Translations under genes and position numbers: made by a program
Notes under the pieces: model-generated
What the model was told of the DNA's origin: nothing
The model's database searches: none
The model's input: only the letters and a program-made list of their open reading frames with translations
Assembly: GCA_020721345.1 (NCBI GenBank)
Contig: DYMX01000002.1
Location: 1 to 49,142 of the forward strand
DNA: 49,142 nt
Direction: 5' to 3'
DNA from: Sulfurovum sp.
GTDB taxonomy: Bacteria > Campylobacterota > Campylobacteria > Campylobacterales > Sulfurovaceae
Part shown: piece by piece, positions 1-49,142 of the stretch
Position numbering within the stretch: position 1 is the stretch's first letter
How the letters are laid out: every line of letters begins with the position of its first letter

Positions 1-189
1 TTGTTTGTCTATCGCTTGTATTTATGAAACTAGGCAACCAAACGAAAGTGAAACTGAACAATTAACATCTTAACGCCTGCCCAAAAGACAGAATTTATCA
101 AGTTGCAAAAAGACAGAGAATCAAAAATGCAAATGATGATGAAAAACCGCAATTTCAATAAACCAAATCCAAATATGCCGATGATGTAA
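1..189 (+). pseudogene. 3' remnant of a Spy/CpxP-like (LTxxQ) periplasmic protein, frameshifted
   Basis: The reading frame ending at the TAA at 187-189 encodes INILTPAQKTEF followed by a Lys/Met/Asn-rich tail. The LTPAQ block is the signature of the Spy/CpxP periplasmic chaperone or metal-sensing family. This frame is closed by TGA at 55-57. The sequence that would continue it upstream (a stretch containing YETRQPNESETEQ) is in another frame starting at position 2, so the frame changes near position 60. The 5' part lies outside the window. It could be a real frameshift or a sequence error. Identification rests on one short motif. Confidence 0.4.
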
Positions 190-197
190 CTCAATAT

Positions 198-213
198 ATC
201 AATATATCTTGAT
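198..213. promoter_or_regulatory. candidate ArsR operator upstream of arsR
   Basis: ATCAA-N6-TTGAT is an imperfect dyad with 14 of 16 positions symmetric. It lies 42 bases before the arsR start, just upstream of two possible -10 elements (TATTAT at 221-226 and 232-237). ArsR/SmtB repressors bind such AT-rich dyads over or next to the promoter they autoregulate. A related dyad precedes the sulP gene at 1954-1971. Confidence 0.5.
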
Positions 214-255
214 TTATTAATATTATTCTGCTATTATTCCTAAAAAAGGAGTTTT

Positions 256-567
256 ATGGAAATATTTTTACAAACGATAGGTTCGCTCAATGATGAAACG
301 AGAGTTCGCATACTTGGATTTATAGACCAAAATAAAGAAGTTTGCGTATGCGATATAGAAACTTCATTTGACATGATACAGTCACGCATATCAAGACACT
401 TAAAAATTCTAAAAGATGGTGGTTTTTTAAAGGTTGAGAGAAAAGGTGTATGGGCGTATTATAGTGTCAGAAATCCGCTCGATGAATTTCGTCAAAGTAT
501 CCTAAAAGAGATAAGCTTTTTAAATATTGATATTCCAAAATTAAATAAAGGATGCAAAAATGGATAG
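256..567 (+). CDS. arsR: ArsR-family metalloregulatory repressor
   Basis: A 103-residue winged-helix repressor of the ArsR/SmtB family. The motif EVCVCDIE (about residues 28-35) matches the ELCVCDL metal site at the start of the recognition region of arsenite-sensing ArsR proteins, with two Cys as As(III) ligands. QSRISRHLKIL is the DNA-recognition helix. A strong Shine-Dalgarno (AAAAAGGAG) sits 5 bases before the ATG. The stop overlaps the aquaporin start, so the two are translationally coupled. The dyad at 198-213 suggests autoregulation. The arsenic assignment is supported by arsC two genes downstream. Confidence 0.9.
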   Translation: MEIFLQTIGSLNDETRVRILGFIDQNKEVCVCDIETSFDMIQSRISRHLKILKDGGFLKVERKGVWAYYSVRNPLDEFRQSILKEISFLNIDIPKLNKGCKNG

Positions 568-1246
568 AAGATATATTAGTGAATTTATCGCCACATTCAT
601 AATGATTTTTGCCGGTTGCGGGGCTATAATTGTTGATGCCATTACCGGAAGCTTGGGGCATGTTGGCATAGCTCTTACTTGGGGGTTTGTGGTCGTTGCG
701 CTCATATATACTTTTGGGCATATAAGCGGGGCTCATATGAATCCGGCTGTTACCATCGCATTTACTTTAACGAAAGAGTTTGATAAAAAAGAGTTAGTGC
801 CATATATATCTGCTCAACTTTTAGGCGCTATTTTGGCTTCTTTAGTTTTATATTTCCTATTTAATGAAGAAGCAAATAGCTTAAGAGAGCTTGCATATCT
901 TGGCGCTACACAACCAAAAGGCTCACAACTTCAATCGTTTATTTTAGAACTTATATTGACATTTATATTAATGATAGTAATATACGGAAGCGCTGTTCAT
1001 GGAAAAGCTGCCAAATCATTTGCCGGACTTGCTATTGGTCTTACTGTTGGGCTTGAGGCGATGTTTGCAGGACCTATCACAAATGCGAGTATGAATCCGG
1101 CGAGATCAATTGCTCCTGCTGTTATCAGTGGAAACCTAAATGATTTGTGGCTATATATAGTTGCTCCAATATTTGGGGCGATAGTAGCTGGGCTTGTTTT
1201 TACAAACTTTATAAAATGCAAAAATCCGGATGAATGTTCTATCTAA
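560..1246 (+). CDS. aqpS: MIP-family aquaporin, AqpS-type arsenite channel
   Basis: A 228-residue channel of the major intrinsic protein family with six predicted membrane helices and both canonical NPA boxes: MNPAVT (about residues 60-65) and MNPARS (about 178-183). It starts inside arsR (8-base overlap) and is followed closely by arsC. In Sinorhizobium meliloti an arsR-aqpS-arsC operon lets the arsenite made by ArsC leave through the aquaporin down its gradient, and the same order here suggests the same job. Water or glycerol transport cannot be excluded from sequence alone. The channel is family-certain; the substrate is inferred from context. Confidence 0.85.
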   Translation: MDRRYISEFIATFIMIFAGCGAIIVDAITGSLGHVGIALTWGFVVVALIYTFGHISGAHMNPAVTIAFTLTKEFDKKELVPYISAQLLGAILASLVLYFLFNEEANSLRELAYLGATQPKGSQLQSFILELILTFILMIVIYGSAVHGKAAKSFAGLAIGLTVGLEAMFAGPITNASMNPARSIAPAVISGNLNDLWLYIVAPIFGAIVAGLVFTNFIKCKNPDECSI

Positions 1247-1260
1247 AAAAGGAGAAATAG

Positions 1261-1806
1261 ATGATGAAACAAAGTAAAATTCCGTTAACGGACAAAAAAG
1301 TATTAGTTTTATGTACAGGAAACAGTTGCAGAAGTATCATAGCAGAGGCTCTAATAAACGCCAAACTTGACGGTATTGAAGCTAAAAGCAGTGGAGTAAG
1401 AGCAAGTGGAAAAGTAAATCCTAACGCAAAGAGATTATTAGAAGAAAAAGGGATTTGGAAGGATGAATATCACTCAAAAGTGCTTGATGAAGTAATAAAC
1501 GATGATTTTGATTTAATAGTTACCGTTTGCGACCATGCAAATGAAAGTTGTCCTATGTTTCCACGACCAATCCCCAAAATCCATGTAGGTTTTGAAGATC
1601 CTGATGGAAAAGGTTATGAGGCATTTGAAGCAACTTATAGAGAGATAGAAGAGGAGTTATTACCAAAAGTAGTTGAGTTTTTTGAGATAAAAAAAGAAGT
1701 CTCAAAGTCAAACGAAGGCGTTGATATAAAATTTAGCGGTTTTGTAACCAAAGAGAAGATCGAAACCATGGTAAACAACTCAAAAGCGGACAATGTGAAT
1801 GCATGA
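1261..1806 (+). CDS. arsC: Thioredoxin-coupled arsenate reductase with a C-terminal extension
   Basis: Low-molecular-weight phosphatase fold enzyme that reduces arsenate to arsenite. The P-loop CTGNSCR (C18-R24) is the CX5R nucleophile loop. Two further cysteines, C90 and C97, are spaced by seven as in the disulfide relay of the Bacillus/Staphylococcus ArsC, and D112-P113 provides the general acid. The protein is 181 residues against about 130-140 for the family. The extra tail (about 148-181) carries a VDIKFSGFVTKEKIE segment that resembles the next small ORF. SD AAAAAGGAG; the ATG at 1264 is an alternative start. Its stop overlaps the next ORF as ATGA. Confidence 0.92.
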   Translation: MMKQSKIPLTDKKVLVLCTGNSCRSIIAEALINAKLDGIEAKSSGVRASGKVNPNAKRLLEEKGIWKDEYHSKVLDEVINDDFDLIVTVCDHANESCPMFPRPIPKIHVGFEDPDGKGYEAFEATYREIEEELLPKVVEFFEIKKEVSKSNEGVDIKFSGFVTKEKIETMVNNSKADNVNA

Positions 1807-1943
1807 GCGATACCACAAAAATGAAAATTTCAAATATGGAAGTTGCCGGCAAAAACGGTGATGTCAAGCTTGCGCTTAGCGGCGATATAAGCGAAGAGGA
1901 GATAAAAGAGGCGCTTGGCAAATCAAAGGTAATTGATAATTGA
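1803..1943 (+). CDS. 46-aa small protein translationally coupled to arsC
   Basis: A short ORF whose ATG overlaps the arsC stop (ATGA at 1803-1806). It is Lys/Glu-rich and has no cysteine. Residues 21-42 ([20 protein letters not shown], then SK) align without gaps to residues 154-175 of ArsC: 7 identities in 22 positions and mostly conservative changes elsewhere, predicted as strand-turn-helix. This suggests a duplicated module, once fused to ArsC and once free. The pattern also recalls the last strand and helix of small Thioredoxin_3-type proteins, but without their CxxC. No function can be assigned. Coupling and the similarity argue that it is a real gene. Confidence 0.55.
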
Positions 1944-1953
1944 TAATAAACCA

Positions 1954-1976
1954 ATCAAAGAATTATTTGATATAAT
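1954..1976 (+). promoter_or_regulatory. sulP promoter with an ArsR-like operator
   Basis: ATCAAA-N6-TTTGAT (1954-1971) is a perfect 6-base inverted repeat whose last base overlaps a consensus -10, TATAAT (1971-1976). The sulP ATG follows 25 bases later with SD AAAGGAG. The half-sites match those of the dyad upstream of arsR (ATCAA/TTGAT), although the spacing between them is two bases longer here. A repressor bound here would block the -10, giving sulP its own arsenic-responsive promoter. Confidence 0.5.
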
Positions 1977-2001
1977 AACGACTTTATAAAAAAGGAGTGC
2001 T

Positions 2002-3492
2002 ATGACACAAAAACTAAAACAAGAGTGGTTTAGCAACACTAGGGGCGATATTCTCTCTGGACTTGTCGTAGCACTTGCACTTATCCCTGAAGCTATTGCT
2101 TTTAGTATCATAGCAGGAGTTGACCCCAAAGTTGGGCTATACGCCTCATTTTGTATCGCCTTGGTTATCTCATTTGTCGGTGGAAGAGTTGGAATGATAA
2201 GTGCCGCTACAGGCGCGATGGCTTTAGTAATGGTAATGCTTGTGAAGGAGCATGGATTGGAATATCTTTTGGCAACAACGATATTGACAGGTATTATCCA
2301 AATAGCGCTAGCTTATGTTGGAGTGGATAAACTTATGAGTTTTGTTGCGCGTGCTGTAATGGTAGGATTTGTGAATGCACTAGCAATTCTCATATTTGTA
2401 GCTCAACTTCCAGAGCTTACCAATGTCACTTGGCATGTTTATGCACTTACGGCTTTAGGGCTTGGAGTGATCTATCTATTTCCCTATATCCCAAAACTAG
2501 GCTCGTTTCTCCCCTCTCCGCTTGTGAGTATTGTTGCTGTGACACTTGTGGCTATTTTTTGGGGTGTGGATGTGCGAACAGTTGGCGATATGGGAGCTTT
2601 GCCGGATAGCTTGCCTATATTTTTACTCCCTGATGTGCCTCTAAATTTTGAGACTTTGTCTATCATATTTCCTTATGCATTTGCGCTGGCTTGCGTAGGA
2701 CTACTTGAGTCCCTAATGACTGCAACGATAATTGATGATATGACTGATACAAAAAGCGATAAAATGATGGAGGCTAGAGGACAGGGGATTGCAAATATTG
2801 CCAGTGGATTCGTGGGCGGTATGGCAGGGTGCGCAATGATAGGACAATCGGTCATTAATGTAAAATCAGGCGGCAGAGGCAGGCTGTCTGCTTTGACCGC
2901 CGGACTGGGTCTTTTAATACTTGTAGTTTTTATGAGCAATATTATCTCCATAATTCCGATGGCATCACTTGTTGCGGTTATGATAATGGTATCTGTTGCA
3001 ACATTTGATTGGAGTTCTATCAAAAAGGTAAAAACACTTCCGCTTTCAACGAGCATGGTCACATTTACCACGATGATGGTCACGATTTTGACGCACAATC
3101 TAGCGCTTGGGGTACTCTCAGGCGTACTTTTAGCATCGCTCTTTTTTGCAAACAAAATTAGCCATTTTATGTATCATGAAGAGCATTATGAAGATGGTGG
3201 CAAAACCAAATTTTATAAAATTGTGGGGCAGGTATTTTTTAATAGTTCTAATAAATTTGTAGATATTTTTGATTTTAAAGAGGATGTTCAAAAAGTCATT
3301 ATTGATGTTTGCAGAGCGCATTTTTGGGATATATCAGCAGTTTATGCGCTTGATAAAACTGTCTATAAATTGCGAAAAGAAGGTAAAGAGGTAGAGATAA
3401 GGGGACAAAATGAAGCAACTGCTACGATTATCGATAGATTTGGAGTCCATGATAATCTGGAAGAGATAGAAAAAATTATGGGCGGGCATTAA
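2002..3492 (+). CDS. SulP (SLC26-like) anion transporter with STAS domain
   Basis: A 496-residue secondary anion transporter. The N-terminal signature [20 protein letters not shown] and [12 protein letters not shown] are characteristic of SulP carriers. About 10-14 hydrophobic helices run to residue 400, followed by a cytoplasmic STAS domain (about 410-496). Substrates in the family include sulfate, bicarbonate and other oxyanions, and the sequence does not decide between them. It follows the ars genes by 58 bases and has its own promoter with an ArsR-like dyad, so an arsenic link is possible. It converges with the K+ channel gene 21 bases downstream. Confidence 0.85.
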
Positions 3493-3513
3493 ACATAAAG
3501 GCTACTTGTTGTC

Positions 3514-5205
3514 TTATGCTTTACTAAAAAGATTTTTTAATACAGAGTATTCTTTGCCAAAATAAGCAAATTCAAACTCATGAAAATTGTTTGCGATAAG
3601 CTCGATCTCTTCTTTGGCATGCTCATCGCATCCTATGAGTACAATATCGTCCTTTTGAAGCTTTTCTTCCCAAGACGGAAGCATGATCTCCTTGCTTCTT
3701 CTAAGTATCATAAAGACAAAAACATTATTAAGATGATCTTTATCTTTTAAAGACCGGCGAAGCATATCAAGGGTTATGGTTGTTTTATTTTCAAGCCTTC
3801 TAAAGAGCTCAAAGCTCTCATTTTTGGTAACTTTAAGTTCAAAAAGAATAGGATTTTTATCTATATCCAAAAGAGTCTTTATAATGCTTTGAGCATCTTT
3901 ATCGCTAAGAATATCTAGATTTTTAACAAATACATCGGCACTTGGTCGTATGATGGCATTGATCGTTTTGTCGATCAATATGCGTGACGGCATAAGGATA
4001 TGGTCTATTTTATCTGTTTTGAATATAGAAAAATCCTCCATTTCGTTTTCTCTAACAATTGTTATAATATTTGGATTTAGCTTTTTAGCAGTAAGCGCTA
4101 TTGAGAGGTTCACCGTATCGTTCTTGGTGCCTACGATGATATATTTTGCCTGCTCTACCCCGACGCCGGTAAGCGCTTTTTTATCATAACTTTCTACATA
4201 CTCTACGTCATTTTTCCCATCATCTGTAAGATATTTTAACTTAGCTATATCTTTTTCTATGCACTTTATTTCTAAACCATTTTCTTTTAGAATTTTATAT
4301 ATAACCTCTCCCATCCTTCCAAAACCGCACATCACATATTTGCCGGGGGAAAATCTCATAAATGAGCCTGTTAGTTTGCTTGAGCCGTATATCCATCTCT
4401 CAAGCTTGAGCAAGTGTGGATGATTTAGTGCTTTGTTTGTCTGCGACGCTATGATATCAAATGGATTCTCTACGATATCAACTCCAAAATCCTGCAAATT
4501 TTCAACCCCGGCCTGAGTGGTTGATTTGACGGCCAGTCTTACTTTGGGATTTAAAAGTTTTGCGGTCAAGGCTATTCTTGTATTTAATGCGTCGTCCTGA
4601 AAAAGCGAAACAACAGCCTTGCAGTATATTGAATTGATTCCTGCCATCTCAAGGGCTTGCGGGCTGTATGCGTCTATATTTAGCGCGGGAACAGGAGGAG
4701 TAAAGTTCTCTAGCAGTAACTCATGTACTTTTGCTTCATCTTTCTCTATCACTACAGCTCTTATGCCGCTATCAAGCGCTTTTTTGATAATTTCACTTGT
4801 TATAAGATTGTATCCTAAGACTAAGATATATTTTTCTTTTAAATTTTTTATCTGTCTTTTAAACCTGTTCTTGGCAAGCTCCTGAATAAAAAGTTTGTCT
4901 TGAAGCAAGGCCACTAAAGAGCCGATGCCGTAGAACCAGCCTAAAACATTAAAATATATAGAAAAACTTACCCACATTCTTTGAGGATAAGTAAAAGCAT
5001 AAGGTATCTCTCCAAATCCGATAGTTGTTGCGGTATATGTAATAAAATAAAAAGCATCAAAGATGCTCATGTGATATATTTTGCCGCTATTATCTAAGCC
5101 TGGGATAATAAGCATACCGATTATTGAGACAGTATAGGTTGTTACGATCACCAAAAATGGCGTTCTCATCCTTTGTAAAACTATCCAAAGAGAGCTGTTT
5201 TCCAT
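3514..5205 (-). CDS. Potassium channel with two TrkA-N/RCK domains
   Basis: A 563-residue two-helix K+ channel. Membrane helices lie at about residues 14-36 and 77-100, flanking the pore loop with selectivity filter TIGFG (61-65), a variant of TVGYG. Two Rossmann-type RCK (TrkA-N) domains follow. The first begins KYILVLGYNLITSE (about 125) and the second KYVMCGFGRMGE (about 290), each with a regulatory C-terminal part. A tandem RCK in one chain, as in GsuK-type channels, implies gating by nucleotides or ions. The start ATG lies 9 bases after the stop of the neighbouring upstream small membrane protein gene, so the two form an operon. Confidence 0.85.
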   Translation of the reverse strand: MENSSLWIVLQRMRTPFLVIVTTYTVSIIGMLIIPGLDNSGKIYHMSIFDAFYFITYTATTIGFGEIPYAFTYPQRMWVSFSIYFNVLGWFYGIGSLVALLQDKLFIQELAKNRFKRQIKNLKEKYILVLGYNLITSEIIKKALDSGIRAVVIEKDEAKVHELLLENFTPPVPALNIDAYSPQALEMAGINSIYCKAVVSLFQDDALNTRIALTAKLLNPKVRLAVKSTTQAGVENLQDFGVDIVENPFDIIASQTNKALNHPHLLKLERWIYGSSKLTGSFMRFSPGKYVMCGFGRMGEVIYKILKENGLEIKCIEKDIAKLKYLTDDGKNDVEYVESYDKKALTGVGVEQAKYIIVGTKNDTVNLSIALTAKKLNPNIITIVRENEMEDFSIFKTDKIDHILMPSRILIDKTINAIIRPSADVFVKNLDILSDKDAQSIIKTLLDIDKNPILFELKVTKNESFELFRRLENKTTITLDMLRRSLKDKDHLNNVFVFMILRRSKEIMLPSWEEKLQKDDIVLIGCDEHAKEEIELIANNFHEFEFAYFGKEYSVLKNLFSKA

Positions 5206-5214
5206 TCGCGATGC

Positions 5215-5595
5215 TTATCTTCTTGATTTTAGCGTATCTCCGACATAAAGAAATACACTTGTGATGTTGGCCAGCAAAGCGCCGCCGCTTAAACTCACTA
5301 TTATTGAAGACAAGCCTCTATCTATCACGCCGACCGTATTTATAGCAATGGTCCATACTGATGCTGCCGCAATAAGCTGAATTACGGCAACAAGACTTGT
5401 TGCAAGAAGAACTGAACCCATTTGTGTTCTGTCTCCTAGTTTTAGCACTGTTGCTATTACATTAACTACAATTGCAATAAAAAGCTCATACTTATCATGA
5501 AGCTCTATATCGGCCAGATCCCCATAAAAAAAACCAAAATTCAGAGTCATTGCCAATATGATAAAAAACCCTGAGATCACTTTGTCTAAATTCAT
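5215..5595 (-). CDS. Small four-helix membrane protein, possibly DUF6394 family
   Basis: A 126-residue protein with about four hydrophobic segments and short charged loops (DIELHDKYE, KLGDRTQ). It starts with SD AAGGAAATGCG-ATG and is the first gene of a two-gene operon with the K+ channel. I recall conserved Campylobacterota proteins of this kind next to TrkA-type channels (DUF6394), but I cannot verify that here. An accessory subunit of the channel is a contextual guess. No catalytic motif is visible. Confidence 0.7.
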   Translation of the reverse strand: MNLDKVISGFFIILAMTLNFGFFYGDLADIELHDKYELFIAIVVNVIATVLKLGDRTQMGSVLLATSLVAVIQLIAAASVWTIAINTVGVIDRGLSSIIVSLSGGALLANITSVFLYVGDTLKSRR

Positions 5596-5692
5596 CGCAT
5601 TTCCTTAAAAAGTTTACCAAAAAGGTTATAGTTAATTTTAGTCAAAAACTCTTTAAATAGATATTAATATGTTTGTGATATAAAAAATATGC

Positions 5693-5698
5693 TAAAAT
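5693..5698 (+). promoter_or_regulatory. extended -10 element for the mla operon
   Basis: TGC-TAAAAT (5690-5698) forms an extended -10 hexamer. The first in-frame ATG of mlaE (5697) overlaps this box and would lie upstream of the expected transcription start, so the GTG at 5724, with AAAGG 6 bases ahead, is the better translation start. Confidence 0.4.
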
Positions 5699-5723
5699 GA
5701 CTTATTATAGTCAAAGGCAAAAG

Positions 5724-6842
5724 GTGCAAAAGGTCAAAACGATAGATACCGGTCAATTATCGCAAGATATGATTTATTTAGAAAAAGAGACCAAGACGCT
5801 GTTTTTGCTTGGAGAATGGCAGATCGTAAATGCCGATTTTCTTGAAACTACACTAGGCAACCTTGATCTGTCGTCTATCAAAAATGTAGATGCATCAAAG
5901 ATAACATACTTAGATACTGCCGGTATGATAATAGCTAGAAAGTTTTTTGATAAACTCGGCAAACAAAAGCCTGATGCGGAAAATGAGGCATTTAAAAAAC
6001 TTCGTGAGTTTGTTAGCCGTTTTGATACCGCTGTTATTCCAGAGTCCGCACCTGCAAAAAAAAAGTCTCAAACTCTTTTTAGATCATGGGTTGACGGATT
6101 TGTTTTATTCGTCAGTTTTTTTGGCGAAACAGTGCTTAATATTATAAGAGAATCATTCAAGCCGTATCTGTGGCGCATTAAGGAAATAGGAAAACAGGTT
6201 GAGCAAACGGGTGCTAGAGCATTAGGAATAGTTGGACTTAGCGCTTTTTTAGTAGGGCTTGTCATAGCTTATCAAGTAGGTGTTCAGATAGAAAAAGTAG
6301 GCGCAAATATCTTTATAGTTGATATGATATCCATCTCATCTATGCGTGAATTAGTTCCGCTTATAACTGCTATTATAGTTGCAGGAAGAAGCGGCTCTTC
6401 ATATACGGCTCAAATAGGGGTAATGAAGATAACCGAAGAGCTTGATGCTATGAGAGTATTGGGATTTGAGCCTTTTAGATTTATAGTTTTACCGCGCGTA
6501 CTTGGTCTTATGTTTGCCATGCCGCTACTTGTATTTTTTGCTGATATGATAGCTATGGCGGGAGGAGCTTTTGTAGCAAATGTTCAGCTAAGTATATCAT
6601 ACAACGCTTTTATAGAGAGATTTTACGAAGCGTTTGCAATGAAACATTTTTATATAGGAATGGTAAAGGCGCCTTTTTTTGCGCTTATTATCGCGACCAT
6701 TGGCTGTTATCGCGGTTTTCAAGTGGCTGGTGATTCGCAAAGTATAGGTATATTTACTACTAGAAGTGTAGTTGATTCTATTTTTGCCGTCATCTTTTGT
6801 GATGCTATTTTTTCAATAATTCTCACAAGAATGGATATATAA
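5724..6842 (+). CDS. mlaE: MlaE-type lipid ABC permease with N-terminal STAS domain
   Basis: Permease of the Mla system, which moves phospholipids between the outer and inner membranes. The N-terminal ~80 residues form a STAS/MlaB-like domain (LFLLGEWQIVNADFLE, KITYLDTAGM) fused to the five-helix MlaE domain, with the conserved block REIGTMRV present as EELDAMRVLGFEPF. Enteric bacteria encode MlaB separately. The GTG at 5724 is chosen (372 residues) because it has an SD and the upstream ATG at 5697 sits inside a -10 box; starting at 5697 would give 381 residues. mlaF follows with no gap. Confidence 0.85.
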   Translation: MQKVKTIDTGQLSQDMIYLEKETKTLFLLGEWQIVNADFLETTLGNLDLSSIKNVDASKITYLDTAGMIIARKFFDKLGKQKPDAENEAFKKLREFVSRFDTAVIPESAPAKKKSQTLFRSWVDGFVLFVSFFGETVLNIIRESFKPYLWRIKEIGKQVEQTGARALGIVGLSAFLVGLVIAYQVGVQIEKVGANIFIVDMISISSMRELVPLITAIIVAGRSGSSYTAQIGVMKITEELDAMRVLGFEPFRFIVLPRVLGLMFAMPLLVFFADMIAMAGGAFVANVQLSISYNAFIERFYEAFAMKHFYIGMVKAPFFALIIATIGCYRGFQVAGDSQSIGIFTTRSVVDSIFAVIFCDAIFSIILTRMDI

Positions 6843-7595
6843 ATGCAGCCTATTATAACAGTAAAAGATCTAGTTACCATACTGGGGGGCAGAATAATTC
6901 ATGATGGACTTTCATTTCATGTAAATGAAGGTGAGATATTTGGTATCCTCGGGGGCAGCGGAAGCGGTAAAAGCACTGTTCTTAGAGCCATAACTCTGCT
7001 TGGCAAATTTCAAAAAGGCGATATTGAGATCTTAGGGAAAAGCCTTAAAAATATTACCGATGAAGACTCGGATATGCTTAGGCTTAAATGGGGTGTGCTT
7101 TTTCAATCTGGCGCGCTTTTCACATCTTTGAGCGTTGCGGAAAATATAGCAATTGTTCTAAAGGAACATATAAACCTCTCAGATGATCTTATAGAAGAGA
7201 TTACAAAGCTAAAAATTAGAATGGTTGGCCTTCCTGATTATAGCGCAAACCTATATCCTAGAGAGCTTTCCGGAGGAATGAAAAAAAGAGCGTCATTGGC
7301 AAGAGCGCTTGCGATGGATCCAAAAATTCTCTTTCTTGATGAGCCGACAAGCGGATTAGATCCTATAGGTGCAAGAGCATTTGATGAATTGATCGTGAAT
7401 TTAAGAGATATGCTGGGACTTACCGTTATAATGATAACTCACGATCCCGACTCGATCCAAAATATCCTCGATCGTATGGTCATAATCGGCGATGGAAGAG
7501 ATCTGATAGAGGGAACATTAAATGAGGCAAAATCATCAAATAATCCGTCAATATCTAGATTTTTTGCCAATATAGACTATAATAATAAGGTTTAA
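6843..7595 (+). CDS. mlaF: MlaF-type ABC ATPase
   Basis: A 250-residue ATPase of the Mla/MCE lipid transporter. Walker A is GGSGSGKST (about residues 37-45), the signature is LSGGMKKRASLARALA and Walker B is ILFLDEPTSGLDP, followed by the switch histidine in ITHD. The LSGGM variant and the following RASLARA are typical of MlaF/Ttg2A. Its ATG abuts the mlaE stop and mlaD follows after 14 bases, so the three genes form one operon. Confidence 0.93.
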   Translation: MQPIITVKDLVTILGGRIIHDGLSFHVNEGEIFGILGGSGSGKSTVLRAITLLGKFQKGDIEILGKSLKNITDEDSDMLRLKWGVLFQSGALFTSLSVAENIAIVLKEHINLSDDLIEEITKLKIRMVGLPDYSANLYPRELSGGMKKRASLARALAMDPKILFLDEPTSGLDPIGARAFDELIVNLRDMLGLTVIMITHDPDSIQNILDRMVIIGDGRDLIEGTLNEAKSSNNPSISRFFANIDYNNKV

Positions 7596-7609
7596 AGGAG
7601 TTTGCCTGT

Positions 7610-8494
7610 ATGGAAAGTAAAAACAATACAATTTTAATAGGTTTTTTTGTACTCTCGCTTGTGACAGCTTTGGTGCTGTTTTTGATATGGATGGGGAGAA
7701 TAGGAACTGATAGAAATTTTACAGAATATAAAACTTATATGAGTGAATCCGTTGCGGGCATACAGGATGATTCAACCGTAAGATATATGGGCGTTGATGT
7801 AGGGCAGATCACCTCCATAGAGATAAATCCAAAAAATAGCGAAGAGGTGGAAGTGACCATGAATGTTAAAAACAGTACACCTATAAAAACCGACACAAAA
7901 GCTGAACTAAAAGTTTTTGGTCTCACAGGACTTACTTTTATTGAATTGTCCGGCGGGACAAATAAAGCCCCCGCCCTAAAGCCTGACAAACAAGGCAAAA
8001 GAATAATTCAATCAAAAAAATCACAAATTGCCCTGATTACAGACAGCATTGCCACTTTAAGTGAAAAATCAGCGCTTGCGCTGGATAGCTTAAATAGAAT
8101 ATTGAGCGAAAAAAATAGTAAAAATATAGACAAAACACTAGAAAATCTTGCCGTTACCACTGGCGAAATGAAAGAACTTAGGGTTGAGCTGAGCGCGCTT
8201 ATAGAAAAAACATCTAAAACAGAAGATAAAATATCGGCAAGTACAGTAGATACTATGCACAAAGTGGGCAATGCAAGCGTTGCACTAAAAGATAGCGCTA
8301 AAAAATTTGATGTGGTTATAAGAAAAACGGAAAAACTTATTGATTCAAGCAACAGCGCTATGAATACGGTGAACGGTGAAACTTTGAGCAAAACAAATGC
8401 GCTGTTAGATGAGATGAGAACAACTGTTGCTACTTATGACAAACTTGGCAAACAGCTAGAAGAAAAACCGAACAGTATTATTTGGGGCAAATGA
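7610..8494 (+). CDS. mlaD: MlaD-type MCE-domain lipid-binding protein
   Basis: A 294-residue inner-membrane-anchored periplasmic protein. One N-terminal helix (about residues 8-27) is followed by an MCE domain (about 37-115) with YMGVDVGQITSIEI and KVFGLTGLTFIELSGG, then a long Ser/Lys-rich helical region (about 140-290) that probably forms a coiled tube or bridge. That tail is longer than in E. coli MlaD (183 residues). SD AAAGGAG. It is the last gene of the mla operon and ends 2 bases from the convergent dedA gene. No mlaC or mlaA is in view. Confidence 0.88.
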   Translation: MESKNNTILIGFFVLSLVTALVLFLIWMGRIGTDRNFTEYKTYMSESVAGIQDDSTVRYMGVDVGQITSIEINPKNSEEVEVTMNVKNSTPIKTDTKAELKVFGLTGLTFIELSGGTNKAPALKPDKQGKRIIQSKKSQIALITDSIATLSEKSALALDSLNRILSEKNSKNIDKTLENLAVTTGEMKELRVELSALIEKTSKTEDKISASTVDTMHKVGNASVALKDSAKKFDVVIRKTEKLIDSSNSAMNTVNGETLSKTNALLDEMRTTVATYDKLGKQLEEKPNSIIWGK

Positions 8495-8496
8495 TA

Positions 8497-9159
8497 CTAA
8501 TAATGTTTTTTGATTTTTTTATAGATAACAAATAGAACCAAAAAGACAACAGGCAGTACATAATACCAATTTGATAATAGTTTATGAAACAGATCTGTTA
8601 TCTCTTTTCCAAAATACCATATAGGAACGATCGTAAGTGCTGCCCAGCACCAAGCGCTGATAAGATTTATAACGGCAAATTTTTTAGCGCTATATCTCGT
8701 TAGTCCTATAGCGATTGGCAAAATTGTACGCATTCCGTACATATACCTCTGAATAAATATTATCCCCATTCCATATTTTCTTAGCATTAGTGTTGCGAGA
8801 GCGAATTTACGGCTATGGTGCGTGAATTTTTTATGTATATATTCTTTGTTATATCTGCCGGTATAAAAATATATCTGATCTCCTACAAATCCGCCAAGTC
8901 CTGCAACAAATATGGCAAGAAACAGGTTCATTCCCCCCGAGTGACAAAGAAGCCCGCCCATAATAAGCCCCATTTCTCCCTCTAATATACTCCAGACAAA
9001 AAGTATAACATAGCCGTATTTCTTAAGCAGATAGAGGAGTTTATTTTCAAATCCGCTTACAGGGACATTGTTTAGTGTATATACCAAAAAGATTATAAAA
9101 ATAGATATTGCTACAAATAACAGTTTTCCCGAATTGGCTTGAAGCCATCTAAAAAACAT
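8497..9159 (-). CDS. DedA-family membrane protein
   Basis: A 220-residue polytopic protein of the DedA/VTT family (SNARE-associated PF09335), whose members act in undecaprenyl-phosphate or lipid flipping. Visible family marks are the E-x-x-x-P/G-like segment SILEGEMGLIMGGLL, the FVGDQIYFYTGRY block and FIQRYMYGMRTILPIAIG (the conserved R-F/Y-x-PxxR-type region). The ATG at 9159 is preferred to the in-frame TTG at 9165. It lies directly downstream of corA and is likely co-transcribed with it. Confidence 0.85.
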   Translation of the reverse strand: MFFRWLQANSGKLLFVAISIFIIFLVYTLNNVPVSGFENKLLYLLKKYGYVILFVWSILEGEMGLIMGGLLCHSGGMNLFLAIFVAGLGGFVGDQIYFYTGRYNKEYIHKKFTHHSRKFALATLMLRKYGMGIIFIQRYMYGMRTILPIAIGLTRYSAKKFAVINLISAWCWAALTIVPIWYFGKEITDLFHKLLSNWYYVLPVVFLVLFVIYKKIKKHY

Positions 9160-9167
9160 GCCCAAAA

Positions 9168-10121
9168 TTACATCCAGCCTTTTCTTTTAAAGATATAAAG
9201 TGGAGTAAACGCCGATATAAGCATCAAGGCTACCGCAAAAAGGTACCCATATCCCCAGCCAAGTTCAGGCATAACCTTGAAATTCATCCCATAAACACTT
9301 GCGATAAGCGTTGGCGGAAGAAACACAACATTTACTATGGTGAACAACTTAACGGTTTTATTTTGTTCGATAGAAAGCATACCCAAAAAAATGCTTTGAA
9401 GATAGTCAAGCCTTTCAAAGTTGAAATCCGTATGTTCTATAAGGGATTTTATATCTTTGAGCATGATAAGCACATCATCGCTTTGCTCCCTAAAAGCCAA
9501 TGATTTTAAAAGCGATGTAAGAATCCTCTGTTTATCTGTAAGATTCTCCCTGATCTTCATATTGAAATCTTCAAATAATGAGATTTTTTCAAGTATCTCT
9601 TCGTCATCATTGGTATAGTCTGTAAATACGTGGCGTCTTAGCTTGACAACTTCTTTTGATAGATTTTCAATAGCATCTGCATCTGCATCTATCCTGATAT
9701 CCAATATCTGAGAAAATATCTCAAAACCATCTTTAAACTCTTTTGGAGTCGATAAAAACCTTTTGCTGAATTTATCAAATGTATGGAGTTCTTTATATCT
9801 TATGGAAAAAAGGAGTTTATTTTGCAAAATAAAAGATACAGTTTCATTGTACGGGTTTGCTTCATTTGCTATCAAAAAGTAGCTGTTAATCTCTATTCTG
9901 TCATTCTCTTCCCAGTATCTGGAGCTTATTTCTATCTCTTCACTCTCTTGTTTAGTAGGGAATTTGATATCAAACATATCTTCAATTGCCAAAACCTCTT
10001 TTCTGGTAGGTCTGAGCATATCGATCCACATAACATTTTTTTGCTGTTTTGATTCCTGGAGTATTTCAAGGCTTTTTATGATTTCGAGTCTATGCCCTGT
10101 TTTAACATAACACTTTACCAT
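9168..10121 (-). CDS. corA: CorA-type magnesium/cobalt transporter
   Basis: A 317-residue CorA family channel. A large cytoplasmic N-terminal domain leads through a long helix into two C-terminal membrane helices; the first ends in the signature YGMNF (about residue 279), which is the Mg2+ selectivity filter. The charged C-terminus (FKRKGWM) is typical. SD AAGGAGG precedes the ATG. It sits between pcm and dedA in a minus-strand run with small gaps. Confidence 0.93.
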   Translation of the reverse strand: MVKCYVKTGHRLEIIKSLEILQESKQQKNVMWIDMLRPTRKEVLAIEDMFDIKFPTKQESEEIEISSRYWEENDRIEINSYFLIANEANPYNETVSFILQNKLLFSIRYKELHTFDKFSKRFLSTPKEFKDGFEIFSQILDIRIDADADAIENLSKEVVKLRRHVFTDYTNDDEEILEKISLFEDFNMKIRENLTDKQRILTSLLKSLAFREQSDDVLIMLKDIKSLIEHTDFNFERLDYLQSIFLGMLSIEQNKTVKLFTIVNVVFLPPTLIASVYGMNFKVMPELGWGYGYLFAVALMLISAFTPLYIFKRKGWM

Positions 10122-10177
10122 GAAATGCCTCCTTGATTGAATTCGTGTAATATAATAGCCAAAAAAGACCTAAAATA

Positions 10178-10819
10178 TCAATGATATTGCCTCTGTCTGC
10201 CGTCCAAGATCGAAACAAACAAGCACTGTTCTATTGCCTCGCTTGTTATCTTGCCACCTATTTTGTAAAATCGTGTTAGTATTTGCAAAGAGCCTTGCTG
10301 CAACGGCGCAACCAATATACCGCCTTCATTTAATTGATCAAATATGACATCAGGTATTTTTTGGGCTGTTGCGGAAAAAAGTATGCGATCGTATGGCGCA
10401 TAATCTTTCCAGCCCAACTGCCCATCTTCAAATCTGGTAAATATGTTATGGATTTCAAGCTCGCTAAATCTATTTTTTGCTTCTCTAAGAAGATCATTGA
10501 TCCTCTCTATCGTAAATACCCGTCTACACATCTTGCTCAAGATCGCCGCTTGATAACCGCTTCCGCAGCCTATCTCCAAAACACTATCGACACCGTCCAT
10601 TTCTAAATACTGTGTCATTTTAGCAACCGTCAATGGCGAACTTATCCATTGGTTATCACTAAGAGGGAGCGCATCGAGTTGATATGCCAGATGCGCGAAT
10701 ACAGAAGGAACAAACAACTCTCTATCGACCGACATGATCGCATGCTTTACATTGTCGTCTAATTGGAAACTTTTTTCTATTTCGTCTATCATTTTTTGTA
10801 AAAGTCTTTTTTTTAGCAC
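10178..10819 (-). CDS. pcm: Protein-L-isoaspartate O-methyltransferase
   Basis: A 213-residue SAM-dependent enzyme that repairs isoaspartyl residues in aged proteins. The SAM-binding loop VLEIGCGSGYQAAIL (about residues 80-94) and the upstream SSPLTVAKMTQYLE block are diagnostic. The start is GTG, with GGAG 7 bases ahead, inside the end of the nitrilase-family gene (7-base overlap), which indicates translational coupling. A repair enzyme coupled to a hydrolase and to nrdB is an operon arrangement rather than a known pathway. Confidence 0.93.
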   Translation of the reverse strand: MLKKRLLQKMIDEIEKSFQLDDNVKHAIMSVDRELFVPSVFAHLAYQLDALPLSDNQWISSPLTVAKMTQYLEMDGVDSVLEIGCGSGYQAAILSKMCRRVFTIERINDLLREAKNRFSELEIHNIFTRFEDGQLGWKDYAPYDRILFSATAQKIPDVIFDQLNEGGILVAPLQQGSLQILTRFYKIGGKITSEAIEQCLFVSILDGRQRQYH

Positions 10820-11526
10820 AGCTGCTCCATCACTATATATCTTCTCATCTTTATTATCTCTTTTAGATCAATATCGGGCGCAAGGAGACCGTCAGGAGAA
10901 TATATCATAGAGTTATTGACGATATCTTTGTCTCCGCTGCTGTGCGCAACCACAAAGCATTGATTCATGATAGCCAAAGCGTTTGATAGAACTTTAAAAT
11001 GCAGCTCTCTTATGATTCCCCATTTTGCCGGAACGATGACTACATCACACCCTTCGAGCGATTTCCAAAACTCTTTAAACCTTAGCTCAAAACAGACAAG
11101 CATCCCTATTTTTAACCCGTTTATCTCAAATGGTTTTATCTTGTCCGTTTCGCCTGCTCTAAAATATTTATCTTCGCCTCCGAGCTTAAAAAGTTTAGCT
11201 TTTTCTTGAACATGAACAATCTTATGGCAATTTATCACTATAGCTTGATTGACAAAAGCATTGTCAATTTTTCTAATGGTTGTAAAGATAACTATTTGAT
11301 TTTCTACTGCCGCTTTTAGTTTATCTATGGCAAACTCACTAAAGCTGGAGGCTTGTTCTATGTTGTCATAATCAAAATCGCTTAAATATACTTCAGAAGC
11401 AACGATAATAGAGTTTTGACTGTTTTTTACTGCTTGAAGAAGATAATCCAAACGGTCATCATGCCTTTGAATATTAGAATTTAACTCTACAAACTTGACA
11501 TCGATATTTCCTCTTTTAGAAATCAT
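10813..11526 (-). CDS. Carbon-nitrogen hydrolase (nitrilase superfamily)
   Basis: A 237-residue CN hydrolase. The Glu-Lys-Cys triad is visible: E in [12 protein letters not shown] (about residue 44), K in [14 protein letters not shown] (about 110) and C in [14 protein letters not shown] (about 145). The [11 protein letters not shown] block is a common family element. The substrate cannot be told from sequence; it may be an amide such as a damaged metabolite. It overlaps nrdB at its start (11 bases) and pcm at its end, so it is expressed with them. Confidence 0.85.
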
Positions 11527-12541
11527 CTAAATCAAGGCTGCCTATAGAATAGTTTGTATTTTTTGATTCAAAAAAGTTAGCCTTTTGATCGTTGAATTTT
11601 GAGAATTGATCAACCCATTTTATAGGATGTTCCACATTATAAAGCTTCTCAAGCCCTACTGCTTTTAATCTTTCGTCTGCTAGATACTGTATATATTGCT
11701 CTATGATATCATTAGTAAGCCCCAATATCTGACCTTGGGTAATGTATTTACCCCAATCACTCTCAAGCTTGACTGCTTGACGGAACATCTCATAAACCTC
11801 GTCAAGAAGCTCTTTTGTAAACAGTTCGGGTCTTTCTTTTTTGGTTGAATTTATCATATTTTGAAACAACACTAGGTGTGTTACTTCATCTCTTTGAATA
11901 AATCGTATCATATCGGCAGATCCAAGCATTTTACCGCTTCTTGCAAGCGTGTAAATATATGTAAAACCGCTATAAAAGTAAATTCCTTCCAAGATTTGAT
12001 TTGCAAACATAGCTTTTACTATATTTTCATCTGTTGGATTAACTCCAAGCTCTTCGTAAACTGCGGCAATGGCATCATTTTTGTGCTTCAGCATCATATC
12101 TCTTCGCCAAAGTTCATAGATCTCGGTTGAGTTTGTTGAAATACTGTCGACCATAACAGCATAGCTTTGAGAGTGCAAAGCTTCTTCAAATGCCTGTCTA
12201 ACCAAGATAAGGTTGATCTCGGGAGCCGTAATAAAAGGATTGACATTGTCAATAAGATTGTTTGTTTGTAAACTATCCATGAATATAAGCTGGGCCAAAA
12301 CTTTATCATATGCCGTCTTTTCGGCATCTGTAAGCTGTTTATAGTCACTCACATCTCTAGTCATATCAACTTCTTTCGGAAACCATGTATTGTTTAGCAT
12401 AACTTCCCAAAGATTGTATGCCCATTGATATTTTATGTCATTAAGCTCAAATATTCCTGTTGGATTTCCACCAAAGATCTTACGATCCAGTGTATGTTCG
12501 TCTGAATTTGGATTGTATATTTTTTTGCGGTCCATAAGCAT
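11516..12541 (-). CDS. nrdB: Ribonucleotide reductase class Ia small subunit
   Basis: A 341-residue diiron protein that supplies the radical for NrdA. Iron ligands are seen in FMDSLQTNN (Asp), [13 protein letters not shown] (Glu, His), [12 protein letters not shown] (Glu) and [13 protein letters not shown] (Glu, His). The Tyr in HSQSY is at the position of the E. coli Y122 radical, so this is a tyrosyl-radical type. The ATG at 12541 has TGGAGAA upstream; a second in-frame ATG lies two codons later. A -10 at 12571-12576 suggests its own promoter, separate from nrdA upstream. Confidence 0.95.
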
Positions 12542-12570
12542 TTCTCCAAAATTTTATATAAATTAGTAAG

Positions 12571-12576
12571 ATTATA
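12571..12576 (-). promoter_or_regulatory. -10 element for nrdB
   Basis: Read on the minus strand, TATAAT lies 29 bases before the nrdB ATG, with TGGAGAA between them as SD. No clear -35 is seen, as is common in Campylobacterota, where a periodic AT-rich signal replaces it. Confidence 0.5.
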
Positions 12577-12609
12577 CTACTTATGAGCTTATAGAGTGTT
12601 CAAAGGAGC

Positions 12610-12671
12610 GATACTTTTCCTTGACTTTTTTTAAAAAGGACATTAGGGGATGTATAAAAAAGAAAAGTATC
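12610..12671. repeat. 62-bp unit bounded by 10-bp inverted repeats in the nrdA-nrdB gap
   Basis: GATACTTTTC (12610-12619) and GAAAAGTATC (12662-12671) are perfect inverted repeats separated by 42 bases that include CTTTTTTTAAAAAGG. The unit lies in the 247-base gap between nrdA and nrdB, which also holds CACAATTGTG (12748-12757) and AGGGACACTGTC near 12703. No coding capacity is evident. It could be a small MITE-like relic, an RNA hairpin or a regulatory element. Confidence 0.4.
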
Positions 12672-12788
12672 TAGAAAGCTAAAGAATGGATTAAAAACTT
12701 TAGGGACACTGTCTTTGATTTTTTGCTTTCATAAGTATATTTTAAATCACAATTGTGTAATAATCGTGATAAACTACGACTTCTTTAT

Positions 12789-15164
12789 TTACTGGCAACC
12801 TTGACACTCTATACTTCTATCCGCCACACCTTCTGTTTGCTTGGCAGTATCTGGTGATTCGCTTCTTAGATAATATGTGGACTTAAGCCCGAATTTCCAT
12901 GCTTCCATATAAATATCATTAAGATATTTGCCGCTTGCTTTATCTAATGTAATAAATATATTTAAGCTCTGCCCTTGGTCGATCCACTTTTGTCTAACCG
13001 CTGCTGCTCGTATAAGAACTCTCTGGTCAAGCTCGAAGCTAGGAGTATAATAGACCCATGTGTCTGGATTTAGATTTGGGGCAACAACCGGGATCATTCC
13101 GGAAAGATTTTTTTCAAACCACTTTCTTTTATATATAGGCTCTATCGCCTGTGTTGTTCCTGTTAGGATAGAAATAGAGCTAGTAGGCGCTATAGCCATA
13201 AGATAGCCGTTTCTCATGCCATCTTTTTTGACTTTTTCTTTAAGAGAGTTCCAGTCATGCGCATAACCAAAGAGGCCTCCTCGGTCTACAAGTTTACAAG
13301 CATTTTCGTTTGCTTTATCTATCGGAAATATTCCCTTACTCCAGTCAGATCCTTCAAAATAAGGATATTTGCCTTTTTCAAGAGCCAAATCACTTGATGA
13401 TCTTATGGCAAAGTATGAGATAGATTCCATGATCTCATCTACTTTGTAAAAGTGGTCATTGCTTCCCCACTCTATCTTTTGCTCAGCAAGCATTTGCGCC
13501 TCACCCATCACGCCAAGACCTATAGCTCTTGTTTTTTCATTTGTTTTTTTAACTTTTGCAAGTGGATAGAAGTTGAGATCAATTACATTGTCAAGCATTC
13601 TAATCGCCGTAGGAACAACTCTCTGTATATCCTCAGGGGTGCAAACTTTTGCCAAGTTGATTGAAGCTAGATTACAAACTGCCGTATCGCCGTCGCACAT
13701 CTCTTTGTCAACCATCCAGATCTGTTTGCCGTCTATGCTATCAAGCGCGGTTACTTTTTTAGCCGGTTTTTCCATGCCCTTGTCAACTTTTATGATAGTA
13801 TTTTCTTCAAAAGATTCAACAGTCCCATCGCTATACGTAAGTCTGGTTTTATAGTGATTTGGTGATGTATTTTGGAATATCTCCGTACAAAGGTTCGAAC
13901 TTCTAATAACGCCGAAATGTTTATTTGGATTTGCTACATTAGCCGTATCCTTAAATGTCAAAAATGGACTTCCGGTTTCAAAATAGCTTCTTAATATGTC
14001 TTTCCATAATGCTTTAGCAGACACTACCTCTTTTGATACAGTATCATCATTTTCAAATTCAATATATCTCTTTTCAAAATCCTCTTTGTAAAGTGTTGTA
14101 AGTTCATTTACTTCAAATGGATCAAAAAGCGTCCATGTTCCGTCTTCCTCTACTCTTTTCATAAATATATCATTTAGCCAAAGGGCAGGGAAAAGCTCAT
14201 GCGCCCTTCTTCTCTCTTCTCCCGAATTTTTCTTTAAATCCAAGAAATTTTTTATATCTATGTGCCACGGCTCTATGTAGACGGCTATCGCGCCTTTTCT
14301 AGTTCCCAGCTGATCAACCGCTACTGCTATATCATTTGTAATTTTTAAAAACGGTATGATGCCGCCGGCAGCCAATTTATGTCCGTCTATAGAAGATCCC
14401 ATACCTCTAACCAAAGACCAATCCCAGCCTATGCCGCCACCGAATTTTGATAAAAGCGCCATCTCTTTATAGCTGTCAAAAATACCCTCAATATTATCAG
14501 GAGTTGAGCCTATATAACATGAGCTTAGCTGATGTCTAGGCGTTCTTGCATTTGACAATGTCGGAGTGGCTACCATAACTTCAAAACTACTGATCGCATC
14601 ATAAAACTTTTTAGCCCACGTTTGACAATCAAACTCATTTTGAGCCAAGAACATAGCAACACCCATAAAAAGCTGCTGAGGCAGCTCTATAGGGTTGCTG
14701 TTTCTATCTTTTATTAGGTATCTGTCGTACAGTGTTCGAATCCCAAGATATGTAAACTGTAGATCACATTCAGGCTTTATGTAGCTATTGAGATCATCAA
14801 GATCGTATTTGTCCTTGAGTCCCAATACTATTCTGCCCTCTTCTTCTCCCCTTGTCATATAATCTCTTAGGTGGTTGTACCCCGTAAACCCGGTTACCTT
14901 ATGATAAAGATCATACAAAAAAAGTCTTGAAGCCACATATGTCCAATTTGGTCTATCAATGTCAATCTTGTCAACTGCGGTCTTTATAAGTGTTTGCTGT
15001 ATCTCTTCACTGGTTATCATATCTCTAAATTGAAGTTTTGCATCAACTTCCAATTCGCTTTGGCTTACATTGTCTAAATCTCTTACTGATTCTTGGGTAT
15101 ATTTTTGAATTTTTGTGATATCAAGCGGCTCTACTCTGCCGTTTCTTTTAACTACTTTTATCAT
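12789..15164 (-). CDS. nrdA: Ribonucleotide reductase class Ia large subunit
   Basis: A 791-residue catalytic subunit that reduces ribonucleoside diphosphates. An N-terminal ATP-cone (about residues 1-90, starting VVKRNGRVEPLD) gives allosteric control. Active-site cysteines appear in HQLSSCYIGSTPDN and SSNLCTEIFQNT, the radical-relay tyrosines are near the end, and the C-terminal shuttle pair is CQGC. No intein is present. AAGG lies 9 bases before the ATG. A TATAAT at 15193-15198 (minus strand) is a candidate -10. It is separated from nrdB by a 247-base gap. Confidence 0.96.
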   Translation of the reverse strand: MIKVVKRNGRVEPLDITKIQKYTQESVRDLDNVSQSELEVDAKLQFRDMITSEEIQQTLIKTAVDKIDIDRPNWTYVASRLFLYDLYHKVTGFTGYNHLRDYMTRGEEEGRIVLGLKDKYDLDDLNSYIKPECDLQFTYLGIRTLYDRYLIKDRNSNPIELPQQLFMGVAMFLAQNEFDCQTWAKKFYDAISSFEVMVATPTLSNARTPRHQLSSCYIGSTPDNIEGIFDSYKEMALLSKFGGGIGWDWSLVRGMGSSIDGHKLAAGGIIPFLKITNDIAVAVDQLGTRKGAIAVYIEPWHIDIKNFLDLKKNSGEERRRAHELFPALWLNDIFMKRVEEDGTWTLFDPFEVNELTTLYKEDFEKRYIEFENDDTVSKEVVSAKALWKDILRSYFETGSPFLTFKDTANVANPNKHFGVIRSSNLCTEIFQNTSPNHYKTRLTYSDGTVESFEENTIIKVDKGMEKPAKKVTALDSIDGKQIWMVDKEMCDGDTAVCNLASINLAKVCTPEDIQRVVPTAIRMLDNVIDLNFYPLAKVKKTNEKTRAIGLGVMGEAQMLAEQKIEWGSNDHFYKVDEIMESISYFAIRSSSDLALEKGKYPYFEGSDWSKGIFPIDKANENACKLVDRGGLFGYAHDWNSLKEKVKKDGMRNGYLMAIAPTSSISILTGTTQAIEPIYKRKWFEKNLSGMIPVVAPNLNPDTWVYYTPSFELDQRVLIRAAAVRQKWIDQGQSLNIFITLDKASGKYLNDIYMEAWKFGLKSTYYLRSESPDTAKQTEGVADRSIECQGCQ

Positions 15165-15192
15165 TATTGTAAACCTTATTTTTTTATGCCTA

Positions 15193-15198
15193 ATTATA
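15193..15198 (-). promoter_or_regulatory. candidate -10 for nrdA
   Basis: On the minus strand the sequence TTTATAATTAGG contains TATAAT 28 bases before the nrdA ATG. A second TATAAT-like hexamer lies further upstream near 15260, so which one is used is uncertain. Confidence 0.35.
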
Positions 15199-15288
15199 AA
15201 GATTTTACTAAAAAAATGCTTTATGAAATTTGAAATTGTAGATATTTTTTATTAGATATATTATAATTTTTTCTTATATTTACCCGTG

Positions 15289-15320
15289 CTTAAAACAAAG
15301 GGTTGCCTTATTGTTTTAAG
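15289..15320 (-). terminator. hairpin downstream of purB
   Basis: CTTAAAACAA (15289-15298) and TTGTTTTAAG (15311-15320) are perfect 10-base arms. The stem can be extended by AGG/CCT around a GTTG loop. It lies between the purB stop and nrdA, both on the minus strand. There is no U-run immediately after it, so it may be a weak or processing hairpin rather than a classical terminator. Confidence 0.45.
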
Positions 15321-15330
15321 TCGTAGTTTG

Positions 15331-16662
15331 TCAATTTTTAAAAACTCTTTTAAATATAGCGTCTATATTTTTAGTATAGTAGTCGTAATTAAAACATTCC
15401 CTTATCTGTTCTTCGCTGAGCTTTGCTCTTAACTCTTCATCTGCCAGCAAGTATTGGAGATACAAACTCTCGCCTTTTTCATTGGTTGTAGGCTTGCCTT
15501 GCTGTATCTCTTCCCAGACTTTCATAGCATTTCTTTGGATTATACGGTATGCATCTTCACGGCTCACTCCAGCAAGCGGCAACTCTAAAAGAACTCGTTG
15601 AGAAAATACGAGTCCTCCTGTAAGATTTAGATTTTTCATCATATTTTTAGGCATTACGGTAAGTTTTGAAATAACAGAGTTAAACCTATGAAGCATAAAA
15701 TCACTCGTAATAAAGCTATCTGGAAGCCAGAATCTCTCAGTTGAAGAGTGGCTAATATCTCTTTCATGCCAAAGTGCAACATTTTCCATGGCAGGTATTG
15801 CATAGGCTCTTATAATCCTTGCAAGTCCTGTGATATTTTCTGTCAAAATAGGATTTCTTTTGTGCGGCATAGCAGAACTTCCTTTTTGACCTGCTGCAAA
15901 AAACTCTTCACATTCATAAACTTCTGTTCTTTGCCAGTGTCTTACTTGAACCGCAAATTTTTCTATTGTACTAGCCAAAAGCGCTAATGCAGTTGCAAGC
16001 CTAGCGTATCTATCTCTTTGGATTACTTGATTTGATGCAGGAGCTGGAGTAAGACCCAGCTCTTTGCACGCTATCTCTTCAAGCTCTAAAGGAGCATGAG
16101 CAAAGTTGCCCATTGCCCCGCTTATTTGACCGACAGAGATAACTTTCATGGTCTGCTCAAGATTTTCCAAGTGTCTTGCCATTTCGTCATACCAAACAGC
16201 CAACACTAGCCCAAAGGTGATAGGTTCTCCATGAATACCGTGGCTTCTGCCTACCATAAGCGTCATTTTATGCTCGAATGCTCGTGTCTTGATCGATTCC
16301 ATAACCATCAAAACATCTTCAATAATAAGCTCCAATGAACTTTTCATTTGAAGTGCAACAGCAGTGTCAACCGTATCAGAACTTGTCATGCCATAGTGAA
16401 ACCATCTGCTCTCTTCACCCAAACTTTCACTTACACTTGTTGTAAATGCGATCAGATCGTGTTTTGTAATTGCTTCAATTTCATCAATTCTCTCTATGCT
16501 AAACTTTGCATTTTCAATAATTTTTTTGGCATCCTCATCTGGGATAAGGCCCAATCTATTCCATGCTTTTACAGCTGCATTTTCAACTTCTAACCATGCT
16601 TGATATTTTGCTTGCATGGTCCATTTGTCACTCATCTCTTTGCGAGCATATCTCTCAACCAT
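15331..16662 (-). CDS. purB: Adenylosuccinate lyase
   Basis: A 443-residue lyase of the fumarase/aspartase superfamily that acts twice in purine synthesis (SAICAR to AICAR, and adenylosuccinate to AMP). The superfamily signature GSSAMPHKRNP (about residues 262-272) contains the mobile loop with the catalytic Ser. The TSSDTVDTA and VGRSHGIHGEPI blocks supply the catalytic and binding histidines. Full length. It is divergent from the RluA-type gene across 71 bases. Confidence 0.96.
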   Translation of the reverse strand: MVERYARKEMSDKWTMQAKYQAWLEVENAAVKAWNRLGLIPDEDAKKIIENAKFSIERIDEIEAITKHDLIAFTTSVSESLGEESRWFHYGMTSSDTVDTAVALQMKSSLELIIEDVLMVMESIKTRAFEHKMTLMVGRSHGIHGEPITFGLVLAVWYDEMARHLENLEQTMKVISVGQISGAMGNFAHAPLELEEIACKELGLTPAPASNQVIQRDRYARLATALALLASTIEKFAVQVRHWQRTEVYECEEFFAAGQKGSSAMPHKRNPILTENITGLARIIRAYAIPAMENVALWHERDISHSSTERFWLPDSFITSDFMLHRFNSVISKLTVMPKNMMKNLNLTGGLVFSQRVLLELPLAGVSREDAYRIIQRNAMKVWEEIQQGKPTTNEKGESLYLQYLLADEELRAKLSEEQIRECFNYDYYTKNIDAIFKRVFKN

Positions 16663-16733
16663 AAATAATCCCTTTTGTTTTTACGATAATTAGTGTATTA
16701 TTTTAGCCAAATAGTGTTTAAAGGTTTACGGCT

Positions 16734-17672
16734 TTGCCATTTGTCAAGAAAAATTTTTATCTAGATACTCCAACTCAAGCATTTATATATATCATGAAAA
16801 CACTTGGTATCTCTCAAGCCAAAGCCCAAAGATTTATCCATCTCGGCAAACTTTGCGTTAATAAAGAGGTGGTTATAGATACTGCAAAAAAGATATCAGG
16901 CAATATGGAATTGGAAATTTTTGAGCCTGCCGATATAGGAATTAAACCCATATTTCAAACGAAAGATTTTTTGATCTTTGATAAACCAAGCGATATTTTA
17001 GTTCATCCAAAAACACGCCAAACTCCTAAATCAATGCTTGATTGTGTTAGATTTTATGGAGGATCCGAAGCCAATTCTGCGCATAGAATAGACAAAGAGA
17101 CATCTGGCTTGCTGCTGGCAAGCAAACATAAAACCAGCGAGGTATGTCTAAAAAGCGCATTTGAAAAAAGAGTTATTAAAAAGAGTTATTTAGCGTGGGT
17201 CGAAGGAAAAATCAAAGATCCATTTGTTGTAGATATGCCTATAAAAAAGAGAGATAATTACGATACAAACAAACATAAAGTCGAGATTTCAAGAGACGGA
17301 AAATCGTCCTTTACAAGCTTTATTCCCATAGAATATGACGAAGCGCTAGATGCTACTCTTGTTGGGTGCTATCCTCAAACAGGCAGAATGCATCAGATAA
17401 GAATCCATTTGTTTCACGTGAAACATCCAATCATTGGCGATCCTTTATATAGTAGAACATTTGATATAAGCAATAGATATTTGGATGGTGAGCTAGGTGA
17501 AAATGATAGAAAAATATATACTGGCGCAAGCAGAACAATGCTTCATGCACAAGCCATAGAGTTTGAATATGAAGGCATACAATACAGAATAAACAGCTTG
17601 ATTAATTTCAAGGAATTAAAGAGTTTAATCATGCCAAAAGAACAAAGGATAGATGCACCAACTGTTCGCTGA
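16734..17672 (+). CDS. RluA-family 23S rRNA/tRNA pseudouridine synthase
   Basis: A 312-residue synthase. An N-terminal S4-like RNA-binding region (about residues 10-60, SQAKAQRFIHLGKLCVNKEV) is followed by the catalytic domain with HRIDKETSGLLLASK (catalytic Asp in HRIDK) and TGRMHQIRIH, both diagnostic of RluA-type enzymes. The target uridine cannot be told. The start is the rare TTG at 16734, supported by AAAGG 10 bases upstream and by the lack of a better in-frame start. It is a single gene facing the minus-strand rlmN cluster. Confidence 0.88.
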   Translation: MPFVKKNFYLDTPTQAFIYIMKTLGISQAKAQRFIHLGKLCVNKEVVIDTAKKISGNMELEIFEPADIGIKPIFQTKDFLIFDKPSDILVHPKTRQTPKSMLDCVRFYGGSEANSAHRIDKETSGLLLASKHKTSEVCLKSAFEKRVIKKSYLAWVEGKIKDPFVVDMPIKKRDNYDTNKHKVEISRDGKSSFTSFIPIEYDEALDATLVGCYPQTGRMHQIRIHLFHVKHPIIGDPLYSRTFDISNRYLDGELGENDRKIYTGASRTMLHAQAIEFEYEGIQYRINSLINFKELKSLIMPKEQRIDAPTVR

Positions 17673-17701
17673 ATTACTCACTGCTCACTGCTAGTTTCTC
17701 A

Positions 17702-17791
17702 CTATTTTCTACTCTCATACACAATCCATGCTACACCAACGATAGCCACCACTGCAATAAAAACAGTCATAGCAATGTCAAGAAAAGTCAT
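17702..17791 (-). CDS. 29-aa single-helix membrane peptide
   Basis: A short intact ORF that starts 10 bases after the rlmN stop. AAAGGATTTTT-ATG gives a well-spaced SD that overlaps the rlmN stop codon. The peptide begins MTFLDIAMT, has one hydrophobic helix (VFIAVVAIVGVAWIVY) and ends ESRK, a typical small membrane protein with a charged cytoplasmic end. It would be the last gene of the hisF-rlmN operon. I do not recognise a family. It could be a free peptide or a small subunit of an unknown complex. Confidence 0.55.
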   Translation of the reverse strand: MTFLDIAMTVFIAVVAIVGVAWIVYESRK

Positions 17792-17800
17792 AAAAATCCT

Positions 17801-18859
17801 TTATATATTTTGCTCTCTGAGCTGTCCGCATGCCGCACTAATGTCAAGTCCTTTTGACTCTCTAATAGTACAAAGCTGTCCTCTTTTTACTAAGTATTCT
17901 TGAAATTTTTGCATAGATTCCAATGTCGGTCTTTGAAATTCAGTGCCTCCATATGGGTTAAAATATATCAAGTTAACTTTGGCTTTTATGCCGTTTAAAA
18001 GGCTTAAAAGTTTTTTTGCAGATGCTGTGTCATCGTTGACATCTTTGATTACCAAATACTCAAACATCACTCTTTTTCTAGCGTTTATAGGAAAGCTCCT
18101 GACCGCATCCATAATGGAAGCTATATTGTATGCTTTATTGATAGGCATAAGCTTTTCTCTAAGTTCATCATCAACTGCATGGAGTGAAATAGCAAGGTTA
18201 ATGCCTAGATCAAGATTGCCTAATTTCTCTATCTTTGAGCTAAGTCCGGAGGTTGACAATGTTTGTCTATTTGGAGATATTGCCATACCGTCATTATCAC
18301 TAAATATTTTTATAGCTTTGACAACATTATCCAAATTATCAAGCGGCTCACCCATGCCCATATAAACAATATTAACTCTTCTGCTTGCGCCAATATCATT
18401 GGTTTTTTTTATCATCAAGAGCTGCGCTACTATTTCTCCTGCGGTTAGATTTCTAACAAACCCGCCCTTTGCGGTTAAACAAAATGCGCACCCGACCTTA
18501 CATCCAACCTGCGAAGATATACAAACCGTATATCTCTTGTGGTGTTTTAAAGTTCCGTCTTCATGATACTCCTCTTCTTTCATTTGAAGAAGCACAGCTT
18601 CAACCGTATGCCCATCGTGCAATCTAAATAGATATTTTATGCTTCCATCACTACTCTTTTGTGATGTTACGATCTCTAGAGGGTTTAAAGAAAATGTATC
18701 TTTTAACTGCTGTTTTAAATCTTTTGGAATATTATTCATTTGATCGAAATCATCTATATATTTATGATACAGCCAATTCCAAATTTGTTTAGCCCTAAAA
18801 GCAGGAGAAATCATCTCTTTTAGTTCATCTTGTGTAAAGTCATATATAAAAGGTAACAT
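17801..18859 (-). CDS. rlmN: 23S rRNA A2503 / tRNA A37 C2-methyltransferase (radical SAM)
   Basis: A 352-residue radical SAM methyltransferase. The cluster motif CKVGCAFC (CX3CX2C, about residues 120-127) binds 4Fe-4[18 protein letters not shown] and QTLSTSGL are family blocks, and the C-terminal [14 protein letters not shown] supplies the methyl-carrying Cys. Its ATG overlaps the stop of the upstream nucleosidase-like gene (TAATG), which couples translation. Full length for RlmN. Confidence 0.95.
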
Positions 18860-19416
18860 TATTTTCCATTTGTTAAATTTGTAAAAAGCTTATCACGGTT
18901 TTCGTAAATATAGCTATCAAGAAGCTTTAAAGCCTTTGATTGGTTTTGTTTAAACTCACTATGAGCATCTTTGTTGCAATAATTCGTAACTACAAACAGC
19001 CCGCCTGCCGGCAAACCAAATCTCCTAGCAACACTCATTACACTAAAAAATTCCATATTTTCTATGTGTATATTTCTTTTTATATAATTTTCTCCAATAG
19101 AAAAATCTGTTGTTATATAATTTGAAGAATTTACTATAGTTTCACGTGAAACATCCTCGCTTGTTGTTATAAAATTATCGATAGGTGTATAAGTATGCGA
19201 ACCAAAATAACTATTTTCTATATTGCAAGCGCTCTTGGAGGCAATGATATCAAAAATTTCTTTTTTTCCATAACTGCCCGCAGTCCCTATAAAAAAAAGA
19301 AAATTAGGGCGGTCTTTTATCATAAGTTCGGTTAGTGTTATGGCAGATTCTACAATACCAACGCCTATATGTTCAGCATATGAAAAACTCTCTCCATTTC
19401 CTGCGCAAAGTATCAT
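18859..19416 (-). CDS. Purine nucleoside phosphorylase / MTA-SAH nucleosidase-like protein
   Basis: A 185-residue protein of the PNP_UDP fold, shorter than E. coli MTA/SAH nucleosidase (232). [11 protein letters not shown] (about residues 41-51) matches the phosphate/ribose-binding GTAG loop, and [17 protein letters not shown] matches the ribose-binding MEGAA-type segment, with Met-Glu visible. The final [11 protein letters not shown] corresponds to the catalytic Asp region (D in NKD). The short N-terminus ([14 protein letters not shown]) lacks the usual first strand. Substrate unknown. It overlaps the 38-aa ORF upstream by ATGA and rlmN downstream. Confidence 0.7.
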
Positions 19417-19529
19417 TTTAAAATCACCGATATATTTTTATGGTTTTTTCCCATGTCAAAATCAATATTATTTCTACTACAAACAATTAAGGAAACTGGG
19501 ACAAAGTGTGTAAAAATATATTTTTTCAT
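19413..19529 (-). CDS. 38-aa ORF between hisF and the nucleosidase-like gene
   Basis: It starts one base after the hisF stop with a perfect SD (AAGGAGCTAAA-ATG) and ends in an ATGA overlap with the nucleosidase-like gene. The sequence begins MKKYIFTHFVPVSLIVC and continues polar (SRNNIDFDMGKNHKN). The first 17 residues could be a weak hydrophobic segment. I do not recognise it. Its main role may be to carry ribosomes from hisF to the next gene (leader-type coupling), or it may encode a real peptide. Confidence 0.4.
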   Translation of the reverse strand: MKKYIFTHFVPVSLIVCSRNNIDFDMGKNHKNISVILK

Positions 19530-19530
19530 T

Positions 19531-20307
19531 TTAGCTCCTTATGGGAATTCCTTCTTGTTTAAGATAATTTTTAAGAGCGCTTATCTCGATCTCTCTAAAG
19601 TGAAATATTGAAGCGGCAAGCGCCGCGTCAGCTCCACCTTTTGTAAATGCATCTTTTATATGTTCCATAGTTCCTGCTCCGCCACTTGCAATTAATGGAA
19701 TATCGACGATTGAGCTGATAGCAAAGTTAAGCTCATTGTCAAAACCTGCTTTTGTGCCGTCGCTGTCCATGGAAGTTACAAGCAGTTCTCCTGCTCCGCG
19801 ATCGCAAGCCTCTTTTGCCCAAAGAATTGCATCTATTCCTGTGTCATTTCTGCCGCCGTGTGTAAAAATATGCCACTTGCCCTTCTCTACTCTTTTGGCA
19901 TCAATTGCTACAACTATGCACTGAGAGCCAAATCTTTTTGCTCCCTCTTCTATAAAATCGGGTCTTTTGATAGCAGCAGAATTTATGCTTACTTTATCAC
20001 ATCCGACATTTAAAAGCGCATATATATCATTTAGCTCTCTTATTCCACCTCCAACGGTCAAAGGAATAAAAACTTCACGTGCCACTTGTTTGACAACATC
20101 TACTATTGTTAATCTTTTCTCATGCGTTGCCGTAATATCAAGAAATGTAAGTTCATCCGCCCCTTCATTGTTGTATCTGCTTGCCACCTCGACTGGATCC
20201 CCTGCATCACGAAGACCTATAAAATTTATGCCTTTTACAACCCTGCCGTTATCCACATCTAAACAAGGTATAATTCTCTTTGCAAAATAATCCATTTTCA
20301 CCGTCAT
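19531..20307 (-). CDS. hisF: Imidazole glycerol phosphate synthase, cyclase subunit
   Basis: A 258-residue TIM-barrel enzyme that closes the imidazole ring in histidine synthesis, together with HisH (not in view). [16 protein letters not shown] (catalytic Asp), [19 protein letters not shown] (second catalytic Asp) and [11 protein letters not shown] (phosphate binding) are diagnostic. The start may be the ATG at 20307 or the internal ATG at 20295 (MDYFAKRI), which fits the family N-terminus better. A -10 TATAAT lies at 20326-20331 on the minus strand. Confidence 0.96.
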
Positions 20308-20347
20308 TTACTATAATATGATATCATTATACAAAAAAATTCTGTAA

Positions 20348-20365
20348 ATATGTAATTTTACATAT
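20348..20365. promoter_or_regulatory. dyad between hisF and ksgA
   Basis: ATATGTAA-TT-TTACATAT is an 8-base perfect inverted repeat in the 89-base divergent region. A second palindrome, ATGATATCAT, lies at 20318-20327 next to the hisF -10 (TATAAT, minus strand, 20326-20331). Either could be an operator. No regulator is identifiable from sequence. Confidence 0.35.
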
Positions 20366-20396
20366 GGATTAAAAATAAAATAAGGCAAAATAGAGT

Positions 20397-21239
20397 ATGA
20401 TTAATAGTGATTTATCCAAATTCGCAGATAAGAAATTTGGACAAAACTTTTTAAAAGATGATTTTTATTTAAAACAAATCATCCAATCGATGCCCAACGA
20501 CGAACTGAAGGTCGTAGAGATTGGACCTGGGTTAGGTGATTTGACCAAAGAGCTACTGCACGAGAACAATGTCATAGCATTCGAGGTTGATAAGCGATTG
20601 TGCGAACATCTAAACAATACATTTAAAAAGTATAAAAACGAAGGTCGTTTTGAACTTAAATGTGGTGATGTTTTAGACAATTGGGAAAAAGAGAGTTTAA
20701 TAGATGAGCCTTATCACCTAGTGGCAAACTTGCCATATTATATTGCAACGCATATTATCCTCGAAGCCTTGAGAGACAAAATGTGCCGCTCAATACTTGT
20801 CATGGTACAAAAAGAAGTAGCTGATAAGTTTTCAGCCGAACCAAAACAAAAAGAGTTTTCGGCTCTTGGAGTTTTAGCATCCAGCGTGGGAGAAGCAAGA
20901 AATTGCTTTAATGTACCGCCAAGCGCTTTTGTACCGCCACCAAAGGTAACATCGGCTGTTTTGAAAATTACGAAAAACAGTTCGTTAGATGATGATAATT
21001 TTGAACTGTTTTTAAAGGTTGCTTTTAGCCAACCAAGAAAAAAACTGATCAAAAATTTATCATTTTTAGAAGACATAGAAACTCTAAAAAATAAATTTAA
21101 AAAATTTGGTCTAGATTTAAACATAAGGCCACATGAAGTATCAACAAAACAGTATAGACAAATATATGAAACCATAAAGGAAATAAATTATGAACGAAAA
21201 CAACGAAAAAAAAGAGCAGACCAACCCAAATCCTCATAG
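20397..21239 (+). CDS. rsmA: 16S rRNA dimethyladenosine transferase
   Basis: A 280-residue KsgA enzyme that dimethylates A1518 and A1519 of 16S rRNA late in 30S assembly. KKFGQNFLKD, VVEIGPGLGDLT (SAM loop, about residues 40-51) and the catalytic NLPYYIA are diagnostic. The C-terminus runs 50 bases into the rnj reading frame and ends in a basic YERKQRKKRADQ tail. The ATG at 20397 follows a purine-rich AAATAAGGC leader. Confidence 0.95.
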   Translation: MINSDLSKFADKKFGQNFLKDDFYLKQIIQSMPNDELKVVEIGPGLGDLTKELLHENNVIAFEVDKRLCEHLNNTFKKYKNEGRFELKCGDVLDNWEKESLIDEPYHLVANLPYYIATHIILEALRDKMCRSILVMVQKEVADKFSAEPKQKEFSALGVLASSVGEARNCFNVPPSAFVPPPKVTSAVLKITKNSSLDDDNFELFLKVAFSQPRKKLIKNLSFLEDIETLKNKFKKFGLDLNIRPHEVSTKQYRQIYETIKEINYERKQRKKRADQPKSS

Positions 21240-23214
21240 AAGGAACCAAAATCCACATAGACAAAGCGCAGATATAAATGCTTCTGCTCAAAATGTAGAA
21301 AATAAAAATCCTATGCCCAAAAAAAATAAATTCAAAAAACCATTTTTTAAGAACAATAGAAACAACAACACAAGCCAAATAGATAATACACAACCAAATG
21401 ATAACCCTGCAGGCGAACAACCTAAAAGCAGTGGCAGGAACGACAGAAGAAGAAACCCCGTTACTGTTAGCGAGGATATGAGTAGGGCTATCCAAGCAAA
21501 TTTTGCGGCGCAAGACCTTAGAATGAATCCTTGGAAAATGATAGACACTAACAATAATGCCAAAATAAGATTTACTCCGCTTGGCGGGCTCGGAGAGATC
21601 GGTGGGAATATGGCCGTTATCGAAACAGAGGACAGCGCTATCGTATTTGATGTCGGTATGAGTTTCCCTGATGAGACAATGCATGGAGTAGATATCCTTG
21701 TACCTGATTTTTCATATCTGCATACAATAAAAGATAAAATCAAAGCGATAATTATAAGCCATGCGCACGAAGACCACATTGGCGGTATGCCGTATCTGTT
21801 TAAAGAGTTAAAATTCCCGATATACGGAACTCCTTTGGCTCTTGCTATGATAAAAAACAAATTTGACGAGCACGGACTTAGAGACGATAGTAAATATTTT
21901 AATTTTATCACCAAAAGACAACCGTATCCAATTGGAGATTTTGTAATAGAGTGGATGCATATGACACACTCTATCATAGACTCATGTTCACTGGCTATCC
22001 AAACACCTGCCGGAACAATCATACACACGGGAGATTTTAAAATAGACTACACTCCAATTGATGGATATGGTCCTGACTTGCATAGACTTGCATATTATGG
22101 GGCAAAAGGTGTTTTGTGTCTATTTTCTGACAGTACAAATTCACATAATCCGAGCTTTACAAAAAGCGAAGCAAGCGTTGGTAAAACTTTTGATAATATA
22201 TTCTTAACCGCTAAGGGAAGAATTTTAATGTCTACATTCTCCTCAAACCTGCACCGTGTTTACCAAGCCATGGAAAAGGCCATTAAATACGGTAGAAAAA
22301 TATGCGTGATCGGCAGATCTATGGAGAGAAATGTTGAAACAACAAGAGCTCTTGGATATATTGATATTCCAGACAAACATTTCATCGAAGTTCATGAAGT
22401 ACAAAAATATAAGGATAATGAAGTTCTTATAGTTACCACGGGCTCACAGGGCGAAACAATGGCGGCGCTTTTCAGAATGGCAACGGATGAACACAGACAT
22501 ATAAAACTAAAACCTAGCGATATTGTACTAATTTCAGCCAAAGCGATTCCAGGAAATGAAGGTTCTGTAAGCGAGCTTATGAACCATATAGTAAAATCAG
22601 GCGCAACTGTACACTATAGAGACCTGCCCGATATGCACGTATCCGGACATGCCGCGCAAGAAGAACAAAAACTTATGCTTAGGCTTATTCAACCTAAGTT
22701 TTTCCTGCCTGTGCACGGCGAATATAACCATGTCGCACAACATGCAAAAACTGCCGTTTCTTGCGGAGTAGATGAAAGAAATATACTTCTAATGGGAGAC
22801 GGCGATCAAATAGAAATAACGCCGAAATATATCAAAAAAGTAAAAACGGTAAAATCAGGCAAAACGTACATTGACAACCAAAACAACATAACTATTGATA
22901 ACGATATAGTTCTTGATAGACAAAAACTTGCCGAGGACGGTATAGTCAATATTGTTGCGCAAATATCTCAAGAGAACGGAAAGATTATGGGCAAACCTGT
23001 AATTACAACTCACGGTATTGTGGCAAATAGAGAAATGAAGAGATTTACAAACGACATAGAGACGCTTTTAGAAACACTTTTATTGTCTATGAAGCCTGAG
23101 ACCCTAAAAGACCACAAAGCAATAGAAAATGAGATAAGAAATGTTGTTAGAAAACATATCGTAAAATTCAAAAAACGTTATCCTCTAATAATACCGATAG
23201 TCTTCATTGTTTAA
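21190..23214 (+). CDS. rnj: Ribonuclease J
   Basis: A 674-residue metallo-beta-lactamase/beta-CASP ribonuclease with 5'-3' exo- and endonuclease activity in mRNA decay and rRNA maturation. The catalytic domain begins near residue 125 (IRFTPLGGLGEIGGN). Zn ligands lie in SHAHEDHIGG (HxHxDH) and HTGDFKID. The beta-CASP region and the C-terminal HVSGHAAQEE and PVHGEYNH blocks follow. The first ~120 residues are an Asn/Lys/Arg/Gln-rich, apparently disordered extension, as in Helicobacter pylori RNase J. AAGGA SD; it overlaps ksgA by 50 bases. Confidence 0.95.
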   Translation: MNENNEKKEQTNPNPHRRNQNPHRQSADINASAQNVENKNPMPKKNKFKKPFFKNNRNNNTSQIDNTQPNDNPAGEQPKSSGRNDRRRNPVTVSEDMSRAIQANFAAQDLRMNPWKMIDTNNNAKIRFTPLGGLGEIGGNMAVIETEDSAIVFDVGMSFPDETMHGVDILVPDFSYLHTIKDKIKAIIISHAHEDHIGGMPYLFKELKFPIYGTPLALAMIKNKFDEHGLRDDSKYFNFITKRQPYPIGDFVIEWMHMTHSIIDSCSLAIQTPAGTIIHTGDFKIDYTPIDGYGPDLHRLAYYGAKGVLCLFSDSTNSHNPSFTKSEASVGKTFDNIFLTAKGRILMSTFSSNLHRVYQAMEKAIKYGRKICVIGRSMERNVETTRALGYIDIPDKHFIEVHEVQKYKDNEVLIVTTGSQGETMAALFRMATDEHRHIKLKPSDIVLISAKAIPGNEGSVSELMNHIVKSGATVHYRDLPDMHVSGHAAQEEQKLMLRLIQPKFFLPVHGEYNHVAQHAKTAVSCGVDERNILLMGDGDQIEITPKYIKKVKTVKSGKTYIDNQNNITIDNDIVLDRQKLAEDGIVNIVAQISQENGKIMGKPVITTHGIVANREMKRFTNDIETLLETLLLSMKPETLKDHKAIENEIRNVVRKHIVKFKKRYPLIIPIVFIV

Positions 23215-23223
23215 GGAGATAAA

Positions 23224-24189
23224 ATGGATGATATCCAAATAGCAAGAGAGACGCTTGAAATAGAAGCCTTCGCACTAAAAGTGGCAGCAGAGACGATCGA
23301 TGTTAATTTTTCTAAAACTATTGACATGATCCTGTCTACAAAAGGAAAACTTATCATTGCAGGAGTAGGCAAATCCGGTTTAGTTGGAGCAAAAATGGCT
23401 GCAACTTTTGCAAGTACCGGAACACCTTCATTTTTCCTTCATCCAACAGAGGCCCTGCATGGCGATCTTGGAATGATTGGCAAAGATGATACCGTGCTGG
23501 CAATTAGCTACTCAGGAGAAAGCGAGGAGCTCTCAAAAATACTCCCTCACATAAAAAGACTTGGTGTTAATCTGATCGGCATGACAGCATCAAATGAATC
23601 TACTCTAGGTAAACTTAGCGATATCGTGCTTCCTGTCAAAATACACAAAGAAGCTTGCCCCTTAGGCGCCGCCCCGACGACATCTACAACGCTAACTATG
23701 GCTCTTGGCGATGCATTAGCTGTAGTTTTAATGCATAAAAGAAGATTTAAACAAGAGGACTTTGCATCATTCCATCCCGGCGGAAGCTTAGGCAAAAGAT
23801 TATTTGTAAAAGCAAGTGATATTATGAAAAAAAACGATTTACCGATAATCGATGAACAAACCAGTTTAAAAGATGCTATTGTGACCATGAATGAAGGAAA
23901 GATCGGAACTGTGCTGATAATAAACAAAGAAAACAGTCTTATAGCTCTTTTAAGCGACGGAGATCTTAGACGGGCATTGGGAAAAGATGATTTTGATCTT
24001 TCCTTGCCGGCTTTGCATTATGCAACAAAAAATCCGGTAAGCTTAGATGATGAAAATCTTTTAGCAACAGATGTGTTAAGGCTAATAGAAGCAAAAAAAA
24101 TTCAACTTTTGCCGATAACAGATAAAAATAGCAAGGTTCTTGGCACTATCCATATACATGATCTTGTAGATGCTGGTATAAAATCATGA
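23224..24189 (+). CDS. kdsD: Arabinose-5-phosphate isomerase (KpsF/GutQ/KdsD)
   Basis: A 321-residue enzyme that converts ribulose-5-P to arabinose-5-P for Kdo and lipopolysaccharide synthesis. The SIS domain (about residues 30-170) has GVGKSGLVGAKMAATF, HPTEALHGDLGMI and SYSGESEELSKILP. Two CBS domains follow (about 200-321). SD AAGGAG. It lies 9 bases after rnj and overlaps the next gene by ATGA, making one operon. Confidence 0.92.
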   Translation: MDDIQIARETLEIEAFALKVAAETIDVNFSKTIDMILSTKGKLIIAGVGKSGLVGAKMAATFASTGTPSFFLHPTEALHGDLGMIGKDDTVLAISYSGESEELSKILPHIKRLGVNLIGMTASNESTLGKLSDIVLPVKIHKEACPLGAAPTTSTTLTMALGDALAVVLMHKRRFKQEDFASFHPGGSLGKRLFVKASDIMKKNDLPIIDEQTSLKDAIVTMNEGKIGTVLIINKENSLIALLSDGDLRRALGKDDFDLSLPALHYATKNPVSLDDENLLATDVLRLIEAKKIQLLPITDKNSKVLGTIHIHDLVDAGIKS

Positions 24190-24950
24190 GAATAAATAAA
24201 TTTATTTCACACTATACAAAATATTCTAGACGCGAAGCTGATGAACTTATAAAATCAGGAGAAGTAAAACTTGGCCGTCAAATATTAAAAGATTTAACTT
24301 ATGAGGTTAAAGACGATGACAGTGTCTTTGTAAAAAGCCGTCTTGTCGAAAGAAGACACGAGGTTACCGTAATCGTTTACAATAAAGCAAAAGGCGTGCT
24401 TGTAACTAAAAAAGATGATAGAGGCAGGGCTACGATATACCATAAGCTTTCAGGTAAATATAGACATTTTATCCCCGTAGGCAGGCTTGACTATGCAAGT
24501 GAAGGGCTTTTGATACTTACAGACACCCCTGAAGTTGCCCAAATCCTTATGGAGAGTTCGCTTCCTAGAGTATACAACATCAAAATAGACAAACCATTCT
24601 CTCTTGCCATGAGTGAAGCTATGAAAAATGGACTTATTTTAGAAGACGCAAGTGCCGGCGGACATGAAAAAAGCAAAATATCGGGCATGAACTTTGCGCC
24701 GTTTGAGAAGTTTGAAGTAAGGGGCGAGGGCAAGAGCTTCACTAAACTAAGGGTTACGATAAATGAAGGTCAAAATAGAGAACTTAGACGATTTTTCGGT
24801 CATTTTGATGCAAAGGTTTTAGATTTAAAAAGAGTAGCATACGGAGAAATAGAACTAAATAACCTGCCTACGAATAAAACAAGATATTTTAGTCGTAAAG
24901 AGTATGACGATCTGCATAAACTCATAAAGAAAGCAAGAGCAAAGAAGTAA
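24186..24950 (+). CDS. RsuA/RluB-family pseudouridine synthase
   Basis: A 254-residue synthase with an N-terminal S4 domain (RINKFISHYTKYSRREADELIKSGEV) and a catalytic domain with VGRLDYASEGLLILT (catalytic Asp in GRLD) and EGQNRELRRFFGHF. The small- or large-subunit target cannot be decided. It starts within kdsD (ATGA overlap) and ends 3 bases before rarA. Confidence 0.9.
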   Translation: MRINKFISHYTKYSRREADELIKSGEVKLGRQILKDLTYEVKDDDSVFVKSRLVERRHEVTVIVYNKAKGVLVTKKDDRGRATIYHKLSGKYRHFIPVGRLDYASEGLLILTDTPEVAQILMESSLPRVYNIKIDKPFSLAMSEAMKNGLILEDASAGGHEKSKISGMNFAPFEKFEVRGEGKSFTKLRVTINEGQNRELRRFFGHFDAKVLDLKRVAYGEIELNNLPTNKTRYFSRKEYDDLHKLIKKARAKK

Positions 24951-24953
24951 AAA

Positions 24954-26132
24954 ATGTTTTTTGCCAATAAATATCGTCCAAAAAGCTTAGATGATATTGT
25001 AGGTCAAGAGCATTTAATAGATAAAAATGCGATTTTAAGAAAAATAATAGAATCAAACAAGTTGCCTCATATCTTTTTTTATGGGCCTGCAGGATGCGGG
25101 AAAACTACACTTGCACGCAATATAGCAAACAAACTTTCTCTTTCTTTTTATGAACTTAACGCCACTACATTTAAAATAGAAGAACTTAGGGATATACTGA
25201 AAAAACATATCAATGCTCTTGCAAAACCGCTTATCTTCATTGATGAAGTTCATAGGCTAAGCCGCAGCCAACAAGAGGTACTTCTTCCTTTTATGGAAAG
25301 ATATGATGCATATATCATAGGCGCAAGCACACAAAATCCATTCTTTACTCTAACATCAGCTGTTCGCTCACGCTCTCATTTGTTTGAGCTCAAAGCAGTA
25401 GACAATGATTCCCTTTTAAAATTGCTTGACAAGATAATTGGGCAAGAACATATCTCTATATCTGGGGGAGCCAAAGAGTATTTGATAAATTCTAGCGGCG
25501 GGGATGCGAGAGCTATGATAGGCTTACTAGAAAATGCAAGCGCAATAGAAAATCCGATTACTTTTAAAACTATAAAAGAGATAAGACCCAATGCCATGAA
25601 GCAAGGAAGCAGTGAAGACGGAAGTCATTATGATCTAACATCGGCTCTTATTAAAAGCGTAAGAGGAAGCGATATCGATGCCTCTCTTTATTATCTTGCC
25701 GAGCTTATTGAAGGCGGAGAGAGCTCGGATTTTATAGCAAGACGCCTTTGTATCTTAGCAAGCGAAGATATAGGCAATGCAAATCCAAATGCGATTACCC
25801 TTGCTTCTTCTGTGCTTAACATCGTGTTACATATCGGCTTTCCGGAAGCAAGAATACCGCTAGCGCAGCTTGTTATTTATCTCACTTCTTCTCCAAAATC
25901 AAACAGTTGCTATAAAGCAATCAATAAAGCTATAAAGACCGTGCAAGAAGGTAAAGATCTACAAATACCGGACCATATAAAAACTCATTCAAAAGAATAT
26001 CTATACCCGCATGACTTTGGCGGCTGGGTATCGCAAGAATATTTGAGCGAAAAATTAAAATTCTATGAATCTGACGGCATGGGATTTGAAAAAACTTTGC
26101 AAGAGTGGCACAGTAAAATAACTTTAAAATAA
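24954..26132 (+). CDS. rarA: RarA/MgsA replication-associated AAA+ ATPase
   Basis: A 392-residue clamp-loader-like ATPase that acts at stalled forks. It starts MFFANKYRPKSLDDIVGQEHL. Walker A is GPAGCGKTTLARNIA, Walker B is LIFIDEVHRLSRSQQ and sensor 1 is GASTQNPFF. The C-terminal tetramerisation part (SALIKSVRGSDIDASLYYLA, RRLCILASEDIGNANP) is diagnostic of RarA rather than RuvB or DnaX. It is slightly shorter than E. coli RarA (447). Last gene of the ksgA-to-rarA run. Confidence 0.94.
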   Translation: MFFANKYRPKSLDDIVGQEHLIDKNAILRKIIESNKLPHIFFYGPAGCGKTTLARNIANKLSLSFYELNATTFKIEELRDILKKHINALAKPLIFIDEVHRLSRSQQEVLLPFMERYDAYIIGASTQNPFFTLTSAVRSRSHLFELKAVDNDSLLKLLDKIIGQEHISISGGAKEYLINSSGGDARAMIGLLENASAIENPITFKTIKEIRPNAMKQGSSEDGSHYDLTSALIKSVRGSDIDASLYYLAELIEGGESSDFIARRLCILASEDIGNANPNAITLASSVLNIVLHIGFPEARIPLAQLVIYLTSSPKSNSCYKAINKAIKTVQEGKDLQIPDHIKTHSKEYLYPHDFGGWVSQEYLSEKLKFYESDGMGFEKTLQEWHSKITLK

Positions 26133-26191
26133 TTTTCACAATTTAAACACTTTTTTGTTGTATAATAATAAAAATAACAAAGGAGTAACAA

Positions 26192-26425
26192 ATGAAAATA
26201 AAATACAGTATGCTTATCTTAGGGTTGGCTGCGTCTATCTTTTTTAGTGGGTGCGCGCCTTATGGTGCCAATAAAAGAGTAACAAACAGCGCAATTACGG
26301 GAGCGGCTATAGGTGCCGGGGTTGGCGCTATAACAGGTGGAAATTCGGGTGATATTTTAAGAGGGGCTGCCATAGGGGGAGCTGTGGGCGCGGCCGGAGC
26401 AATATTGACAGAACCGCAACAATAA
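26192..26425 (+). CDS. Small glycine-zipper lipoprotein
   Basis: A 77-residue protein with a lipoprotein signal peptide ending FFSGC (lipobox, Cys about residue 21) and a glycine-zipper region of GxxxG/AxxxG repeats (about 35-72: AAIGAGVGAITGG, AAIGGAVGAAGA). Such zippers insert in or lie on the outer membrane. SD AAAGGAG. It is followed 36 bases later by an OmpA-type lipoprotein with a similar zipper, so the two probably function together or arose by duplication. Confidence 0.8.
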   Translation: MKIKYSMLILGLAASIFFSGCAPYGANKRVTNSAITGAAIGAGVGAITGGNSGDILRGAAIGGAVGAAGAILTEPQQ

Positions 26426-26461
26426 GTTTTTACAATAAATAAAATATCAAAAGGATAAAAA

Positions 26462-27181
26462 ATGGCAAAAAAAATTATTACTTCGCTTACTGCTTCGGCT
26501 GTGGCTATATTTATGCTTGGCGGATGCGCGGAACAAGGACTTGTTGCAGATGACAGCTACAACAGAACAAAAACAGGCGCTTTAACAGGCGCGATAGGCG
26601 GCGCTATAATAGGCGCATCAACAGGCAATCATTCCGGCAAAAGAGCGCTTATAGGCGCGCTTATAGGCGGTGCGGCAGGTGCGGCGGTAGGTTATAGTCT
26701 AGACCAGCAGGCAAATGCCGTTGCAAATGCTCTTGGTACGGGCGTAAGCACAGATCCCCTCGCAGAGCTTGATCCAAATAGAGAAATTATAGTAACAAAA
26801 ACTAACAATTATGTAAAAATTATGTTTCGTGACAGCATGATGTTTAAAGTTGGCTCCGCAACCCCTCAGCCATCGGCTCAAAATAAGATAAATAAAGTCG
26901 GAACGGTTCTTCAAAGATATCCGCAAACCATAGTTCAAGTAGCAGGGTTTACGGATAATACCGGAGGATACAGTTACAACCAAGGCTTATCGGAAAGAAG
27001 AGCAGGAAATGTAGCGTATAAGTTTGAAAATGCGGGTGCTTCAAATGTATCATCACTCGGATGTTCGTATAACGCTCCGATAGCTCCAAATACAACCGCA
27101 TCAAACAAATCCTTAAATCGCAGAGTTGAAGTTTACTTGTATCCAAATTCAAATGTACAGATAAATCCTTGCCAACAATAA
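26462..27181 (+). CDS. OmpA-domain lipoprotein with glycine zipper (YiaD-like)
   Basis: A 239-residue lipoprotein. Signal peptide with lipobox LGGC (Cys about residue 22), a glycine zipper (about 38-85), then an OmpA-like peptidoglycan-binding domain (about 115-235) with VAGFTDNTGGYSYNQGLSERRA and a NKSLNRRVEVYLYP end. It anchors the outer membrane to the cell wall. A terminator at 27198-27234 closes the unit. The layout matches YiaD/PA-type lipoproteins rather than Pal. Confidence 0.85.
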   Translation: MAKKIITSLTASAVAIFMLGGCAEQGLVADDSYNRTKTGALTGAIGGAIIGASTGNHSGKRALIGALIGGAAGAAVGYSLDQQANAVANALGTGVSTDPLAELDPNREIIVTKTNNYVKIMFRDSMMFKVGSATPQPSAQNKINKVGTVLQRYPQTIVQVAGFTDNTGGYSYNQGLSERRAGNVAYKFENAGASNVSSLGCSYNAPIAPNTTASNKSLNRRVEVYLYPNSNVQINPCQQ

Positions 27182-27197
27182 ACTGCAACTATCCTCA

Positions 27198-27234
27198 TTA
27201 AGCCCTGCAGTAGGGCTTAATCTTACTCTTTTTT
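27198..27234 (+). terminator. Rho-independent terminator after the OmpA-type lipoprotein
   Basis: TTAAGCCCT (27198-27206) and AGGGCTTAA (27212-27220) form a 9-bp stem with a 5-base loop, followed by a T-rich tract ending in TTTTTT (27229-27234). Confidence 0.85.
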
Positions 27235-27270
27235 AGCTATTATTTCATAAAATTTACTGGGGTTAAGTTT

Positions 27271-28242
27271 ATGAAACATTTTAATACTTCTTTTATACTT
27301 TCAATTGTTGGTCTTGTCGTGGCATCTCTTATCGGCGGGATAAATGCTGCTTATGTTGCCTTTCTTTTGATCTTGCTTGAAGTTTCTCTCTCTTTTGATA
27401 ATGCCGTAGTTAATGCTAGAGTGCTAAAAGACATGGATAAAGTTTGGCAACAAAGATTTATCACGTTTGGAATACCTATTGCCGTATTTGGCATGAGATT
27501 GCTTTTTCCGCTAGGAATCGTTGCTTTGGTGACTAATATGGGTCTCTTTGAAACTTTTGATACCGCCTTAAATGATCCGATAAAATACGAACATGCTCTA
27601 AAATCAGCAGAACATACAATATTTGCCTTTGGCGGAGCATTTTTGCTTATGGTATTTTTAGATTTTTTCTTTGAGGAAAAAGAGGTATCTTGGATAAAAA
27701 AAATAGAAAATTCAAAAATTGTTAAAAAATTCTCACTATTATCAAACATTTCACTCTCAATAGCAATTATGGCAGGGCTGGTATTGGGTCATTTAACAAA
27801 CAGTTTTGAGATACTGCTGGCATATATGTACGGTGTGCTGCTGTATGCAATACTTGGAATGGTAGATGATGCCTTTAGTACCCAAAGCGTTAAAAGCGGT
27901 TTGGCAGGGTTTGTATATCTTGAAGTGCTTGACGCAAGCTTTAGTTTTGACGGTGTAATAGGCGCATTTGCTCTTAGTGGTAATATTTTTATAATTATGA
28001 TAGGATTAGGAGTTGGAGCTATGTTTGTCAGAAGCATAACGCTCTATTTTGTAGAAAAAAACACTCTTTCTGAATATAGATACTTAGAGCATGGGGCGCA
28101 TTATGCAATAGGTATTTTGGCCGTTATTATGCTTTTAAAGATAAATATTCATATAGGCGAAGCTGTTACCGGAACAATAGGGATCGGCTTAATTGCCATA
28201 GCGTTTATCCACTCTATATGGGAGAATAAAAAAGAGCTCTAA
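27271..28242 (+). CDS. DUF475 / TerC-like integral membrane protein
   Basis: A 323-residue protein with about nine membrane helices. LLEVSLSFDNAVVNARVLKDM and LEVLDASFSFDGVIGAFALS are paired SFDN/SFDG motifs with acidic residues inside the membrane, typical of the DUF475/TerC superfamily and implicated in metal (Mn) export or tellurite resistance in relatives. FFFEEKE is a cytoplasmic loop. Function is not proven for DUF475. It is a single gene closed by the bidirectional hairpin at 28251-28281. Confidence 0.82.
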   Translation: MKHFNTSFILSIVGLVVASLIGGINAAYVAFLLILLEVSLSFDNAVVNARVLKDMDKVWQQRFITFGIPIAVFGMRLLFPLGIVALVTNMGLFETFDTALNDPIKYEHALKSAEHTIFAFGGAFLLMVFLDFFFEEKEVSWIKKIENSKIVKKFSLLSNISLSIAIMAGLVLGHLTNSFEILLAYMYGVLLYAILGMVDDAFSTQSVKSGLAGFVYLEVLDASFSFDGVIGAFALSGNIFIIMIGLGVGAMFVRSITLYFVEKNTLSEYRYLEHGAHYAIGILAVIMLLKINIHIGEAVTGTIGIGLIAIAFIHSIWENKKEL

Positions 28243-28250
28243 AAAGATCT

Positions 28251-28281
28251 TGCTTCACAAAATAGGCATTAATGTGAAGCA
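28251..28281. terminator. bidirectional hairpin between DUF475 and the entericidin-like gene
   Basis: TGCTTCACA (28251-28259) and TGTGAAGCA (28273-28281) are perfect 9-base arms around a 13-base loop. They lie between two convergent genes, with A/T-rich flanks on both sides. Confidence 0.6.
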
Positions 28282-28287
28282 GATTAT

Positions 28288-28434
28288 TTATTTCCCAATC
28301 TCTCTAACTGTCTCTTTCGTAGCATCATAGGCATTGCCCACATCATGCTTAACACCTTTTACCGTACCTGTACAGCCCGTTGTTGCTAAGGCAATAAAAG
28401 TAGTAGCTATAGATAACAAAATAATTTTTTTCAT
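28288..28434 (-). CDS. Entericidin-like small lipoprotein
   Basis: A 48-residue lipoprotein. Signal peptide MKKIILLSIATTFIALATTGC ends in the lipobox Cys21. The mature part TGTVKGVKHDVGNAYDATKE carries the amphipathic pattern of the entericidin EcnA/EcnB family (PF08085). SD AAAAGGAG lies 6 bases before the ATG. In E. coli the ecnA/ecnB pair acts as antidote and bacteriolytic toxin; only one such gene is seen here, so its role may be simply a stress-related envelope lipoprotein. Confidence 0.8.
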   Translation of the reverse strand: MKKIILLSIATTFIALATTGCTGTVKGVKHDVGNAYDATKETVREIGK

Positions 28435-28575
28435 TCTATGCTCCTTTTAATAAATTTTTACTATTTCAACACAAAATATTATATTCGATCATATATTTAC
28501 CGCCCCTTAAGACTAAGAAGTGCTTAACAAGCAAAAAAAAGATAAAATAACAAAAAAATAAATCAGGAGAAAGTG

Positions 28576-29133
28576 ATGTTAAACGATATTTACGACGAAA
28601 CCTCATCACATATGAACAAAAGCATTGATGCGCTAAAGAGAGACTTTTCGACTCTTAGAACAGGAAGGGTTACGACAAACATAGTTGACAATATAAAAGT
28701 TGATTATTATGGAACGCCGACAGCGCTTAGCCAAGTGGGCAATGTTATTGCGCTTGATGCGACAACAATTGCTATAAACCCATGGGAAAAGGCGATGTTA
28801 AATCCTATTACAAAAGCAATCCAAGAAGCTAATATCGGCGTAAATCCAAACAATGACGGATCAGTGATAAAATTGTTTTTTCCGCCTATGACAGTAGAGC
28901 AAAGAAATGAAATCGTTAAACAAGCTAAAGCAATGGGCGAAAAAGCTAAGGTTGCCGTTAGAAACATAAGAAAAGACAGCAATGACAAAGTAAAAAAAAT
29001 CGAAAAAGACAAAGCCGTAAGCGAAGATGAAGCAAAAAAAGCGCTTGATCAGATACAAAAAATTACAGATGATTTTGTAGCAAAAATAGAAGAAGCTTTA
29101 AAAGTAAAAGAAGCCGATATATTGAAAGTTTGA
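28576..29133 (+). CDS. frr: Ribosome recycling factor
   Basis: A 185-residue factor that splits post-termination ribosomes with EF-G. SLNDIYDE-type start, [20 protein letters not shown] and the long three-helix-bundle tail ([20 protein letters not shown]) are diagnostic. The ATG at 28576 is chosen because AGGAGA lies 5 bases upstream; the GTG one codon earlier is too close to it. It runs directly into pyrE. Confidence 0.96.
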
Positions 29134-29135
29134 TC

Positions 29136-29741
29136 ATGAATGTAGAAAATATATACAAAGAAGCTGGCGCGCTTCTAGAGGGACACTTTATACTCTCAAG
29201 CGGCAATCACTCAAGCAAATACCTCCAAAGCGCAAAAGTTTTAGAAAACCCAAAAACAGCTTCGCTTTTAGCCGAAGCTCTTGCTGAGATGATAAAATCG
29301 GCAGGCATTGAGGTCGATACGGTATGTGCTCCGGCACTCGGAGGCGTAATAGCCGGCTATGAGCTTGCTCGCGCTCTTGATGTTAGAAGCATATTTGCCG
29401 AGAGAAAAGATAATGTCATGAGCTTAAGACGAGGTTTTGAGATACAAAAAGGCGAAAAGATAATTATCTGTGAGGATATAATAACTACAGGCGGCTCAGC
29501 CATGGAAGTTGCAAAAATCATAACAGAACTTGGCGGCGAAGTAGTAGCCTTTGCAGCATTAGCCAACAGAGGTTTTTGTCATAGACAAAATAGCGGCGTT
29601 CAAAGAAAAGATAACTGCAAACTACTGGAAAATACTCCATTTTTTGCATTGGCTGATTTTGAATTTGAGATGTATGAGCCTGAAAACTGCCCAATGTGCA
29701 AAAGTGGCAACGTAGCAATAAAACTAGGAAGCAGAGCTTAA
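29136..29741 (+). CDS. pyrE: Orotate phosphoribosyltransferase
   Basis: A 201-residue enzyme joining orotate to PRPP to make OMP in pyrimidine synthesis. [14 protein letters not shown] is the N-terminal signature and [17 protein letters not shown] is the PRPP-binding motif. The C-terminal CPMCKSG contains a CxxC not needed for the family. The ATG at 29136 follows the frr stop by 2 bases; a TTG at 29130 is possible but less likely. It converges with the HerA-like gene (overlapping by 4 bases on the opposite strand). Confidence 0.95.
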
Positions 29742-32050
29742 GCTCTCCTCCAAACCAAAGCAATAACAGATATATTTATATCACTTTTTTTAGGTTTTAC
29801 AAGAAGTGTTTCAATAGGATAGTTTTCTGCCTTAAATAGAGAATCAAGCTCATCAACCCTGCTTTCAAAATCCTCATTCAGCAGTTTTAAATCGTCGTCA
29901 AGATCTTCCATCTTGTCTTCTATCCTGCTTGTATCATTATTGTCTCTAAAAACCTTTCCTCCGTGCGACAATACCTTTCCCGCTTTGCTGATGTTGCTTC
30001 CTCCGCCTAGCAGCGCTCCAATAACCGCAACTCCTGCATTTAACCAAGAGGCCTTAGATTCACTCTTCTCTTTATCAAGCTGATAGTTTAGTGTTTCTAT
30101 TTTGTTGTTTATTGATTCTTGTTTTTTCTTAAGTTCATTTGTCAGTTTTTCTATCTGCTCATCTTTTTTTGCCCTTATGGCATCATTTACCTTTACAGCA
30201 AAATCTGCCCTGCTCTCATTTGCACCGGATTCCAATTTTAAACTTTTACAAACAAAAAGTTCGATATTTTGCGTTTGATATACATAGTCTATCAGCTCAC
30301 TCTGGGTATCTTTAAGCCCTTTGTCCTTTCTGATAAAATCAGGAACCCCTTCAAAAGAAGAGTTTCCTGCAGATGTTGTTTGGAATCTGCTAAAATCAGT
30401 ATTATCAACAACGATATGCGATATGTCTATATGCGGGTCAGCAGCGTCTAAAGGAACGCTCAAAATAATATCTTTTGTTTCATTAATGCCTTTAGACTGA
30501 TTAAAGAACAAAATAGTCCCTTTTAATCCGATTGTCGGCACAAAACTATTTGCGCCTGTCTCAAAATACTGAGATATTGAGCTGTCAATAGGAGAAATAG
30601 CGCCTTTAATGCTAGTTGTACTTGGCGTTTTATGGGCGGGAGAATTATTTTTTTTGCCGACAGAGAGAGAAACGATCTCTTCTTTTTTTAATGGTCCCTT
30701 GAGAAAGCTCATAGCCCATCTTGTGCCAAAAAGCTTTACATCATCAAGATGAATACTTTTTAGCAAAAATGTTCTCTTTGGAAGATTTAAGAGCAGTTTT
30801 TCTATCTCCTCTTTGCTAAAACTTGACCCTATTTGCCCGCTAAGCCCATCTATTACTTTATTTATATCTTGCGACGTTTGAAGCCTTCCTATAAACCAGG
30901 TACCCATATTTGACAACCCCTTATAGTCGAGGTCAACAGGATTTTGTGTACTCAAAATTATGCCTACTCCAAATGCTCTGGCTTGCTTAAGGAGCAAAAG
31001 CATAGGCTCTTTGCTTGGTGGATTTTTGCTTGGAGGGAAAAAACCGAAAATCTCATCCATATAAAGGATGGTTTTAAAAATTTCAGTACCGCTTTGTCTT
31101 CTCATCCAAGCAACATATCTATTTAAAAGCAGGGAAACAAAAAACATTCTTTGATTGTCATCTAAGTGCGATATGTTAAATATCGCTATCTTTGCTTTAC
31201 CGTCTTTGTCATAAAGAAGTTTATCGATATCTATATTCTCCCCTTGCAGCCACAATGCAAATGAAGGCGATGCCAAAAGAGAATTAAACTTAGAAGCAAA
31301 ATCAAATCTACTCTTGCTTTCAAAAAAATCTTCTAGTGGTAAAATACCTATTTTATCAAATGCAGGTTTTATAATATGAGCTATTATAGTTTCAAGAGAA
31401 ACATTTTCTCCGCTTTGCCAAGAGTTTGAAATAATAGTAGAAAGCAAAACATGCTCTTTTGAATTTGAGTCGTCAGTAACCCCTATCAACGACAATAAGC
31501 TTGACGTTGTTGTTTTTAGATAAGACATATAAGTATCCATATCTTCTACGATCTGAGCATTTGGCACTTCAAGCGAACTTAATATATTTACTCCCACACC
31601 AGCTGTACTTCCTGGGGTATAAATAGTTTTTTCAACGCTTTGAAATCTGCCTACCCTCTCTTTATCCTGCCCTGAGCCTTCAACTCCGTTTAGCCAATTT
31701 TGCGCCGCCTCTTTGGAGTACTCTTTTGGATCTTTGCCTTTTGAAATTGCCTCATCCTTGATCCATTCTTCAAAACTTGCCGGATCAAATGCGCTGTCAA
31801 CCAAACACAAATTTCCCATATCTCCTTTTGGATCTATAATTATAGATGGGATATTGTCCAAAGCGGCTTCTTCTATAAGCCCTACTCCGAGTCCTGTTTT
31901 ACCTGATCCCGTCATGCCGATAATTGTTGCATGTGTTGTAAAGTCCTTATTTTTGATAAGAGTAAATTCGTTTGTAGCCTGCAAAGTTACTTTATCAAAA
32001 TCTTTACCCAAATAAAACAGATCCAGCTTTTCATAAATATCTTTTGACAT
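29738..32050 (-). CDS. HerA/VirB4-like P-loop ATPase with coiled-coil tail
   Basis: A 770-residue ATPase of the HerA-FtsK class (COG0433-like). It starts with a short beta-rich part, then Walker A GMTGSGKT (residues 45-52), [11 protein letters not shown], Walker [14 protein letters not shown] (about 330), and the Arg-finger-like [19 protein letters not shown] with [20 protein letters not shown]. After about residue 590 comes a coiled coil ([20 protein letters not shown]), a small Gly-rich hydrophobic patch ([13 protein letters not shown]) and a second acidic coiled coil. It resembles YjgR-type proteins of unknown role. It is a solitary gene with its own start, divergent from RDD-MFS-mobA. Confidence 0.8.
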
Positions 32051-32142
32051 ATCTGTCTCCTTTTAAAACTTATGATAATAATATCGTAAAATTTATATAA
32101 ATAAAAAAGGGTAAAATGTCATTATCACAACAAAGAGGAAAG

Positions 32143-32595
32143 ATGAAAAAAGTAAAATCTCCGAAAAATAGTATAAAAAAAGAGCCGATGTTGCCAAATT
32201 ATGTGGGAAAACTAAATAAATCAAAGGCTTTTTTGCTTGATAGCTTTTTGCTTTTAATGCCTATTATGTATATAGTTTTTTATCTTTTTATGGGCAGCAG
32301 AGAGGAGTTCGGCGCACATAAGATATACGGTTGGATAGAGATAATCGTACCGCTTGTTTTACTGCAAACTATTTTACTTTTCAAGTTTGGTCAGACGCCC
32401 GGATTTAAAGCATATGATTTATATTTGATTGATGAGCAAACAAAACAAAAACCTTCTTTTATGGTTATTTTATTTAGAAACAGTTGTGCAATACTTTCGT
32501 TTTTCTCTATATTTGGATGGCTGATGATGTTTTTTAGAAAAGACTATAAAACTTTGCATGATCTGCTTAGCAATACCGCTGTTATACAAAAATGA
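32143..32595 (+). CDS. RDD-family membrane protein
   Basis: About 150 residues with three hydrophobic segments and the RDD fold. The usual R/D pair is modified: KAFLLDSFLLLMP holds the conserved Asp, and FFRKDYKTLHDLLSNTAVI is the family end. Some RDD proteins are Na+/H+ antiporters, but the role is unknown. The ATG at 32143 has GAGG 4 bases ahead. The earlier ATG at 32116 lies in a TAAAAT that looks like a -10. It overlaps the next gene by ATGA. Confidence 0.75.
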   Translation: MKKVKSPKNSIKKEPMLPNYVGKLNKSKAFLLDSFLLLMPIMYIVFYLFMGSREEFGAHKIYGWIEIIVPLVLLQTILLFKFGQTPGFKAYDLYLIDEQTKQKPSFMVILFRNSCAILSFFSIFGWLMMFFRKDYKTLHDLLSNTAVIQK

Positions 32596-33707
32596 CAAAC
32601 GAAAAACAAACGATTTGGCTTCTTAGAGGATATTATTTCTTTTATTTTGCCATGGTCGGCGTTTATGTTGTTTTTATGCCGAAGATTTTAACCGATCTTG
32701 GATATAAGCCGTATGAAGTCGGTATTATTTATGCAAGTACGCCGATGATGAGATTTTTGGTGCCGTTTGTATTCAAGTATTTCATAGAACTGACATATAA
32801 AGTCTTTGCGGTCTCTTTAATCTTAAGTGTTTTTTCAATATGGCTTTTTTATATTACGATTGACGGTTTTTGGGGATATCTTCTTAGTAATATATTTTTT
32901 GGCGGTGCTATGGGTATATCTTTACCGTATATCGAAGCATATGCCTTATCTATATTGTCAAAATCCAACTACGGCAAAACAAGACTTTGGGGATCGGTTG
33001 GATTCATGGCAATAGTGCTGGTTCTAGGCAAAATTTTAAATTCGCCTGACATTGGACTCTTCTCTTTGGCGCTAATGGCATTTTTAACTCTGCTTTTTGG
33101 AGTAGGCGCGACATTGAACGATTCTAAAAAACAAAACAAAACAAAAGAAGACTCATCAGGTTTTTCTCTTTTAAAATATAAATATCTTTGGGTCTCTCTG
33201 CTTTTAATGCAAATTGGCTTTGGAGGATTTTATAACTTTTTTACCATTTATGAAACATCAAATGGGCTTAGTTTAGAGCTAACTAGTTATCTTTGGAGCT
33301 TTGGCGTAATGTGTGAGATAGCAATGCTCTATTTTCAAGGACCGCTGCTTCACAATAACCTGCTTAGCATTATAAGACTTACAACACTCGTAACTGCCGT
33401 TAGATGGCTTATGCTTTATCTGTACCCCACATCTACTCTGATGGCGTTTGCTTCTCAATCACTCCATGCTTTTAGTTTTGCGTTGTACCACACCGCTGTC
33501 ATTAGTTATATATTTCATCTGTATGTGCAAAAGAAACTAGCTCAGCAATTCTACCTAGGTATTGCATTTGGACTTGGCGGATCCATCGGCGCTTTTAGCG
33601 CCGGTTATTTTTATGGAGAATATCTGTTTTTAGCTGAGGCGGCGGTAGCGCTTATAGCATTTTTATCTCTTTTGGGGCACAAGGAACAAAATGAACAAAA
33701 TATCTAA
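32592..33707 (+). CDS. MFS transporter (LacY/nucleoside-permease-like)
   Basis: A 371-residue transporter with about 12 membrane helices, slightly short for MFS. The pattern RGYYFFYFAMVGVYVVFMPKILTDLGY and KTRLWGSVGFMAIVLVLG resembles the MFS_1-like/HcaT-type group of sugar or phenylpropionate carriers. The substrate cannot be inferred. It begins inside the RDD gene (ATGA) and overlaps mobA by 17 bases, so the three genes are translated together. Confidence 0.82.
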   Translation: MTNEKQTIWLLRGYYFFYFAMVGVYVVFMPKILTDLGYKPYEVGIIYASTPMMRFLVPFVFKYFIELTYKVFAVSLILSVFSIWLFYITIDGFWGYLLSNIFFGGAMGISLPYIEAYALSILSKSNYGKTRLWGSVGFMAIVLVLGKILNSPDIGLFSLALMAFLTLLFGVGATLNDSKKQNKTKEDSSGFSLLKYKYLWVSLLLMQIGFGGFYNFFTIYETSNGLSLELTSYLWSFGVMCEIAMLYFQGPLLHNNLLSIIRLTTLVTAVRWLMLYLYPTSTLMAFASQSLHAFSFALYHTAVISYIFHLYVQKKLAQQFYLGIAFGLGGSIGAFSAGYFYGEYLFLAEAAVALIAFLSLLGHKEQNEQNI

Positions 33708-34275
33708 AATCCCTGCAGTACTTTTTGCAGGCGGAAAAAGCAGCAGAATGGGAAGAGACAAAGCTCTGCTTCCTTATGGAGGATTTAGCTCACTTGGAGA
33801 GTTTGGATTTCGCAACCTAAGTGATTTGTTTGAAAATGTATATATTTCGGTCAAAAGCGATAAGTTTGATTTTTCAGCGCCTCTCGTTTTAGACAAATTT
33901 GAAGAAAGTTCACCGCTTGTCGGTATCATGTCCGTATTTGATTCATTAAAATGTGATGAGTTCTTTGCTCTTAGCGTTGATATGCCATGTGTTGAAAAAA
34001 AAGATGTTTTAAGACTTTTGGACTATGCAAACGAACACAAAGACAGTAATGCCGTCATAGCATGCAGCCATAGCGGTATTGAGCCGTTATTTGGAGTTTA
34101 CAGAAAAGGCATTTATGGCATTGCCGATCTATTTTTGAAAGAAAATAATCACAGATTAACCGCGCTTATTAAAAGCGCTGAATGCAAAATATGTGAATTT
34201 GAAAATGAAGATATTTTTTTAAATCTCAACCATCCGGATGATTATGAAAATGCTCTAAAGCTTATCAAGTCTTAA
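33691..34275 (+). CDS. mobA: Molybdenum cofactor guanylyltransferase
   Basis: A 194-residue enzyme that attaches GMP to molybdopterin to form the MGD cofactor of DMSO-reductase-family enzymes. LFAGGKSSRMGRDKALLPYGG (about residues 11-31) is the nucleotide-binding signature, and FFALSVDMPCV carries the metal-binding Asp. Slightly shorter than E. coli MobA. It fits with the mod operon downstream. It ends at the debris patch of 34.3-34.6 kb. Confidence 0.92.
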   Translation: MNKISKIPAVLFAGGKSSRMGRDKALLPYGGFSSLGEFGFRNLSDLFENVYISVKSDKFDFSAPLVLDKFEESSPLVGIMSVFDSLKCDEFFALSVDMPCVEKKDVLRLLDYANEHKDSNAVIACSHSGIEPLFGVYRKGIYGIADLFLKENNHRLTALIKSAECKICEFENEDIFLNLNHPDDYENALKLIKS

Positions 34276-34278
34276 AAG

Positions 34279-34401
34279 CTATTTCTCTTCCAATATCTGT
34301 GTCATCATTTTTTTAGCAAAAAATGTAAATTTGTCAAAAAGACCGCTTTTAAATTTGTTTTTATGGTATATCATAAAAAACTCACGTTTACAATCGCCAA
34401 T
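34279..34401 (-). pseudogene. C-terminal fragment of an unidentified gene
   Basis: A minus-strand reading frame from a TGA at 34402-34404 to the TAG at 34279-34281 encodes 40 residues, IGDCKREFFMIYHKNKF followed by KSGLFDKFTFFAKKMM and TQILEEK. Codon use and composition look like a protein C-terminus, but there is no start signal and no upstream part in frame. It converges with mobA. I do not recognise the family. Truncation next to the IS30 fragment suggests that an insertion or deletion removed the rest. Confidence 0.4.
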
Positions 34402-34494
34402 TCAAACAATAAGTGCAATTTTTGATTACTGGCGCAAGAGAGGGTTAATCGATGTTAGGTTATCCTTTTTTCGCAAAAAACAAGGAAAAGCACA

Positions 34495-34602
34495 ATGAAA
34501 TACAAACAATTAACCCTGAAAGAACGATACCATATTTCCACTTTATTGAAGAAAGGATGGAAACAAAAAGTATTATCCGAAAGATCTAACAAATGGATTT
34601 AA
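34495..34602 (+). mobile_element. Truncated IS30-family transposase 5' end
   Basis: An ATG with AAGGAAAAG upstream starts MKYKQLTLKERYHISTLLKK and GWKQK, which matches the N-terminal HTH region of IS30-family transposases (KYKxLTxxERYxI...LLKxG). Similarity ends after about 25 residues and the frame stops at 34602. The DDE domain is absent. The preceding 34425-34490 bases may hold the remaining terminal sequence of the element. This is a dead relic. Confidence 0.65.
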
Positions 34603-34648
34603 ACTAAATGATTTTAGGGGCGCAGTGGTTGCAGAGATAAAAAAATAA
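34566..34648 (+). pseudogene. 3' tail of another gene fused to the IS30 fragment
   Basis: In a different frame from the transposase, a coding-like run KKYYPKDLTNGFKLNDF continues RGAVVAEIKK and stops at 34646-34648, one base before the comM stop on the other strand. The frame is closed upstream at 34547, inside the IS30 part. It looks like the tail of a lost gene joined to the relic. Family not recognised. Together with 34279-34401 this fills the 373-base gap between mobA and comM. Confidence 0.35.
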
Positions 34649-36208
34649 TCATTTTTTTCTTCTGCGATAACTAAGAGCTTCCAAAATATCGCTCTTTGCT
34701 ATCATATCATGCTCCTCAAGGTCAGCAATAGTTCGGGCAACTTTTTTGATGCTTGCAATGCTTCTATGGGACAATGCAAACCTCATAATAGCACTATCGA
34801 GTACGATTTTTGCCTGATCTTCCAGCGTGCAATAAACCTCTATCTCTTCCTCTTTAAGCTTGCCGTTTAATCTTTCTTGTCCTCTGCTCTTCTGTTTTTT
34901 AAAAGCTTCTATAACTTTTAGTTGTATGGCATTTGAGGAGATATCCGACTTGTCGTCTTTGTTGACTTCTTGCATTGTAACAAAAAGATCTATCCTATCC
35001 AAAAAAGGATCGCTAAGCCTGTTTTGATACCTTTTTATCTCGATGTCGCTGCATCTGCATTGCTTGCTTTTTGAGAGAAGATTGCCGCAAGGGCATGGAT
35101 TTTGAGCCGCTACAAACATGATGTCAGACTCATATGCTATCTTTGCATTTACTCTAGCTATATGTACTTTTCTATCTTGCAGCGGCTCTCTAAGGGCTTC
35201 AAGAATATTTTTAGAAAAATGAGGAAGTTCATCAAAAAACAGTATTCCATTATGCGCAAGGGCGACTTCGCCTATCCTCGCCTGACTTGATCCGCCGCCG
35301 AATATAGACGCACTTGTAGCCGTATGATGAGGGGATCTAATGGGGCGGATTGCGTCAAAAAGCGGGATTTGACCGTCCAAAAATTGATGTTTGGCGATGG
35401 AGAGTATCTCGTTTTGACCAAGTGGGGGCAAAACACTCTTTAATCTTTTAGCGACCATGCTTTTGCCGCATCCGGGACTTCCTTCCATCAAAAAGTTGTG
35501 CATACCTGCCGCTGCTATAAGAGAAGCTCGCTTGGCAACATTCTGACCTTTGATGTCAAAAAAATCGCCTTCATACTTTTCATCATAATAATATTTTTGA
35601 TTGTCTATCTCAAAACTTTTTGAGTCATACTCAAATGTTTGTGTAACATAAGCATAATTTTCTTTATTTACTACATCAATGGCTTCGCTAAGCGTATCGA
35701 CAGGGATAAACTCAATATCTGTTATAAACCTTAGATACTCTATAGCTTCTTTTGGCACTATTGCTTTGCTTATCAAACCTTGTTCTTTTAATGATAAAAT
35801 AGTCGGAAAAAGCATAGAGCTGCTCTTAACTTTGCCGTCAAGTCCAAGCTCTCCAAAAACAAAAAGTCCCTCTTTTTGAACTGTTTGCTTATTTAATGCT
35901 ATCAAAAGCGCAATGGAAAGATCAAAATGCGTTCCGCTTTTCTTTAGATCGCTCGGGCTTAGATTGATAGTTATTTTAAGAGGAGGGAATGTAAAGTTAT
36001 TTGTAAGAAGCGCTGATTTTACCCTCTCTTTTGCTTCTTGGATGTCACTGCTTGCAAGCCCTACTACGGCAAATCCCGGAAGTCCTTTGGTAAAAGTTGC
36101 TTCAACTTCAATGACTTTGGAGCTTACTCCCTCAAGAGATGCGCATGTAAGTCTATTTATAACAGTTGGTTCTTTGTCTATGGGTAGTATCTCTTTTTCT
36201 TTGCTCAT
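34649..36208 (-). CDS. comM: ComM/YifB-type Mg-chelatase-like AAA+ ATPase
   Basis: A 519-residue hexameric helicase that aids branch migration in natural transformation. The N-terminal Lon-protease-like fold (residues 1-190) contains KGLPGFAVVGLASSDIQEAKER. The AAA+ domain has Walker A GSPGCGKSMVAKRL, Walker B GILFFDELPHF and the AAQNPCPCGN block with a Zn-type cysteine set (CPCGN...CRC). The ATG at 36208 is chosen; a TTG at 36244 would add 12 unconserved residues. It is separated from def by 61 bases. Confidence 0.94.
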   Translation of the reverse strand: MSKEKEILPIDKEPTVINRLTCASLEGVSSKVIEVEATFTKGLPGFAVVGLASSDIQEAKERVKSALLTNNFTFPPLKITINLSPSDLKKSGTHFDLSIALLIALNKQTVQKEGLFVFGELGLDGKVKSSSMLFPTILSLKEQGLISKAIVPKEAIEYLRFITDIEFIPVDTLSEAIDVVNKENYAYVTQTFEYDSKSFEIDNQKYYYDEKYEGDFFDIKGQNVAKRASLIAAAGMHNFLMEGSPGCGKSMVAKRLKSVLPPLGQNEILSIAKHQFLDGQIPLFDAIRPIRSPHHTATSASIFGGGSSQARIGEVALAHNGILFFDELPHFSKNILEALREPLQDRKVHIARVNAKIAYESDIMFVAAQNPCPCGNLLSKSKQCRCSDIEIKRYQNRLSDPFLDRIDLFVTMQEVNKDDKSDISSNAIQLKVIEAFKKQKSRGQERLNGKLKEEEIEVYCTLEDQAKIVLDSAIMRFALSHRSIASIKKVARTIADLEEHDMIAKSDILEALSYRRRKK

Positions 36209-36269
36209 AGTAAAATTATGAACGATTTTTTTATGTGAGTTCAAAAATATGTCAAAATGTCATATTTTT

Positions 36270-36788
36270 TTATGATTTTCTATTTTTCCACTCTTTTTCA
36301 AATTTTTTTCGCTTCAAGATAGAGAATTTTTCTACAAATACCCTGCCCTCTAAATGATCTATCTCATGCTGCAAAGCAATTGCTAAAAAATCATCATCTG
36401 TTATCTCTTGAGCTTGACCAAATCTGTCTTGGTATACAACTTTGATAAACTGAAATCTCTCAACATATTCATATATACCTGGAACACTTAGGCACCCTTC
36501 TTCGAACTTAGTAGAGCCTAAGCGCTCTAAAAAAATAGGATTGACGATCTCCAAAGTATTCTCTTTTGGCTGATCTTCGCCTTTTTCTTTGTCTTTAAGA
36601 GGAATATTTATGATAAGGACTCGAAGCGGTACGCCTATTTGAATTGCGGCAAGTCCTACTCCATTTTTTGATATCATAGTTTCAAACATATCATCAAGAA
36701 GCATGTGCAGCCCATCATTAAAGCTGACAACTTCTTTTGAGACAAGCTTAAGCCTTTTATCCGGATATACTACTATGTCGCGCTTCAT
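36270..36788 (-). CDS. def: Peptide deformylase
   Basis: A 172-residue metalloenzyme that removes the formyl group from nascent chains. Motif 1 GVGLAAIQIG, motif 2 EEGCLSVPG (Cys ligand) and motif 3 QHEIDHLEG (two His ligands and catalytic Glu) are all intact. Its ATG overlaps the clpP stop by one base. The tig-clpP-def-comM order is common in Campylobacterota and groups nascent-chain handling genes. Confidence 0.96.
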   Translation of the reverse strand: MKRDIVVYPDKRLKLVSKEVVSFNDGLHMLLDDMFETMISKNGVGLAAIQIGVPLRVLIINIPLKDKEKGEDQPKENTLEIVNPIFLERLGSTKFEEGCLSVPGIYEYVERFQFIKVVYQDRFGQAQEITDDDFLAIALQHEIDHLEGRVFVEKFSILKRKKFEKEWKNRKS

Positions 36789-37375
36789 TATAAACTCTTA
36801 GTTAGTACTCTGTCGATCAAACCGTATTTTACAGCTTCATCTGCTGACATAAAATTATCTCTTTCGGTATCGGCCTCGATCTGTTTTTTTGTTTTGCCGG
36901 TCTGTTTTGCTAGTATTTCGTTTAAAGTATCTTTTAATCGTTGTATCTCTTTTGCTTGTATCTGAATATCAGTTGATTGCCCTTGCGCGCCGCCTGAAGG
37001 CTGATGTATCATAATTCTGGCATTTGGAAGAGCATATCTTTTGCCTTTAGTGCCGGAAGCCAATAAAAAAGCGCCCATTGAAGCTGCCTGACCGATACAA
37101 ATAGTTACAATATCAGACTTGATATAATTCATTGTATCGAACATAGAAAGCCCGCTAGTTACCACTCCGCCGGGTGAATTGATATAAAAATATATATCTT
37201 TATCCGGATCTTGCGCTTCTAGAAAAAGCAGCTGAGCAACAATGCTCGATGCAACTTGATCATTGACTTCTCCGCTTAACATAATGATCCTGTCTTTTAG
37301 AAGCCTAGAATATATATCATAGCTTCTTTCGCCTCTGCCTGTTTGCTCTATAACATATGGGATAACATAGCTCAT
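36788..37375 (-). CDS. clpP: ATP-dependent Clp protease proteolytic subunit
   Basis: A 195-residue serine protease subunit. The Ser-His-Asp triad is seen in [13 protein letters not shown] (catalytic Ser), [10 protein letters not shown] (His) and the Asp of [25 protein letters not shown] is the substrate-binding segment. It needs ClpA or ClpX, not in view. It starts 18 bases after tig and is in one operon with it. Confidence 0.97.
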
Positions 37376-37393
37376 TTGATTCCTTTTGGTTAT

Positions 37394-38686
37394 TTACTCT
37401 TCAAGTCCAAGGATCTTAGAGAATAATTTATCTTCAACTATGCCCATTTTGATAGCCGGAAGAAGGTTGTTTTTGCTGTAATACTCCATAACTTGTTGCG
37501 GATCTTGTCCTGACATAACCGCTTCATAGTATATAACTTGTGAAACTTCTTGGTCATTTACAGCTATCTTTTCAGCGCGCGCCAATGCATCAACGATAAA
37601 TGTAGCTTTTACGCTATCGCTTGCTTCACTTCTTAGCTCATCTCTAAGGGCTTGAATTTTTTCATTATTGCCTCTAATTTCTTCTATCTCTTCTTTGCTC
37701 ATTTGGCTAGCTTTTTGATTTAGCTTAGCGTCAATCTCTTGTTCTACTATGTTATTTGGCAATGCAAAAGAGTATTTTGCTACCAATGCTTCAACAAGCG
37801 CAGGCTTTAGCTCTTCATGATATTTTTTTGAGATCTCTTCTCTTTGCAGCTGCTCTTTGATCTGCTCTCTTAGTATTTCAACATTTGCGCCTTCTTTGCC
37901 GTGAAGAAGCTTGGTAGCCAACTCATCGTTTAGTTCCGCTTTGCCTTTTGCTTGAATTTCGTGTAAAGTTACTTTAAACTCGGCATTTTTGCCGGCTAAG
38001 TTTGCCGCGCCGTAACTTTCAGGGAACGCCACTTTTACTACTTTTGTCTCGCCGGCTTTCATCCCAACCATTTGTTCCTCAAAACCTGGAATAAATTGTC
38101 CTGAACCTATTTTGAGTGAAAAGTTCTCAGCCTTTCCACCTTCAAATTCTACACCGTCAACGCTTCCCACAAAGTCAATAACAGACATATCGCCGTTTTC
38201 AAGTCCTCTTTTCTCTTCTACTTTAACAAATGGGGCTTGCGCTGTTACAAGACCATCTATTCTCTCATCGATCGCTTCTTTGCTAATTTCAGGTTTTTCA
38301 TATTTTGGAGCTGTATCATTATAGTCGCCTAGTTCAAAAGTCGGTTTAATAGATATTTCTACCTCTATGTCGATGCCGTTATCATTTCTCTCAAACTTTT
38401 TGAAAAACGGTTCGCCTATCAAATCGCTTGGATTTAAATTTGCTTCTTTGCTTCCGATATTTAAAATATTTCTGATAGCTTCGCTCTCTGCATCATGAGC
38501 AAGCTTTTCTCCGTGAAGTTTTTTTACTACATGGGCAGGAACCTTGCCTTTTCTAAATCCGTCAACTTTAATATTTTTGCCGGCGCTTGAGGCTAATTTG
38601 TCTATCTCTTTATTCAAATCAGCCGCTTCAATAGTAGCGCTAAAAAGCATATTTGCTTCGTCTATTTTACTTACAGTTACTTTCAC
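37394..38686 (-). CDS. tig: Trigger factor
   Basis: A 430-residue ribosome-bound chaperone with peptidyl-prolyl isomerase. The N-terminal ribosome-binding domain contains GFRKGKVPAHVVKK (the GFRxGKxP signature, about residues 41-54). An FKBP-type PPIase domain (about 155-240) and a helical C-terminal arm follow. The start is the GTG at 38686 with AAAGGAAAC ahead, which gives the family N-terminus VKVTVSKIDEAN; an upstream ATG at 38764 would add 26 unrelated residues. Confidence 0.95.
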   Translation of the reverse strand: MKVTVSKIDEANMLFSATIEAADLNKEIDKLASSAGKNIKVDGFRKGKVPAHVVKKLHGEKLAHDAESEAIRNILNIGSKEANLNPSDLIGEPFFKKFERNDNGIDIEVEISIKPTFELGDYNDTAPKYEKPEISKEAIDERIDGLVTAQAPFVKVEEKRGLENGDMSVIDFVGSVDGVEFEGGKAENFSLKIGSGQFIPGFEEQMVGMKAGETKVVKVAFPESYGAANLAGKNAEFKVTLHEIQAKGKAELNDELATKLLHGKEGANVEILREQIKEQLQREEISKKYHEELKPALVEALVAKYSFALPNNIVEQEIDAKLNQKASQMSKEEIEEIRGNNEKIQALRDELRSEASDSVKATFIVDALARAEKIAVNDQEVSQVIYYEAVMSGQDPQQVMEYYSKNNLLPAIKMGIVEDKLFSKILGLEE

Positions 38687-38831
38687 TTGTTTCCTTTTAT
38701 GGTTTTGTATTAAATTTGTGGTGATTTTATCCAAAAGATTGTTAAAAAATAATTTGTGACACAAAATGACATTTTAAAACTACGCTTTTATATAAAAATA
38801 TGATAACATAAAAATAAAAATGGAGCGATTG

Positions 38832-39770
38832 ATGAAAAGGGCGATTTTGCTTTTGAACATGGGAGGACCAAACAACCTAGATGAAGTAAAAATCTTTTTG
38901 CACAATATGTTCAATGACCCAAGAATCATATCTGCGCCAAGGCCTATTCGCTGGCTTATATCTAAAATCATCATAGCAAAAAGACTAAAAAGCGCTACTT
39001 CAAACTATGAGCTTCTTGGGGGAAGATCTCCTCTTGTCGGACAGACTCAAAAACTCATAGATAGGCTAAAAACAAAAGTTGATGCCGATGTGCATATGGC
39101 TATGAGATACACGCCGCCATTTGCCGTCGATGTCCTTGAAGAATTAAAAGATTTTGACGAAATATATGCCATTCCTCTTTATCCTCAGCATTCAAGCACT
39201 ACAACACTCTCTTCTTTTGATGATCTCTTTTGTGAGGCAAACAAGCAAGGCATGACAAATAAAATAAAAACTCTCACAAGTTATCAAACACATCCTCTTT
39301 ATATCAAATCAATAGTTGAGAGGATCAAAGAGGCGCTTAATGGCAGCAATGCAAGTGAGTATGAACTTATATTTTCTGCCCATGGGTTACCTCAAAAGAT
39401 CATAGATAAAGGCGATCCGTATGAGCAGCATATTATTCAAACGGTACAAAGCGCCGAGTCAGCGTTGGAGCAGAGCGGAATAAGATTTGCAAATACTCAC
39501 TTGGCATATCAATCCCGACTTGGTCCAATTGAATGGCTTCGTCCTTATATGGATGAAAAACTCCATGAGTTTAAGGATAAAAAAGTGATAGTTTTCCCAG
39601 TGGCATTTACGATAGACAATTCGGAAACTGAATTTGAGCTGGATATTGAATACCGTGAACTTGCCGACAAAATAGGCATAGCGGATTACCGTGTAGCCAA
39701 AGCGCCCAACTCACATCCGCTTTTTGTCGAATGTTTGGCTGATATTTACGAAGAGATGAGTAAAAAATGA
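38832..39770 (+). CDS. hemH: Ferrochelatase
   Basis: A 312-residue enzyme inserting Fe2+ into protoporphyrin IX. It starts MKRAILLLNMGGPNNLDEV, followed by NYELLGGRSPL, LIFSAHGLPQKIID (catalytic His in SAHGLP) and FPVAFTIDNSETEFELDIEY (catalytic Glu). The ATG at 38832 has GGAG 6 bases upstream; the ATG at 38820 would add four residues and contain the SD. Its stop overlaps the modE-like gene (ATGA). Confidence 0.95.
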   Translation: MKRAILLLNMGGPNNLDEVKIFLHNMFNDPRIISAPRPIRWLISKIIIAKRLKSATSNYELLGGRSPLVGQTQKLIDRLKTKVDADVHMAMRYTPPFAVDVLEELKDFDEIYAIPLYPQHSSTTTLSSFDDLFCEANKQGMTNKIKTLTSYQTHPLYIKSIVERIKEALNGSNASEYELIFSAHGLPQKIIDKGDPYEQHIIQTVQSAESALEQSGIRFANTHLAYQSRLGPIEWLRPYMDEKLHEFKDKKVIVFPVAFTIDNSETEFELDIEYRELADKIGIADYRVAKAPNSHPLFVECLADIYEEMSKK

Positions 39771-40540
39771 TAGAAATGGATGGCAGATTTTGGCTAACCA
39801 AAGATGGTAAAGCATTTTTAGGAGCGGGCAGGGTGGAACTGCTTAAAAAAATTGATGAGGCTGGCTCCATACACGGCGCAAGCAAAGCTATAAAAATGAG
39901 CTACAAGGCAGCATGGGACATGCTTAAAGACATGAATGAACTAGCCATCAAGCCTATACTTGAAAAACAAACGGGTGGCAAGGGAGGAGGGGGAACCAAA
40001 CTAACCCCTTATGCTTATGAGCTTATAGAGATATATGAAAAGTTTTCGGACTTACATAGAAAGTTTATCAATAGATTTAAAGAAGCGGGCGATGATCCTG
40101 AGAAACTGCAAACTATTTTAAATCGCACTTTTTTAACCACAAGTGCTAGAAATCAGTTTTTGTGCAATGTAACAAACATAACATCAAATGATGTATCAAG
40201 TGTTATAATGCTAGCTTACAAAGAAAAAACTATTTTTAGATCTATAATAACAACAAAGTCGCTTCAAAATATGAATATCTCCGCATCACAAAACATATAT
40301 GCTATCATAAAAGCAAATGATATAAAGATAACAGCAATTAAAAATAATAGTGAAGAAAATGTCATAAAAGGAACGATATCGTATATCAACAAAAATGGGC
40401 TCAGCTGCGAGATAGGATTAAAAACAGATGACGGATTTATGCTTATTGCCCTAAACAATATGGGCGAAACATCCGATTTGATTGAAGGCATGGAAGCTTA
40501 TGGGGTTTTTAAAAGTGAAAATGTTCTCATGGGCATATAA
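39767..40540 (+). CDS. modE: ModE-type molybdate-responsive regulator
   Basis: A 257-residue regulator. The N-terminal LysR-like winged helix (about residues 8-110) has LLKKIDEAGSIHGASKAIKMSYKAAWDMLKDMN and TGGKGGGGTKLTPYA, diagnostic of ModE. Two Mop/TOBE domains (about 125-257: SARNQFLCNVTNI and GTISYINKNGLSCEIGL) bind oxyanion. It probably represses the mod operon through the box at 40657-40680. It is coupled to hemH rather than to mod genes. Confidence 0.93.
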   Translation: MIEMDGRFWLTKDGKAFLGAGRVELLKKIDEAGSIHGASKAIKMSYKAAWDMLKDMNELAIKPILEKQTGGKGGGGTKLTPYAYELIEIYEKFSDLHRKFINRFKEAGDDPEKLQTILNRTFLTTSARNQFLCNVTNITSNDVSSVIMLAYKEKTIFRSIITTKSLQNMNISASQNIYAIIKANDIKITAIKNNSEENVIKGTISYINKNGLSCEIGLKTDDGFMLIALNNMGETSDLIEGMEAYGVFKSENVLMGI

Positions 40541-40656
40541 AAAACAATATAATATATCTGTTTAGTAAAAAATATCTATCAAAATTATACATTTTTATAT
40601 ATTTAAAGTAAAAAAATAAATATTTTTACGATCTTTAAAGAGTTTAAAATATTTTT

Positions 40657-40680
40657 CGTTGTATAAATTTAAACATAACG
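40657..40680. promoter_or_regulatory. ModE-like operator upstream of modA
   Basis: CGTTGTAT-N8-ACATAACG, flanked by AT-rich sequence, closely resembles the E. coli ModE site (CG-TATAT with a 6-8 base spacer and its inverse). It lies 76 bases before the modA GTG start in the 216-base gap that otherwise shows only AT-rich DNA and the dyad at 40716-40737. Confidence 0.65.
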
Positions 40681-40715
40681 ATAATTTATTTTGTCTCCAT
40701 GGAATAGATTTTGCA

Positions 40716-40737
40716 TTTTGTATTTCATTATACAAAA
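40716..40737. promoter_or_regulatory. inverted repeat in the modA leader
   Basis: TTTTGTAT-N6-ATACAAAA is an 8-base perfect inverted repeat ending 19 bases before the modA start. It could be a second operator or an mRNA hairpin next to the ribosome-binding site (AAAGG at 40746-40750). Confidence 0.4.
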
Positions 40738-40756
40738 AAATATATAAAGGATTTTC

Positions 40757-41503
40757 GTGAAAAAATTCATAATTGCGTTGTTGCTTAGCTCATGTCTAGC
40801 CAATGCGCAAACAATCACAGTTGCGGCCGCTGCAAATCTAAAATATGCTTTAACAGATATTGCAAAAGAGTTTACAAAACAAAGCGGTATACAAGTCAAG
40901 ATAATTACGGGCGCGTCAGGCAAGCTGACACAACAGATTATGTCAGGCGCGCCATTTGATGCATTGCTCTCTGCCGATGTGGTGTATCCTGCGAAACTGG
41001 CAAAGGGCGGTTACACTACAACACCGTCAACAGTTTATGCTTACGGAACTTTGATACTTTGGAGCGCAAATGGAGCCGATCTGTCCAAAGGTGTTGCAGG
41101 ACTTGCAGGCTCAAGCATTAAAAGAGTAGCTATTGCCAATCCTTCAACTGCGCCATATGGACAAGAGGCAATGAATGCGCTTCGTTATTACAAAGCAGAA
41201 GCGGCCGTAAAGCCTAAATTTATCAATGGTGAGTCTATTAATCAAGTGGCAACTTATGTTACAACAAAAGCTGTTGATGTAGGATTTATGGCAAAATCGA
41301 TTGTTTTTTCGCCGGAAATGAAAAGTGTTGGAAACTGGGTCGAGGTAGATCCAAGATCATACAATAAAATAGACCAAGCGATGATAGGACTCAAAAACGG
41401 AAGTCCTGAAAATCAAATTGCTACAAAAAAGTTTTTAAAATTCGTGATGTCACCCAAAGCTCAAGGAATATTAAAAGCTAACGGCTATGTTTTGCCAAAC
41501 TAA
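40757..41503 (+). CDS. modA: Molybdate-binding periplasmic protein
   Basis: A 248-residue ABC substrate-binding protein. Signal peptide KKFIIALLLSSCLANA is cleaved about residue 18. VAAAANLKYALTDIAKEF and GASGKLTQQIMSGAPFDALLSAD are diagnostic ModA blocks that bind the oxyanion through Ser/Ala. YVTTKAVDVGFMAKS is the second-lobe motif. GTG start with AAAGG 6 bases ahead. First gene of the modA-porin-modB-modC-modD operon. Tungstate binding is possible. Confidence 0.94.
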   Translation: MKKFIIALLLSSCLANAQTITVAAAANLKYALTDIAKEFTKQSGIQVKIITGASGKLTQQIMSGAPFDALLSADVVYPAKLAKGGYTTTPSTVYAYGTLILWSANGADLSKGVAGLAGSSIKRVAIANPSTAPYGQEAMNALRYYKAEAAVKPKFINGESINQVATYVTTKAVDVGFMAKSIVFSPEMKSVGNWVEVDPRSYNKIDQAMIGLKNGSPENQIATKKFLKFVMSPKAQGILKANGYVLPN

Positions 41504-41514
41504 AAGGATTGTTT

Positions 41515-42873
41515 ATGAAAAAAACAAGCAGAGCTATAGTATTACTTTTAAGTCTGGCTTCATTGTCAAATGCTGCCGATCCAATAACGATAGTCGAAGC
41601 ATTTAAGGCAGGAAAATGGGATGGCAGAATAAGATTTCAGTATTTTTTTACCGACTGGGATGACAATAGCGTAGCAAGTGGCAAAGGAGCTGACGATGGA
41701 AAAGGAACTGCAATAGGCGGAAGTATAAACTATAAAACGGCGTCATTTAAAGGTTTTAGCATGGGGGCTGGAATTTATACCACTCAAAACTTTTTCAATA
41801 TCACGGATCCAGAGGATGGGGCAGGGGCAACGACGAGCAAAGACTTGTTTTTAAGAGATATAGGCGCTCAATATGGAGACGGTTTTACGGTTTTAGCGCA
41901 ATCTTATATGCAGTATGATGTATCAAAAAGCAAGATAAAAGCAGGTAGATTTTTAGTAACAAATCCATGGATAACTCCAAACGATACAAAAATGATCCCT
42001 ATCGCAGCAAGCGGAATAGATATAACAATAAGTGAAATACCAAATACGGTTATCCAGCTTGATTATCTCAACAAGATCAAAGAGAGAGGAGGGAGCTTTT
42101 TTGGAAATCTAACAACAGCTGGGGATGTGCCTACAAAGATTGCCACATATTACACGACCCATAACGCGCCTGATGTTATGATGCTTGGAGTAAAAAATAA
42201 ATCTATTGACAACTTGGAACTTCAGGCATGGGGAATGTACTGGAACGATATAGTCGCGCAAGGCTTAGTTGAGGCGAACTATGCATTTGAAGTCGGAGAT
42301 GAAGCGATAGTAAGCCTTGGCGCTAGATATATAAAACAGTTTGACAAAGGAGCAGGGGATATGATCTTGCCTCAAACAAATAACAATGATAGCGACAACA
42401 GCATAAATACATCAACCATTATGGGAAGAGTTGTGGTCAATTATGAAAATGCTAAGCTTTTGCTTGCAGCAAGCAAAACCGATGATGGGGGCGACCTAAT
42501 AGCGCCATGGAGAGGATTTCCGACAGACGGATACACTAGAAGCATGACGCAAACCGATTGGAATGCAGGCACAAAAGCCTACAAGATAGGATTTGATTAT
42601 GATTGGGACAACATTTTGCTTGAAGGCATAACAACGTCTTTAAGCTATGCGCATTATAATAGAGATGAGAGCAAAAAGCCATATCAAAAAATGACTGATC
42701 GCGACTATCAAAACGGCAATACGGATCAATACAATTTAGATGTTATTTACAAACCGTCAAAAAGCTATGAATTTAAAGCGAGATTCATGGATCAAAAAAA
42801 CGATGAAACGACAGCATACCCGAAAAATTCATCAAATCGTGAGATGCGGCTTGAAGCAAACTACTACTTTTAA
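41515..42873 (+). CDS. OprD/Campylobacterota-type outer-membrane porin
   Basis: A 452-residue outer-membrane beta-barrel. It has a signal peptide (KKTSRAIVLLLSLASLSNA), alternating beta strands rich in aromatic residues, and the terminal Phe (LEANYYF) recognised by the BAM machine. The pattern RFQYFFTDWDDN...GGSINYKTASFKGFSMGAGIYTTQ resembles OprD-family porins of Campylobacterota. It lies between modA and modB with 11 and 9 base gaps, so it is expressed with the molybdate transporter and probably serves oxyanion entry. ATG at 41515 with AAAAGGA upstream. Confidence 0.85.
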   Translation: MKKTSRAIVLLLSLASLSNAADPITIVEAFKAGKWDGRIRFQYFFTDWDDNSVASGKGADDGKGTAIGGSINYKTASFKGFSMGAGIYTTQNFFNITDPEDGAGATTSKDLFLRDIGAQYGDGFTVLAQSYMQYDVSKSKIKAGRFLVTNPWITPNDTKMIPIAASGIDITISEIPNTVIQLDYLNKIKERGGSFFGNLTTAGDVPTKIATYYTTHNAPDVMMLGVKNKSIDNLELQAWGMYWNDIVAQGLVEANYAFEVGDEAIVSLGARYIKQFDKGAGDMILPQTNNNDSDNSINTSTIMGRVVVNYENAKLLLAASKTDDGGDLIAPWRGFPTDGYTRSMTQTDWNAGTKAYKIGFDYDWDNILLEGITTSLSYAHYNRDESKKPYQKMTDRDYQNGNTDQYNLDVIYKPSKSYEFKARFMDQKNDETTAYPKNSSNREMRLEANYYF

Positions 42874-42882
42874 AGGGCGAAG

Positions 42883-43560
42883 GTGGATAAAGAGTTTATA
42901 GAAACCATGATGTTAACTTTTGAGTTAGCCACTATCACAACACTGATACTGCTGCTTATTGGCATTCCAATCGCCTCTTTTTTGGCGTTTAGCCGCATGC
43001 GGTTTAAAAGCATATTTGAGACTATTGTTTCTATGCCTCTCGTACTTCCTCCCTCTGTTTTGGGATTTTATCTGCTTATAGCTTTTAGCCCTGTTTCCGT
43101 TATCGGTGCATTTCTAGGTGAACATGGGATAAATTTAGCTTTTAGTTTTGAGGGGCTAGTGATTGGCTCTGTGATCTTTAGTCTACCGTTTATGGTTCAT
43201 CCTATCCAGTCAGCGCTCTCTGGGATTCCACCATCTCTTTTTGAAGCCTCATATACGCTTGGCAAATCGAAGCTTGAGACAATGACAAGAGTAGTTCTGC
43301 CCTCTATCAAACATGGACTTATCTCTGGAATAGTTTTAGCTTTTGCTCATACGGTGGGGGAGTTTGGAGTGATCTTGATGATAGGAGGGAATATCCCTGG
43401 TGTTACTAGAGTAGCAAGTATTGCTATCTATGATGAGGTGGAGTCGCTCAATTACGCTCTTGCCCATCAATACGCCCTAACTCTTTTTGTGGTTACTTTT
43501 ACGATTTTGCTTATCGTTTATACGCTCAATAAAAAATCTATCAAAGGCAGTATGTTATGA
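42883..43560 (+). CDS. modB: Molybdate ABC transporter permease
   Basis: A 225-residue permease with about five or six membrane helices. PLVLPPSVLGFYLL and the EAA-type loop EASYTLGKSKLETMTRVVLPSIKHGLISG are diagnostic, with AHTVGEFGVILMIGGNIPG near the end. GTG start with AAAGGGCGAAG upstream. It overlaps modC by ATGA. Confidence 0.94.
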   Translation: MDKEFIETMMLTFELATITTLILLLIGIPIASFLAFSRMRFKSIFETIVSMPLVLPPSVLGFYLLIAFSPVSVIGAFLGEHGINLAFSFEGLVIGSVIFSLPFMVHPIQSALSGIPPSLFEASYTLGKSKLETMTRVVLPSIKHGLISGIVLAFAHTVGEFGVILMIGGNIPGVTRVASIAIYDEVESLNYALAHQYALTLFVVTFTILLIVYTLNKKSIKGSML

Positions 43561-44399
43561 TAGATATAGATGTAAGGATTGACTTAAATACCTCAAAAGG
43601 CCCAATAGAAGCGCGCTATAAACTTCACATAAAAATGAACGAGTTCATAACTCTTTTTGGCAAAAGCGGAGCAGGCAAAACAACTCTTTTGAGGCTCATA
43701 GCAGGACTTGAGATGCCAAAAAGCGGACGGTTAGTCGTAGATGATGAAGTTTGGTTTGATAGTGATAAAAAGATAAATTTGCCTCCTCAAAAACGAGGTG
43801 TCGGGTTTGTATTTCAAGACTATGCGCTTTTTCCTACCATGAATGTCGAGAAAAATATACTTTATGGCTGTAAAACCGGTGAGCAAAAAAAGAACCTGCC
43901 AAAACTTTTAGCGATTACTGAACTTGAAAACTTAGCAAGCTCTTATCCGCACCAACTATCAGGCGGTCAAAAACAAAGAGTCGCGCTCTCTCGTGCTCTC
44001 ATCAATGAGCCAAAAATTCTTCTGCTAGATGAGCCGCTCTCTGCTCTTGATAATGAGATGAGAGTTAAACTTCAACAAGAACTTTTGACTATCCATAAAG
44101 AGTTTAATATCCCTGCGCTCTTGGTCAGTCATGATGTGGCTGAGACCATTAAGCTTAGTGATAGGGTTGCGATGATAGAAGGGGGAGTGATAAGGCGATA
44201 TGATACCCCGGTAAATATATTTCCTCAAGTTGAATCTCTTTTTGGTGAAATTATAGAAATAGCAGAAAATAAGATGAATATTCTTATAGGGTCATCTATA
44301 ATTTCTATGAATATAGATGACAAAGATGCTTTGTTTTATAAGACAGGAGATAAAATTAAGTTAAAAATAACCAATAATTCAAAGGATATGTGTGTTTAA
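43557..44399 (+). CDS. modC: Molybdate ABC transporter ATPase
   Basis: A 280-residue ATPase with Walker A GKSGAGKTT (about residues 35-43), signature LSGGQKQRVALSRAL, Walker B ILLLDEPLSALD and switch His in SHD. The C-terminal ~70 residues form a TOBE-like regulatory part (GEIIEIAENKMNILIG), shorter than the E. coli ModC end. It overlaps modB at its start and modD at its end. Confidence 0.94.
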   Translation: MIDIDVRIDLNTSKGPIEARYKLHIKMNEFITLFGKSGAGKTTLLRLIAGLEMPKSGRLVVDDEVWFDSDKKINLPPQKRGVGFVFQDYALFPTMNVEKNILYGCKTGEQKKNLPKLLAITELENLASSYPHQLSGGQKQRVALSRALINEPKILLLDEPLSALDNEMRVKLQQELLTIHKEFNIPALLVSHDVAETIKLSDRVAMIEGGVIRRYDTPVNIFPQVESLFGEIIEIAENKMNILIGSSIISMNIDDKDALFYKTGDKIKLKITNNSKDMCV

Positions 44400-45240
44400 A
44401 CTAAACGACAATGAGCTATTAGAATATATCAAAGAAGATGTGCCATATTTTGATCTCACAACTACCCTGCAAGATATTTCAAACAAAAAAGCTAAATTGC
44501 AAATTTTCACGAGAGAGGATGTTGTGGTTGCGTGTAGCGAAGAGGCGTCAAGGGTGGCTGAACTTATCGGATGCGAAATAAACTTTGCTCTTCCATCAAA
44601 ATCACTCGCCAAACAAGGCGATATCTTACTTGAGTTTAGCGGGGACTATGAAAGTGTCCAAAGCGCATGGAGATCTGCTCAGCTAATACTAGAATACTCA
44701 TGCAAAATAGCAACTTATGCCTATGAAATGAAACAAGAAATTACAAATATAAACCCTCATTGTGAATTATTGGTTACTAGAAAACATTTTCCGTTTGCAA
44801 AAAGATTTTGTATCAAATCCATCATGTGCGGAGGAGCTATGCCGCATAGGCTTGGTCTTAGCGAAACTGTTTTGTTGTTTCCTCATCATCGTAAAATATA
44901 TATTAACGATGAAGCATTTTATGAAGCGCTTAGCGAAATTAAAATAAAAGCTTTAGAAAAAAAGATCATAGTAGAGCCTAGAGATTTTAATGATGCCGTT
45001 ACACTCATGAAGCATGGAGCAGATGTACTCCAAATGGATAAAACATCTCTTGAAGTCATAAAAAAAGTTGTAACACATAGAAACAAACATTATCCTAATA
45101 TCAAAATACTCGGTGCGGGAGGCATTAAAAAAGAAAATGTCAAAGAGTTTGTCGATGCTGGCATTGATGGAGTAGTTACAAGCCAAATTTATTTCTGCGG
45201 AATGGCAGATATGGGAAGTGACTTGAAGATACTTGAGTAG
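44392..45240 (+). CDS. modD: ModD (nicotinate-nucleotide pyrophosphorylase-like)
   Basis: A 282-residue protein of the quinolinate phosphoribosyltransferase fold. EDVPYFDLTTTL, VTRKHFPFAKRFCIKSIMCGGAMPHRLGLSE and AGGIKKENVKEFVDAGIDGVVTSQ match ModD, a paralogue of NadC found in mod operons whose substrate is not known. The GTG start (SD AAAGGATAT) lies within the end of modC. Position and the CGGAMPHR block favour ModD over NadC. Confidence 0.9.
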   Translation: MFKLNDNELLEYIKEDVPYFDLTTTLQDISNKKAKLQIFTREDVVVACSEEASRVAELIGCEINFALPSKSLAKQGDILLEFSGDYESVQSAWRSAQLILEYSCKIATYAYEMKQEITNINPHCELLVTRKHFPFAKRFCIKSIMCGGAMPHRLGLSETVLLFPHHRKIYINDEAFYEALSEIKIKALEKKIIVEPRDFNDAVTLMKHGADVLQMDKTSLEVIKKVVTHRNKHYPNIKILGAGGIKKENVKEFVDAGIDGVVTSQIYFCGMADMGSDLKILE

Positions 45241-45259
45241 AAAATTGTACTTTTTTCGC

Positions 45260-45265
45260 TACAAT
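45260..45265 (+). promoter_or_regulatory. candidate -10 for folE
   Basis: TACAAT lies 13 bases before the ATG at 45278 and 28 before the ATG at 45293. The expected transcription start near 45272 favours the second ATG, which has CAGG at a workable distance. Confidence 0.35.
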
Positions 45266-45292
45266 TAAAAAACTAAAATGAACAGGCATTGC

Positions 45293-45877
45293 ATGAAAGA
45301 TGATAAATTAGAACAGATTGCCGATGCAACTTCGAAAATATTGGATCTTCTTGGCGAAGATACAAAACGTGAAGGGCTTATAAAAACGCCTATGCGAGTT
45401 GCAAAAGCTTTAGATTTTTTAACAAGCGGCTACCAAGAAAATCCTCACGACATACTAAATGAAGCGCTTTTTTCTACTAGCAACGACGAGATGGTTTTGG
45501 TGCGCGACATTGAATTTTACTCTATGTGCGAGCATCATATCTTGCCGATAATCGGCCGTGTTCATGTTGCATACATTCCTGACGGAAAAGTGGTAGGACT
45601 TTCAAAGATACCAAGAATTGTAAATGTATTTGCTAGACGTCTTCAAATCCAAGAACAGCTAACCGAGCAGATAGCAGATGCGATTAGCGAGGTTATAAAG
45701 CCTAAAGGCGTTGCCGTGGTTGTTCATGCAAGGCATATGTGTATGGAGATGAGGGGCGTGCAGAAAATAAACTCAACTACGGTTAGTTCCGCGCTTCGTG
45801 GACTTTTCAAAAGCGATGAGAGAACTAGAAGCGAGTTTTACAACCTGATAAATAGTCCAACACCGTCTAATTTTTAA
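45293..45877 (+). CDS. folE: GTP cyclohydrolase I
   Basis: A 194-residue enzyme making dihydroneopterin triphosphate for folate (and possibly queuosine) synthesis. [41 protein letters not shown] (Zn ligands Cys-His) and [16 protein letters not shown] (second Zn Cys) are diagnostic. The ATG at 45293 is chosen on promoter position and family length; the ATG at 45278 would add five residues. Single gene between modD and nifS. Confidence 0.94.
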
Positions 45878-47248
<1,371 letters not shown>

Positions 47249-47277
47249 TAAAAGAATAAATCAACAAGGATATAAAA

Positions 47278-48246
47278 ATGGGAATAGATAGTTTAATAGG
47301 CGGAACTATTTGGGACGAATACAGCCAAAAAGTTTGCGAAATTATGAATAACCCGAAAAATATGGGAGAGATAACCGAAGAGCAGGTTGCTTCTATGGGT
47401 GCCAAACTGATTGTTGCGGACTTTGGAGCCGAAAGTTGTGGGGATGCCGTAAGACTTTATTGGGCAGTTGATCCAAAAAATGACATGATTATTGATGCAA
47501 AATTCAAAAGCTTTGGGTGCGGAACAGCAATTGCCAGCAGTGATACAATGGCAGAACTCTGCAAAGGCAAAACCGTAGATGAAGCAGTTAAAATTACAAA
47601 TATTGATGTTGAAAAGGCGATGCGTGATACGCCTGATGTTCCGGCCGTTCCGCCTCAAAAAATGCACTGTTCTGTAATGGCATATGATGTTATCAAAAAA
47701 GCGGCATCACAGTATAAAGGTGTAGATATCGCTTCATTTGAGCATGAAATTATAGTGTGTGAATGCGCAAGGATAAGTTTGTCTACACTTAGAGAAGTAA
47801 TAAGATTAAATGATCTCACTACTGTTGAGCAAGTAACAGACTATACAAAAGCAGGCGCATTTTGTAAATCGTGCATAAGACCTGGCGGACATGAAGCGAA
47901 AGATATATATCTTGTTGATCTAATAGCAGAGTATGAAAAAGAGAAAATGGCTAGCGTAGCTGATGCGGCAAGCGCAGGAAACATAGATTTTGCTAAAATG
48001 ACCATAGTTCAAAGACTTAAAGCTGTTGAAAAAGTAATTGATGACAACATAAGGCAAATGCTTATAATGGACGGTGGAAATGTTGAAATATTAGACATAA
48101 AAGAAAATGGCGCAAACTTTGATATATATATCCGTTATCTAGGCGCTTGCAGCGGATGCGCAAGCTCAAGTACGAGTACGCTTTTTGCTATGGAAAGTAT
48201 ACTAAAAGACAAACTTGATGAAAATATACGGGTAATTCCTCTGTAA
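47278..48246 (+). CDS. nifU: NifU-type Fe-S scaffold protein
   Basis: A 322-residue three-domain scaffold. The IscU-like N-terminal domain carries C54 (AESCGD), C81 (FGCGTA) and C131 (KMHCSV). The central BFD-like 2Fe-2S domain has CECARIS and FCKSCIRPGG. The C-terminal Nfu domain has CSGCASS. It accepts sulfur from NifS and delivers clusters. SD AAGGATA. It ends before the palindromic repeat at 48.28 kb. Confidence 0.95.
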   Translation: MGIDSLIGGTIWDEYSQKVCEIMNNPKNMGEITEEQVASMGAKLIVADFGAESCGDAVRLYWAVDPKNDMIIDAKFKSFGCGTAIASSDTMAELCKGKTVDEAVKITNIDVEKAMRDTPDVPAVPPQKMHCSVMAYDVIKKAASQYKGVDIASFEHEIIVCECARISLSTLREVIRLNDLTTVEQVTDYTKAGAFCKSCIRPGGHEAKDIYLVDLIAEYEKEKMASVADAASAGNIDFAKMTIVQRLKAVEKVIDDNIRQMLIMDGGNVEILDIKENGANFDIYIRYLGACSGCASSSTSTLFAMESILKDKLDENIRVIPL

Positions 48247-48276
48247 TAAAAATTAAATTTTATGTTAAGTTTATTT

Positions 48277-48350
48277 ACAGACTGCCACGGCTTTTTAAAG
48301 CCTCGCAGCAACGACAGTCTTTGCGAGAAGCAAAGCGACGAAGCAATCCA
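48277..48350. repeat. REP-like palindromic repeat
   Basis: A GC-richer block unlike its surroundings. It can fold as CTGC-CAC-GGCTTT-TT-AAAGCC-TC-GCAG, followed by a second hairpin, TTTGC-GAGAA-GCAAA, and GCGACGAAGCAATCC. The words GCGACGAAGCAATCC and TTGCGAG are typical of dispersed palindromic repeats seen in many unrelated bacterial genomes. It lies in the 120-base gap between convergent nifU and a small membrane gene. No second copy is in this window. Confidence 0.6.
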
Positions 48351-48366
48351 TATTAAAAAATCAACA

Positions 48367-48594
48367 CTATCTTGAAACAATCTTTTTAGCAGTTCTATAT
48401 ATACTTCTAATCAATACCCATAACAGATAAACTATAAGTGTAAATACAAGCGGATAAGTAGCGCCTACGCCATAAGCTCCCGTATTAGGAAGCGCCGCAA
48501 TATGACTGATCGGATGAGAAACCCACTCTTTAAAATGCATGCCGATCGCTAAAAATAAAAATATACCTATGAATATATACAGCTCTTTTTTCAT
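48367..48594 (-). CDS. Small two-helix membrane protein next to the nrfD-like gene
   Basis: A 75-residue protein with two hydrophobic helices (about residues 5-20 and 45-65) joined by a loop with several His/Pro/Gly (WVSHPISHIAALPNTGAYGVGATYP), and a basic end (YRTAKKIVSR). It is downstream of, and likely co-transcribed with, the NrfD-type gene, although a weak hairpin lies between them. Family not recognised; an accessory or anchor for the complex is a guess. Confidence 0.65.
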   Translation of the reverse strand: MKKELYIFIGIFLFLAIGMHFKEWVSHPISHIAALPNTGAYGVGATYPLVFTLIVYLLWVLIRSIYRTAKKIVSR

Positions 48595-48668
48595 ACTTAA
48601 TAGTCCTTATAAAATATGTGTACTGGTATCGAAAAAAGATTGAAAGATTTATTAGAAAATAATTATTA

Positions 48669-48685
48669 TCTGCCAAATCGGCAGA
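48669..48685 (-). terminator. short hairpin between nrfD-like and the 75-aa gene
   Basis: TCTGCC (48669-48674) and GGCAGA (48680-48685) form a 6-bp stem with a 5-base loop, followed on the minus strand by an A/T-rich stretch without a long U-run. It may attenuate rather than fully stop transcription. Confidence 0.35.
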
Positions 48686-48693
48686 CAATAAGA

Positions 48694-49142
48694 TTAATGA
48701 TGGGTGTCACTATCAAGATCAAATAATTTAGTCCCTACATAATATAGAGCCAAACATATGCCAAGCCCACCTAGAGAAATCATTATCTCAGTTGCCGACG
48801 GGAAGTAGTGTACCCACTCTGGTTGGAGTTGATACTGCTCTGTTTTCATCATTTGAAGCGGTTTAAGTTGTGTATTATGCACCAAGTCCGCTCTCATAAA
48901 GAATATACTTACTATCCCAAAAAAAGATGTGAAAACAAGAGTTTTTACAGCCTTTCCTTTGCTGAGGAGTATTATAATGAAAGGAAGTATCATGCCAAGA
49001 GCAACCTCTAATTGAAAACTTATGCCTTTTATAACATGGATCATAGTATCTGAGCGTTCCGGCATTCCGCCATAAATAGCAGTTATCACTCTCCAAAATT
49101 CAAAAAATATAAGAATTGCCAAAAGAAGACCTAAAATTTTAG
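48694..49142 (-). CDS. NrfD/PsrC-type polysulfide reductase membrane subunit (partial, 5' end outside the window)
   Basis: The frame is open to the window edge, so about 149 C-terminal residues are visible. Four hydrophobic helices with FFEFWRVITAIYGG, the quinol-site-like region around FFMRADLVHN, and YFPSATEIMISLGGLGICLALYYVG match the C-terminal half of NrfD/PsrC/HybB-type integral membrane subunits that exchange electrons with quinone. The partner iron-sulfur and molybdopterin subunits are probably upstream, beyond the window. Mature length and exact complex (polysulfide, DMSO, tetrathionate or other) are unknown. Confidence 0.75.
   Translation of the reverse strand, partial: KILGLLLAILIFFEFWRVITAIYGGMPERSDTMIHVIKGISFQLEVALGMILPFIIILLSKGKAVKTLVFTSFFGIVSIFFMRADLVHNTQLKPLQMMKTEQYQLQPEWVHYFPSATEIMISLGGLGICLALYYVGTKLFDLDSDTHH

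Follow-up and report, generated by a model that had tools for sequence, protein, structure and literature searches.

A conserved predicted ArsR operator at the front of a Sulfurovum ars unit and the probable standing of the sulP gene behind it

Transporters encoded in ars operons have been surveyed across about 2,500 strains, in which ArsB, ArsY, ArsP, MFS, MIP and rarer types were described, and all 18 MIPs of that survey occur without a second transporter (PMC4435449). The arsR-aqpS-arsC operon of Sinorhizobium meliloti resembles the locus described here in that ArsR, a MIP channel and ArsC are encoded together in a run with neither an ArsB nor an Acr3 pump (PMC4435449, PMC4531530), but it belongs to a different phylum, and in our locus, where the function of the MIP channel is predicted, a sulP gene comes next. 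The ars operon of Campylobacter jejuni, probably of the same phylum, is likewise ArsR-controlled, and ArsP-like genes occur in the ars runs of relatives of our locus, whereas SulP is unmentioned in the passages of the survey drawn on here (PMC4435449). The words SulP and sulfate are absent from the survey text that we searched, so that SulP goes unnamed there as a transporter type (PMC4435449). An ars operon has also been described in Nitratiruptor, of the same phylum, and the available text of that paper contains neither 'sulfate transporter' nor 'sulfate permease' (PMC10092412). In Agrobacterium, ArsR control reaches beyond the ars operon to anion-transport genes (pst/pho), as had been proposed for the anion transporter here; that control was demonstrated with mutants, whereas our transporter has no operator-like site upstream (PMC7965956). 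A literature search for SulP together with ars genes returned no title or abstract opening that we recognised as reporting a link, many matches being other words that begin with 'sulp'.

The window, that is, the whole 49,142-nucleotide stretch of Sulfurovum sp. DNA that was analysed, starts at a contig end in a genome of 1.24 Mb. Its first genes, all on the plus strand, are arsR, a MIP channel gene, arsC, a 46-aa ORF and sulP, and their features are as follows.

194 to 217, no strand: predicted ArsR operator, a 24-bp palindrome with core ATCAA-N6-TTGAT at 198 to 213; matrix score 34.1
209 to 237, plus strand: predicted arsR promoter, TTGATT - 17 - TATTAT with TG before the -10, by consensus match only
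256 to 567, plus strand: arsR
560 to 1246, plus strand: MIP (aquaporin-type) channel gene
1261 to 1806, plus strand: arsC of the LMW-phosphatase type with a C-terminal extension
1803 to 1943, plus strand: 46-aa ORF that encodes, in a different frame, the latter half of the ArsC extension
1922 to 1937, no strand: ATCAA-N6-TTGAT dyad within the 46-aa ORF, in codons of KSKVID; matrix score -11.5
1954 to 1971, no strand: ATCAA-N8-TTGAT dyad before sulP; matrix score -21.1
1966 to 1976, plus strand: TTTGATATAAT, extended -10-like element of the predicted sulP promoter
2002 to 3492, plus strand: sulP, with Sulfate_transp and STAS domains

The window's ArsR carries both a winged-helix ArsR domain and the CVCD motif that binds arsenite in E. 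coli ArsR, as expected of an arsenite sensor. The presence of both Sulfate_transp and STAS places the transporter in the SulP family, whose members carry sulfate, bicarbonate, dicarboxylates and other substrates. The sulP gene also has the layout of an ars operon member, sharing the strand of the ars genes across an upstream gap of 58 bp, and the stretch from arsC to sulP (1806 to 2002) has no predicted terminator-like hairpin.

To define the operator we fetched 60 ars regions from the same family as the window and built a matrix from the 55 ATCAA-N6-TTGAT sites that they contain; these training sites were preselected for exact half-sites, so the matrix favours exact half-sites. The family consensus is a 24-bp palindrome, ATATATCAA[TG]ATAT[AC]TTGATATAT, with a fixed N6 spacer: across the 60 regions N6 accounts for 55 sites, while every other spacer from 0 to 14 occurs 0 to 5 times. 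Within 150 bp upstream of arsR the N6 form is present in 25 of 60 regions and the N8 form in none. When each region was left out of the matrix in turn, a site scoring at least 19.9 was recovered in 53 of 60, the remaining seven scoring at most 1.1, and three regions without an exact dyad (L073, L109, L121) nevertheless score 25.8 to 29.5. The operator usually precedes the first gene of the ars run, be it arsR or arsC, and loci outside the training set, for example L127 and L136, reach scores of 31-37 in their ars runs.

The dyad at 198-213, ATCAATATATCTTGAT, has both the N6 spacing and the N-ATAT-N centre of this consensus, and a site of this type is conserved before arsR in relatives. Its exact core, ATCAANATATNTTGAT, has the arsR site as its sole genome occurrence among the matches listed. 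The preliminary description had read this dyad as an ArsR-like operator, and the score and conservation bear it out; judged from sequence, we regard the conservation in relatives as decisive for its assignment as the ArsR operator. The predicted arsR promoter overlaps it with its -35-like hexamer. In the closest relative (G036; L068, 842-2875), PstS- and PstC-like genes, named by eye, are divergent from the ars run, and the operator lies between arsR and the phosphate transporter.

Dyads are present before both genes, as the preliminary description had claimed, with N6 at 198-213 and N8 at 1954-1971 (ATCAAAGAATTATTTGAT). TATAAT at 1971-1976 comes after the latter and shares its last position, in agreement with the -10 overlap proposed earlier. 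A third dyad, ATCAAAGGTAATTGAT at 1922-1937, had been overlooked; it is spaced like the arsR site yet falls inside a reading frame, its letters being the codons of KSKVID at the end of a conserved peptide. In the closest relative the KSKVID residues are identical and the DNA letters nearly so. The family operator combines N6, an N-ATAT-N centre and conserved outer arms, and the two sulP dyads never do: the 1954 dyad has an N8 spacer, and the 1922 dyad has N6 but the centre AGGTAA. Their scores of -21.1 and -11.5 rank 594 and 88 among 49119 window positions. With N8 in 0 of 60 arsR upstreams, we rejected the view that the 1954 dyad is the operator with altered spacing; the score of the 1922 dyad and its place in coding sequence led us to reject it as the genuine operator of sulP. 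FNR-type sites, whose motif is TTGAT-N4-ATCAA, were set aside as a reading of the half-sites, which have the opposite orientation.

Dyads of this kind are not rare, and those of ATCAA and TTGAT with N5-9 number 65 in 1.24 Mb; the window holds four with N4 to N8 against 0.94 in shuffles. The form ATCAAA-N6-TTTGAT occurs five times in the genome, the 1954 dyad alone being intergenic, and we recognised by eye no common function among the ORFs that hold the other four. TTTGAT, the right arm at 1954-1971, forms with the letters that follow it the sole perfect TTTGNTATAAT in the window, an extended -10 of the kind that Campylobacterota promoters favour. Nowhere in the window are half-sites packed more densely than at 1922-1971, where 50 bp hold five; 1 of 200 shuffles reached this density, a statistic chosen post hoc. 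This cluster is unusual, and it is explained in part but not fully.

A search for the dyad upstream of sulP in related genomes returned no N6 or N8 form. ATCAA-N3..10-TTGAT is absent from the 300 bp upstream of all 13 family orthologs (0/13), and neither the N6 nor the N8 dyad occurs within 400 bp upstream of 80 further sulP loci (0/80; three have upstream stretches shorter than 400 bp), where the best matrix score is 7.0. The only ATCAA/TTGAT dyads of any spacing within 400 bp among these 80 are in L158 (N5) and L190 (N4). An ArsR-type site is thus not conserved before sulP orthologs, and a genome-wide operator search placed none before any SulP among the matches listed. Three same-genus loci (L010, L011, L018) share a GAGATTGATAYATT stretch about 55 bp before sulP, with a best operator score of 7.0, below every accepted site.

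The ars-sulP neighbourhood, on the other hand, recurs. Among 32 Campylobacterota-type loci, there are nine (L127, L130, L131, L135, L136, L148, L151, L152, L158) in which an arsR lies no more than about 9 kb from sulP, against 0.30 expected (P about 4e-11 if the loci are independent, a value that is too small since relatedness is uncorrected); five or more linked loci would have P about 1.5e-5, again for independent loci. The expectation is this low because almost all genomes contain just one close arsR (one in 27, two in 2, none in 3). The 32 are L127-L156, L158 and L165 of the 80 loci and include L127, whose record is named Desulfosporosinus; the other 48, left out of the count, are from Gammaproteobacteria, Bacteriovoracaceae and others, seven of them with weak ArsR-like matches of 26-40% identity. 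The L130 arsR lies just past the fetched stretch and was placed by contig coordinates, and L152 is the same contig as that of G066. The family's other SulP group (40-46% identity), taken as control, is arsR-linked in 2 of 90 (G089, G093; hand-counted full-length rows, linkage by row comparison; Fisher P about 8e-5 against 9/32). The contrast is weak when the family is taken by itself, with 2 of 14 sulP orthologs linked and 12 unlinked (P 0.087), and in G036, which has the closest ortholog (90%), sulP and the ars run are on separate contigs.

In two of the linked loci sulP lies within a same-strand ars run that ends in arsR and has one front operator scoring 37.3, and no plus-strand terminator-like site was found in the gap before sulP in either. 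The L127 run reads arsC, CHR-like, arsP-like permease, metallo-beta-lactamase-like, thioredoxin-like, CDF-like, sulP, arsR; that of L136 reads metallo-beta-lactamase-like, arsB, a second arsC-like gene, arsC, arsP-like permease, sulP, USP-like, one more gene and arsR (CHR, CDF, metallo-beta-lactamase, thioredoxin, USP, arsB and arsP names here and below were read by eye from sequence). L152, of the window's genus, has arsR, arsB, arsC-like, arsC, arsP-like and thioredoxin-like genes with sulP last. In L158 arsR is immediately 5' of sulP, and the matrix recognised no operator there. A distance of 3-9 kb separates sulP from the ars genes in L130, L131, L135, L148 and L151, mostly with the ars genes on the opposite strand, so that read-through cannot explain these loci.

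The preliminary description had proposed that shared half-sites let one ArsR bind before both genes and so control both units, in which case ArsR would repress sulP directly from 1954-1971 or 1922-1937 with relaxed spacing. The same half-sites, one dyad with the correct N6, the density of the cluster and the overlap of the 1954 dyad with the predicted -10 all speak for this, but scores of -11.5 and -21.1 against 34.1 and the lack of such a site before 13 family orthologs and 80 others make direct repression very unlikely. The two-base difference in spacing, raised earlier as a caveat, itself counts against a sulP operator, N6 being fixed in relatives and N8 found in 0 of 60. Alternatively, the cluster could be the site of a different regulator unrelated to arsenic, as its density and the solitary intergenic position of the 1954 dyad might suggest. 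This is distinctly unlikely, however, for the cluster is conserved before no sulP ortholog examined and consists in part of coding sequence and promoter. There is a small but real chance, though it is still unlikely, that sulP is an independent housekeeping gene with no arsenic response, beside ars genes by accident. Its own predicted promoter fits that idea, as does the absence of arsR linkage in 23 of 32 loci and 12 of 14 family genomes; against it stand a linkage far over expectation and over the control SulP group, and the position of sulP inside the ars runs of L127 and L136.

The account that we consider probable is that the single operator at 194-217 controls the ars unit, that the sulP dyads are not operators, and that sulP is served by its own predicted promoter together with read-through. 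The dyads are excluded as ArsR operators because spacer, centre and outer arms mismatch and orthologs lack such a site. By analogy with the ArsR family, ArsR bound at 194-217, across part of the arsR -35 region, would repress arsR-MIP-arsC, and arsenite would release it from the operator. The 1922 dyad would then be the coding end of the ArsC extension, and the 1954 dyad in part an ordinary extended -10 promoter. Transcription of sulP would come from its predicted promoter and from the ars unit, read-through being possible because the arsC-sulP gap has no predicted terminator-like hairpin. Any arsenic response of sulP would most likely arise through operon membership rather than a second operator, although its good -10 element counts the other way and independent transcription may occur. 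We read sulP best as belonging to the ars unit, at its distal end and with some independence. Its earlier placement in an arsenic regulon thus fails as regards an ArsR operator of its own, and may hold by way of read-through, in line with sulP genes in or near the ars runs of several Campylobacterota.

Having a defined operator for the family's ArsR, instead of a guess based on half-sites, makes the arsenic regulon mappable in these mostly uncultured sulfur-cycling bacteria. If sulP is indeed co-induced with the ars genes, anion transport would be tied to arsenic resistance in organisms of sulfidic waters, any role that SulP has in arsenic stress being an inference. A broader scenario, which we hold unlikely, is that SulP was recruited repeatedly to ars operons in Campylobacterota, behind a single front ArsR operator; the recurrent neighbourhood itself is observed, and it is speculation that the protein moves an anion of importance under arsenic, be it arsenate, sulfate for thiol synthesis or a thioarsenate formed where habitats are sulfidic.

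The extension of ArsC offers a separate observation. The ars runs of relatives encode an 85-90-residue domain with an NCxxGxCxCM motif, fused to ArsC or standing alone (L068 4017-4673, L079 and 26 other loci); the motif is present in 28 of 28 domain sequences compared, and the domain was matched in 62 of 150 family genomes. Searches of this domain against Pfam (best E 0.009, below the cut-off), NCBIfam and PDB gave no convincing match, and our guess is that its three cysteines might bind As(III). In the window the domain is split over two frames at about 1773-1806, where arsC stops early and the Cys-motif frame runs into the 46-aa ORF, which may reflect either a real frameshift or an assembly error.

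Most sulP orthologs are followed directly 3' by a USP-like (universal-stress-protein-like) gene (L129-L206), the place of which is taken in the window, at 3514-5205, by a convergent K+-channel-like gene, named by eye. In G093 the gene for the other SulP is followed at a short distance by a carbonic-anhydrase-like gene, again named by eye (L067, reverse strand, 9171-9920 of the turned locus), which would fit bicarbonate transport.

Follow-up and report, generated by a model that had tools for sequence, protein, structure and literature searches.

In the window, the stretch of 49,142 nucleotides of Sulfurovum sp. DNA analyzed here, the arsenate reductase gene arsC is followed by a 46-aa open reading frame (ORF) that overlaps it in an ATGA and whose product resembles the C-terminal tail of ArsC. 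This raises the question of what the tail and the small ORF are, and what they do beside an arsenate reductase. A reading made from the sequence alone had taken them as a duplicated module, present both fused to ArsC and free. The window is the start of a contig in a metagenome-assembled genome (MAG) of 1.24 Mb with 98.9% completeness.

The first gene of the operon, arsR (256..567, + strand), encodes an ArsR/SmtB-type repressor, which scored 43 bits against Pfam HTH_5 (cut-off 22) and was also above the cut-off for NCBIfam HTH_metalloreg. An aquaporin/MIP channel gene (560..1246; Pfam MIP, 1.7e-59), arsC (1261..1806) and the small ORF (1803..1943) follow on the same strand, the latter two exactly where the sequence-only reading had placed them. 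The order arsR-aquaporin-arsC was also found in the nearest relative (L031/L190). The aquaporin is likely the exit route for arsenite, and the pairing of an aquaporin with ArsC for this purpose is documented for AqpS of Sinorhizobium (PMC6205960). In this genome, we looked for a second ArsC, ArsB, ArsP, an SBF-type permease and a second copy of the domain described below, and found none. This leaves the aquaporin as the sole candidate seen for arsenite exit. A SulP-family anion permease gene (2002..3492, + strand; Pfam Sulfate_transp and STAS) starts 58 bases past the small ORF, outside the domain; it is possibly on the same transcript as the upstream genes, and the nearest relative (L190) lacks it at this position.

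ArsC of the window has 181 residues and scored 68.5 bits against Pfam LMWPc (cut-off 23.2). Its scores were below the curated NCBIfam cut-offs (NF010053, 91.3 versus 215 bits; TIGR02691, 84 versus 174.3); despite this, its fold and catalytic residues place it in the LMW-PTPase superfamily. The active-site loop C18TGNSCR24 (C-x5-R) is kept, as are the redox cysteines C90 and C97, which correspond to C82 and C89 of pI258 ArsC, and equivalent cysteines are present in each of 14 fused relatives. Among named relatives, those closest to this ArsC were from MAGs of Sulfurovum and Sulfurimonas (Campylobacterota). Matches to ArsC in Pfam and PDB (1jl3, 1ljl and others) end at about residue 130-143, which bears out the earlier estimate that the protein is about 40 residues longer than its family.

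We compared this tail with the product of the small ORF. Residues 154-175 of ArsC (VDIKFSGFVTKEKIETMVNNSK) and residues 21-42 of the small ORF are identical at exactly 7 of 22 positions, as had been noted before. The best ungapped match covers 30 residues with 10 identities and has a BLOSUM62 score of 46. This score was reached in only 5 of 5000 shuffles (1/1000 with the whole ArsC as the search space), indicating that the likeness is more than chance. When a profile for each half was made from 78 relatives, hhalign aligned the pair with a probability of 96.2% and a score of 35.4, while the maximum in 200 column shuffles was 14.9. The internal duplication is real.

The relatives revealed how the two pieces belong together. 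In a Sulfurovum MAG (L031, 90% identical) and another MAG (L032, 82%), ArsC extends about 45 residues further, and the extension in L031 from MSDTTK onward corresponds to the 46-aa ORF of the window. The tail and the ORF were continuous in about 25 further distinct sequences as well. The arsC frame of the window stops early, inside the C-terminal domain, and relatives run to about 222 aa. Tail and ORF are strongly conserved in the relatives, but as one protein; since these read through continuously, the 46-aa ORF as an independent free copy of the tail was rejected. The ArsC tail and the 46-aa ORF are two halves of one domain, in which the ORF supplies the second repeat. Repeat 1 lies at 1690..1779 (ArsC residues 144-173, assigned by a module HMM and by hhalign of the halves; HMM positions 1-33 match residues 144-176), and repeat 2 at about 1833-1937. 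The window thus has both repeats, as two pieces, and this split was unique among the relatives examined.

Nucleotide alignment with L031 and L032 mapped the frame break to 1780..1802, where the window has one base fewer, lost at the first Cys codon. The arsC frame ends ahead of the CxC, and the second repeat is left as the ATGA-overlapping ORF. The overlap that had been read as translational coupling is present, and could permit re-initiation of the 46-aa ORF, but because the relatives are continuous and the window lacks one base, it is a by-product of a frameshift. Three-frame translation showed that the first conserved Cys codon is lost in the window and that the C-E-C codons (about 1794-1802) are outside the arsC frame. 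Another frame (ORF 1737-1940) reads straight into the small ORF and matched the module HMM with an E value of 1.1e-23. The C-x4-C-x-C motif is not in frame with both repeats, and neither product of the window carries the three-cysteine site.

The small ORF differs from L031 at 8, 5 and 23 sites on codon positions 1, 2 and 3, respectively, and changes are equally numerous on the window and L031 branches. By these branch counts, no relaxation of selection since the break could be detected. Given the excess at codon position 3 and the equal branch changes, the break either arose very recently or reflects a faulty assembly. That the MAG is wrong here, through sequencing or assembly, and that the real organism encodes an intact fused ArsC is a serious though tentative explanation. 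Besides the codon-position and branch patterns, it is consistent with the absence of the break from every other relative examined, with the retention outside the break of every position, except one, that does not vary among 22 relatives, and with an AAAA run that adjoins the break. This run is short, however, and no damage is apparent in the remaining genes of the window, which argues mildly against a generally error-prone assembly.

The intact domain is about 83 aa long (window positions 1690-1940) and is normally the C-terminus of this ArsC. Alignment of 22 intact copies over 83 residues gave a mean column identity of 76%. Two homologous beta-beta-alpha repeats are joined by a loop containing C-x4-C-x-C, a motif found in 76 of 77 distinct sequences. 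AlphaFold2 predicted for the isolated domain a beta-beta-alpha unit, the Cys loop with a short helix, and a second beta-beta-alpha unit (mean pLDDT 86.9), and the same elements were predicted in the full-length ArsC of L031 (pLDDT 88.0, pTM 0.79). Searches of the intact domain against Pfam, NCBIfam and PDB sequences gave nothing over threshold, ruling out a known Pfam or NCBIfam domain, and Foldseek of the isolated domain against the PDB gave no match with an E value below 0.001. The thioredoxin-like origin suggested earlier found no support: the conserved loop has no CxxC, no thioredoxin match was obtained in Pfam, NCBIfam, PDB or by Foldseek, and the predicted fold consists of two beta-beta-alpha units. 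The listed titles and abstracts on an ArsC C-terminal extension or an ArsC-BFD protein contained no description of this domain. The family of three-cysteine, two-repeat domains is unannotated in the libraries searched.

The domain occurs both fused and free, as the sequence-only reading had supposed, but the free form elsewhere is the whole two-repeat protein and not a half. Free genes of 83-90 aa, starting with MNKNVFKT, are located soon after arsC in many genomes. MNKNVFKT was also found inside several fusions, as expected if the arsC stop codon was lost. In the domain tree, fused and free labels interleave with 16 changes by parsimony, of which well-supported branches force only two or three, and one or two rows were mislabelled by the motif rule. 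Some relatives have ArsC-Fer2_BFD-domain fusions, in which the [2Fe-2S] BFD follows ArsC and precedes the module. In three genomes, ArsP, ArsC, Fer2_BFD and the domain are joined in this order in a single polypeptide of 660-700 aa (L192, 882-2870; L193, 1025-3082 in reverse-strand coordinates; L194/L082, reaching the contig end); the architecture was checked with Pfam in one and assigned to the others by close sequence likeness.

Several further forms were observed. A distant free subfamily with four cysteines (C-x4-C-x-C-x-C) lies after arsC or arsP (L017, L024, L053, L054, L064, L172-L174, L195 and L197), and occurs in some members of the window's genus in which the domain type of the window was not found. 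At L138 (1745-2410), an aquaporin gene located beside a BFD-domain fusion is spread over three overlapping frames, as if frameshifted. An orphan 46-aa frame (L170, G485:C28, reverse strand, about 51626-51763) consists of the start of repeat 1 and the end of repeat 2, VNKTQEGVQISFSG|DVSKEEIEAALAKSKVLN. It fits a deletion between the two repeats, has no arsC nearby and is probably a remnant.

We examined the distribution and the neighborhood of the domain. Matches were found in 40 of 397 genomes sampled in the phylum and in 77 of 175 in the family of the window. Outside Campylobacterota there was one copy, in an ars operon of Alicyclobacillus (Bacillota) ordered arsD-arsA-arsA ... arsR-arsB-arsC-arsC-trxB-domain; it is carried by plasmid p1 of Alicyclobacillus sp. 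SO9, the sole carrier in the plasmid search. No homologues were found on phages and viral contigs. An ars gene (arsR, arsC, arsB, arsP or aquaporin) lay within 1.5 kb in 48 of the 58 loci fetched with the domain as the query. The count for all distinct sequences was 67 of 77, which includes loci fetched with ArsC as the query and is biased towards ArsC; five of these have an exporter but no ArsC. The remaining 10 had no detected ars gene within 1.5 kb, and three of them are on short contigs. Intact domains away from ars genes include L185 (6941-7201), L186 (7447-7743) and L187 (7685-7993), whose neighbors, identified by eye only, are a TetR-RND efflux set, an upstream trpC-like gene and a nearby formate dehydrogenase-like gene, respectively.

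Since the copy in the window is broken, the function of the domain cannot be read from it directly, and we considered the intact relatives. Free arsenite is toxic and needs to be moved from ArsC to the exporter. We propose, with a probability of about 0.5, that the intact domain binds As(III) and hands it over. As(III) produced by ArsC would be bound by the three cysteines as a trithiolate, and the domain would hold it or pass it to the exit protein of the operon (ArsB, ArsP or aquaporin), so that little arsenite stays free. It would act in cis in ArsC fusions and in trans as a separate protein. A precedent is AfArsR, in which three cysteines within a short stretch bind As(III) (PMC11212059). 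The near-universal C-x4-C-x-C, taken with the association with ars genes, suggests such a role, as may the position of the domain beside exporters without ArsC in the five cases above, after ArsP in L172-L174 and within the ars operon from Bacillota. The ArsP-ArsC-BFD-domain polypeptide, which joins the making and the export of arsenite, also favors hand-over. The pairing of BFD with a metallochaperone has a parallel in the CopZ N-terminal families, and the lack of decay beyond the break also counts in favor of this reading.

Other observations speak against hand-over. The operons with an aquaporin (window, L031 and L050) use a channel, which needs no chaperone, and the Alicyclobacillus operon already has ArsD, so that a second chaperone is not obviously needed there. 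With arsD lying upstream, the domain was ruled out as an ArsD substitute in that operon; this co-occurrence, like the aquaporin operons, argues against a simple replacement of ArsD. The modules without a nearby ars gene also count against hand-over, and three cysteines would be suitable for redox chemistry or for binding Zn or an Fe-S cluster as well.

Redox chemistry gives the main rival to hand-over, a dithiol relay to the C90-C97 disulfide of ArsC. Electrons would come from thioredoxin, or from the [2Fe-2S] BFD in proteins that have it, and would travel through the CxC/Cys loop, which would render ArsC self-sufficient in part. CxC is common as a redox motif, ArsC is the fusion partner or neighbor of the domain in 61 of 77 sequences (a count partly biased, as some loci were fetched with ArsC), and several fusions have BFD in the middle, with ArsC before it and the module after it. 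However, some modules lie beside ArsB or ArsP without ArsC within 1.5 kb, and one adjoins a dedicated thioredoxin reductase gene. The N-terminal third Cys, which a two-Cys relay does not need, is equally invariant, and the domain has no thioredoxin-like fold. We regard the relay as rather unlikely.

Still less probable is a structural Zn or Fe-S module without direct contact with arsenic, acting for example in the control of ArsC oligomerization or in redox sensing. C-x4-C-x-C, and C-x4-C-x-C-x-C of the distant subfamily, could ligate Zn or Fe-S, and a few copies are away from ars genes, but the strong association with ars genes in two phyla speaks for arsenic and not for a general metal role.

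Returning to hand-over of arsenite, in this genome the step would be missing unless faulty assembly explains the break, and arsenite made by the intact ArsC core would leave through the aquaporin. A functional split, in which both pieces are made, through a -1 slip at TCA-AAA-GCG or through re-initiation coupled by the ATGA, and then reassemble, is very improbable: an AAAA stretch and the ATGA overlap are present and selection is apparent on both halves, but the canonical X XXY YYZ heptamer is absent, which rules out a programmed -1 frameshift, the first Cys codon is gone in every reading, and no other examined genome has the arrangement.

As a broken copy, the locus itself is of limited interest, and it cautions that an ATGA-coupled small ORF can stem from a frameshift; its value lies in the domain family that it reveals. 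Apart from ArsD, no arsenite carrier from ArsC to an exporter was named in the literature surveyed. The small and well-conserved unannotated domain with three cysteines, which is joined to or neighbors ArsC, ArsB and ArsP, offers a testable candidate for such a carrier, and the ArsP-ArsC-BFD-domain fusions would place the whole arsenite route within one protein. We tentatively suggest that the family, as an undescribed arsenite binder, was recruited repeatedly in Campylobacterota and reached Bacillota, serving as a free protein, an ArsC tail or part of a single-chain permease-reductase-[2Fe-2S]-domain export machine.

Among known systems, the core of the window ArsC shares the C-x5-R loop and the C90/C97 pair with the thioredoxin-coupled ArsC of pI258 and B. 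subtilis, and the model of a fused relative matched 1lk0, 1jf8 and 1jl3; those structures are without the extra C-terminal domain found here. The repeats show a weak likeness to the BON domain (best E value 0.0047, in 5 of 22 members), which is below the Pfam gathering threshold (12.5 versus 27 bits, L046). To our knowledge, BON domains have no conserved cysteines.

ArsD is a metallochaperone that carries bound arsenite to the ArsA pump (PMC6205960). Like ArsD, the domain is a small Cys protein of ars operons. ArsD binds As(III) with three cysteines; the relatives of the window copy have three invariant cysteines, which are a candidate As(III) site. It differs from ArsD in sequence and predicted fold, intact modules gave no match to the ArsD family in Pfam or NCBIfam at E values up to 5, and the two co-exist in the Alicyclobacillus operon. 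CopZ-type BFD-metallochaperones likewise have BFD beside a small Cys domain, and L068 matched CopZ_Nterm families; the partner domain here is not HMA by any match, and neither the window nor most relatives have BFD. Finally, ArsC is known in fusions with other parts of arsenic resistance, namely AqpS-ArsC, ArsR-ArsC and ArsN-ArsC (PMC6205960), whereas the partner here is an uncharacterized three-cysteine, two-repeat domain, which is also joined with BFD and ArsP in one chain.
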